Shown here piece after piece: positions 1-39,303 of a stretch of 39,303 bases of DNA. A model generated the notes under the pieces. The model ran no database searches and was not told the DNA's origin. It saw only the letters and a program-made list of their open reading frames with translations. The DNA comes from Gemmatimonadota bacterium (GTDB lineage Bacteria; Gemmatimonadota; Gemmatimonadetes; Longimicrobiales; Gaopeijiaceae): contig VXQO01000101.1 in the NCBI GenBank assembly GCA_009838975.1, positions 1-39,303 on the forward strand, in the 5' to 3' direction. Each line of letters starts with the position of its first letter. Positions within the stretch are counted from its first letter, which is position 1. The translations under genes and the position numbers were made by a program.

Positions 1-996
1 GCCACCCGCCGCTCCTTCCCCCGCCGCCTTGCCCGGGAAGCCCTCTTCGCCGCGGCCGCCCTCGCCGCCCTGCTTGCCTTCTACGCGGCGGCCGCCCTCA
101 TTCCGCGCCCCATGGCCGCGATCCGGCTGGCCTCGCCCGACCTCGTCGCGGTGGACTTCCATTCGCACACCAACCACTCGCACGACGGGTGGACGCTCTT
201 CACGGCGGCCCGCAACCGCGCGTGGCACGAGGCCGGCGGCTTCCACGCGGCCTACGTGACGGACCACTACACCTGGGCGGGCGTGGACGAAGCGTTGCCC
301 ACCAACCCCGCGCGCGCCGGCGACCGCACCGTCCTGCTCAGCGGCATGGAAGTGCGGCTGCGCGACCGGCACACGAACATCCTCGGCGACCGCGCCCGGT
401 ACGTCTTCGCGCTGGACAGCACCCTGCACCACCTCGACCCGGACTCGATCGCCGCCGCCCACCACCTCGGCGCCCGGCCCGCGACCATGCTGTACACGAT
501 CCCCGGCCCACTCGACCGGATCGTGCCGTTCGGACCCGGCTCGCCGGCCGGCGTGATCGGTGTGGAGCTCAGCGACGGGGCGCCGCGCGGTCTCGAGCAG
601 GCCCGTGCCGAGCGCGAAGAGATCCTCGCCCTCGCCGACAGCATGGATCTGGCGGTGGTGGCGGGCACCAACAACCACGGATGGGGACGCACCGTCCCGG
701 CGTGGAGCGTGATGCGGCTCCCGGGCTGGCCCGAGATGTCGCCGGACGAGCTCGGCAGCGCAATCGAGCGCACCCTGCACCGGGAACGGCGCCGCGCGGT
801 CACGGTATTGGAACGCACGATGCCGTATCACGACGGGGCGGCGGTCGAGCTGGCGGCCACCGTCCCGCTGCTGCTATGGTCGCACGTCCTCACCCTGACA
901 CCCGGGGAACGCGTATCCTGGCTGACCTGGATAGCGATCTGGGCCGCCCTGCGAGCTCACCGGGCCCGCCCCCTCGCCACGCGCGCTAACGGATGA
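1..996 (+). CDS. Membrane-anchored PHP-domain phosphoesterase-like protein, 5' partial
   Basis: The frame is open from base 1, so the true start lies upstream; the ATG at 112 is internal and would cut off a hydrophobic segment (window residues about 13-35) that looks like a membrane anchor. PHP-type metal ligands are visible in order: HSHTNHSHDG at residues 54-63, VTDHY, GMEV followed by RHTN, and GTNNHGW. PHP proteins use two or three metals to hydrolyse phosphoesters; the substrate here is unknown. The C-terminus has further hydrophobic stretches (VPLLLWSHVL and WLTWIAIWAAL), so both ends may be in the membrane. The stop overlaps the next start as ATGA, indicating translational coupling to the HupE-like gene. 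The fold assignment is fairly secure; the biochemical role is open. Confidence 0.8.
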   Translation, partial: ATRRSFPRRLAREALFAAAALAALLAFYAAAALIPRPMAAIRLASPDLVAVDFHSHTNHSHDGWTLFTAARNRAWHEAGGFHAAYVTDHYTWAGVDEALPTNPARAGDRTVLLSGMEVRLRDRHTNILGDRARYVFALDSTLHHLDPDSIAAAHHLGARPATMLYTIPGPLDRIVPFGPGSPAGVIGVELSDGAPRGLEQARAEREEILALADSMDLAVVAGTNNHGWGRTVPAWSVMRLPGWPEMSPDELGSAIERTLHRERRRAVTVLERTMPYHDGAAVELAATVPLLLWSHVLTLTPGERVSWLTWIAIWAALRAHRARPLATRANG

Positions 997-1589
997 CCAC
1001 CTTCACCGTCTATCTCCGCCTCGGCTTCGAGCACCTGCTCGACTTCCAGGGGTACGACCACATCCTCTTCCTGGCGGCCCTCTGCGCCGCCTATTCGCTC
1101 GCCCGGTGGCGCGAGCTGCTCGTGCTTGTGACGGCTTTCACAATCGGGCATTCGGTCTCGCTGGCGCTGGCCACGCTGCGGCTGGTGCGGGTCGACACCG
1201 GGCTCGTGGAGTTCCTCATCCCGGTGACGATCGTGGCGGCCGCGGTCACGAACCTGGTGGCCATGCGGCGCGAGGATCCGTCCCAACACCGCGTCGCCGC
1301 GCGTCCCGCCCGCTACGTGCTCGCGCTGGTCTTCGGCGTCATCCACGGGCTCGGCTTCTCGAGCTTCCTCCGCCTGGTGCTGGGCGAGGAGCGCAACCTG
1401 CTTCTGCCCCTGCTGTCGTTCAACATCGGGCTCGAACTCGCGCAGATCGTGGTTGCGGGTGTCGTGCTTGTGCTGGCGCTGGCGGCCACCCGCAGCCTGC
1501 CACTGTCGGAGAAGGCGTGGAACACCGTCGTGTCGGCCGTGACCGGGGTGATGGCGGCCTGGATGGCGGTGCAGCGGCTGCCGTGGTGA
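993..1589 (+). CDS. HupE/UreJ-type integral membrane protein
   Basis: This 198-residue polytopic membrane protein has the usual HupE/UreJ_2 signatures: GYDHILFL near residues 20-27, TIGHSVSL in the second helix, and IHGLGFSSF near residue 115. Six or so hydrophobic helices fit the family. Members are predicted metal permeases or accessory proteins (nickel, cobalt or copper), often encoded next to other metalloprotein genes. No hydrogenase or urease gene is nearby; the multicopper oxidase downstream makes a copper link possible, but this is inference. The ATG overlaps the stop of the PHP gene by 4 nt. A stem-loop follows directly after the stop. Confidence 0.82.
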   Translation: MTTFTVYLRLGFEHLLDFQGYDHILFLAALCAAYSLARWRELLVLVTAFTIGHSVSLALATLRLVRVDTGLVEFLIPVTIVAAAVTNLVAMRREDPSQHRVAARPARYVLALVFGVIHGLGFSSFLRLVLGEERNLLLPLLSFNIGLELAQIVVAGVVLVLALAATRSLPLSEKAWNTVVSAVTGVMAAWMAVQRLPW

Positions 1590-1594
1590 TCCAA

Positions 1595-1631
1595 CCTTGC
1601 TAATCCCGCACGCCGTGCTAAATCAGCAAGG
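1595..1631 (+). repeat. Nested inverted repeat after the hupE-like gene
   Basis: Outer arms CCTTGCT (1595-1601) and AGCAAGG (1625-1631) pair perfectly; inside the loop lies a second small palindrome, GCACGCCGTGC (1608-1618). It begins 5 nt after the stop at 1589 and ends 100 nt before the next start. There is no T-run after it, so a classical intrinsic terminator is unlikely. It may be an RNA stem that protects or attenuates transcript, or an operator for the downstream secreted-protein operon. The rest of 1590-1731 shows nothing else I can identify. Confidence 0.5.
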
Positions 1632-1731
1632 ATGATCAGCTTTGCGGGCAAGCAGCCTTCCTTGTTCGGCCCGCTCACTCTCCCATAGTTTTCACCGACG
1701 CACCCGATTCAATCACCTGGAGGTCCAGGCC

Positions 1732-3075
1732 ATGTCCCGTCGCCCGCTCCCCGCACTCACCACCGCCGCCCTCCTCGCCGGCCTCACCCTCGCCGCCGCC
1801 CCCGCCCACGCCCAGTGGACGGCCTCCGACCCCGGCAGCGACAACATCGACATCCTCGGCCACATCCCCCTCGGCCCGCGCCTCTCCGTGGCCGACATGG
1901 ACATCGAGCAGGAGCTGGACCGGCCCTACGCGTACGTCGCGCGGATGGTCTACGGCGACGTCGGCCCCAAGGGGCTCGACATCGTCTCGATCGCCGACCC
2001 CGAGCACCCCGAAGTGATCTACGAGTGGCGGATCGAGAACCAGGACCTCCACATGCGCACCGGCGGCATGGACGTCAAGCACTTCAAGATCGGCGACCGC
2101 TACTACGTGGTGCAGTCGCTGCAGTTCGGGCAGGGCGGACCGAACACCGACATGGGCGCGGTGGTGCTGGACGTGACGGGACTGCCCGACGCCTCCACCG
2201 TCCGCGAGGTGGCCAGGATCCGCGAGCCCGACCTGCCGGGCGGGTTCCACAACATCTTCGTCTACAAGCACTCCGACGCACGGGTCCTGCTCTTCTCGAC
2301 CGTCAGCGGGCCCTTCGCGCAGGTCTACGACCTTGCCCGCGTCGTCGAAGGCGACCTTGAGAACGCGCTTGTCGGCCGGGTGCCGGTGCCCGAGACCGAG
2401 TTCAACCGCGGCGGCCGCGGATACCATGACTTCTACGTCGCATACCACCCCGACACCGGCGAGGACCGATTCTACGGCGGCGGCTCGGGCGGCTACTACA
2501 TCTATGACGTCACCGACGTCGAGAACCCCGAATTGCGCATCACGCTGGTGGGCGTCAGCGGCGTGCGCGGCGGGCACACCTTCACGCCGAGCCCCGACGG
2601 CCGCTACGTGGTCGCCGAGACCGAGTACCAGTACGCCCCGATCCGCATCTTCGACCTTCAGCCCGCCCTCGACGGCGAGGTCACCAACATCCGCTCCCCG
2701 ATCTCGGCGTGGACCGCGGACTGGGAGAACCTGGTACACAACCACGAGGTGCGCTGGCCATACGTCTTCGCGTCGGGCTACCTCGACGGCCTGCAGATCT
2801 TCTCGCTCATGGACCCAGAGAACCCGGTCACCGTCGGCTACTACGACACCTACATCGGCCCGCCCAACCGCGACCGCACCCCCGTCTTCAACGGCGCCTT
2901 CGGAGTCGACGTGCGCAACGCCGACGGCCTGATCGTCGTCAGCGACATGACCACCGGCCTCTGGACCTTCCGCATGGACGGATTCAGCGGCTGGAACGGC
3001 GAGCGCTGGGGCATGCCCAACATCTCGTCGGTCCAGGACTGGGACCGGGGACCGATCCGCCGGCCCGTGAGCTGA
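1732..3075 (+). CDS. Secreted LVIVD-repeat beta-propeller protein
   Basis: A 447-residue secreted protein. The start at 1732 is chosen over upstream in-frame ATG 1642 because GGAGG (1719-1723) lies 8 nt before it and it opens directly with a signal peptide ending near AAAPAHAQ. The mature part holds repeated blade-like units of the LVIVD type, for example GLDIVSIADPEHPEVIYEW, YYIYDVTDVENPELRI, PIRIFDL and GLQIFSLMDPENPVTVGYY. LVIVD propellers are extracellular or periplasmic and mostly of unknown function. It is the first gene of a three-gene secreted operon with a small unknown protein and a multicopper oxidase, so it may be a partner or substrate-presenting protein for the oxidase. Confidence 0.85.
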   Translation: MSRRPLPALTTAALLAGLTLAAAPAHAQWTASDPGSDNIDILGHIPLGPRLSVADMDIEQELDRPYAYVARMVYGDVGPKGLDIVSIADPEHPEVIYEWRIENQDLHMRTGGMDVKHFKIGDRYYVVQSLQFGQGGPNTDMGAVVLDVTGLPDASTVREVARIREPDLPGGFHNIFVYKHSDARVLLFSTVSGPFAQVYDLARVVEGDLENALVGRVPVPETEFNRGGRGYHDFYVAYHPDTGEDRFYGGGSGGYYIYDVTDVENPELRITLVGVSGVRGGHTFTPSPDGRYVVAETEYQYAPIRIFDLQPALDGEVTNIRSPISAWTADWENLVHNHEVRWPYVFASGYLDGLQIFSLMDPENPVTVGYYDTYIGPPNRDRTPVFNGAFGVDVRNADGLIVVSDMTTGLWTFRMDGFSGWNGERWGMPNISSVQDWDRGPIRRPVS

Positions 3076-3094
3076 CCAGAGGAGGGTGAGCAGG

Positions 3095-3685
3095 ATGAGG
3101 ATGACCGGATCCGGGCGACCGGGCGGTTTCCTGGCGCTGACGGCGGTGCTCGTCGTTGCGGCGCCCGTCCGGAACGCCGAGGGTGGCTGGCGGGTGGCCG
3201 ATTCGCCGGCCGAGGTGGCCGGGGAGGCGGGCGCGTGCGGCCCCGAGTACTACCAGTTCCCCATGGTCTCCACGAAGCGCGTTCCCGGCACCGGCAACGC
3301 CTCGGGCGTCGGCGAGGTCGCCTTCGCCCGGTCGCCGTACGGCGTCGCCCTCGGCGAGGACGGCAGCTACCAGTATGACTTCACCGTTCGCTTCGAGCGG
3401 ATGGCCCCTGCCCGCGACGGTACCTACGTGGTGTGGACGACCACCCCCGAACTGGACCGGATCGCCCTGGCCGGCGAGCTGACCAACCCGGCAGGCTTCA
3501 GCGGCCAGGTCGCCTGGAACAAGTTCCTCGTCGTCGTCACGCTGGAGCCCGCCTTCGACCCGGACGCGGCCATGTGGTCGGGCCCCATCGTCATCCGCGG
3601 CATGTCCCGCAGCGGCATGATGCACACCATGGCCGGCCACGGCCCCTTCGAAGAGAAGAACTGCGCCGCCTACGGGTATGAGTAG
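3095..3685 (+). CDS. Small secreted protein of unknown function in the oxidase operon
   Basis: I do not recognise this 196-residue protein with certainty. The ATG at 3095 has GGAGG (3081-3085) 9 nt upstream and is preferred to the GTG at 3086, which overlaps that site. A hydrophobic N-terminus (FLALTAVLVVAAPV) looks like a signal peptide. The core (YQYDFTVRFERM, YVVWTTTPELDRI, VAWNKFLVVVTLEP) reads as a beta-sandwich and loosely recalls the extracytoplasmic domain of RskA-type anti-sigma factors; that is only a resemblance. The C-terminus MSRSGMMHTMAGHGPF is rich in Met and His, which could bind copper. Its stop overlaps the oxidase start by 8 nt (3678-3685), so the two are probably translated together. 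Confidence 0.7.
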   Translation: MRMTGSGRPGGFLALTAVLVVAAPVRNAEGGWRVADSPAEVAGEAGACGPEYYQFPMVSTKRVPGTGNASGVGEVAFARSPYGVALGEDGSYQYDFTVRFERMAPARDGTYVVWTTTPELDRIALAGELTNPAGFSGQVAWNKFLVVVTLEPAFDPDAAMWSGPIVIRGMSRSGMMHTMAGHGPFEEKNCAAYGYE

Positions 3686-5378
3686 GGTTGTCGCGCCTGC
3701 GGCTGCCGTGCTCTTCGCGATCGCGACGGCCGCCCTTCTCCCGGCGCGCCCCGCCGCCGCCCAGGAGATGGACCACGGCGCCCACATGATGCACGAAATG
3801 GACGGCGGCTGGCGCATGCCTCCGATGGACCCGAACATGCCCATGATCCCGGGTCTGGAGATGGCGCTGCCGCCGGTCGAGCCCTTCCTCGCGGCGGCGG
3901 GGATCGACGTCATGACGCTGCCCGAGGCACGGCCCAGCGAGGTCGTGCACCTGGAGGCGGGCGACACGTTCAATGTCGACGTCACCATCGTGCGGCGCAC
4001 TTTGCGCGGCCACACGGCGCCCATGTACGGCTACAACGGCCAGTACCCGGGGCCCCTTATCCAGGCGCCGCAGGGCTCGACGGTCGTGGTGCGCGTCACC
4101 AACCGGATCGAGAGTCCCACCACCGTGCACTGGCACGGCCTCCGCCTCGAGAACCGCTTCGACGGCGTCGAGACGCTGACCCAGGACCCCATCGAGGTCG
4201 GCGAGTCGTTCGTCTACGAACTGCACGTCCCCGACGCGGGAATGTTCTGGTACCATCCCCACATGCGCGAGGACGTGCAGCAGGACCTGGGCCTCTACGG
4301 CAACCTGCTCGTTTCGTCACCCGACCCGGACTACTACGGCCCTGCCCACCGCGAGGAGATGCTCGTCCTGGACGACATCCTGATGGACGACCAGGGCTTC
4401 ATCCCGTGGGGCAGGGAAGCGCCGACCCACGCGCTCATGGGGCGCTTCGGCAACGTGATGCTGGTGAACGGCGTGACCGCGCACGGGCTCCAGGTCCGAC
4501 CGGGCGAGGTCGTTCGCTTCTTCATGACGAACGTCGCCAACACACGCACCTTCAACGTCACCTTCGGGTCGGCGCGCGTGAAGCTCGTCGCGTCGGACCT
4601 GAGCCGCTTCGAGCGCGAGATGTGGGTGTCGAGCGTGGTGATCGCGCCGGCCGAGCGGTACGTGGTGGATGTGGTCTTCCCGGAGGAGGGGGAGGTAGCG
4701 ATCGCGAACACGATCCAGGCCATCAACCACTTCCGTGGCGAGTTCTACCCGCACGTGGACACCCTGGCGCTGGTCACCGTCGCCGGGTCGCCCGTCGCCG
4801 ACGAGGTCGCGGAGGCTTACGAGACGTTGCGCGGTATCGACGGAGTGGCGGCCGAGGCCGAGGCCATGCGCGGACATCTGGGCCGGGCGCCCGACTACAC
4901 CCTCGAGGCCACCGTGCGGATCCAGGGGCTCCCGCTCCCGATCATCCGCTCGATGGAGATGGACACCCTCTACATCCCCCCCATGGAGTGGAACGACGCG
5001 ATGCCCATGATGAACTGGCTCTCCTCGGGGAACCAGGTCACATGGATCCTGCGAGACCTGGCCGACGGCCGCGAAAACCAGGACATCCACTGGACCTTCC
5101 AGCGCGGCGACCTCGTGAAGATCCGCGTCTTCAACTCGCCCGACTCCTTCCATCCCATGAACCACCCCATCCACGTGCACGGCCAGCGGTTCGTGGTACT
5201 CTCGCGCGACGACGTCCCCAACGACAACCTGGTCTGGAAGGACACCGCGATCCTGCCCGTCGGATCGACCATGGACATCCTCGTCGAGATGTCGAACCCG
5301 GGTGACTGGATGCTGCACTGCCACATCGCCGAGCACCTCAGCGCGGGCATGATGTTCCACTTCACGGTGGAGGGGTGA
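3678..5378 (+). CDS. Secreted multicopper oxidase, laccase-like
   Basis: A 566-residue three-domain multicopper oxidase that couples substrate oxidation to reduction of oxygen to water. A signal peptide ends near PARPAAAQ. All copper-site motifs are present: HWH at residues 151-153, WYHPH at 191-195, HPIHVH at 496-501 and HCHIAEH at 547-553, with C548 as type 1 ligand and M558 five residues after H553 as likely axial ligand. The mature N-terminus (about residues 31-60) is strikingly rich in Met and His (MDHGAHMMHEMDGGW and MPPMDPNMPM), as in copper-tolerance oxidases. It overlaps the preceding small secreted-protein gene by 8 nt. Substrate is unknown: Cu(I), Mn(II) or phenolics are all possible. 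Its final 44 coding bases recur, decayed, at 8101-8144. Confidence 0.93.
   Translation: MSRVVAPAAAVLFAIATAALLPARPAAAQEMDHGAHMMHEMDGGWRMPPMDPNMPMIPGLEMALPPVEPFLAAAGIDVMTLPEARPSEVVHLEAGDTFNVDVTIVRRTLRGHTAPMYGYNGQYPGPLIQAPQGSTVVVRVTNRIESPTTVHWHGLRLENRFDGVETLTQDPIEVGESFVYELHVPDAGMFWYHPHMREDVQQDLGLYGNLLVSSPDPDYYGPAHREEMLVLDDILMDDQGFIPWGREAPTHALMGRFGNVMLVNGVTAHGLQVRPGEVVRFFMTNVANTRTFNVTFGSARVKLVASDLSRFEREMWVSSVVIAPAERYVVDVVFPEEGEVAIANTIQAINHFRGEFYPHVDTLALVTVAGSPVADEVAEAYETLRGIDGVAAEAEAMRGHLGRAPDYTLEATVRIQGLPLPIIRSMEMDTLYIPPMEWNDAMPMMNWLSSGNQVTWILRDLADGRENQDIHWTFQRGDLVKIRVFNSPDSFHPMNHPIHVHGQRFVVLSRDDVPNDNLVWKDTAILPVGSTMDILVEMSNPGDWMLHCHIAEHLSAGMMFHFTVEG
5328..5371 (+). repeat. 44-bp direct repeat, left copy (3' end of the oxidase gene)
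   Basis: This stretch codes the end of the oxidase (AEHLSAGMMFHFTVE). It matches 8101-8144 at 41 of 44 bases with no gaps; the three differences fall in the two Met codons. The two copies bracket the divergent ATPase pair. Confidence 0.85.
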
Positions 5379-5401
5379 GGTCACCCGGAGTCTGGGTGGT
5401 C

Positions 5402-6565
5402 CTACCTGCCAGTCAGCGGCGGTCGCGTCCCTACCAACTCCCCTGCCGGCAACGCACGCACCCGCTCCGCGAGCCGATACCGCTCCGTCCCCGCGTGCAC
5501 CACATCAAGCCGGTCCAGTCCCAGCGTCTCCACCGCCGACCGCATCGACCTGGTCAGCCGCGGCGCCTCTGACCGCTTGACCTCGAATCCGTAGCGCCTC
5601 GATCCGTCCAGCACCAGCAGATCGAGCTCGGCGCCTGTGTGCGTCGACCAGTGGAAGCACTGCTCCGACGGAGCCCGCATCAACTGGACGATCTGCTGAA
5701 TCACGAACCCCTCCCACGAGGCACCGACCTTGGGATGCGACATCACATCCGTTCGGTCGGTGAGCCCGAGCAGCGCGTGGAGGACGCCCGAGTCCGCGAT
5801 GTAGACCTTGGGGGAACGCACCTGCCGCTTGCTGATGTTCTCGAACCAGGGCTGGAGCTGGCGAACCACGAAGACCGAGGTCAGGAGGTCCAGATAGCGC
5901 CGCACGGTGGTGTGGGAGACGCCGAATGCCCGTCCGAACTCGGCGCCGTTCCATAGTTGACCGTGCCAGTGGGCGAGCATCGTCCAGAACCGGCGTAGCG
6001 TCGTCGAGGGGATGGTGCTGCCGAGGTCCGGCAGATCCTGGGCCAGAAGTGTCTGGATGAAGCCATCGCGCCAGCGGCGGCTGGCGGCATCGGAGCCCGC
6101 CAGGTACGATCGCGGGAAGCTGCCGCGCAGCCAAAGCCGCTCCGGGTCGCCGACTTCCGTAAGGTCGAAACCATCGAGCACGTGAAAGGCGACGCGCCCG
6201 GCGAGCGACTCCGAGGTCTGCCGGAGCAGTTCGGTCGAGGCGCTCCCGAGGACGAGGAAACGAGCCGGAGCCCCCGGGCGGTCGGCGAGGACACGCAGCA
6301 GTTGGAAGACGTCCGGCAGCCGATGGATCTCGTCCAGGACCACCAGGCCACGCAGGGGCCGAAGCTCGAGTCCGGGGGCTTCCAGCCTGGCGAGATCGAC
6401 CGGGTCTTCCAGATCGAACCAGGCCACGGAATCCGGATGCGACTCGGCCAGTTGCCGTGCGAGGGTAGTCTTGCCAACCTGTCGCGCGCCCAGGAGGGCG
6501 ACGACCGGAAACTCGTCCAACAGAAGCCGAACGCGGGCCAGGTGATGCTCACGGGGAGTCAACAT
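5402..6565 (-). CDS. AAA (AAA_14) ATPase with C-terminal DUF4143 domain, copy 1
   Basis: A 387-residue protein of the common archaeal/bacterial AAA_14-DUF4143 family. Walker A GARQVGKT is at residues 26-33, Walker B LVVLDEIHRLP near 76-86, and a sensor-like GSAS follows. A winged-helix-like middle (FGVSHTTVRRYLDLL) precedes DUF4143, whose end has an ELDLLVLDGSRRYGFEVK pattern resembling PD-(D/E)xK nuclease folds. The biological role of this family is not established; members are often mobile and multicopy. There is no Shine-Dalgarno sequence before the ATG, so translation may be leaderless. It is convergent with the oxidase gene (23-nt gap) and divergent from the second ATPase. Confidence 0.88.
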   Translation of the reverse strand: MLTPREHHLARVRLLLDEFPVVALLGARQVGKTTLARQLAESHPDSVAWFDLEDPVDLARLEAPGLELRPLRGLVVLDEIHRLPDVFQLLRVLADRPGAPARFLVLGSASTELLRQTSESLAGRVAFHVLDGFDLTEVGDPERLWLRGSFPRSYLAGSDAASRRWRDGFIQTLLAQDLPDLGSTIPSTTLRRFWTMLAHWHGQLWNGAEFGRAFGVSHTTVRRYLDLLTSVFVVRQLQPWFENISKRQVRSPKVYIADSGVLHALLGLTDRTDVMSHPKVGASWEGFVIQQIVQLMRAPSEQCFHWSTHTGAELDLLVLDGSRRYGFEVKRSEAPRLTRSMRSAVETLGLDRLDVVHAGTERYRLAERVRALPAGELVGTRPPLTGR

Positions 6566-6735
6566 TATTGAAATATGAACGATTAGCGATCAGATTTCAA
6601 TTATAACCAGGACAAGAACTTGCGATTATGTCACTGGTAATATCGCAATACAATCATTACAAACGTTGCAATCGTGTCAACGCGGGGTTAATCTCCCTGG
6701 TTCCAGGCACACACGAGAGCCCGGAGGCCCGACCA
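6566..6735. promoter_or_regulatory. AT-rich divergent promoter region between two ATPase genes
   Basis: This 170-nt spacer, especially 6566-6680, is far richer in A and T than its surroundings. A perfect 7-bp inverted repeat, TTGCGAT (6620-6626) and ATCGCAA (6642-6648), is separated by 15 nt. Related elements lie nearby: TAGCGAT at about 6584-6590 and TTGCAATCG at about 6666-6674. The arrangement is what a shared operator for two divergent genes would look like. Exact promoter elements cannot be fixed by eye. The core TTGCGA also occurs in the tandem repeats ahead of the third ATPase gene. Confidence 0.55.
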
Positions 6736-8085
6736 ATGACCTACCACCCCGACATCCCCTCCGGCCACTTCGTGCGCGAACCCGCGCCGCGGTGGCCGCT
6801 CACGCCGATGCGCCGGGAGTACTGGCCCCGTGTGACGGATCGGGAACTGAAGGAGCGCCTGGCCCGATCCGGAGCGGTCCTGATCGAGGGGCCGCGGGCA
6901 TGTGGCAAGACGGCTACGGCCAGGCAACTCGCGGCCAGCGGTGTCCTGCTCGACGCTGACAGATCCGCCCGCAGGGCTGCCGAGGCCGATCCGGGACTCC
7001 TTCTCCAGGGGGAGGCGCCGCAGCTCATCGACGAGTGGCAGCTGGTGCCCGACATCTGGAACCATGTTCGCCATGCGGTCGATGACCGCCCAGGCCGGGG
7101 ACATTTCATCCTGACCGGTTCGGCTGTTCCGCCCGACGACATCACCCGGCACACGGGAGCGGGACGAATCGGTCGACTGCGGTTGCGGCCGATGTCGCTC
7201 CTGGAGCTGAAACGATCAACGGGAGGAGTATCGCTCGCCCGGCTGTTAACAGGTGCTCCGGTTCCCGGCTCCGTGGCGAAGCCGACCATACGCGAGCTTG
7301 CTGAGCTGATGTGCGTGGGCGGCTGGCCCGGCCATCTCGGCTCGTCGCTTGACGATCCGCCGCTGTCCGTGGATGACGCCATGGCGGAGAACCGGGACTA
7401 CCTCGGCGAAGTCTGCCGGACGGACATCCGGCGCGTGGACGGCTCGGACCGGGATCCGGCGAGGGTCGGACGATTCCTGCAGTCGCTGGGCCGCAACGTC
7501 GCCACGTGCGCCAGCATGGCCACGCTGGCCCGGGACGCCGGCGGACCGGACCAACACCTCGCCAACTTCACCGCCAACTCCTACATGACCGCACTCGAAC
7601 GCCTCATGCTCCTGGAGGATCAGCCGCCCTGGTCACCCCATCTTCGGTCCCGCTCGCGACTTCGGTCCGCGTCCAAGCGCCATTTCGTGGACCCGTCACT
7701 GGCCGTGGCCGCCCTGAGCGCGAGCCCCGATCATCTGCTCCACGACTTCGAGTGGTTCGGTTTCCTCTTCGAGTCGATGGTCATCCGGGATCTGCGAATC
7801 TACGCCCAGGCCAACACAGCGAGCGTGTACCACTACCGTGACAACACGGGGCTTGAGGTGGACGCCGTCGTCGACGCCGGGCCGGGGCGCTGGGCGGCGT
7901 TCGAGATCAAGCTGGGTGCGGCGCGGGTCGAAGAGGGTGCGAAGACGCTCCTGAAGTTCGCCGACCGGGTGGATACGGATCGCTGCGGGGAGCCCGCGGC
8001 ACTCGGCGTGATCGTGGGAAGCGGGTACGGCTACACGAGGTCGGACGGGGTGGGAGTGATCCCGGTGGGGGCGTTGGGAGTGTAG
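6736..8085 (+). CDS. AAA (AAA_14) ATPase with C-terminal DUF4143 domain, copy 2
   Basis: A 449-residue member of the same family as its divergent neighbour but clearly a different subgroup. The start at 6736 is supported by GGAGG at 6723-6727, 8 nt upstream; the longer in-frame start at 6628 lies inside the palindromic regulatory spacer. Walker A is GPRACGKT (residues 52-59), Walker B-like QLIDEWQLVP follows, then GHFILTGSAVP as sensor. The C-terminal DUF4143 part ends with LEVDAVVDAGPGRWAAFEIK, the D...ExK pattern of restriction-endonuclease-like folds. Role unknown. Together with copy 1 it fills the segment between the two 44-bp repeat copies, suggesting the pair arrived or moved as one unit. 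Confidence 0.85.
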   Translation: MTYHPDIPSGHFVREPAPRWPLTPMRREYWPRVTDRELKERLARSGAVLIEGPRACGKTATARQLAASGVLLDADRSARRAAEADPGLLLQGEAPQLIDEWQLVPDIWNHVRHAVDDRPGRGHFILTGSAVPPDDITRHTGAGRIGRLRLRPMSLLELKRSTGGVSLARLLTGAPVPGSVAKPTIRELAELMCVGGWPGHLGSSLDDPPLSVDDAMAENRDYLGEVCRTDIRRVDGSDRDPARVGRFLQSLGRNVATCASMATLARDAGGPDQHLANFTANSYMTALERLMLLEDQPPWSPHLRSRSRLRSASKRHFVDPSLAVAALSASPDHLLHDFEWFGFLFESMVIRDLRIYAQANTASVYHYRDNTGLEVDAVVDAGPGRWAAFEIKLGAARVEEGAKTLLKFADRVDTDRCGEPAALGVIVGSGYGYTRSDGVGVIPVGALGV

Positions 8086-8100
8086 GGAGGGACTTGCCCC

Positions 8101-8144
8101 GCCGAGCACCTCAGCGCGGGCACGCCGTTCCACTTCACGGTGGA
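8101..8144 (+). pseudogene. Orphan fragment of a multicopper oxidase 3' end (right repeat copy)
   Basis: In frame this reads AEHLSAGTPFHFTVE, against AEHLSAGMMFHFTVE at the end of the intact oxidase; 41 of 44 bases match 5328-5371. The axial Met codon is lost (ATG to ACG) and the adjacent Met is now Pro, so it is a relic. The frame then runs to a TAG near 8205 through sequence that is antisense to the next gene. It has no upstream oxidase sequence: the stretch before it belongs to the ATPase gene. It marks the right edge of the ATPase-bearing segment. Confidence 0.8.
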
Positions 8145-8159
8145 AGATCAGGGAACCGT

Positions 8160-8432
8160 TCAGGTCTCGCCGGAGGGTTTCCAGCCCGTCTTCTTCCTGA
8201 AGTAGATCGCCGCCGCGATCATCAGGAGCACGAACAGGAACCTGAACCAGAGGGGCGCGAGCACCCAGACCCACGACCAGTCGATGTGACCGGTGAGCTT
8301 CAGCCCGATGAACAGCAGGGCGAGAAGCGAGAGAAAGCCCGGACCCCTCCGGCCTGAAATCGACTTCAGGTATCGGCTGAAGGGGTCGCGGGCTTGTCGC
8401 CTGCTTTTCCGGGAGTCACTGGGGTCGGCCAT
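8160..8432 (-). CDS. Small two-helix membrane protein of unknown function
   Basis: A 90-residue protein. The basic N-terminus (about residues 1-30) is followed by two hydrophobic helices, GFLSLLALLFIGLKLTG (about 32-48) and VLAPLWFRFLFVLLMIAAA (about 57-75). The aromatic segment HIDWSWVWVLAPLW between and into the second helix resembles small bacterial proteins annotated as transmembrane Fragile-X-F homologues, a name without functional content. GGAGG lies 6 nt before the ATG on the minus strand, which supports expression. Divergent from the flavoprotein gene at 8528, with a 95-nt spacer between them. Confidence 0.72.
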   Translation of the reverse strand: MADPSDSRKSRRQARDPFSRYLKSISGRRGPGFLSLLALLFIGLKLTGHIDWSWVWVLAPLWFRFLFVLLMIAAAIYFRKKTGWKPSGET

Positions 8433-8527
8433 CCGGGTCCTCCGGGGGGTTCAACAAGGTCCAATTCTGGAATACGGATTCGGGGCGGAGAATCTTCCGT
8501 GGCATATTGGAGGAGGAGAAACCAGCC

Positions 8528-11059
8528 ATGACCAAGCGCCGCGTCCCACCCGCCAAGGCCAAAGTCGCCGTCGTCGGTGCCGGCATCGTCGGCAACTGCC
8601 TGGTCGAACACCTGGCCAGGCTCGGCTGGGACGACCTGGTGCTGATCGACAAGGGCCCGCTCCCGAACCCCGGCGGCTCCACCGGCCACGCGTCCAACTT
8701 CATCTTTCCCGTCGACCACGGGCGCGAGATCGCGCTGATCACGCTCGAGAGCCAGCGCCAGTACGAAGCGCTCGGCGTCAACACGACGTGCGGCGGTATC
8801 GAGGTCGCCCGCACCGAAGCGCGCATGGAAGAGCTGCGGCGTCGAATGACCTCGGCCCGCGTGTGGGGCATCGAGAGCGAGCTGCTGACGCCCGCGGAAG
8901 TCGTCGCCAGAGTGCCGTTCGTCAACCCGGACGTGATCCTCGGCGGCTTCTACACCCCCGGCGTGTCGGTCGTCGACTCGGTCAGGGCGGGCACGATCAT
9001 GCGCGAACGGGCGCAAGCGAGAGGCGTCCTCACCGTGCTCGACGAGACCGAGGTCACCGGCATCGAAGTCAACCCCATGCCCTTCGGCCGCCCCCGCATC
9101 GGGGCAGTGGCCACGACCCGCGGCACAATCGAAGTCGACCACGCGGTCATCGCGTGCGGCGTCTGGAGTCCGCGCATCGCCGCCATGGCCGGCGCCACGA
9201 TCCCGCTCACCCCGGCCGTGCACCAGATGGCCGATTTCGGCCCCGTCGAACTCTTGCTGGAAACCGGCAACGAGATCGGCTACCCGATCGTGCGCGACAT
9301 GGATTCGTTCATGTATGAAAGGCAGAGCGACGGCCTCATGGAGGTGGGCTCCTACGCGCATCGCCCCATCCTGATCCGGCCCGAGGAGATTCCCTCTGTC
9401 GCGGAGGCGGCCCGCTCCCCCACCGAATTGCCCTTCACGCCGGACGACTTCGCGCTGCAACTCGATCACGCCCGCGAGATCATGGGCGAACTCCTCGCCG
9501 GCACCCGGATGCAGTACGCCATCAACGGCCTGCTCTCCCTCACGCCCGACACCCAGCAACTGCTGGGGGAGACCGCCGAGGTGGCGAACCTCTGGTCGGC
9601 GGCAGCGGTGTGGGTGCGGGAAGGCCCGGGATCGGCGCAGCTCGTTGCCGAGTGGATGACCCACGGCTACCCGCGCCTCCTCGACCCGCACGAGTCGGAT
9701 GTAACCCGCTTCCAGCCCCACGAGCGCACCGGGCACCACATCCGCGCACGGTGCCGCGAGCACTTCCCGAAGACCTACGGGATCGTGCACCCCCGCGAGC
9801 AGTGGGAATCCGCGCGCGGCGTCAACCGCTCGCCCGTTCACCCCCGCACCGAGGCGCTTGGTGCCGAGTACTACGAGGCGCGGGGATGGGAGCGCCCGCA
9901 GTGGTACGCGTCCAACGAGGACCTGGTCGAGCGCTACAGCGTCCCGGACCGTCCGCACGAATGGGACCGCCGCTGGTGGTCGCCGATCATCAACGCCGAG
10001 CACCTGCACCTCCGCGAGAAGGTCGGCGTGGTCGATCTGGGCGCGTTCCAGATCTTCGACGTGTCGGGGCCCGGCGCGCTCCCGTACCTGGAGCGGCTGA
10101 CGGTCAACGCTTGCGACCGCCCAATCGGAAGCTCCATCTACACGCCGCTGCTCACACCCGACGGAGGCTTCCGCGCCGATCTGACCATCCAGCGGCTCGC
10201 CCACGACCGGTTCCGCATCGTCACCGGGGTGTTTGACGGCGCGCGCGACGCCTTCTGGTTCCGGAAGCACCTTCCCGCGGACGGCACGGTGCAGTTCGAG
10301 GACCGCACGTCGGCGATCACTACCCTCGGGGTATGGGGCCCCGACGCCCGCGCCCTGCTCTCAAGGGTGGCGGACATCGGCCTGAGCCACGACGAGTTCC
10401 CCTTCGGCACGGTCCGACGCGCACTCATCGACGGCATTCCCGTCACCATGTTGCGCATCTCCTACGTGGGCGAGAGCGGCTGGGAGATCTACACCGCCAC
10501 CGACCACGGTCTGGCGCTCTGGGACGCGATATGGCAAGCGGGCCGCGAGTTCGACGGGCGGCCGGTCGGAATCGGTGTCTACGGCACCACCGGGCGCATG
10601 GAAAAGGGCTACCTGTTCATGGGCGCCGAACTCACCTCGGAGTACTCGCCCGTCGAGGCTGGTCTGGCACGCCGCCACGTGAAGCGAGCGGACTTCATCG
10701 GCAAGGCCGCCTACCTGGAGGCGCGCGAGCGGGGGGCGGTCGCGCGGATCTGCACGCTCACGATGGACGACCACACGAGCGAGTCCGGCATCGCGCGCTT
10801 TCCCACGGGCGGCAACGAGCCGGTCCTCACTCCCGACAGGGCCCGCATCGTGGATCCGCGCGGGCGGGAATCCCGGGTGACCTCGGCCGGAATGGGCCCA
10901 TCCGTGGGAAAGTACCTGCTCATGGCCTACCTCCCGACCGAGCACGCACGCGTTGGCGCACACCTGCAGGTCATGTACATGAACGAGTGTTTTCCGGTGA
11001 CCGTCGCCGCCGTCGGCGGAGCGTTGTTCGACCCGTCCGGGAGCCGGATGAAGGGGTAG
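8528..11059 (+). CDS. Dimethylglycine/sarcosine dehydrogenase-like flavoprotein fused to GcvT domains
   Basis: An 843-residue protein, normal length for the DMGDH/SARDH family. The ATG at 8528 follows a strong GGAGGAGGAG at 8509-8518. The N-terminal half is a DAO-type FAD oxidoreductase with GAGIVG at residues 17-22; GSTGHASN at 50-57 aligns with the GSTWHAAG motif whose His carries covalent FAD in characterised members, and H54 is kept although Trp is replaced by Gly. The C-terminal half, from about residue 450, is a tetrahydrofolate-binding GcvT plus GcvT-C region (LREKVGVVDLG, YVGESGWEIY, GRMEKGYLFMG). Such enzymes oxidise N-methyl groups and pass the one-carbon unit to tetrahydrofolate. 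Exact substrate cannot be read from sequence. Convergent with the DmdA-like gene. Confidence 0.88.
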   Translation: MTKRRVPPAKAKVAVVGAGIVGNCLVEHLARLGWDDLVLIDKGPLPNPGGSTGHASNFIFPVDHGREIALITLESQRQYEALGVNTTCGGIEVARTEARMEELRRRMTSARVWGIESELLTPAEVVARVPFVNPDVILGGFYTPGVSVVDSVRAGTIMRERAQARGVLTVLDETEVTGIEVNPMPFGRPRIGAVATTRGTIEVDHAVIACGVWSPRIAAMAGATIPLTPAVHQMADFGPVELLLETGNEIGYPIVRDMDSFMYERQSDGLMEVGSYAHRPILIRPEEIPSVAEAARSPTELPFTPDDFALQLDHAREIMGELLAGTRMQYAINGLLSLTPDTQQLLGETAEVANLWSAAAVWVREGPGSAQLVAEWMTHGYPRLLDPHESDVTRFQPHERTGHHIRARCREHFPKTYGIVHPREQWESARGVNRSPVHPRTEALGAEYYEARGWERPQWYASNEDLVERYSVPDRPHEWDRRWWSPIINAEHLHLREKVGVVDLGAFQIFDVSGPGALPYLERLTVNACDRPIGSSIYTPLLTPDGGFRADLTIQRLAHDRFRIVTGVFDGARDAFWFRKHLPADGTVQFEDRTSAITTLGVWGPDARALLSRVADIGLSHDEFPFGTVRRALIDGIPVTMLRISYVGESGWEIYTATDHGLALWDAIWQAGREFDGRPVGIGVYGTTGRMEKGYLFMGAELTSEYSPVEAGLARRHVKRADFIGKAAYLEARERGAVARICTLTMDDHTSESGIARFPTGGNEPVLTPDRARIVDPRGRESRVTSAGMGPSVGKYLLMAYLPTEHARVGAHLQVMYMNECFPVTVAAVGGALFDPSGSRMKG

Positions 11060-11072
11060 TTTCAGCTGAAAC
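11059..11072. repeat. Perfect 14-bp palindrome between convergent genes
   Basis: GTTTCAGCTGAAAC starts on the last base of the flavoprotein stop codon and lies in the 46-nt gap before the end of the convergent DmdA-like gene. As RNA it could form only a short 5-bp stem, so it may rather be a protein-binding site; a T-run typical of a terminator is absent. Confidence 0.45.
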
Positions 11073-11105
11073 GCGCCCGTCCTCTTCCGAGACCGGAGCG
11101 GCTCG

Positions 11106-12410
11106 CTACACCACCGCGTCCTCACCCCTCGCAGACGCCACCTCACGCGCACTCGGGTTGGCCGATGGCCGGAACGGAACCTCGCACACCCGTGCCAGGT
11201 CGGGCTTGCCCGCCTCGCTCGCGTATTCGTCCGGCAGCCAGACCGTGAGTTCGGTGCCCACCGCCGACATCCCCACCGGCACGTAGCCCAGCGCGATGTT
11301 GCATCCGAGCTCGGGGGCATGCCACGGCGACGTCAGGTAGCCGACCGGATCGCCGCCGTCGGCGCCCGACACCAGCCAGAAATCGGGCGCGTAGTCGTCG
11401 ATCGGCCGTCCACCGATCGTCATGCCCACCAGGACCAGCGCGAACGGCGGCCTCCCGGCCTCGATCCCGGCCCGCATGCGCTCGAGCGCGGCACGGCCGA
11501 TGTAGTCACCCTTCTTCTCGCGGGGCACCTGGTAGCCGAGGTTGCACTGGAAGGGCACGGTCTCGTGGTCCATGTCCTGTCCCCACGAGAGAATCCCCGC
11601 CTGAATCCGGCGCTGATGACCGGGGGCGATCACCATGAGCCGGTGCGCCTCACCCGCCTCCAGCACCGCGTTCCACAGCCGCTCGGCGTGCAGCGTCGCG
11701 TCGCGCAGGTAGATCTCGTAGCCCTTTTCGCCCGAGAATCCCGACTGCGAAATCACCACGGAACACCCCGCGATCTCGGCCTCCATGAGCCCGTAATAGG
11801 GGATCGCGCGGATTTCGTCGCCCACGAGGTCGGCCATCAGCGCCAGCGACTTCGGACCCTGGATCTGCAGCGGGCACACGTCGATCTCGTCGATCGCGAC
11901 GTCCATCCCCATCCCGACGTTCACGCCCTGGAGCCAGAACAACAGGTCGGAGTCGGCCAGCGAAAACCAGAACTCGTCCTCGGACAGGCGCAGCAATACC
12001 GGGTCGTTGAGGATGCCGCCCCGTTCGTTGCAAAGGATCACGTACTTGCCTTGCATGGGCTCGATGCGGGTGGCGTCTCGCGTGATGACGTAGTCGGTGA
12101 ACCGCTCGGCGTCCGGCCCCCGAACGCGAATCTGCCGCTCGACGGCGACATTCCAGAGCGTGACGTGCTTCGTCAGCGCCTCGTGCTCCGCGGCCGCACC
12201 GCCGTCCTCGGGCCGGACATGGCCGCGCGGATGGTAGATGCGGTTGTAGATCGTCGCGCGCCAGCATCCCGCAGCGTGGGACAGGTGCCAATATGGCGAC
12301 TTCCGCACGCGGGTCGAGATGAGAAGCTCCACCGGAGTCCGGCCGGACTGGCGAAGGTTGACCGGAACCACTCGGTCCGACTGATCCACGGAATCGGGCT
12401 GATGGGGCAT
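11106..12410 (-). CDS. DmdA-like GcvT-family demethylase/aminomethyltransferase
   Basis: A 434-residue GcvT-fold protein. Motifs VTLWNVAVERQ (83-93), GKYVILCNERGGILNDP, FWFSLADSDLLFW and PLQIQGPKS closely resemble those I know from DMSP demethylase DmdA and related GcvT paralogues. DmdA moves a methyl group from dimethylsulfoniopropionate to tetrahydrofolate; related proteins act on other methylated substrates, so substrate is not settled. It is about 60 residues longer than typical DmdA. The start at 12410 is chosen because GGGAGAGAG stands just upstream and the N-terminal extension from 12482 shows no family signal. It faces the flavoprotein gene and is divergent from glutamine synthetase, suggesting one methyl-group and nitrogen utilisation locus. 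Confidence 0.75.
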   Translation of the reverse strand: MPHQPDSVDQSDRVVPVNLRQSGRTPVELLISTRVRKSPYWHLSHAAGCWRATIYNRIYHPRGHVRPEDGGAAAEHEALTKHVTLWNVAVERQIRVRGPDAERFTDYVITRDATRIEPMQGKYVILCNERGGILNDPVLLRLSEDEFWFSLADSDLLFWLQGVNVGMGMDVAIDEIDVCPLQIQGPKSLALMADLVGDEIRAIPYYGLMEAEIAGCSVVISQSGFSGEKGYEIYLRDATLHAERLWNAVLEAGEAHRLMVIAPGHQRRIQAGILSWGQDMDHETVPFQCNLGYQVPREKKGDYIGRAALERMRAGIEAGRPPFALVLVGMTIGGRPIDDYAPDFWLVSGADGGDPVGYLTSPWHAPELGCNIALGYVPVGMSAVGTELTVWLPDEYASEAGKPDLARVCEVPFRPSANPSAREVASARGEDAVV

Positions 12411-12635
12411 GATGCTCTCTCTCCCGAAGGTCGGGCGAAATGTGCTGGATCGAAAGCTCACACAGCGCCCTTTTCGCCACAACCGGCCCGAAATCGAGGA
12501 AAAAACACATGTTCCCTTGAAACTGCGTCCCCACTCTTACAGCTTCCCACAGGCACCGCTTTTTTCGGCTCCGCGAATGGCCCGGAAAAGCCGGGATTTT
12601 CGGCATTTTCACGTCTACCAAAGGACAGCCCAAAC
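12411..12635. promoter_or_regulatory. Divergent intergenic region, DmdA-like gene / glnN
   Basis: This 225-nt spacer should hold both promoters. A compact inverted repeat lies at 12581-12606, where CCCGG...CCGGG (12581-12595) and GAAAA...TTTTC overlap. I cannot identify a known nitrogen-regulator site or clear promoter hexamers by eye. Confidence 0.35.
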
Positions 12636-14816
12636 ATGAGCACCCAGAGACGTTTCGACTCTGTCAGCGCCGCCAAGACCTGGAGCCGGAGACAGGAATC
12701 CCGATCGGGAGATCGAGACCTGTTGCCACGTGTTTTCGGCGAAGACACGTTCGGGCTGCGAGAAATGCGGGCCCGCCTGCCGGACAACGTCTACAAGCAG
12801 CTCGTGCGCACCATCGAGCACGGGGAAGAGCTCGATCCGGGCATCGCGGACACCGTGGCCGCGGCGATGAAGGACTGGGCGCTCTCGCGCGGCGCCACCC
12901 ACTACACACACTGGTTCCAGCCCCTCACGGGCGCCACCGCCGAAAAGCACGACTCGTTCCTCAAGGTGGGCCGGGACGGCCGCGCCATCACGGATTTCGG
13001 CGGCGACGAGCTCGTCCAGGGCGAGCCCGACGCGTCCTCATTCCCCTCGGGCGGACTCAGGGCCACCTTCGAGGCCCGCGGCTACACGGCCTGGGATCCG
13101 ACCTCGCCGGCCTTCATCATGGGGGGTGAATCGGCGACCTACCTCTGCATCCCCACCGCGTTCTCCAGCTGGGCGGGCGAGAGCCTGGACGCCAAGATCC
13201 CGCTCCTCCGCTCCATTGACGCGCTCGACCGGGTGACGCGCCGCGCGCTCAAGCTCTTCGGGATCGATGCCGGACGGGTTACGGCCAACCTGGGGCCCGA
13301 GCAGGAGTTCTTCCTCCTGGACCGCGAGTTCTACTACCGCCGGCCCGACCTGATGACCTCGGGCCGCACGCTCTTCGGGGCCAAGCCGCCGCGGGGTCAG
13401 GAACTCGACGATCACTACTTCGGCCAGATTCACGAGCGGGTGCTGGCGTGCGTCCAGTCGGTCGAGATGGACCTGTACAGGCTGGGCGTGCCGATGAAGA
13501 CGCGCCACAACGAGGTAGCCCCGGGGCAGTACGAGATGGCCCCGGTCTACGAGAACGCGAACGTGGCGTCCGACCACCAGCAGCTGATGATGCGGATCCT
13601 GGAGCGCAACGCGCGCCAGTACGGTTTCGTCTGTCTTCTGCACGAGAAGCCTTTCCGCGGGATCAACGGCAGCGGCAAGCACGTGAACTGGTCCTTCGGC
13701 ACCTCCGACCGGAACCTCATGGACCCCGGCGACACGCCGCACGACAACCTCATCTTCCTGTTCTTCTGCACCGCGGTGATGAGCGCGGTGGAAAAACACC
13801 AGGACCTGCTCCTGGCCTGCGTGTCGAGCGCCGGAAACGACCATCGACTGGGTGCGAACGAAGCCCCGCCATCGATCATCTCGATCTTCCTGGGCAGCCA
13901 GCTGGAAGACATCTTCAACCAGCTTGAGGAGTCCGGCCGGGCGCAGGAGCGGGAGCACGAAGGCCTCCTGGGCCTGGGAGTCAACGTCCTGCCCGACCTG
14001 CCGCGCCACTCCGGCGACCGCAACCGCACGTCGCCCTTCGCGTTTACCGGCAACAAGTTCGAATTCCGCGCGGTGGGCTCGTCGGCCAGCATCTCGCTGC
14101 CGGCCACGGTTCTCAACACGATCGTCGCCGAGGCGATCGACGACTGGACCGAGTTGCTCGAACCGATCGTGGAAGCCGGCACCTCGATCGAGGACGCCCT
14201 CTGGACCCTGCTTTCCAACGAGATCCCGTCGTTCAAGCGGATCATCTTCAACGGCGACAACTATGCGCCCGAGTGGGTCGAGGAGGCCGCGCGCCGCGGG
14301 CTGCTCAACACGGGTTCGGCGGTCGACGCGCTGCCGGCCCTCGCCGCGCACAAGAACGAGGTGCTGTTCGACAAGTTCGGCGTCTTCTCGCCTCGCGAGC
14401 TGGACGCCCGGCTGGAGGTGCTGACCGAGCAGTACTTCATCAAGATCAACATCGAGGGCGAGACGGCGGCGCACATGGCCCGCTGCATGATCCTGCCGGC
14501 GGCGGTCACCTACCTCAACCAGTTGACTTCGGCCCGTGCGGGAGCCGCGGATGCCGGTGCCTCCACCGCGGGTTTGGACAGCAACGCGGCCCGGGTGGCC
14601 GGTCTCATCGACGAGCTTACCGCCGCCCTGGACGAACTCGACGCCCAGAACGAGGAACTCGGCGGCGACGAGGTCTCGTCCAAGGTCATCCACATGCGCG
14701 ACAACGTGATTCCCGCGACGAACGCGGTGCGCGATGTGGCCGACCGGATGGAGAAGGTGATTCCCGACGATCTCTGGCCGTTCCCGACCTACCGGGACAT
14801 GCTGTTCGTGAAGTAG
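12636..14816 (+). CDS. glnN: Glutamine synthetase type III
   Basis: A 726-residue protein, the length expected for GSIII, which makes glutamine from glutamate, ammonia and ATP. GSIII-specific or general GS motifs are visible: QPLTGATAEKHDSF (95-108), PEQEFFLLDREFYYRRPDL starting at 221, HNEVAPGQYEMAPVYENAN, and NGSGKHVNWSF (344-354). AAGGA at 12621-12625 lies 10 nt before the ATG. The same frame stays open upstream to 11319, but that part is antisense to the DmdA-like gene and has no GS homology. A gamma-glutamyl-amide synthetase role is less likely given the full set of GSIII motifs. Proximity to two putative demethylation enzymes suggests it may recapture ammonia released from methylated amines. 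Confidence 0.93.
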   Translation: MSTQRRFDSVSAAKTWSRRQESRSGDRDLLPRVFGEDTFGLREMRARLPDNVYKQLVRTIEHGEELDPGIADTVAAAMKDWALSRGATHYTHWFQPLTGATAEKHDSFLKVGRDGRAITDFGGDELVQGEPDASSFPSGGLRATFEARGYTAWDPTSPAFIMGGESATYLCIPTAFSSWAGESLDAKIPLLRSIDALDRVTRRALKLFGIDAGRVTANLGPEQEFFLLDREFYYRRPDLMTSGRTLFGAKPPRGQELDDHYFGQIHERVLACVQSVEMDLYRLGVPMKTRHNEVAPGQYEMAPVYENANVASDHQQLMMRILERNARQYGFVCLLHEKPFRGINGSGKHVNWSFGTSDRNLMDPGDTPHDNLIFLFFCTAVMSAVEKHQDLLLACVSSAGNDHRLGANEAPPSIISIFLGSQLEDIFNQLEESGRAQEREHEGLLGLGVNVLPDLPRHSGDRNRTSPFAFTGNKFEFRAVGSSASISLPATVLNTIVAEAIDDWTELLEPIVEAGTSIEDALWTLLSNEIPSFKRIIFNGDNYAPEWVEEAARRGLLNTGSAVDALPALAAHKNEVLFDKFGVFSPRELDARLEVLTEQYFIKINIEGETAAHMARCMILPAAVTYLNQLTSARAGAADAGASTAGLDSNAARVAGLIDELTAALDELDAQNEELGGDEVSSKVIHMRDNVIPATNAVRDVADRMEKVIPDDLWPFPTYRDMLFVK

Positions 14817-14851
14817 GGGCTCACGCGAAGGCGGAAAACGGGGAGGACGGG

Positions 14852-16051
14852 ATGCGCGGAAGAATTGCGGCGGCGGTGGCGGGGGCGGCGGTCCTGGCCG
14901 CGGGCACCTGGCTGATCATGCAGGGGGGCGGAGGACCGGACGCGGATGCGGACGGTGTTCAGGTTGTGGCACTCGGGGGGGCCGAAGCGGTGTACGGCGA
15001 GCCCTTCTCGGTCGTCTCCACCGTGCGCGAACTTCCCGACGGCCGCGTGCTCGTGGCCGATCCCCTGGGCCAGGTCGTCGTGCGACTGGACCTTGGCGCA
15101 GGCACGGCCGACACCATCGGTTCCGTGGGCGAGGGGCCGTCCGAGTACCGCCAGCCCGATGCCGTATGGCCGCTCCCCGGCGACAGGACTCTGCTGGTCG
15201 ATCTCGGCAACGGACGTCTCACCGAATTGAGCCCGGACCTGGAGTTCGGTGCTACGCGCCCCTACAGCATCGGCGACATGTCGATGGGCCAGATCGTGAT
15301 TGCACTTCCGCAGGCCGTGGACAGCCGGGGCAGACTCTATTTCCGGGGTTTCGGGCGGATGGGAATGGAAGCGGATTCGGCCAGCATCCTCCGCTTCGAT
15401 CTGGATACCGAGGCGGTGGACTCGGTGGCGTCCTTCGATATCCCGGAGGTCATCCGCGAGTCTGTCGGTGGCCCCGGTGAGCAAAACGAGCGGATCAGCC
15501 AGGTGCCGCTCTCGCCCGGCGACGCCTGGGGAGTCGCTGCCGACGGCCGCGTGGTGATCGCTCGCGCGGGCGAATACCGCGTCGACTGGGTTGAGGAAGG
15601 CGGCTGGATAACCAGTGGTCCGCCGATCCCCTACACTCCAATCGCACTTGGACGCGCCGAACAGGAAGAGTGGGCGCGGGGGCGGCTGGAGACGGGCGGA
15701 GGACTCGGCATCGCGATCGAGGTCGAAAACGGTTCCATGACCATGCGCGCCTCCCGCGGCGGTACAACGGACGACGACGAAGATCTGGACGGATACGCCT
15801 GGCCCGAGGTCAAGCCGCCGTTCTACGATCGCCCGATACCGGTCGACGGCCTCGGCCGCGCATGGGTGCGCAGGCACCGCGATGCCGGCGAGGCTCCCAT
15901 GTACGACGTCTTCGGCGGCAGCGGCGAACGCCAGATGGTCGTCGAGCTGCCCATGGAACGTCGCGTGGTGAGTTTCGGCGACGCCGTGCTCTACGCCGTC
16001 TACATGGACGAATTCGGGCTGCAGACGCTGGAGCGCTACGCACTGCCCTGA
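14852..16051 (+). CDS. Membrane-anchored or secreted beta-propeller protein
   Basis: A 399-residue protein with GGGAGG (14841-14846) 5 nt before the ATG. The N-terminal hydrophobic stretch (AAAVAGAAVLAAGTWLIMQ) is a signal peptide or anchor. The remainder is made of short beta-rich blades with phrases such as VRELPDGRVLVADPLGQ, TIGSVGEGPSEYRQPDAV, AVDSRGRLYFRG and GVAADGRVVIARAGEYRV, as in six-bladed NHL-like propellers that are numerous in Gemmatimonadota. No catalytic residues can be assigned. Its last 16 bases overlap the 3' end of the convergent aconitase X small-subunit gene, so antisense interference between the two transcripts is possible. Confidence 0.78.
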   Translation: MRGRIAAAVAGAAVLAAGTWLIMQGGGGPDADADGVQVVALGGAEAVYGEPFSVVSTVRELPDGRVLVADPLGQVVVRLDLGAGTADTIGSVGEGPSEYRQPDAVWPLPGDRTLLVDLGNGRLTELSPDLEFGATRPYSIGDMSMGQIVIALPQAVDSRGRLYFRGFGRMGMEADSASILRFDLDTEAVDSVASFDIPEVIRESVGGPGEQNERISQVPLSPGDAWGVAADGRVVIARAGEYRVDWVEEGGWITSGPPIPYTPIALGRAEQEEWARGRLETGGGLGIAIEVENGSMTMRASRGGTTDDDEDLDGYAWPEVKPPFYDRPIPVDGLGRAWVRRHRDAGEAPMYDVFGGSGERQMVVELPMERRVVSFGDAVLYAVYMDEFGLQTLERYALP

Positions 16052-16509
16052 CCGGCACGACGAGTCACCCGCTGGTCGTGCGCCACCCGGAGCATCCCGG
16101 CGCGCATCGTCGCGCTGACCCCGTCCGCCCCCGCAAGCCGTGCGATGTCCCGTTGGCCGACGCGTAGGACGGGGATCGTGTCGTAGCCCAGTTCTTCTGC
16201 TACAAGGAGCCCCAGCACGAGGATCGCGTCCGGCCGCCCCACGACGATCGCCGCGGGGGCCACGCGGTTGCGGAGGAGCTCCAGCATCACCGCGCTGGAC
16301 GAACTCGAGCCGATGGTGCGCTCCATGACGAGGACGCGCCCGCCCAGTCCCGTTCCGTGGCGCGGATGGCGGGGATCGTGGATCTGCCCCGTCAGCGGGT
16401 CGACCCCGCCCCAGAAGCTGATCGGCTTCTCCAGCACGAGTAGCCGGCCTTCTGCGGAACGGTGGCGTGCGCCCGAGCCGGGGTGGATCACGGTGCCCTT
16501 CAGCTCCAC
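16036..16509 (-). CDS. Aconitase X small (swivelling-domain) subunit
   Basis: A 157-residue DUF126-type protein, the swivelling-domain partner of aconitase X. Typical features are GTVIHPGSGAR near the start, LGGRVLVMERTIGSSSSSAV (about residues 54-73; the serine run is family-typical) and GRPDAILVLGLLVAEELGY. Characterised AcnX enzymes are dehydratases: cis-3-hydroxy-L-proline dehydratase in bacteria and mevalonate 5-phosphate dehydratase in archaea. In bacteria the two domains are often one polypeptide; here they are separate genes. The ATG overlaps the 3' end of the large-subunit gene by 10 nt, so translation is coupled and a heterodimer is expected. Confidence 0.87.
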   Translation of the reverse strand: MELKGTVIHPGSGARHRSAEGRLLVLEKPISFWGGVDPLTGQIHDPRHPRHGTGLGGRVLVMERTIGSSSSSAVMLELLRNRVAPAAIVVGRPDAILVLGLLVAEELGYDTIPVLRVGQRDIARLAGADGVSATMRAGMLRVAHDQRVTRRAGQGSA

Positions 16510-17750
16510 AGGCTCTCGTCCCGCGTGACCCGGGCGTGCGAGGCCGACCGGACACAGTCCTCAAGGCTGCCGTAGACTACCCCGTACCCGGTGTTGGACG
16601 GGGTGTAGTGCGCGAACTTGCCCGAGTTCGTCATGAGCACGCCGTCCTTCGGAGGGAGGATCGGGGTGACAACGACGCAGGTGTCGACCACGATCTCGAT
16701 ACCCGCGTCCTCGAACCGTCGCAGTCGGCCTGCCGTCTCGAGCCGGCCGTACTCGGAGCGTCCCGTGCACACGTAGAAGGGCACGGCGAAGGAGTCCGCG
16801 GGGAGCAAGGCCTCCAGGCGCGCGAACTCCTGAAGCGAGAAGTGGGGGCTGCCCACCGCCACCGCGTCGATGCGGCCCGCGTCGGTGGTGCTGAGCGTGT
16901 CGCGCGCGGCGCGCAGTGCTTCCGGGGTCGGGGAGAGCACGGCCCGGGGAGCCGTGCCGCCGAGCGCCGTACTCAGATCGGGAGCCTCGGGCGTCACACC
17001 CTCGACGTGGAAGAGCCCCACGGCGCCCGAAGACGCTGCCGCGGCCCCCAACGCCTTGAGCTGGTCTTCCGTGACGGTTGCGGGGAGACCCGTCACCACC
17101 GCGACGCGGTCGTCCACGGTCGCGCCCAGCCAGGTTCCCAGCACCGGGTAGAAGACATCCTGCCGCTTCAGTTGGTGGTCGATCGCGCCGGTGTCGACCA
17201 CGACCGTCGCTCTTCGGTGCTCGTCGAGGTGAAGGCCCGTGCGCGGCGCCCGCCCGGCGATGGCGCAGCAGATGTCCATGAAGTCGCCGTAGCGGTTCGT
17301 GCGGGCCCCGAGCACCGAGTTGGCGAAACACACCGCGTTGCTCTCGCCCCAGGCGACATGTTCTCCCCGTGCAGGGCGGTGCCCGGCCTGATAGGGGGCG
17401 CAGGTCCAGGTCGGGGCGCAACCGAGTGCCTGGTATGCGCGCATCTGCCGCAGCGCCATCTCGCGGCGTCGGTCCCCCGCGCGCACCCGCGACGGGTTGA
17501 GCAGGTCGAGCGCGCCGACGTTGAGGGTCGCGGGCACGGCCACCTCGCCGCCCAGCTCCACCAGCCGCTCGGCGAACTCGACACCGCCGTCCCCGTGATA
17601 CAGGCAGCCGTCTATGTGCGCGGACGAGATCTCGACGAGTTCACGCGCACCGAGGATCTCGCCCATGCGGACGACGATCCGCATGGCGAGCCGTTTGGCG
17701 GCTCCGGCGTCGCCGTCAAGGAGCGCGGTTTCGTAGGCGGAAAGCTGCAA
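16500..17750 (-). CDS. Aconitase X large (catalytic) subunit
   Basis: A 416-residue DUF521-type protein. Conserved AcnX patches are present: ISSAHIDGCLYHGDGG near 41-56, GCAPTWTCAPY (110-120, two Cys), and WGESNAVCFANSVLGARTNR from 134. The cysteines are candidates for iron-sulfur cluster binding known in this family. The likely reaction is dehydration of a hydroxylated acid, with cis-3-hydroxy-L-proline the best-known bacterial substrate. No pyrroline-2-carboxylate reductase, proline racemase or mevalonate gene is nearby, so substrate cannot be fixed from context. First gene of a two-gene operon with the small subunit; divergent from the lipoprotein gene at 17911. Confidence 0.87.
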   Translation of the reverse strand: MQLSAYETALLDGDAGAAKRLAMRIVVRMGEILGARELVEISSAHIDGCLYHGDGGVEFAERLVELGGEVAVPATLNVGALDLLNPSRVRAGDRRREMALRQMRAYQALGCAPTWTCAPYQAGHRPARGEHVAWGESNAVCFANSVLGARTNRYGDFMDICCAIAGRAPRTGLHLDEHRRATVVVDTGAIDHQLKRQDVFYPVLGTWLGATVDDRVAVVTGLPATVTEDQLKALGAAAASSGAVGLFHVEGVTPEAPDLSTALGGTAPRAVLSPTPEALRAARDTLSTTDAGRIDAVAVGSPHFSLQEFARLEALLPADSFAVPFYVCTGRSEYGRLETAGRLRRFEDAGIEIVVDTCVVVTPILPPKDGVLMTNSGKFAHYTPSNTGYGVVYGSLEDCVRSASHARVTRDESLWS

Positions 17751-17861
17751 AGGTGGTCACTCGCATCAGGTTCGGACATCGCCAGGTGCCCCGGGATCAT
17801 TGGAGCGTGGGAAGGGTATCGCCTGTATTCGCCCGGCAACAAGGACACCCGGCGATGCCTG

Positions 17862-17867
17862 TATATT
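17862..17867 (+). promoter_or_regulatory. Possible -10 element before the small lipoprotein gene
   Basis: TATATT lies 44 nt before the ATG at 17911 in the 160-nt divergent spacer (17751-17910). I see no good -35 partner, so the call is weak. The remainder of the spacer shows nothing clear. Confidence 0.25.
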
Positions 17868-17910
17868 CGAAATGAGCGTTCGATCCAACGAGCGCGGACC
17901 GGAGGGAGAG

Positions 17911-18501
17911 ATGGTCGCCATGCGAAGAACCAAGCCAATGCAGGGCCTGGCAGCACTGCTGACTGCCGGAATGGTCGTCGGATGCGACAACGACACCACC
18001 GAGCCAGCCGAGCCACTGTCCATCGTGGAGACGGAGGCGCTCTACAATGGAGTGCAGGAACTCGCCATGGACACAACCCTCGCGCTCATTTCCGTGAGCC
18101 CGAATGGCGGGGTGTTGGCCTGCCCGTTGGGCGGACAGGTCGCGACCACGATCGAGGTCCGTGAGGAAATGGCGGCCGACACCGCCCGCCTGTTGTCGAG
18201 CGTCACGCTGAACCCGGAGGGATGCGTCCTGTCGAGCGCGGGCAACGAGTTCACTCTGGACGGCAATCCGGATGTCCGGACGGAAGTCAACACCTCGATC
18301 GTTGCGTCCACCTTCGAATTCCTTGTCGAGGGAACGATCACCGGCGGTCTGGACTGGATTCTGGACGACCGCTCCGGAACCTGCCTGATCGACCTGACGA
18401 TCGGCGTGGACCTTGGGCAGCCCCCGACAGCTACCGTCTCCGGCACGATGTGCGACCACGAGGTGGAGTTCGACGCTGGGGGACTGGTACCCAGCGGGTG
18501 A
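17911..18501 (+). CDS. Small putative lipoprotein of unknown function
   Basis: A 196-residue protein that I do not recognise. GGAGGGAGAG sits right before the ATG at 17911, giving 5 nt from GGAGG; ATG 17920 is an alternative with the same signal peptide. The hydrophobic run LAALLTAGMVVGC ends in a plausible lipobox with Cys25, followed by DNDTTEPAEP, a typical flexible lipoprotein linker. The mature part is beta-rich with four Cys residues (CPLGG, EGCVLSS, GTCLIDL, TMCDHEV) that could form two disulfides in the periplasm. It is coupled to the downstream M14 gene through a GTGA overlap, so the two may act together at the cell envelope. Confidence 0.72.
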   Translation: MVAMRRTKPMQGLAALLTAGMVVGCDNDTTEPAEPLSIVETEALYNGVQELAMDTTLALISVSPNGGVLACPLGGQVATTIEVREEMAADTARLLSSVTLNPEGCVLSSAGNEFTLDGNPDVRTEVNTSIVASTFEFLVEGTITGGLDWILDDRSGTCLIDLTIGVDLGQPPTATVSGTMCDHEVEFDAGGLVPSG

Positions 18502-19556
18502 AAAGGGAGTTTGCCCGGATCGTCAGCTGCGTTGCCGCTTCTCCGCCCGGCGACGTGATCGGGTGCTCCCGCAAGCGGGCGCCAATCCACGCACACACCA
18601 TCGGTTCCGGGCCCCAGCGGGTCAGCCTGGTGGCGGGTTGCCACGCCGACGAGCCGGTCGGGCCACGATTCCTGCAGCGCCTGATCCGCTATCTGGCCAG
18701 TGAAGACGGGGCCACCCTGCGGCGCGCCGCCACCTGGTCGATCATCCCGCACATCAACCCCGACGGCGCATCGGCCAACGCCGCCTGGCAGACACCCGGC
18801 GCGCCGCACTACGGCTTCGGGGCCTACCTGCGCCACCGGGTCAGGGAGCTGCCCGGCGACGACATCGAGTTCGGCTTCCCCCGCCGCGAAAGCGATCGGG
18901 GCGCCCGTCCCGAGAACCGTGCCGCATGGGAGTTCTGGCGCGCGGGCGCCCCGTACGATCTCCACGTGAGCATGCACGGCATGGGCGTCGCGGCGGGGCC
19001 GTACTTCCTGGTGGAGCGATCGTGGTGGCCCCGCTTCGGCGACGCGGCCGCGTCTCTCGCCCACGAGGTGGAGACCGCGGGCTACACCCTGCACGATGTC
19101 GAGAGCCACGGCGAGAAGGGGTTCCACCGGCTCGCGCGCGGTTTCTGCAGCCGCCCCGACTCCCGCTCGATGAAGCGGCACTTCGTCGCCCTGGACGACC
19201 CCGCCACGGCGGCGCGATTCCGCCCCAGTTCGATGGAGGCGGTGCGCAAGCTCAGCGGCGGCGACACGCTGACGCTGGTGACCGAGATGCCCCTGTTCAT
19301 CACGCCGGGCGTGGGCGAGGAACTGGGGCCGCCCGACCCCGTGCTGACGCGTTGGCGGGAGCGCATCGCCGGGTGGGACGCGCGGTTCCGCAGGGCGAGC
19401 GGCGAGGACGACGAGGCCCGCGTCGAGGCGGCCGTCCGCGATGAAGCCCAAGCCGCCGGCCTCACGGCCATGCCCGTCCGCGACCAGATGCGCTTTCAGT
19501 GGGCATTCATCCGGGCAGGGCTGGAGGTAGTGGGGGCGGGGGCGGCGGTCGCCTGA
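18498..19556 (+). CDS. M14 family zinc carboxypeptidase-like protein
   Basis: Reading from the GTG at 18498, which overlaps the lipoprotein stop as GTGA, gives 352 residues. M14 zinc ligands are visible: GCHADEP with H49 and E52, then HVSMH at 156-160 supplying the third ligand; HINPDG lies between them, and TEMP with E263 is a good candidate catalytic glutamate. The domain is short of a signal peptide, so a cytoplasmic location is likely. The family cleaves C-terminal residues or amide/ester-linked acyl groups (succinylglutamate desuccinylase-type), so substrate is uncertain. Sequence upstream of 18498 in this frame is a shadow of the lipoprotein gene. It is convergent with the VapC gene with only 6 nt between stops. 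Confidence 0.78.
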   Translation: MKREFARIVSCVAASPPGDVIGCSRKRAPIHAHTIGSGPQRVSLVAGCHADEPVGPRFLQRLIRYLASEDGATLRRAATWSIIPHINPDGASANAAWQTPGAPHYGFGAYLRHRVRELPGDDIEFGFPRRESDRGARPENRAAWEFWRAGAPYDLHVSMHGMGVAAGPYFLVERSWWPRFGDAAASLAHEVETAGYTLHDVESHGEKGFHRLARGFCSRPDSRSMKRHFVALDDPATAARFRPSSMEAVRKLSGGDTLTLVTEMPLFITPGVGEELGPPDPVLTRWRERIAGWDARFRRASGEDDEARVEAAVRDEAQAAGLTAMPVRDQMRFQWAFIRAGLEVVGAGAAVA

Positions 19557-19562
19557 CCCGCT

Positions 19563-19994
19563 TCAAAGCGGATCGCGTGTCTTCAGCTCCGGAAACAATG
19601 CGAAGTCGCGGTCGCGGGTCAGCAGCTCGTCGACACCATGCGCCAGGCAGATCGCGGCGACGCGGGCATCATGAACCAGCGGGCCGCGCACGCGTGGACG
19701 CCGGACAAGGTGCCCGAGAATGTCCAGAAACCCGCCCGTTTCACCGATCAGGCGAATCGACGGTGAATCGATCCACGCCCGCAACTGATTCCAGGCGGCT
19801 TCCGGAGAGGATTCCGCGCCCCGCCAAATACGGCGATTCGTCACCACGCTGAGGAATTCGTAGCAGCACGGCCACGGAATCGCCCAATGGCGGCGCCCTT
19901 CCGCCAACTCGCGCAGCACGCGCGCGGCTCTTTCGTGCACGCGGGACTCCCGGCGGTGCGCGTACACGAGAACGTTCGTGTCAACCGCGATCAT
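19563..19994 (-). CDS. vapC: PIN-domain toxin of a VapBC pair
   Basis: A 143-residue PIN-domain protein expected to be a metal-dependent RNase that inhibits translation by cleaving tRNA or rRNA. Acidic residues fall where PIN domains need them: D5 in IAVDTNVLVYA, E46 in CCYEFLSVV, D109 in LVHDARVAA, and D128/D130 in LTRDRDF. The ATG overlaps the antitoxin stop by 4 nt (ATGA), the usual toxin-antitoxin arrangement. All catalytic positions look intact, so it is probably active or only recently silenced. Confidence 0.88.
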   Translation of the reverse strand: MIAVDTNVLVYAHRRESRVHERAARVLRELAEGRRHWAIPWPCCYEFLSVVTNRRIWRGAESSPEAAWNQLRAWIDSPSIRLIGETGGFLDILGHLVRRPRVRGPLVHDARVAAICLAHGVDELLTRDRDFALFPELKTRDPL

Positions 19995-20239
19995 TCGCCC
20001 ACCGGACGCCCGTAGATGATCTCGGACAGATCCTGCCAGGTGTACGCTTCCAGGGGGTCTGCGGCGTTCGGATCGCCAACGCTGAGGTCAGGCAAGCGGT
20101 AGCCCTCTGCGCGCTCGGGAGCGGACAGGGCGAGCCGCAGACCCTCTTCGACCACGGCCCTGAGCGGAACGCCGGTTTCGCGAGCGTGCCGCTTGGCTCG
20201 CGCCAGCAGGTCGTCGTGAATGTCGATGGTCGTCTTCAT
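19991..20239 (-). CDS. vapB: Ribbon-helix-helix antitoxin of the VapBC pair
   Basis: An 82-residue protein. The N-terminus MKTTIDIHDDLLARAKRHA is the beta-strand plus helix of a ribbon-helix-helix DNA-binding fold, continuing through RETGVPLRAVVEEGLRLAL. The C-terminal tail (about residues 45-82) should wrap the toxin. There is no clear Shine-Dalgarno sequence; the operator palindrome begins 5 nt before the start codon, so the transcript leader must be very short or absent. The pair is expected to repress itself through that palindrome. Confidence 0.88.
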   Translation of the reverse strand: MKTTIDIHDDLLARAKRHARETGVPLRAVVEEGLRLALSAPERAEGYRLPDLSVGDPNAADPLEAYTWQDLSEIIYGRPVGE

Positions 20240-20243
20240 TGAC

Positions 20244-20279
20244 CCATATTACCCATAGATATAAATATGGGCAATATGG
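20244..20279. promoter_or_regulatory. Palindromic vapBC operator
   Basis: Two 14-bp arms, CCATATTACCCATA (20244-20257) and TATGGGCAATATGG (20266-20279), pair with a single mismatch around an 8-bp AT-only-but-one loop. On the minus strand TATATC in the centre is a likely -10 element, so binding here would block transcription. The location directly before vapB and the AT-rich composition in GC-rich DNA make an autoregulatory site very likely. Confidence 0.82.
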
Positions 20280-20318
20280 CACACCTCTGATCGTGTGGCC
20301 TCCCGACGCACCTCGCCC

Positions 20319-20324
20319 TATCTT
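20319..20324 (+). promoter_or_regulatory. Probable -10 element for the thiC transcript
   Basis: TATCTT lies 6 nt before the first base-paired nucleotide of the TPP riboswitch, where transcription should begin. An identical CCTATCTTC context occurs before the M20 gene (31804-31812). No convincing -35 box was found. Confidence 0.45.
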
Positions 20325-20329
20325 CCCCA

Positions 20330-22258
<1,929 letters not shown>

Positions 22259-22262
22259 CCCC

Positions 22263-23741
22263 TTGCGCCGCTTGCGAGCCGCCGACCCGCCGCACGCAGC
22301 CCCCGGATCCCGCCTCCGGGTGGCGCGGGCGGTCTGCGCGGCCCGCACGGCCTGCGCACTCTCGGCGGCTGGCTGCGGCAGCGGCGCCACCGCGCCCCCC
22401 GACGCCAGGCCGGAAGCGCCGCCGGCCACACCCACGGTCGCCTTCGCAACCAGCCTGGTCGGCGCCCCCGAAGGCGGCACCGCCGTCCTGCGCCTGGCGG
22501 TCGCGCCCGCCCCCGACGCACCCGTCACGCTCGGCTACACGATCGGCACCGACGACGACGCGGCAACCGACGACGCGGACAGCGCGGACTACGCCGGCGA
22601 CCCGGGCGGCACGGTGCGCATCGGCGCGGGCGACACGGTCGCGGCCATCGAACTCGCCATCAACGACGACCACGACATCGAGCCGGCGCGCGAGGTCCTG
22701 AACGTCACGCTCGACACGCCCGCGCCCGCCGCCGGATACCTCCTGGGCTCGCCCGACACGGCCCGGATCGTGATCGAGGAGGGCGTGTGCGACCGCACAC
22801 CCAGAATCCAGGAAGAGATCCTCGGCGTCGCGGGCTTCGGCCACTGCCTGGAACCGGGCCCGGAGGACCTGGCGGCGATCGCCGATCTCGAACTCTGCAA
22901 TCGTACGGACTGGCCGCTGTGCCGGCGCGAGGCCACGGTCATCCCCACCCTGCGACAGGGCGACTTTCAGGGCCTGTCACGGCTCGAACGACTCACCCTG
23001 GCCGGCGTCGGCCTGACCGAGCTGCCCGAGGCCGTCTTCTCGGACCTCCACGGACTCGAGACCCTCTGGCTGGCAAACAACCGATTGACCCGGCTGCCGG
23101 AGCGCGTGTTCTCGGGACTGTCGAGCCTCGGCAGCCTCAGCCTTGCCGACAACGGACTCACCGAGCTGCCCCCGGGCACCTTCTCGGGCCTGACCGGCCT
23201 GTGGTGGCTGGAGCTCAGCGGGAATCCGGTCAGCGAGCTGCCGGCGACGGTCTTCAGCGGCCTCTCCAGCCTCTCCGGGCTCCTGATGGTCCGCAGCGAC
23301 CTCACCGACCTGCCGCCGGGCCTCTTCGTCGGCCTGTCGAAACTGCGCGCCCTGGACCTGCGAGCCAACCCGGGGACGCCGTTCGGGCTGCCCGTGCAAC
23401 TCGTGCGCATCGACGACGACGATCTCCTGGCACCCGGGCCCGCAGAGGTGGCCGCGAGGGTCGAGCAGGGCGCACCTTACGAGATGGAAGTCATCCTCTT
23501 CACGCAGGGGGTCGGCCCGTCGGTCGACACGCTCGACATCGAGACCGGGAGCGCGCTCAGCACGATCGTCACCGTCATGCACGACACCGCGAACACCGAA
23601 GGCACGCGCATCACCATGCGTTCCGTCTCCGCGGCCCCGGGCGATTTCCGGGGCATCGAGCTCAGGTCGGGCGATCCCATCGTGCTGTTCGCCCGGCCGT
23701 CGCCCGAGCGCGACCGCCAAATGCAAGGGAAAAGGAAATGA
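22263..23741 (+). CDS. Lipoprotein with Calx-beta and leucine-rich repeat domains
   Basis: A 492-residue protein beginning at a TTG 4 nt after the thiC stop; no other start keeps the full signal peptide. The basic, hydrophobic N-terminus ends in LSAAGC, a lipobox with Cys38. A Calx-beta domain follows at about residues 53-165 (GAPEGGTAVLRLAV, DDHDIEPAREVLNVTL). Six consecutive 24-residue leucine-rich repeats start at residue 238, each of the form LxxLxxLxLxxNxLTELPxxVFSG. A beta-rich C-terminal domain closes it. Surface adhesion or protein binding is likely; Calx-beta usually binds calcium. The combination of these two folds in one lipoprotein is uncommon. The stop overlaps the next gene by 4 nt. 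Confidence 0.82.
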   Translation: MRRLRAADPPHAAPGSRLRVARAVCAARTACALSAAGCGSGATAPPDARPEAPPATPTVAFATSLVGAPEGGTAVLRLAVAPAPDAPVTLGYTIGTDDDAATDDADSADYAGDPGGTVRIGAGDTVAAIELAINDDHDIEPAREVLNVTLDTPAPAAGYLLGSPDTARIVIEEGVCDRTPRIQEEILGVAGFGHCLEPGPEDLAAIADLELCNRTDWPLCRREATVIPTLRQGDFQGLSRLERLTLAGVGLTELPEAVFSDLHGLETLWLANNRLTRLPERVFSGLSSLGSLSLADNGLTELPPGTFSGLTGLWWLELSGNPVSELPATVFSGLSSLSGLLMVRSDLTDLPPGLFVGLSKLRALDLRANPGTPFGLPVQLVRIDDDDLLAPGPAEVAARVEQGAPYEMEVILFTQGVGPSVDTLDIETGSALSTIVTVMHDTANTEGTRITMRSVSAAPGDFRGIELRSGDPIVLFARPSPERDRQMQGKRK

Positions 23742-25162
23742 TGAAAAGAGCACGACGGCTGCCGCTTCGGCCTCGTCCGCCCGCACCCGCTGAGCGACCG
23801 GACACGGTGCGCCTGCGGAATCACTCGGCCCCTGGCGCGGGCCCCTCGCGGAGCGCCTGGCTCCCCTTTACCGCCCTGCCGCTCTGCCTGGCCGGCTGCT
23901 CGTCCGCGGCGTCCGTCGACCCGGCCGCCGACCTCGTCATCTACAACGTGCGCGTGTGGGATGGCACCGGCGCGGAGACCACCCCTCCCTCGGTCCTGCA
24001 GATCGGCGGTGGCAGGATCCTGTCACTGGCGCCGATGCCCGAAGAGGGCGACGTGTGGGAGATGGCCGACGCGGCGGGCGTGGAGTCGCTGGACGCGAAC
24101 ACCTGGTACGTGGTCCCCGGGCTGATCAACACGCATGGCCACATCGCCGGCACCTGGATCCCGAACGCCGGCGTCGAGTACCGGGAGTACGCGTCGCGGG
24201 AACTGGGCCGCTATGCGCGCTTCGGCGTCACGACCGTGAACAGCCTCGGTGGTGAGCGCGAGCCCGCCTTCGGCCTGCGGGACGCGAGCTGGGGCGACGA
24301 CGCCACGGGTCGCGCGCGGCTGCTCGTATCGGGCCCCGTGGTCACGGGCGCCAACCCCGAGGAAGCGATGGTGATCACCGACCGGGTCGCCGCCTTGGGT
24401 CCGGACTGGATCAAGATCCGGGTCGACGACAACCTGGGCACGACGACGAAGATGACCCCGGAGACCTACACCGCCGTGATCACGCGCGCCCGCGACCACG
24501 GCCTCCGTGTGGCGTCCCATCTCTTCTACCAGGAGGACGCCAGGGGACTGCTCCGCGCCGGGACCGGCATGGTGGCGCACAGCATCCGCGACGGTCCGGT
24601 CGACGAGGAGACGATCGATCTGCTCCTGGAGACGGGCGTCTGCTACGTGCCGACGCTGACCCGCGAGGTCTCGACCTACGCCTATGGGGAACGCCCGGCG
24701 TTCTTCGACGACCCGTTCCTCGCCCTCGACGTCGATTCGGCGCAGGTGGTCGCGGTGAGCGACCCGGACCGGCAGGCCAGGGTGCGGGCGTCCGGTGCCG
24801 CCGAGGCGTACGGGCGCGCGCTTGAGATCGCCCAGGGCAACCTGGCGCTCCTGTCCCGGGCGGGCGTGCCGATCGCGTTCGGCACCGACTCCGGCCCCGT
24901 GGGGCGCTTCCAGGGCTACTTCGAGCACATGGAAATGGAGCTGATGGCGGAAGCCGGACTGTCGCCGGCACAGATCCTCCGTTCGGCGACGGGCGTGGCC
25001 GCCGACTGTCTCGGCCGGGGCGACATCGGAACGCTCGAGCCCGGGCGTCGCGCGGACTTCATCGTGCTTCGGGCCGACCCGCTGCGGGAACTGGCCAACA
25101 TGCGATCGATCGAGGGCGTGTGGGTCGGCGGTGAGCGGATCGACGGGTCGCGGAGGTTCTGA
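23738..25162 (+). CDS. Lipoprotein metal-dependent amidohydrolase
   Basis: A 474-residue amidohydrolase-superfamily protein. Metal ligands are in place: H133 and H135 in NTHGH, K226 in WIKIRVDD (probably the carboxylated bridging lysine), H261 in ASHLF, H281 in AHSIRDG and D384 in GTDSG. The N-terminus ends in LPLCLAGC (Cys54), a lipobox after an unusually long basic stretch, so the true start may be GTG 23807. Relatives hydrolyse Xaa-Pro dipeptides or cyclic amides such as imidazolonepropionate; exact substrate is unknown. It is anchored outside the cytoplasmic membrane. ATGA overlap with the preceding lipoprotein and TGATG overlap with the VOC gene make a coupled run of three genes after thiC. 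Confidence 0.88.
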
Positions 25163-25546
25163 TGGAACTCGGTGCCTTCTCGATCAGCCTCGCCGTTCAG
25201 GACCTTGCCACCTCGCGCTCGTTCTACGAGAAGCTCGGTTTCGCCGTGACGGGCGGCGACGACGAGAAGTACTTGATCATGGTGAACGGGACGACGATCA
25301 TCGGCCTCTTTCAGGGGCTGTTCGACAAGAACATCCTGACCTTCAATCCGGGGCTGGCACAGGAACATGTCGCGCGTGACCGACTTCACCGACGTGCGCG
25401 ATATTCGCGCGTCGCTCGTGGCGGACGGGGTCGAGATGGTGACCGACACCGACCCGGCGGCGGCCGGTCCGGCGAGCATCGTGATCACGGACCCGGACGG
25501 GAATCCGATCCTGATCGACCAGTTCTTTCCGAGACCGGACGGCTGA
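25162..25546 (+). pseudogene. VOC (glyoxalase-fold) protein gene with an apparent frameshift
   Basis: The first part (25162 to about 25365) encodes a clear VOC start, [20 protein letters not shown] and [15 protein letters not shown], ending at [10 protein letters not shown]. The family's second half continues in the +1 frame: [40 protein letters not shown], stop TGA at 25544-25546. Translated without a shift, the protein degenerates into Arg-rich sequence. The two halves together are about 128 codons, the usual length, so a single inserted base (or a deletion of two) between 25357 and 25380 explains it. This could be a sequencing or assembly error, a recent mutation, or programmed shifting; the first is most likely. 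Confidence 0.78.
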
Positions 25547-25594
25547 TCGCCGCGCCCCCTGTTCCCGCGGCGGTGCCGGCTTATCCTTGACTCC

Positions 25595-26383
25595 ATGCCA
25601 ATCCTCGAACTCCGCGACCTCTCACTCCGCTTCGGGGGCGTCACCGCGCTCGCAGGGTTCGGGATGGAGGTGCGGGAGGGCGAGCTGCTGGCGCTGATCG
25701 GGCCGAACGGGGCGGGGAAGACCAGCGTGCTGAACTGCATTTCGGGGCTGTACCGGGCGCAGGACGGGACAATCACGCTGACTGGACACGACGGCAGGCA
25801 ACACGCGCTGCACCGCCTCGCTCCGCACCGCATCGCCGGGCTGGGAGTGGCCCGCACGTTTCAGAACATCGAGCTGTTCAAGCACATGACCGTGCTGGAG
25901 AACCTCATGCTGGGGCGCCACGTCCACATGCGGGGCGGGGTTCTGAGCGGGGGCCTGTACCTGGGCCGGCAGCGCCGGGCCGAGATCGAGCACCGGCGCT
26001 ACGTCGAGGAGGTCATCGACTTCATGAACCTGGAGCCGCTGCGCAGCGCCGAGGTCGGGAACCTGGCGTACGGCAACCAGCGGCTGGTGGAGATGGCGCG
26101 CGCGCTCGCGCTGGACCCCCGGATCCTCCTGCTCGACGAGCCCACCGCCGGCATGAACGCCGAGGAAAAGGAGTCGATGGCGCGCTTCATCCTCGACGTG
26201 CAGGAGGAGCGGGGCGTCACGGTCGTGGTGATCGACCACGACATCGACGTGGTCATGGACATCTCGGACCGGGTGATCGTCCTCGACTTCGGGCGCAAGA
26301 TCGCGGAGGGGACGCCCGACGAGGTGCGGAACGACCCGGCGGTGATCGACGCGTACCTGGGGCGGGCGCGGGAGACGGCGTGA
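25595..26383 (+). CDS. livG: LIV-type ABC importer ATPase (LivG-like)
   Basis: A 262-residue ATPase of the branched-chain amino acid (HAAT) importer family. Walker A is GPNGAGKT (36-43), the signature region reads LAYGNQRLVEMARAL, and Walker B is ILLLDEPTAGMN. The stretch VARTFQNIELFKHMTVLENL is LivG-like. The signature has N where Q is more common. It begins a run of four tightly packed genes, overlapping the acyl-CoA synthetase gene as GTGA. The companion ATPase LivF lies 11 kb downstream, after an interruption. Confidence 0.92.
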   Translation: MPILELRDLSLRFGGVTALAGFGMEVREGELLALIGPNGAGKTSVLNCISGLYRAQDGTITLTGHDGRQHALHRLAPHRIAGLGVARTFQNIELFKHMTVLENLMLGRHVHMRGGVLSGGLYLGRQRRAEIEHRRYVEEVIDFMNLEPLRSAEVGNLAYGNQRLVEMARALALDPRILLLDEPTAGMNAEEKESMARFILDVQEERGVTVVVIDHDIDVVMDISDRVIVLDFGRKIAEGTPDEVRNDPAVIDAYLGRARETA

Positions 26384-28359
26384 ACGACACCCTCCATGGT
26401 CGGAGCGCCCGTCGCGCCGCGAACGGCGACGGGCATGCGGGCGACACGCTGCCCGGTCTGCTCGCCCGCCGCGCCGCGAAGCGCCCGCACGAGGTCGCGC
26501 TGCGCGAGAAGGAGTTCGGGATCTGGCAGGAGACCACCTGGGCGGAATACCTGGAGCGCGTCCGGGAGTTCGCCCTCGGGCTGGTCGAGCTGGGGATCGA
26601 GAAGGGCGAACGGATCGCGATCATCGGCGACAATCGTCCCGAATGGGTGATCGCGGAGCTGGCCGCGCAGTCGCTGGGCGTGTTGCCGCTGGGCCTGTAC
26701 CAGGACTCGATCCCGGCGGAGCTGGCCGGGATGCTGGAGGCCGCGGAGGCCAGGCTGATCGTCGCAGAGGACCAGGAGCAGGTGGACAAGGTGCTCGAAG
26801 TGCGCGACGGGGTCCCCGGGCTCGAGTACGTGGTCTACTATGACCCGCGCGGGATGTACGCGTACGAAGCGCCGGGGCTGATGGCGTTCGAGGAGGTCGA
26901 GGCTCTCGGCAGGCGCCGCCGGGAGGAGGCCCCGGCCGAGTTCGACGCGAGGCTCGCCGCGGTCCGGGCGGAAGACACTGCTCTCCTATGCACCACCTCG
27001 GGAACGACCAGTATCCCGAAGCTTGCCATGCTGTCGCACGCGAACCTGCTGGCGATGGCGGGGCAGCTGGTCGAGGTCGATCCGATGGGGCGCGGCGACG
27101 AGTTCGTGTCGTTCCTGCCGATGGCGTGGATCGGCGAGCAGATGGTCGGGGTGGCGAGCGCGATGCTGACCGGCTTCACCGTCAACTTTCCCGAGGAGAC
27201 CGCCACCGTGCGGAGCGACATGCGCGAGATCGGGCCCGCGTTCCTGATGTCGCCCCCGCGCATCTGGGAGAACATGGTCTCGGACGTGCAGGTCATGGCC
27301 GAGGACACGACGCCGCTCAAGCGCTGGATCTACCGCTGGGCGATGAAGGAGGGCGAGTCCCGCGCCGAGGCGGTCGCAAGCGGCAGGCGCCCGGGCCTCC
27401 CGGCACGGTTCCGCCACAGAATCGCCGACTGGACCGTCTTCCACCCGATCCGCGACCAGCTCGGCCTCGACAAGGTACGGCGCGCCTACACGGGGGGCGC
27501 GGCGCTCGGCCCCGACGTCTTCCGCTTCTTCCATGCGATCGGCGTGAACCTGAAGCAGCTCTACGGCCAGACCGAAGTCTCGGGGATCTCGGTGGTCCAT
27601 CGAGACGGCGACATCCGCTTCCACACGGTGGGCACGCCGTTCCCGGAGACGGAGATAAGGATCTCGGGGGCGGGCGAGATCCTCTGCCGCAGTCCCGCCG
27701 TCTTCCAGGGCTACTTCCGCAACCCGAAGGCCACCGCCGAGACCCTCGACGATGGCTGGCTGCATTCGGGCGACGCCGGCTACTTCGAGGACGACGGCCA
27801 CCTGGTCGTGATCGACCGCCTGGCCGACGTCATGAAGCTCCCCGACGGGACGAGTTTTTCGCCCCAGTACGTGGAGAACAAGCTCAAGTTCAGCCCGTAC
27901 GTCCGCGAGGCGGTGGTCTTCGGGGGCGCCGGCGCGCCGTTCGTCACCACGATGATCGCGATCGACATGGAGAACGCGGGGCAGTGGGCGGAACGCCACC
28001 GCATTCCGTACACCACGTTCACCGACCTGGCCCGCCGTGCCGAGATCCAACGGCTCATCCGCAGCCATGTCACGAGCGTCAACGAGGATCTGCCCGGGGC
28101 CGCCCGCATCCGCCGCTTCCTCCTCCTGCACAAGGAACTCCACGCCGACGACGCCGAGCTGACGCGCACCCGCAAGGTCCGCCGCCGGCACATCGCTGCC
28201 CGCTTCGGCGACATCATCGGCGCCCTGCAGGGGGACGGCGATTCGGTCACCGTGTCGACCGAGATCACCTACCAGGACGGCCGCACCGCAGAAGTCGCGC
28301 ACGACCTGCGCATCGAGACGCTGGACGCCCGCGGCCCCCACGCGCCCGACGCCCCCTGA
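26380..28359 (+). CDS. AMP-forming acyl-CoA synthetase (long-chain FadD-like)
   Basis: A 659-residue ANL-superfamily ligase that activates a carboxylic acid to its CoA thioester through an acyl-AMP. The P-loop is TSGTTSIPK (206-214); the usual TSGTTGxPKG has here Ser for Gly and Leu after Lys. The adenine-site YGQTEVSG and the hinge region GDAGYFEDDGHLVVIDRLAD are intact. Length and layout match long-chain or FadD15-like synthetases found inside LIV transporter operons, where the enzyme probably activates the imported compound. It starts with a GTG overlapping livG and is followed by livH after 3 nt. Substrate cannot be read from the sequence. Confidence 0.9.
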   Translation: MNDTLHGRSARRAANGDGHAGDTLPGLLARRAAKRPHEVALREKEFGIWQETTWAEYLERVREFALGLVELGIEKGERIAIIGDNRPEWVIAELAAQSLGVLPLGLYQDSIPAELAGMLEAAEARLIVAEDQEQVDKVLEVRDGVPGLEYVVYYDPRGMYAYEAPGLMAFEEVEALGRRRREEAPAEFDARLAAVRAEDTALLCTTSGTTSIPKLAMLSHANLLAMAGQLVEVDPMGRGDEFVSFLPMAWIGEQMVGVASAMLTGFTVNFPEETATVRSDMREIGPAFLMSPPRIWENMVSDVQVMAEDTTPLKRWIYRWAMKEGESRAEAVASGRRPGLPARFRHRIADWTVFHPIRDQLGLDKVRRAYTGGAALGPDVFRFFHAIGVNLKQLYGQTEVSGISVVHRDGDIRFHTVGTPFPETEIRISGAGEILCRSPAVFQGYFRNPKATAETLDDGWLHSGDAGYFEDDGHLVVIDRLADVMKLPDGTSFSPQYVENKLKFSPYVREAVVFGGAGAPFVTTMIAIDMENAGQWAERHRIPYTTFTDLARRAEIQRLIRSHVTSVNEDLPGAARIRRFLLLHKELHADDAELTRTRKVRRRHIAARFGDIIGALQGDGDSVTVSTEITYQDGRTAEVAHDLRIETLDARGPHAPDAP

Positions 28360-28362
28360 GCC

Positions 28363-29235
28363 GTGGACATCTTCCTGCAACTCACGGTCTCCGGACTCAG
28401 CACCGGGATGGTCTATGCGCTCGCCGCGGCCGGCTTCGTGGTCATCTACAAGGCCAGCGACGTAATCAACTTCTCGCAAGGCGACCTGCTGCTCTTCGGC
28501 ACCTACCTGATCTTCTTCGCCGTGGCCCAGACCGGGCTACCGTGGAGCCTCGGAGTGGTCGTCACGGTGCTGCTGGCCGTTGCCCTGGCGCTGGTCATCG
28601 AACGGCTCGTGCTGCGCCCGCTGATCGGCGAGCCGATCATCTCGATGATCATGGTGACGATCGGGTTGTCGTCGATCCTGCGCGCGGCCGTCAACGCGAT
28701 TTGGGGGCCGGCGCCGCGCTCGTTCGATTCGTTTCTGCCGGCCGGCGACGTCGCGCTGGGGCCGGTCATCCTGTCCTCGGGGCGCCTCCTGTCGATTCCG
28801 ATCGCGCTGGCGGTGCTGGCCGCGCTTTGGCTTTTCTTCCGGCACACGCGCGACGGGATCGCCATGCGCGCCATCGCCGACGACCAGCAGGCCGCGCTCA
28901 GTATGGGGATCAGCATCCCGCGGGTGTTCGGCATCGCCTGGGGACTGGCGGCGGCCTCGGCGGCCATCGGCGGGATCATGCTGGGGAACATCGTTGGAGT
29001 GAGCCCCAACGTGGCCTCGATCGGGCTGCGGGTGTTCCCGGTGGTAATCCTGGGGGGACTCGATTCGATCCGCGGGGCGGTGATCGGCGGCGCGGTCATC
29101 GGTCTGCTGGAGGTCTATACCGGGGGCTACGTAGGTCATGGGCTGAGCCTGGTGGTGCCCTACGTCGTCCTGGTGCTCGTGCTGATGGTCCGGCCATATG
29201 GCCTGTTCGGAAAGGAGATCATCGAACGGGTATGA
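28363..29235 (+). CDS. livH: LIV-type ABC importer permease (LivH-like)
   Basis: A 290-residue polytopic inner-membrane permease. The start MDIFLQLTVSGLSTGMVYAL, using GTG at 28363, is typical of LivH, as are NFSQGDLLLFGTYL and GNIVGVSPN followed by the FPVVILGGLDSIRGAVIGG loop that contacts the ATPase. It follows the acyl-CoA synthetase gene after 3 nt and precedes livM by 10 nt, so all four genes from livG form one transcription unit. It would pair with LivM to make the membrane channel. Confidence 0.93.
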   Translation: MDIFLQLTVSGLSTGMVYALAAAGFVVIYKASDVINFSQGDLLLFGTYLIFFAVAQTGLPWSLGVVVTVLLAVALALVIERLVLRPLIGEPIISMIMVTIGLSSILRAAVNAIWGPAPRSFDSFLPAGDVALGPVILSSGRLLSIPIALAVLAALWLFFRHTRDGIAMRAIADDQQAALSMGISIPRVFGIAWGLAAASAAIGGIMLGNIVGVSPNVASIGLRVFPVVILGGLDSIRGAVIGGAVIGLLEVYTGGYVGHGLSLVVPYVVLVLVLMVRPYGLFGKEIIERV

Positions 29236-29245
29236 GGAACTTCCG

Positions 29246-30304
29246 ATGAGCTTCGAGTGCGGCGTATTCCACACGCGTTACGAGTCCGACATGGGACTGC
29301 GGCCGTGGCCCATGCAGCGGATCCGGCTGGCGGTCTTCGCGGTCTTCGTCCTCGTGTTTCCGTTCGTCGCCGGTCCCTACTGGCTCGACCTGGCCAACCA
29401 GATCGCCATCGCCACGGTCGGCGCGATCGGCCTGAACATCCTGGTGGGCTACACCGGGCAGATTTCGCTGGGACAGGGCGCCTTCATGGCCATCGGGGCA
29501 TACACCGCCGGGCTCCTGACGCTCAACCTGGGCTTGCCGTGGGGCGTGAGCATCGCGCTCGCGTGCGTCCTGACCTCCCTGGCGGGCACCTTCTTCGGCC
29601 TGCCCTCGCTGCGGCTGAAAGGGCTGTACCTCGCGATCGCCACCCTCGCTGCCCAGGAGATCGTGGAATGGGCGATGACCCACTGGACGGCGGTGACCGG
29701 CGGCACCGAGGCGATCGTGATCCCCGCGCCTCGCCTCTTCGGCGTGCGTCTCAACAGCACCTTCGCCTTCTACTGGTTCGGGGTGCTGATGGCGGCGGGG
29801 ACGGCGCTCTTCGCGGCCAACCTCTTCCGCACGCGCATGGGACGCGCCTTCGTGGCGGTGCGCGACCAGGACATCGCGGCCAGCGTGATCGGCGTGAACC
29901 TCTTCCGCACCAAGCTGCTCGCGTTCGCCACCTCGTCGTTCTTCGTGGGCCTGGCCGGCGCGATGATCGCCTACTACCGCACGATCATCACCTGGGAGCG
30001 CTTCACGCTGGAGACGAGCATCGTCTACCTGGCGATGATCATCGTCGGCGGGCTCGGGTCGATCCGGGGGTCGTTCTTCGGCGCGGTGCTGATCACGCTG
30101 CTGCCGGCACTGATCACCAACGCGGGGCGCGCGCTCCAGGACACCGCCCCGGTCGTCGCCAACCTGCTCCCCTACGCGCAGCAGGCGGTCTTCGGCGGCG
30201 TGATCATCCTCTTCCTGATCTTCGAGCCCAAGGGCCTGTCCAAGCTGTGGGGCAACGTGAAGGACTACTTCCACGTGTGGCCGTTCGCGTATCGGCGGGG
30301 GTGA
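29246..30304 (+). CDS. livM: LIV-type ABC importer permease (LivM-like)
   Basis: A 352-residue polytopic permease. The ATG at 29246 has GAGG (29234-29237) 8 nt before it; the longer frame from 29198 overlaps livH. LivM signatures are NILVGYTGQISLGQGAFMAI, LRLKGLYLAIATLAAQEI, VAVRDQDIAASVIGVN and IVGGLGSIRGSFFGAVL. The last forms the ATPase-contacting loop. In related LIV clusters the next genes are the binding protein and LivF; here an opposite-strand ATPase gene follows after 57 nt. Confidence 0.93.
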   Translation: MSFECGVFHTRYESDMGLRPWPMQRIRLAVFAVFVLVFPFVAGPYWLDLANQIAIATVGAIGLNILVGYTGQISLGQGAFMAIGAYTAGLLTLNLGLPWGVSIALACVLTSLAGTFFGLPSLRLKGLYLAIATLAAQEIVEWAMTHWTAVTGGTEAIVIPAPRLFGVRLNSTFAFYWFGVLMAAGTALFAANLFRTRMGRAFVAVRDQDIAASVIGVNLFRTKLLAFATSSFFVGLAGAMIAYYRTIITWERFTLETSIVYLAMIIVGGLGSIRGSFFGAVLITLLPALITNAGRALQDTAPVVANLLPYAQQAVFGGVIILFLIFEPKGLSKLWGNVKDYFHVWPFAYRRG

Positions 30305-30361
30305 GTCATCCGGTGGGCGAGACGGTGCACGGAAACGCCGCCGTGTCGGGCTTACCTGGCC

Positions 30362-31660
30362 TTATCCCGCCTTGTCTGCCGGTATCGGTAGCGGCAGGGC
30401 GTAGAAGCGCGTGGGCCCCCGATGGAACGGCAAAACCTCGGCTCCCGAGTAGAAGAGCACGCCATGTTCGAAGGCCGCCCCAGCCACTTCGGCCAGGGCA
30501 GCCAGGCCGTTGAAGTCGTCGCGGCGGACAGTGGCCGAGGCCTTGGTCTCCAGGCCGACGATGCGCCCGTCGGGCCGCTCCAGCACGATGTCGACCTCGC
30601 GCTTCCGCTTATCCCGAAAGTGGTAGAGCCCGACCTCCTCATCCGCCCACTCGGCGTGCTTGGCGCATTCCATGAAGACCAGCGTCTCCAGCAGCGCACC
30701 GTAGTGCGGGCTCAGGAGGAGCCGGGTCTCGTTGCGCAGGCCGAGAAGGTGGGACGAGAGGCCGGTGTCGACGAAGTGCATCTTCGGCATTCGCACGGCC
30801 ATGCGCCGGGCCAGATTCTTGCGATATGAGGGAACCCGGCGAATCAGGAACATCAGTTCGAGGATGTCCACGTAACTCTTGGCGAGCTTGTCGTTGAGTT
30901 CGAGGTCGTTGGCGAGGCTGGCGTACTTGAGCAGGTTGCCGCTCCGGCCAGCCAGGTAGGGCGCCAGCGCCCGCAGCTTCGAGTGGTAGTCGCCGCGGGC
31001 GGTGTAGAGTGACTCGAAGTCCTTGAAGAACCGCCCCTCGGTGTAGGATCTGAACCAGATGGTGCGGGCGCGACGGCCCATGCCCTGGACCTCGGGATAG
31101 CCGCCCAGCAGGATCAGCCGCGCGATCTCCTCACGGCCTGGAGAGGGCTGCGCCGAATCCACGGACGAGAAGTCTCCCGCCAGCAGGTAGTCAACCAGGT
31201 TGCGGCGACTGTCTCGAATCTCGGCAACCGAAAGGGGCAGGAGTTCGAGGCGGGCCATGTGGCCGGGCAGGGCCTCCTGGGCCCGCGCCGAACGGAAAAT
31301 GTCGGCGGAGCCGGTGAGGAGGAAGAGTCCCTTGCGCGGCACTCCCGACGTCCTGTCGATGAGGGGAGCACTGGCAAGCCGGTCTGACGCCTCCTTGATG
31401 GCAGGTACCAGTTCGGGCACCTGCTGGAATTCATCCAACACGACGGACCGGCCCCTGAACGACCTGACGAAACCGTGGGGATCGCCCGCCGCCGAAGCCT
31501 GGACGGAGGGATCGTCCAGAGTGAGATAGCGCAGACCCACCCCCGCGGCTACGCTGCGGGCCAGCGTGGTCTTGCCGGACTGCCTGGGACCGGTAACGTA
31601 GACGATCCGGAACTCGCTGAGCATACTGCGCACGAGTGGATGGAGGTGTCTGGAGTACAT
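30362..31660 (-). CDS. AAA (AAA_14) ATPase with C-terminal DUF4143 domain, copy 3
   Basis: A 432-residue member of the same family as the two at 5402-8085. Walker A is GPRQSGKT (24-31), Walker B SVVLDEFQQVPEL, sensor FLLTGSADIF. The DUF4143 part includes FVDTGLSSHLLGL and ends KREVDIVLERPDGRIVGLETK, again a D...ExK pattern. Function is unestablished. No Shine-Dalgarno sequence is evident at the ATG. It is antiparallel to the LIV genes and interrupts them. Three degenerate 22-bp tandem repeats lie 28 nt upstream of its start. Confidence 0.87.
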   Translation of the reverse strand: MYSRHLHPLVRSMLSEFRIVYVTGPRQSGKTTLARSVAAGVGLRYLTLDDPSVQASAAGDPHGFVRSFRGRSVVLDEFQQVPELVPAIKEASDRLASAPLIDRTSGVPRKGLFLLTGSADIFRSARAQEALPGHMARLELLPLSVAEIRDSRRNLVDYLLAGDFSSVDSAQPSPGREEIARLILLGGYPEVQGMGRRARTIWFRSYTEGRFFKDFESLYTARGDYHSKLRALAPYLAGRSGNLLKYASLANDLELNDKLAKSYVDILELMFLIRRVPSYRKNLARRMAVRMPKMHFVDTGLSSHLLGLRNETRLLLSPHYGALLETLVFMECAKHAEWADEEVGLYHFRDKRKREVDIVLERPDGRIVGLETKASATVRRDDFNGLAALAEVAGAAFEHGVLFYSGAEVLPFHRGPTRFYALPLPIPADKAG

Positions 31661-31688
31661 CGGTGTGTCGTCGACGGGCGGAGCGATC

Positions 31689-31754
31689 CTTACTACGAGG
31701 ACTCCATATTCTTATTACGAGAAATCTAATCCCTTATTGCGAAAAATCAATTCC
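31689..31754. repeat. Three tandem degenerate 22-bp repeats upstream of ATPase copy 3
   Basis: Copies occupy 31689-31710, 31711-31732 and 31733-31754. Each begins CTTA(C/T)T(A/G)CGA; copies 2 and 3 agree at 18 of 22 positions, copies 1 and 2 at 14. Twenty-two bases is close to two helical turns, so the copies would lie on one face of the DNA, as expected for cooperative binding of a regulator. The tract is AT-rich in GC-rich DNA. It sits between the ATPase gene (minus) and the M20 gene (plus) and could control either. Copy 3 contains TTGCGA, also present in the spacer between the other two ATPases. Confidence 0.65.
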
Positions 31755-31805
31755 TGTCCGGGGCAATCGCGGCGCAGGCTCTTTCGGACGCGGGCGGGCA
31801 GCGCC

Positions 31806-31811
31806 TATCTT
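31806..31811 (+). promoter_or_regulatory. Possible -10 element for the M20 gene
   Basis: TATCTT in the context CCTATCTTC, 43 nt before the ATG, is identical in context to the probable thiC -10 element. TTTCGG at 31782-31787 might serve as a weak -35 at 18 nt. Confidence 0.35.
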
Positions 31812-31854
31812 CAGAAGTTCCCGATTCTGCCGTTCCTGCAATCCAGGTGTGCCC

Positions 31855-33465
31855 ATGGTCAAGCGAACAATCACGGCGACGCTGGCGGCCCTTCTCATCA
31901 CCCCCGTGGCAACGGTCGCGCAGAGCGTCTCCGACGAGGATCTGGCGCCGCTGGTCACCCGCGTGGAAGAGGGTGTTCTCGAGCGGGCCAAGCTGGCCCA
32001 GGTCATGGTCGACAAGATCTTCTCCTTCTCCGAACTCGGGCAGCAGGAGATCGAGACCTCGGCCTATATCACGGGCATTCTTGAGGAAAACGGCTTCGAA
32101 GTCGAGCGCGAGGCCGCGGGCATCCCCACGGCGTGGTTTGCGCGCTGGGGAAGCGGCAGTCCGGTGATTTCCTTCGGCTCGGACATCGACGGGATTCCCA
32201 AGGCGAACCAGAAGCCGGGCGTGGCCTATCACGACCCGCTGATCCCGGGTGCGCCCGGACACGGAGAGGGCCACAACTCGGGGCAGGCGGTGAACGTGGT
32301 CGCGGCGCTGGCGCTAAAGGAGGTCATGGAAGCCGAAGGGATCCAGGGCACGCTGGTGCTCTGGCCGGGCGTCGCCGAGGAACAGCTGGCGTCAAAGGCG
32401 TGGTACGTGCGCGACGGCTACCTGGAGGACATCGACATCACGATCTTCACCCATGTCAGCAGCAACCTGTCGGTCAACTGGGGACAGGGGGGCGGCACCG
32501 GACTCGTTTCGGTGGAGTTCACCTTCGCGGGCGAGGCGGCGCACGGCGCGGGCGCTCCCTGGCGGGGCCGCAGCGCCCTGGACGCCGTCGAGCTGATGAA
32601 CGTCGCGTGGAACTTCCGCCGCGAGCACCTCAGGCCCGACCAGAGATCCCACTACGTGATCAGCGACGGGGGCGACCAGCCCAACGTGGTGCCGCCGAGC
32701 GCCTCGGTGTGGTACTTCATCCGCGAGATGGACTACGAGGACATCCAGCGCAACTTCGACACGGCCGTGCGCATTGCCGAGGGCGCGGCCATGATGACCG
32801 ACACCGAGATGTCGTACCGGATCATCGGCGCGGCGTGGCCGCGGCACTTCAACAGGGTCGTGGCCGAGACCATGTACGAGCACATCGAGGAGGTGGGGCT
32901 CCCCGAGTGGACCGAGGACGACCACGACTTTGCCAGCGCGGTGCAGCAGTCGGTGGGAAGCGTGCCTTCGGGGATGCCGGTCGCGCTGTCGCCGCTGGGC
33001 ACGCCGGGACCGCGCCGGAGCGGGGGATCGGACGACATCGGCGACATCTCGTGGAACGTGCCCACGGTCACCCTGCGCTTCCCGTCGAACGTGCCGGGAC
33101 TGCCGGGCCACCACTGGTCGAGCGCCATGGCGATGGCGACTCCCATCGCGCACAAGGGCGCAGTCGCGGGCGCGCGGGTGATGGCCCGCACCGCCCTGCA
33201 GCTCTTCGCGCAGCCGGAGCTCGTCGATCAGGCGTGGGCCTACTTCAACGACGAGCAGAGCGTCGGCATGGAGTACGTCCCCTTCATCGGACCCGACGAT
33301 CCGCCGCCCATCGATCTCAATCGGGAGATCATGGAAGCGTTTCGTCCTCTGCTGAGACAGTATTACTATGATGAGACCCGCTTCGAGACGTATCTTGAGC
33401 AGTTGGGGATCAAGTATCCGACACTTACGCGGCCGATTTCGGAGGATGACTACGCGTCGCGCTGA
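31855..33465 (+). CDS. Secreted M20-family amidohydrolase, AbgB-like
   Basis: A 536-residue protein with an N-terminal signal peptide ending near PVATVAQS. It has the M20 peptidase layout of AbgB-type aminoacyl-amide hydrolases: FGSDIDGIPKANQ near residue 104, the metal-binding GHGEGHNSGQAVN, VAEEQLASK with paired glutamates, and FTFAGEAAHGAGAPWRGRSA as the dimerisation domain. A further HHWSSAMAMATPIAHKG motif is near the C-terminus. AbgB-like enzymes split p-aminobenzoyl-glutamate or similar amides; secretion suggests scavenging of an external or periplasmic substrate. ATG 31855 is preferred because it opens with the signal peptide. It may be co-transcribed with the DUF3299 gene 25 nt downstream. 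Confidence 0.88.
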   Translation: MVKRTITATLAALLITPVATVAQSVSDEDLAPLVTRVEEGVLERAKLAQVMVDKIFSFSELGQQEIETSAYITGILEENGFEVEREAAGIPTAWFARWGSGSPVISFGSDIDGIPKANQKPGVAYHDPLIPGAPGHGEGHNSGQAVNVVAALALKEVMEAEGIQGTLVLWPGVAEEQLASKAWYVRDGYLEDIDITIFTHVSSNLSVNWGQGGGTGLVSVEFTFAGEAAHGAGAPWRGRSALDAVELMNVAWNFRREHLRPDQRSHYVISDGGDQPNVVPPSASVWYFIREMDYEDIQRNFDTAVRIAEGAAMMTDTEMSYRIIGAAWPRHFNRVVAETMYEHIEEVGLPEWTEDDHDFASAVQQSVGSVPSGMPVALSPLGTPGPRRSGGSDDIGDISWNVPTVTLRFPSNVPGLPGHHWSSAMAMATPIAHKGAVAGARVMARTALQLFAQPELVDQAWAYFNDEQSVGMEYVPFIGPDDPPPIDLNREIMEAFRPLLRQYYYDETRFETYLEQLGIKYPTLTRPISEDDYASR

Positions 33466-33490
33466 GGGTTCCGAGAATCGGAGGTTTCTG

Positions 33491-33994
33491 ATGAGAATAG
33501 CCAGCCGCAGATTTTTCTCGGTGGCAACAGCCATGTTCCTGGTGCCGACCCTTTCGGGCGCGGGCGGTCATCCCGAGGCCGTCACGACGCACCCGGTTGC
33601 CGCACCTGCGGACGCGTCGCCCGACGATCCCACCGTGGTGGGGTGGCGGCTCCTGGCCAAGCTCAACTACCGGACCGGCGAGAAGGACGAGGAGCTGGCA
33701 GCGCTGGAAGGCAAGCTCGTCAAGGTTCCGGGCTTCACGGTGCCGCTTGAGGACTTCGCGTCCTCGGCCACTGAGTTCCTCCTCGTGCCGTACGTCGGTG
33801 CCTGCATCCACACCCCGCCGCCGCCGCCCAACCAGCTCGTCTACATCGAGATGGACGAGGGGAAGCGCGCAAAGATGGACGGCTGGAACCCGGTGTGGGT
33901 CGAGGGCGTGCTCAGCATCGAGATGACCGAAAGCGTCTACGGCTACGTAGGATTCACCATCACCGGCCAACGGGTGTATCCGTACGAGGCCTGA
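33491..33994 (+). CDS. Secreted DUF3299 protein
   Basis: A 167-residue protein with GGAGG (33480-33484) 6 nt before the ATG. The signal peptide (FFSVATAMFLVPTLSGAGG) is followed by the DUF3299 hallmark VPYVGACIHTPPPPPNQLVY around residue 100, with a conserved Cys-Ile-His. VKVPGFTVPLEDF is also typical. DUF3299 proteins are periplasmic, of unknown activity, and commonly encoded next to a MacB-like ABC transporter, as here (ATPase 39 nt downstream). The Cys/His motif makes metal binding plausible; a link to metal handling is inference. Confidence 0.87.
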   Translation: MRIASRRFFSVATAMFLVPTLSGAGGHPEAVTTHPVAAPADASPDDPTVVGWRLLAKLNYRTGEKDEELAALEGKLVKVPGFTVPLEDFASSATEFLLVPYVGACIHTPPPPPNQLVYIEMDEGKRAKMDGWNPVWVEGVLSIEMTESVYGYVGFTITGQRVYPYEA

Positions 33995-34033
33995 TCCGCG
34001 ATTCGGCCGCGCGCTGGCCCGGGTCCGGAATAG

Positions 34034-34717
34034 ATGAGCCTCGCGATCGAGGTCCGCGGACTCCGTTTCCGCTACGGAAGCGGCCCGTGGGTGCTCGACA
34101 TCCCCGAATTGACCCTTGAGCGGGGGACGCGCGCGTTCCTCTTCGGTCCCAGCGGGAGCGGCAAGACTACGCTGCTCGGCGTGCTGGCGGGCGTGCTCAA
34201 GGCCCAGGAGGGAGAGGTCAAACTACTCGGACGCGATCTGACATCGCTTTCCGGTGCCCAGAGGGATGCCTTCCGGGCGGAGCACATCGGTTACGTGTTC
34301 CAGATGTTCAACCTCATCCCCTACCTGTCGGTTCTCGACAACATAGCGCTCCCGGCACGCATGAACGCCGCACGGCGGGCCCGGCTGGACGGCGCGGGCG
34401 TGAAGGAGACCGCCGCGCTGCTCGCCGACCACCTCCACATCGGCGACCTGCTGAAAAAGCGTGTGACGGAGCTGTCGGTGGGCCAGCAGCAGAGGGTGGC
34501 GGCGTGCCGGGCGCTCATCGGTGCCCCGGAGATCATCGTCGCCGACGAACCGACCTCGTCCCTGGACTTCGACCGCCGGGAAGCCTTCCTCGAGTTGCTG
34601 TTCGCGGAGTGCGAGCGCGCGGGCGCCACGCTGGTGTTCGTCAGCCACGACCGCACGCTGGAGAGCATGTTCTCGCGCACGATCTCGCTCCTCGACATCA
34701 ACAGGACCGCGTTCTGA
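34034..34717 (+). CDS. LolD/MacB-type ABC transporter ATPase
   Basis: A 227-residue ATPase with Walker A GPSGSGKT (38-45), Q-loop YVFQMFNLIPYLSVLDNI, signature LSVGQQQRV and Walker B IIVADEPTSSLD followed by a switch His in VSHD. This belongs to the family that powers FtsX-type permeases in lipoprotein sorting, macrolide export or related mechanotransmission. Its stop shares a base with the permease start (TGATG). With the DUF3299 protein and permease it forms a three-gene operon that does not belong to the LIV importer surrounding it. The substrate is unknown. Confidence 0.9.
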   Translation: MSLAIEVRGLRFRYGSGPWVLDIPELTLERGTRAFLFGPSGSGKTTLLGVLAGVLKAQEGEVKLLGRDLTSLSGAQRDAFRAEHIGYVFQMFNLIPYLSVLDNIALPARMNAARRARLDGAGVKETAALLADHLHIGDLLKKRVTELSVGQQQRVAACRALIGAPEIIVADEPTSSLDFDRREAFLELLFAECERAGATLVFVSHDRTLESMFSRTISLLDINRTAF

Positions 34718-35982
34718 TGCTCAGCCTCGACCTCGCGCTCAAGTCGCTGCGCAACCGCGCCTTCAGCACGTCGCTCACGGTGGGCTCGATCGCGCTCAGC
34801 GTAGCGCTGCTGATCGGCGTCGAGAACGTCCGAGTGGGCATGCGCGAGAGCTTCTCCAACACCATCAGCCAGACCGACCTCATCGTGGGCGCCAAGGGGG
34901 GCACCATCCAGCTGCTGCTGTATTCGGTCTTCGGAATGGGGTCGCCGACCAACAACCTGTCGTGGGACACCTACCGCGAATGGGCCGAACACCCTGCGAT
35001 CGAGTGGACCATTCCCTACGGCCTCGGGGACAGCCACCGCGGATTCCGCGTCATCGGCACCAACGAGGACTTCTATCGCCGTTACCGGTACCGCGGGGGA
35101 CAGGAGATCGCGCTGGCCGAGGGCCGCGCCGGCTCGGAGGTCTTCGACGTCACCCTCGGCGCGGACGTAGCTGCCGAGCTCGGCTACGGGCTGGGCGACC
35201 AGGTCGCTGTGACGCACGGGATCGGCGAGGTGGGCTTTCTGAATCATGACGAGATGCCGTTCACGGTGGTGGGCATCCTCGACAAGACCTTTACGCCGGT
35301 CGATCGCGCGGTCTATGTCACCCTGGAGGGGATCGAGGCCATCCACTTCGGGTGGGAGGACGGCGCGCCGCCCATGCCCGGCGAAGAGCAAACGCGCGAC
35401 GAGGTGCTCGCGATGGGCGAGATCGAGATCACCCAGGTGACGTCGTTCTTCGTGGGCGCCACCAACCGCCGTGACGTGCTCCGGCTGCAGCGCGAGATCA
35501 ACGACTACGTGGGCGAGCCGATGATGGCGGTTATCCCCGGCCTGGCGCTGAACGAGATGTGGCAGGGGATCGGCTACGCCGAGACGGGTCTGCGCCTGGT
35601 GACGATCTTCGTCGTACTGGTGGGGTTGCTGGGCATGCTGGTCTCGCTCTACACGTCGCTGAACGAGCGCCGCCGCGAAATGGCGATCCTGCGCGCCGTC
35701 GGCGCGGGCCCGAAGAGGATCGTCGCGCTGCTGGTGCTGGAGTCGGTGTGCCTGTCCGCGGCGGGAGCGATCGCCGGACTGGCGCTGGTGTACGCGTTGC
35801 TCTCGGCCGGGCAGCCGATCGTCGAGGCGCAGGTGGGCCTCTTCATCCCGATCCGGCCACCGGGCTCGATCGAGTTGCTCTTCCTGGCCGCGGTGGTGAC
35901 GGCCGGATTCCTGATGGGATTCGTGCCCGCGCTCAAGGCCTACCGTACCGCCCTGCACGACGGACTTGCGGTGCGCGTGTAG
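34717..35982 (+). CDS. FtsX/MacB-type ABC permease
   Basis: A 421-residue permease with one N-terminal helix (SLTVGSIALSVALLIGV, about 16-32), a periplasmic MacB-PCD-like domain to about residue 290, and three C-terminal helices (IFVVLVGLLGMLVSLYTSL, ALLVLESVCLSAAGAIAGLA, ELLFLAAVVTAGFLMGF). NERRREMAILRAVGAGPKRI is the characteristic coupling-helix motif. Energy comes from the preceding ATPase. In this family ATP hydrolysis moves periplasmic parts rather than transporting solute through the membrane. Ends 33 nt before the LIV binding-protein gene. Confidence 0.9.
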   Translation: MLSLDLALKSLRNRAFSTSLTVGSIALSVALLIGVENVRVGMRESFSNTISQTDLIVGAKGGTIQLLLYSVFGMGSPTNNLSWDTYREWAEHPAIEWTIPYGLGDSHRGFRVIGTNEDFYRRYRYRGGQEIALAEGRAGSEVFDVTLGADVAAELGYGLGDQVAVTHGIGEVGFLNHDEMPFTVVGILDKTFTPVDRAVYVTLEGIEAIHFGWEDGAPPMPGEEQTRDEVLAMGEIEITQVTSFFVGATNRRDVLRLQREINDYVGEPMMAVIPGLALNEMWQGIGYAETGLRLVTIFVVLVGLLGMLVSLYTSLNERRREMAILRAVGAGPKRIVALLVLESVCLSAAGAIAGLALVYALLSAGQPIVEAQVGLFIPIRPPGSIELLFLAAVVTAGFLMGFVPALKAYRTALHDGLAVRV

Positions 35983-36015
35983 GGGGTGCCACTTAGGTTG
36001 AGGAGGAGTGACGCC

Positions 36016-37224
36016 ATGAGTGGATACCAGCAAACCCGGCCGATCCGCCTGCTCGCGGCCGCCGGGCTGCTTGCCTTCAGCGGGGCCTGCGGCGGCGATG
36101 GCGGCGGAGACGGCGCCGGCGACAATGCGATCAAGATCGGCGCCATCTTCGACCTCACCGGACCCACGGCCGACGTGGGGACCGACTACGCCGACGGGAT
36201 GCGCGGCTACGTCGACTGGGTGAACATGCAGGGCGGGATCGCGGGACGGCTGATCGACCTGATCTACCAGGACTACGCCTACCAGGTCGACCGTGCCGAG
36301 CAGCTCTACAGCCAGTTCGTGGCCGAGGGCGCGGTGGTCTTCATGGGGTGGGGCACCGGCGACACCGAGGCGCTGCGCCTGCGCATCACCGAGGACGAGA
36401 TCCCGTTCAGCTCGGCCTCGCTCTCGCATGTGCTCGGCGACCCCGCGGAGGCGCCATACAACTTCCTCGTCGCGCCCACCTACACCGACCAGTTCCGCAT
36501 CGCGCTCAACTGGATCGCGCGCAACCACGGGGAGGGAACGCCGGTCGTCGCCCTGATGCACAACGCGAGTCCCTTCGGGCTGTCGCCGTCGCGGCACGGC
36601 GGTGTCGAGTTCGCCGAGGAGCTGGGGATCGAACTGACCCTCTACGAGATGCCGCGCGGGGCGGTCGACTACACCGCCGAGTTCTCGCGCATCCGCCAGA
36701 GCGGCGCGCGGTACGTGGTGTTCCAGAACACCTCCGGCCCGGCCAGCGTTGCCCTGCAGAACGCGAACAGCCTGGGTCTGGACCTGACCTTCGTCTGTCT
36801 GAACTGGTGCGCCAACGCGCAGCTGGTGGACCTGGCGGGCGAGGTGGCCGAGGGCATGCTGGGGACGATCCCCTACGCCCCGCTCAGCGTCGACGTGCCG
36901 GGCACGCGCGTGATCCGCGACTACCTGGCCGGCAAGGGCGAGTCGGTTGAGGGCAAGACCAACGCCTACACCCAGGCGTGGTGGACGTTCGCCGTCTTCG
37001 GCCGGGCGATGGAGCAGGTGCTGGCGTCGGGGCAGGAGCTCACGGGAGCGAACATCAAGGCCGCGCTCGAGACCTTCACGGACCTGGACATGGGCGGCGT
37101 GACGGTGCCGATCACCTTTACACCGAACGATCACCTCGGAGCGAAGGGCCTGAGGATCTTCCGGGTCGAGGGGGGTGAGTGGACGCCCTTCACCGAGTTC
37201 CTCCAGGCGCCGCCGAGGTCGTAG
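36016..37224 (+). CDS. livK: LIV-type periplasmic substrate-binding lipoprotein (LivK-like)
   Basis: A 402-residue type 1 periplasmic binding protein. AGGAGG (36001-36006) lies 9 nt before the ATG. The signal peptide ends in FSGAC with Cys25 as lipidation site, then a Gly-rich linker. The mature part starts IKIGAIFDLTGPTADVG, the usual opening of Leu/Ile/Val and aromatic-acid binders, and continues with GTGDTEALRLRITEDEIPF and NTSGPASVALQNANSLGL. Binding residues cannot be assigned to a ligand. The genes for its permeases lie upstream of the 5.7-kb interruption; livF follows after 4 nt. Confidence 0.92.
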   Translation: MSGYQQTRPIRLLAAAGLLAFSGACGGDGGGDGAGDNAIKIGAIFDLTGPTADVGTDYADGMRGYVDWVNMQGGIAGRLIDLIYQDYAYQVDRAEQLYSQFVAEGAVVFMGWGTGDTEALRLRITEDEIPFSSASLSHVLGDPAEAPYNFLVAPTYTDQFRIALNWIARNHGEGTPVVALMHNASPFGLSPSRHGGVEFAEELGIELTLYEMPRGAVDYTAEFSRIRQSGARYVVFQNTSGPASVALQNANSLGLDLTFVCLNWCANAQLVDLAGEVAEGMLGTIPYAPLSVDVPGTRVIRDYLAGKGESVEGKTNAYTQAWWTFAVFGRAMEQVLASGQELTGANIKAALETFTDLDMGGVTVPITFTPNDHLGAKGLRIFRVEGGEWTPFTEFLQAPPRS

Positions 37225-37228
37225 GCCG

Positions 37229-38071
37229 TTGACCGCGAGGCCGGCCCGCGACGGTGGAGCCGGGGACGGCGCCGACCCGCTGCTGTGCCTCAACAACATC
37301 GAGGTCCTCTACGACGACGTGATCCTCGTGCTGCGCGGACTGTCGCTGGAGGTCGGCGAAGGCACGATCGCGGCCCTGCTGGGGTCGAACGGGGCGGGGA
37401 AGACCACGACGCTGAAGGCGATCTCGGGGCTGCTGTACGTCGAGGACGGCGAGGTCACCGACGGCACGATCGTCTTCGACGGCGAGGAGATCCAGGGGAC
37501 GGACGCGCACCGGATCGTCGAGAAGGGCATCTTCCAGGTGCTGGAGGGGCGGCGCGTGTTCGAGCATCTCACCGTGCGCGAGAACCTGGCCGCGGGCGCC
37601 TACACCCGCCACGACCGGCGCGGCACCGAGGCCGATCTTGAGAAGGTCTTCCACTACTTTCCGGCCCTCGCCGAACGGCACCGCCAGACCGCCGGCCACC
37701 TCTCGGGCGGCGAACAGCAGATGCTGGCGCTGGGCCGCGCGCTGATGGCCCGCCCGCGCATGATGCTCCTCGACGAGCCGTCGCTGGGCCTCGCGCCGAT
37801 CCTGGTCGAGAGCATCTTCGAGATCATCCGGCGGATCAACCGCGACGAGGGCACCACGATCCTCCTGGTCGAGCAGAACGCCCGCATCGCGCTCTCCGTC
37901 GCCGACTACGGGTATGTAATGGAGGGCGGACGCGTGGTGATGGAGGGCACGGCCGACGAGTTGCGCACCAACGAGGACGTGAAGGAGTTCTACCTCGGGC
38001 TGGGCGACGCCGGGCGCCGGTCGTACCGCGACGTGAAGCACTACCGGCGCAGAAAGCGGTGGCTGTCGTGA
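37229..38071 (+). CDS. livF: LIV-type ABC importer ATPase (LivF-like)
   Basis: From TTG 37229 the protein has 280 residues. Walker A is GSNGAGKT, the signature LSGGEQQMLALGRAL, and Walker B MMLLDEPSLGLAP, as usual for LivF. LLCLNNIEVLYDDVILVLRG is the normal LivF opening, so the start must lie close upstream: TTG 37229 gives a short 12-residue lead, while GTG 37175 would add a low-complexity Arg/Ser-rich extension and overlap livK by 50 nt. The C-terminal RRSYRDVKHYRRRKRWL is a basic extension seen in LivF proteins next to CoA ligases. The next gene overlaps as GTGA. Confidence 0.92.
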   Translation: MTARPARDGGAGDGADPLLCLNNIEVLYDDVILVLRGLSLEVGEGTIAALLGSNGAGKTTTLKAISGLLYVEDGEVTDGTIVFDGEEIQGTDAHRIVEKGIFQVLEGRRVFEHLTVRENLAAGAYTRHDRRGTEADLEKVFHYFPALAERHRQTAGHLSGGEQQMLALGRALMARPRMMLLDEPSLGLAPILVESIFEIIRRINRDEGTTILLVEQNARIALSVADYGYVMEGGRVVMEGTADELRTNEDVKEFYLGLGDAGRRSYRDVKHYRRRKRWLS

Positions 38072-39303
38072 ACGCGCCCCTCTACGACCCCGACTGCGAG
38101 GCCCCGGCCGACTGGGGCGCGGTGCAGGACCGGCTGGCGGTGCTGGCGGTCCGTTACGGGGCGATGCGCAGCCGCGAGATCCAGCGGCGCCTGGACGCGG
38201 CGGGGGTCTCGCCGGGCGATGTCGCGAGCGTCGCCGACCTGGCCACGATCCCGGTGCTGTCCAAGGACGACCTGCCGGCCCTCCAGGCCGCCGACCCCCC
38301 ATTCGGAGGGATGCTCGCCGTGCCGCCGGGCTCGCTGCGCCGGATCTACCGTTCGCCGGGGCCGATCAACGACCCGGAGGGCAACCGCGACGACTCCTGG
38401 CGGATGGCGCCGGCGGTCTGGGCCGCCGGATTCCGGCCGGACGACGTGGTGCTCAACACCTTCGCCTACCACCTGACCCCCGGGGGGATGATGCTGGACA
38501 GCGGGCTGCGCGCGGTCGGTTGCGCCGTGATCCCGGGCGGCGTCGGCAACACGGCCGCGCAGATCGACACGGCGTGTGCGGCCGGGGCCACGGGCTACAC
38601 CGGCACGCCGCAGTTCCTGCTCACGCTGCTGGAGCGGGCGCGCGAAATGGGACGCGACCTGCCCTTCCAGCGCGCCCTCGTGACCGGTGCGCCGCTCCCG
38701 CCCCCGCTACGCACACAGCTCCAGGACGAGTTCGGCGTCGACGTCTACCAGGCGTACGGGACCGCCGACGGCGGCACGCTCGGCTACGAGTGCGAGGCGA
38801 AGGACGGGTGGCACGTCTCGATCGAGATCGTGGTCGAGGTGCTCGTCCCGGGCGACGACCGTCCGGCGGCCGGGGGCGAGGCCGGGCAGGTCGTGGTGAC
38901 GAGCCCGAACGAGGTCTACCCGCTCGTGCGGCTCGGAACGGGGGACCTGTCAGCGTGGAACAGGGAGCCGTGCCGATGCGGCCGCACCAGCCCGCGGCTC
39001 GTCGGGTTCCTGGGCCGCGTGGGCGAGGGAGTCAAGGTCAAGGGCATGTTCGTGCACCCTCGGGAGCTGGCCGCGGCGCTGGGCCCGGAGCCGTCGGTGG
39101 GCCGCTACCAGGCCGTGGTGACCGAGGGCGCCGGCGGGCAGGACGTGCTCACCGTGCGGATCGAGGCCGCGCCGGGATGTACCCTCGACGCCGCGCAGAT
39201 GGACAGGCTGAGCGCGCGGATCCGGGAGGCCGTGAAGGTGCGGGCGGGGGTGGAGGGGGTGGCGGTGGGGGCTGTAGCGGGGTGGGGGGCCGCCCGGCCG
39301 CGC
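38068..39303 (+). CDS. PaaK-like phenylacetate-CoA ligase family protein, 3' partial
   Basis: The frame runs from GTG 38068 off the window end (412 codons seen), so the C-terminus is missing or nearly so. It has the PaaK layout: RSREIQRRLDAAGVSPGDV, TGTPQFLLTLL, AYGTADGGTLGYEC, LGTGDLSAWNREPCRCGRT and LGRVGEGVKVKGMFVHPREL. The canonical Ser/Thr/Gly-rich nucleotide loop is replaced by SPGPINDPEG at about 96-105, a variant I associate with PaaK-like proteins next to LIV transporters. It probably activates an aromatic or other carboxylate to the CoA ester, though the altered loop raises the possibility of changed chemistry. It is translationally coupled to livF. Confidence 0.86.
   Translation, partial: MNAPLYDPDCEAPADWGAVQDRLAVLAVRYGAMRSREIQRRLDAAGVSPGDVASVADLATIPVLSKDDLPALQAADPPFGGMLAVPPGSLRRIYRSPGPINDPEGNRDDSWRMAPAVWAAGFRPDDVVLNTFAYHLTPGGMMLDSGLRAVGCAVIPGGVGNTAAQIDTACAAGATGYTGTPQFLLTLLERAREMGRDLPFQRALVTGAPLPPPLRTQLQDEFGVDVYQAYGTADGGTLGYECEAKDGWHVSIEIVVEVLVPGDDRPAAGGEAGQVVVTSPNEVYPLVRLGTGDLSAWNREPCRCGRTSPRLVGFLGRVGEGVKVKGMFVHPRELAAALGPEPSVGRYQAVVTEGAGGQDVLTVRIEAAPGCTLDAAQMDRLSARIREAVKVRAGVEGVAVGAVAGWGAARPR

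What the first reader, a model, noticed from the sequence alone, without database searches (positions are those of the whole stretch)
6566..6735. AT-rich spacer with a 7-bp inverted repeat as likely shared operator of the ATPase pair
TTGCGAT-N15-ATCGCAA (6620-6648) is perfect and lies midway between two divergent genes, in DNA much richer in A and T than the surroundings. Further TAGCGAT and TTGCAATCG elements nearby suggest several binding sites. DUF4143 ATPases have a winged-helix-like segment, so self-regulation is conceivable but unproven.
Basis: partly seen in the sequence, partly recalled or inferred. Interest (0 to 1): 0.5.

Follow-up and report, generated by a model that had tools for sequence, protein, structure and literature searches.

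The report
Self-read promoter palindromes of DUF4143 ATPases
A very common but unexplained family of bacterial ATPase-nuclease genes, listed as a candidate virus defence, carries at its own promoter a mirror-symmetric or repeated DNA address that varies from gene to gene in step with the part of the protein that reads DNA, so these proteins probably regulate themselves by binding their own start.

Summary
It is better read as part of three head-to-tail units (starts 6620, 6643, 6666; 23-bp step) kept in two orthologous spacers; TTGCAA is its own reverse complement. It belongs to the family: a motif learned from one gene set and tested on the other finds it in 77/84 genes of mixed phyla and 76/140 Gemmatimonadota genes, against 14/224 in-gene controls. 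Other members carry 21-23-bp direct repeats. Operator bases co-vary with residues 218 and 219 at the start of the protein's own recognition helix and 309 and 310 beside the nuclease active site; in 18 distant new genes these rank 1st, 1st, 3rd and 1st of 375 columns as predictors. Each DUF4143 ATPase thus most likely binds a private operator over its own promoter and regulates itself. The two window genes have separate operators, not a shared one. Binding and the sign of regulation are inferred.

The parts
5402..6565 (-). minus gene: AAA_14 ATPase + winged helix + DUF4143 (PD-(D/E)XK-type) protein, 387 aa; PADLOC PDC-S01
   Evidence: Pfam AAA_14 4.7e-23 and DUF4143 1.9e-42; PADLOC PDC-S01 7.2e-84; AF2 model pLDDT 94
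6564..6604 (.). operator of the minus gene: palindrome centred on 6584, core 6568-6600; family symmetry extends to about +-20; the minus ATG lies at centre +19
   Evidence: 13 of 16 pairs symmetric, 0.2% of shuffles; held-out motif p 0.010, the lowest value that test can give, inverted-repeat p 0.030 (L014-); same palindrome beside other DUF4143 genes
6572..6600 (-). promoter-like hexamers TTGAAA (6600-6595) and CATATT (6577-6572) inside the two half-sites, followed at once by the ATG
   Evidence: consensus scan, 9 of 12 matches; the +19 class has such hexamers in the same register (no shuffle control for that class); function inferred
5897..5917 (-). codons 217-223, N-terminus of the winged-helix recognition helix; residues 218 and 219 couple to operator positions 5-8
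5576..5641 (-). codons 309-330: loop residues 309/310 (couple to operator positions 13 and 16), then E313, D315, E328, K330
6620..6635 (+). unit 1 of the direct-repeat array before the plus gene, TTGCGATTATGTCACT
   Evidence: below the half-site score cut-off in the window copy, above it in G015
6643..6658 (+). unit 2, TCGCAATACAATCATT (23-bp step)
6666..6681 (+). unit 3, TTGCAATCGTGTCAAC (23-bp step)
6736..8085 (+). plus gene: divergent DUF4143 ATPase of another subfamily (GPRACGKT Walker A), 449 aa; GGAGG at 6723 suggests ATG 6736 rather than 6628
   Evidence: DUF4143 4.5e-34
31677..31742 (-). three 22-bp direct repeats (TCGYARTAAG) before the third DUF4143 gene of the window
   Evidence: direct-repeat p 0.005 (L016)
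30362..31660 (-). third DUF4143 ATPase gene of the window, 432 aa

Best explanation
The spacer holds two separate self-operators. The minus gene's operator is a palindrome of about 41 bp centred on 6584. Its outer half-site frame, about TCCTTGnAAAT, is shared by the family at fixed offsets, and its inner bases (+-4 to 8) differ from gene to gene. The plus gene's operator is an array of the same kind of half-site, TTGCAA(A)T, set head-to-tail at 23 bp. The gene's own product (AAA+ ATPase, winged helix, PD-(D/E)XK-type domain) most likely binds it: the recognition helix (residues 217-223) reads the inner bases, and the 306-311 loop of the nuclease-type domain reads the outer bases. Because the site covers promoter-like hexamers and often the start codon, binding would block transcription. 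The gene would then be autorepressed, and released when ATP state, assembly or titration by an invader removes the protein. Shown by computation: the family-wide site, its fixed geometry, and the residue-base coupling with out-of-sample ranking. Inferred: physical binding, repression, the release signal, and that the plus gene's array is bound by its own product.
For: Inverted repeats at the start: p<=0.01 in 67 of 186 genes, against 2 of 176 (400 bp upstream) and 0 of 186 (in gene). Aligned on the symmetry axis alone, the 48 sites of the mixed-phyla set share C at +-14 in 95%. Held-out motif test at p<=0.05: 77/84 and 76/140, against 14/224 in-gene controls; symmetry 0.65-0.68 at +-4..7, positions the model did not use, against 0.24-0.29 at +-25..29. 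Mismatches in arms show no RNA bias: 11 G-T, 14 A-C. The window-type palindrome (up to 2 mismatches) occurs 13 times in 24 genomes, reversed control 0, 10 of them at one fixed distance from a DUF4143 Walker A. The family pattern in 395 genomes gives 9 hits, reversed control 0, 6 of them directly before DUF4143 genes, one of the six being a training gene. Coupling: of 9750 pairs the top is residue 219 with d6, z 14.6; then 309-d13, 218-d7, 219-d5, 310-d16; 0 of 100 clade-restricted shuffles reach 219-d6, 218-d7 or 309-d13. Out of sample, on 18 distant new genes: 219 for d6, 218 for d7 and 310 for d16 each rank 1 of 375 columns, 309 for d13 ranks 3 (d6 and d7 were not used to place the site, d13 and d16 were). 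All 8 plasmid genes fetched (of 180 records) have the site, p 0.005; the four with K219 all have CC at d5-6, Runella P219 has TT. Motif, inverted or direct repeat at p<=0.01: 179 of 224 genes, against 9 of 224 controls. All 224, 186 and 102 genes match the family profile.
Against: No binding or expression data. A global partial Mantel test gave no winged-helix-specific signal (partial r -0.03 to 0.02), only covariation with the whole protein. In the Gemmatimonadota subset alone (76 genes, effective 21) 219-d6 is not among the top 16 pairs. Top-base accuracy for 219-d6 on the 18 far genes (0.53) does not beat the background guess (0.56), though the log-likelihood gain is positive. 25 of the 102 new genes show no site at p<=0.05; 45 of 224 genes show none of the three signals at p<=0.01. 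Six of 22 pattern sites lie at no intact DUF4143 gene. The window's own direct repeat is not significant alone (lag 23, p 0.14); its orthologs in G013 and G015 are (p 0.002 and 0.001; best lag free, 0.06 and 0.001).
Confidence: 0.85

Rival explanations
1. The palindrome is chiefly the target of the protein's nuclease domain: a sequence-specific, ATP-gated nuclease whose own start site is the recognised address, used against incoming DNA that carries the same address (competing copies, plasmids); autoregulation is a by-product.
For: Catalytic-type residues E313, E328 and K330 are invariant and D315 nearly invariant in A2. Residues 309/310, which couple to the outer half-site, are three to four residues before E313. 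In five of the seven annotated plasmid regions the gene lies beside or near repABC genes, an integrase or a recombinase (not in 94 and 98). PADLOC lists the family as a phage defence candidate.
Against: The host carries the site intact. The site overlaps promoter-like hexamers and often the start codon in a fixed register, as expected of an operator. In viral contigs 54 stretches hold the pattern, none at a DUF4143 gene.
Confidence: 0.15
2. A separate host transcription factor binds the sites.
For: Promoter-proximal palindromes are often bound by regulators encoded elsewhere (general knowledge).
Against: The same frame follows the gene across at least a dozen phylum-level labels in the record titles of the positive loci, and inner bases co-vary with single residues of the gene's own recognition helix.
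Confidence: 0.04
3. RNA hairpin or attenuator at the 5' end of the messenger.
For: Long inverted repeats just before the start codon.
Against: Mismatched positions show no excess of G-T over A-C (11 to 14); 70 of 80 strong palindromes have an odd span with the axis on a base; the direct-repeat class is not explained by a hairpin (inference).
Confidence: 0.02
4. For 6620-6648 only: the perfect inverted repeat is itself the operator of both genes.
For: Arms stay 6 of 7 complementary in G013 and G015, because TTGCAA is self-complementary (sequences).
Against: A third unit lies at the same 23-bp step, and bases beyond the core repeat in direct orientation; the same half-site stands head-to-tail in L319 and L325; each gene's element is found without the other's.
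Confidence: 0.06

Closest known systems
PDC-S01 (PADLOC phage defence candidate; AAA_14 + DUF4143)
   Same: Both window proteins and two paralogs match PDC-S01 models. PMC12988326 describes S01 as an ATPase fused to a PD-(D/E)XK-superfamily member and as the fourth most common defence across prokaryotes (passages read).
   Different: The passages read name no operator, palindrome or DNA target; [quoted passage not shown]
Archaeal ATPases 2qen and 2fna and STAND ATPases (CED-4, plant NLRs, AVAST5)
   Same: AAA core plus winged helix; Z 17.1 and 16.8 over residues 1-267 and 1-266.
   Different: DUF4143 adds a PD-(D/E)XK-type domain, and here the winged helix appears to read DNA.
Autoregulated single-gene repressors with cognate palindromes (recalled class)
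   Same: Operator overlaps the gene's own promoter; recognition-helix residues co-vary with operator bases.
   Different: The binder is an ATPase-nuclease; outer bases appear to be read by the nuclease-type domain; the same half-site is used either as a palindrome or as a 22-23-bp tandem array.
RAYT/REP systems (recalled)
   Same: Gene linked to palindromes.
   Different: Sites are almost only at the gene itself, not scattered; no HUH transposase domain among the Pfam hits of the window proteins.

Membership tests
AAA_14-DUF4143 ATPase family | AAA_14 and DUF4143 domains above the curated cut-offs | tested here: met
   82 and 145.1 bits (minus gene), 48.5 and 117.9 bits (plus gene), cut-offs 27 and 28.1
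AAA_14-DUF4143 ATPase family | PD-(D/E)XK catalytic-type residues | tested here: met
   E313, E328, K330 invariant and D315 nearly invariant in A2 (56 sequences); activity not tested
PDC-S01 phage defence candidate | match to the PADLOC model | tested here: met
   7.2e-84 and 5.7e-66
PDC-S01 phage defence candidate | protects against phage | not testable with these tools
   no assay; validation pending for most PDCs (PMC12988326, passages)
Self-regulating DNA-binding protein | cognate site at its own promoter, conserved with the gene | tested here: met
Self-regulating DNA-binding protein | specificity residues co-vary with site bases | tested here: met
   but the global Mantel test was negative and the Gemmatimonadota subset alone did not show 219-d6
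Self-regulating DNA-binding protein | protein binds the site and changes its own transcription | not testable with these tools
   needs EMSA, footprint, reporter
RAYT/REP element | palindromes dispersed in many genomic copies | tested here: not met
   13 sites in 24 genomes, 10 at DUF4143 genes
STAND NTPase | STAND-type NTPase-winged-helix core by structure | tested here: inconclusive
   Z 12-17 to archaeal ATPases, CED-4, NLRs and AVAST5, but also to ORC, p97 and dynein modules

The most novel reading that the evidence does not exclude
PDC-S01 proteins are addressable nucleases with a readable code. Each reads a private DNA address with its winged helix (inner bases) and nuclease-type domain (outer bases), keeps one copy of that address over its own start codon as a self-silencing tether, and is released to act on DNA when the tether is titrated or when a foreign copy of the address arrives. 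That would make the family an exclusion or defence system whose targets could be read from the sequence of each gene's own promoter.
Probability: 0.2. Interest if true: 0.93.

Novelty: new variant of a known kind. Interest (0 to 1): 0.8.

Why it matters
The family is counted among the most abundant candidate defence systems in prokaryotes (PMC12988326, passages), yet full-text searches of the open library found one paper that names DUF4143, seven that name COG1373 (listing only) and three that name PDC-S01. A conserved operator with a residue-to-base code gives a first handle on what these proteins bind, makes cognate sites predictable from sequence, and turns 'function unknown' into a test that a binding assay can settle. 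Two arrangements of one half-site (palindrome, or tandem array) also bear on how these ATPases assemble on DNA.

Tried and rejected
Shared operator for both window genes: rejected. RNA hairpin: no G-T excess. The first palindrome pattern used a spacing one base short and found only two weak places, neither in this spacer; corrected. Global partial Mantel test for a winged-helix-specific link: negative. Selection for different operators within one genome: inner mismatches 3.11 within (36 pairs) against 2.93 between genomes (347 pairs) at 45-60% identity, so no real evidence. A -35 in the palindrome centre for genes starting at +30 to +36: 25 of 54 against 39% in shuffles at 4 of 6, hardly enriched; the -10 after the arm is (37 of 54 against 30%). 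Motif in viral contigs: 54 stretches, 0 at DUF4143 genes. Papers: PF13635/PF13173/AAA14 returned unrelated papers in the 20 listed of 571; archaeal ATPase with operator terms: 34 papers, the 10 listed not on this family; ATPase/palindrome/AAA_14 terms: 10 listed of 17,316, not on this family by title and abstract start. NCBIfam: no match for the four proteins tried. Rows of the structure search hardly cover residues beyond 299, so the PD-(D/E)XK label rests on motif residues, predicted secondary structure and PMC12988326.

Limits of the sets: genes were picked by a Walker A pattern in loci fetched for DUF4143 matches; all 224, 186 and 102 were later found to match the profile of A1. The Gemmatimonadota name for the window's genome is inferred from L060 and from a contig shared by G010 and L106. 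Start codons were chosen by rule, except seven annotated plasmid genes.

Rows dropped before counts: identical genes removed (188 to 186); genes with too little upstream sequence skipped; even-span palindromes left out of the axis alignment; proteins shorter than 330 aa left out of the validation set; L127 (one stop in the stretch) and twelve other rows of the first list left out of A2. One search printed a counter 'max>=obs' that the script never filled; it is not used.

Full report
OBSERVATION. The inverted repeat TTGCGAT-N15-ATCGCAA is exactly at 6620-6648 in a 170-bp spacer of low GC between two divergent DUF4143 ATPase genes. It is unique in the held genome. As a 7-bp repeat it is not remarkable: 15.9% of shuffled spacers hold one.

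WHAT IS CONSERVED. A search of 59 genomes with the spacer matched 8, the window's own among them, in two different blocks. One is about 6567-6601, next to the minus gene's ATG: a 33-bp palindrome, TTGAAATATGAACGAT-T-AGCGATCAGATTTCAA, 13 of 16 pairs; in G006 it also has 13 of 16, with the 12 outer pairs unbroken. The other is the half next to the plus gene. There, G013 and G015 keep units TTGC(A/G)AT... at exactly 23-bp steps (offsets 30/53/76 and 31/54/77); the lag-23 repeat has p 0.002 and 0.001 in them, but 0.14 in the window's own, decayed copy. G001 has two such units. A half-site matrix taken from the palindromes finds the same half-site head-to-tail in these spacers: offsets 48/71/94 in G015, and four to five units in L319 and L325. 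TTGCAA is its own reverse complement, so two tandem units look like an inverted repeat; that explains the finding.

FAMILY-WIDE. The genome holds 19 DUF4143 matches, fragments included; 14 relatives of the genus hold 6 to 32. In 186 DUF4143 genes (102 from Gemmatimonadota genomes, 84 of mixed phyla from the 80 loci kept of 527 relatives) the best inverted repeat from -90 to +15 of the start has p<=0.01 in 67, against 2 of 176 at -400 and 0 of 186 inside genes. Aligning 90 odd-span palindromes only on their symmetry axis reveals a shared sequence at fixed offsets: in the mixed-phyla sites (48) C at +-14 in 95%, T at 12 in 93%, A at 15 in 84%, T at 11 in 79%, G at 17 in 71% and at 18 in 68%, that is TCCTTGnAAAT facing its complement. 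A model trained on the Gemmatimonadota sites and tested on the mixed-phyla genes is positive (p<=0.05) in 77 of 84; the reverse gives 76 of 140; in-gene controls 14 of 224. At p<=0.01 the numbers are 67 of 84, 62 of 140, and 2 of 224. Symmetry extends over about +-20, including inner positions 4-7 that the model did not use. The seven negatives are listed. Three of the 84 are themselves Gemmatimonadota. The start codon lies at +19 of the centre in 68 of 230 sites, inside the palindrome (CAAGGATG), at +20 in 20, at +31 to +33 in 44, at +11 in 14, the rest spread.

DIRECT-REPEAT CLASS. In 224 genes, 42 have a significant direct repeat at lags 15-40; 32 of these 42 are at 21-23 bp; controls 2 of 224. 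Motif, inverted repeat or direct repeat at p<=0.01: 179 of 224, controls 9 of 224. The window's third DUF4143 gene has three 22-bp units at 31677-31742.

PATTERN TESTS. The palindrome pattern of the minus gene, with up to 2 mismatches, occurs 13 times in 24 genomes (reversed control 0); 10 lie at one and the same distance from a DUF4143 Walker A, the window's own included; of the other three, L208 is followed by what looks by eye like a remnant of the gene's first codons, and L202 and L203 show no DUF4143-type Walker A frame within the 1.5 kb held. The family pattern CCTTGnAAA-N19-TTTnCAAGG occurs 9 times in 395 genomes (reversed control 0); 6 stand directly before DUF4143 genes, one of them (G002:C54) a gene of the training set; 3 are orphan palindromes of one genus. 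I fetched 8 of the 180 plasmid records with a relative, from Thermus, Rhizobium, Mesorhizobium, Aminobacter, Sinorhizobium, Dinoroseobacter (two) and Runella; seven have annotated starts; all 8 have the site (p 0.005). Three of the eight (L443-L445) were already in the set. The Thermus site is the least symmetric (9 of 19 pairs).

WHO BINDS IT. The AF2 model (pLDDT 94) shows an AAA core, a winged helix (helices 187-199, 207-214, 218-230, strands 234-239 and 253-256) and a C-terminal domain with E313, D315, E328, K330. Mutual information between operator positions and protein columns over 153 genes (effective 54; 9750 pairs) puts residue 219 with d6 first (z 14.6), then 309-d13, 218-d7, 219-d5, 310-d16, 218-d8, 217-d5 (same leaders). 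Residues 217-219 are at the N-terminus of the recognition helix; 309/310 are in the loop before the catalytic-type E313. Shuffling operators only among proteins of at least 45% identity never reaches 219-d6, 218-d7 or 309-d13 in 100 trials. Typical pairs, weighted counts on 230 genes: P219 with T6 (10.4 of 12.9), K219 with C6 (9.7 of 12.2), H218 with C7 (10.3 of 12.3), D218 with G7 (6.0 of 8.0), H309 with T13 (21.2 of 26.2). The window's minus protein has H218 and T219, and its operator arms read GTTCA and GATCA at d4-8 (C7, A8, T6). Validation: 102 new genes, 77 with a site; on the 18 with less than 70% identity to any training protein, residue 219 is the best of 375 columns for d6, 218 for d7, 310 for d16, and 309 is third for d13. 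Only outer positions 9-19 placed these sites, so d6 and d7 are free of that choice; d13 and d16 are not. Results against: a global partial Mantel test showed no winged-helix-specific signal; the Gemmatimonadota subset alone did not show 219-d6 among its top 16; top-base accuracy for 219-d6 on the 18 far genes was 0.53 against 0.56 for the background guess.

MECHANISM. Best reading: each protein binds its own operator as a symmetric assembly. In the +19 class, -35-like hexamers lie in the left half-site (53 of 68 with at least 4 of 6 matches) and -10-like ones in the right half-site (33 of 68); no shuffle control was run for this class. In the +30 to +36 class a -10-like hexamer follows the right arm in 37 of 54 (30% in shuffles). 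So binding would close the promoter and, in many genes, the start codon. My probabilities: site real and family-wide 0.97; bound by its own product 0.9; net effect repression 0.75. What relieves it is unknown. One recorded expression change may be a lead: a DUF4143 gene of T. thermophilus HB27 (TT_P0211) rose 6.6-fold in plasmid-bearing wild type; the authors say that Argonaute directly or indirectly influences these genes, and they saw no such change in the ago mutant (PMC4406477, section 7 read in full). I did not establish that TT_P0211 is the HB8 gene.

COMPARISON AND NOVELTY. The proteins match PADLOC's PDC-S01, which PMC12988326 (passages) calls the fourth most common defence across prokaryotes and whose class it says is mostly unvalidated. 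PMC13356809 (passages) counts it as the most frequent individual locus in rumen genomes. Searches for DUF4143, COG1373, PDC-S01 and related terms showed no description of such operators in what I saw; the library holds open papers only. Autoregulation by a winged helix is a known kind; an ATPase-nuclease that carries a private, readable address at its own start, in palindromic or tandem form, is a new variant.

Noticed in passing
window 30362-31742: A third DUF4143 ATPase gene lies in the same window with three 22-bp direct repeats upstream; L174 and L287 hold three to four nearly identical 22-bp units before related genes.
   Followed up: partly
L003 (G013:C21): Divergent pair as in the window, but the minus gene has lost its palindrome and N-terminus and its matched stretch holds one TAA, while the plus gene and its three units are intact.
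   Followed up: partly
L006, L008, L009 around 1501-1560: Palindrome after the same upstream gene in three genomes with no intact DUF4143 gene behind it; in L006 and L008 the next bases look by eye like remnants of the gene's first codons, in L009 less so.
   Followed up: partly
L219, L220, L221 at 1501-1537: Orphan, nearly identical palindromes CCTTGCAAATCCGG-N9-CCGGATTTGCAAGG in three species of one genus with no DUF4143 gene within 1.5 kb; the three genomes hold 8 to 15 DUF4143 matches elsewhere.
   Followed up: partly
DUF4143 genes are strongly expanded in this group: 6 to 32 matches, fragments included, in 15 genomes of the genus.
   Followed up: no
L061: A gene 83% identical in protein sequence lies in a contig binned as Gammaproteobacteria from a sample series (RHO) that also gave the closest Gemmatimonadota gene (L060): transfer or mis-binning.
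   Followed up: no
L443, L444, L445, L447, L449: On alphaproteobacterial plasmids DUF4143 genes stand beside or near repABC genes, integrases, recombinases or TniB/TniQ genes.
   Followed up: no
window 6628: The plus reading frame is open from an ATG inside unit 1 (6628), but the ribosome-site-like GGAGG at 6723 favours ATG 6736.
   Followed up: no
L018, about 70-120 bp before the ATG: Long runs of G (up to 19) before a DUF4143 gene that shares the window palindrome and the recognition helix HTTVRRYLD.
   Followed up: no
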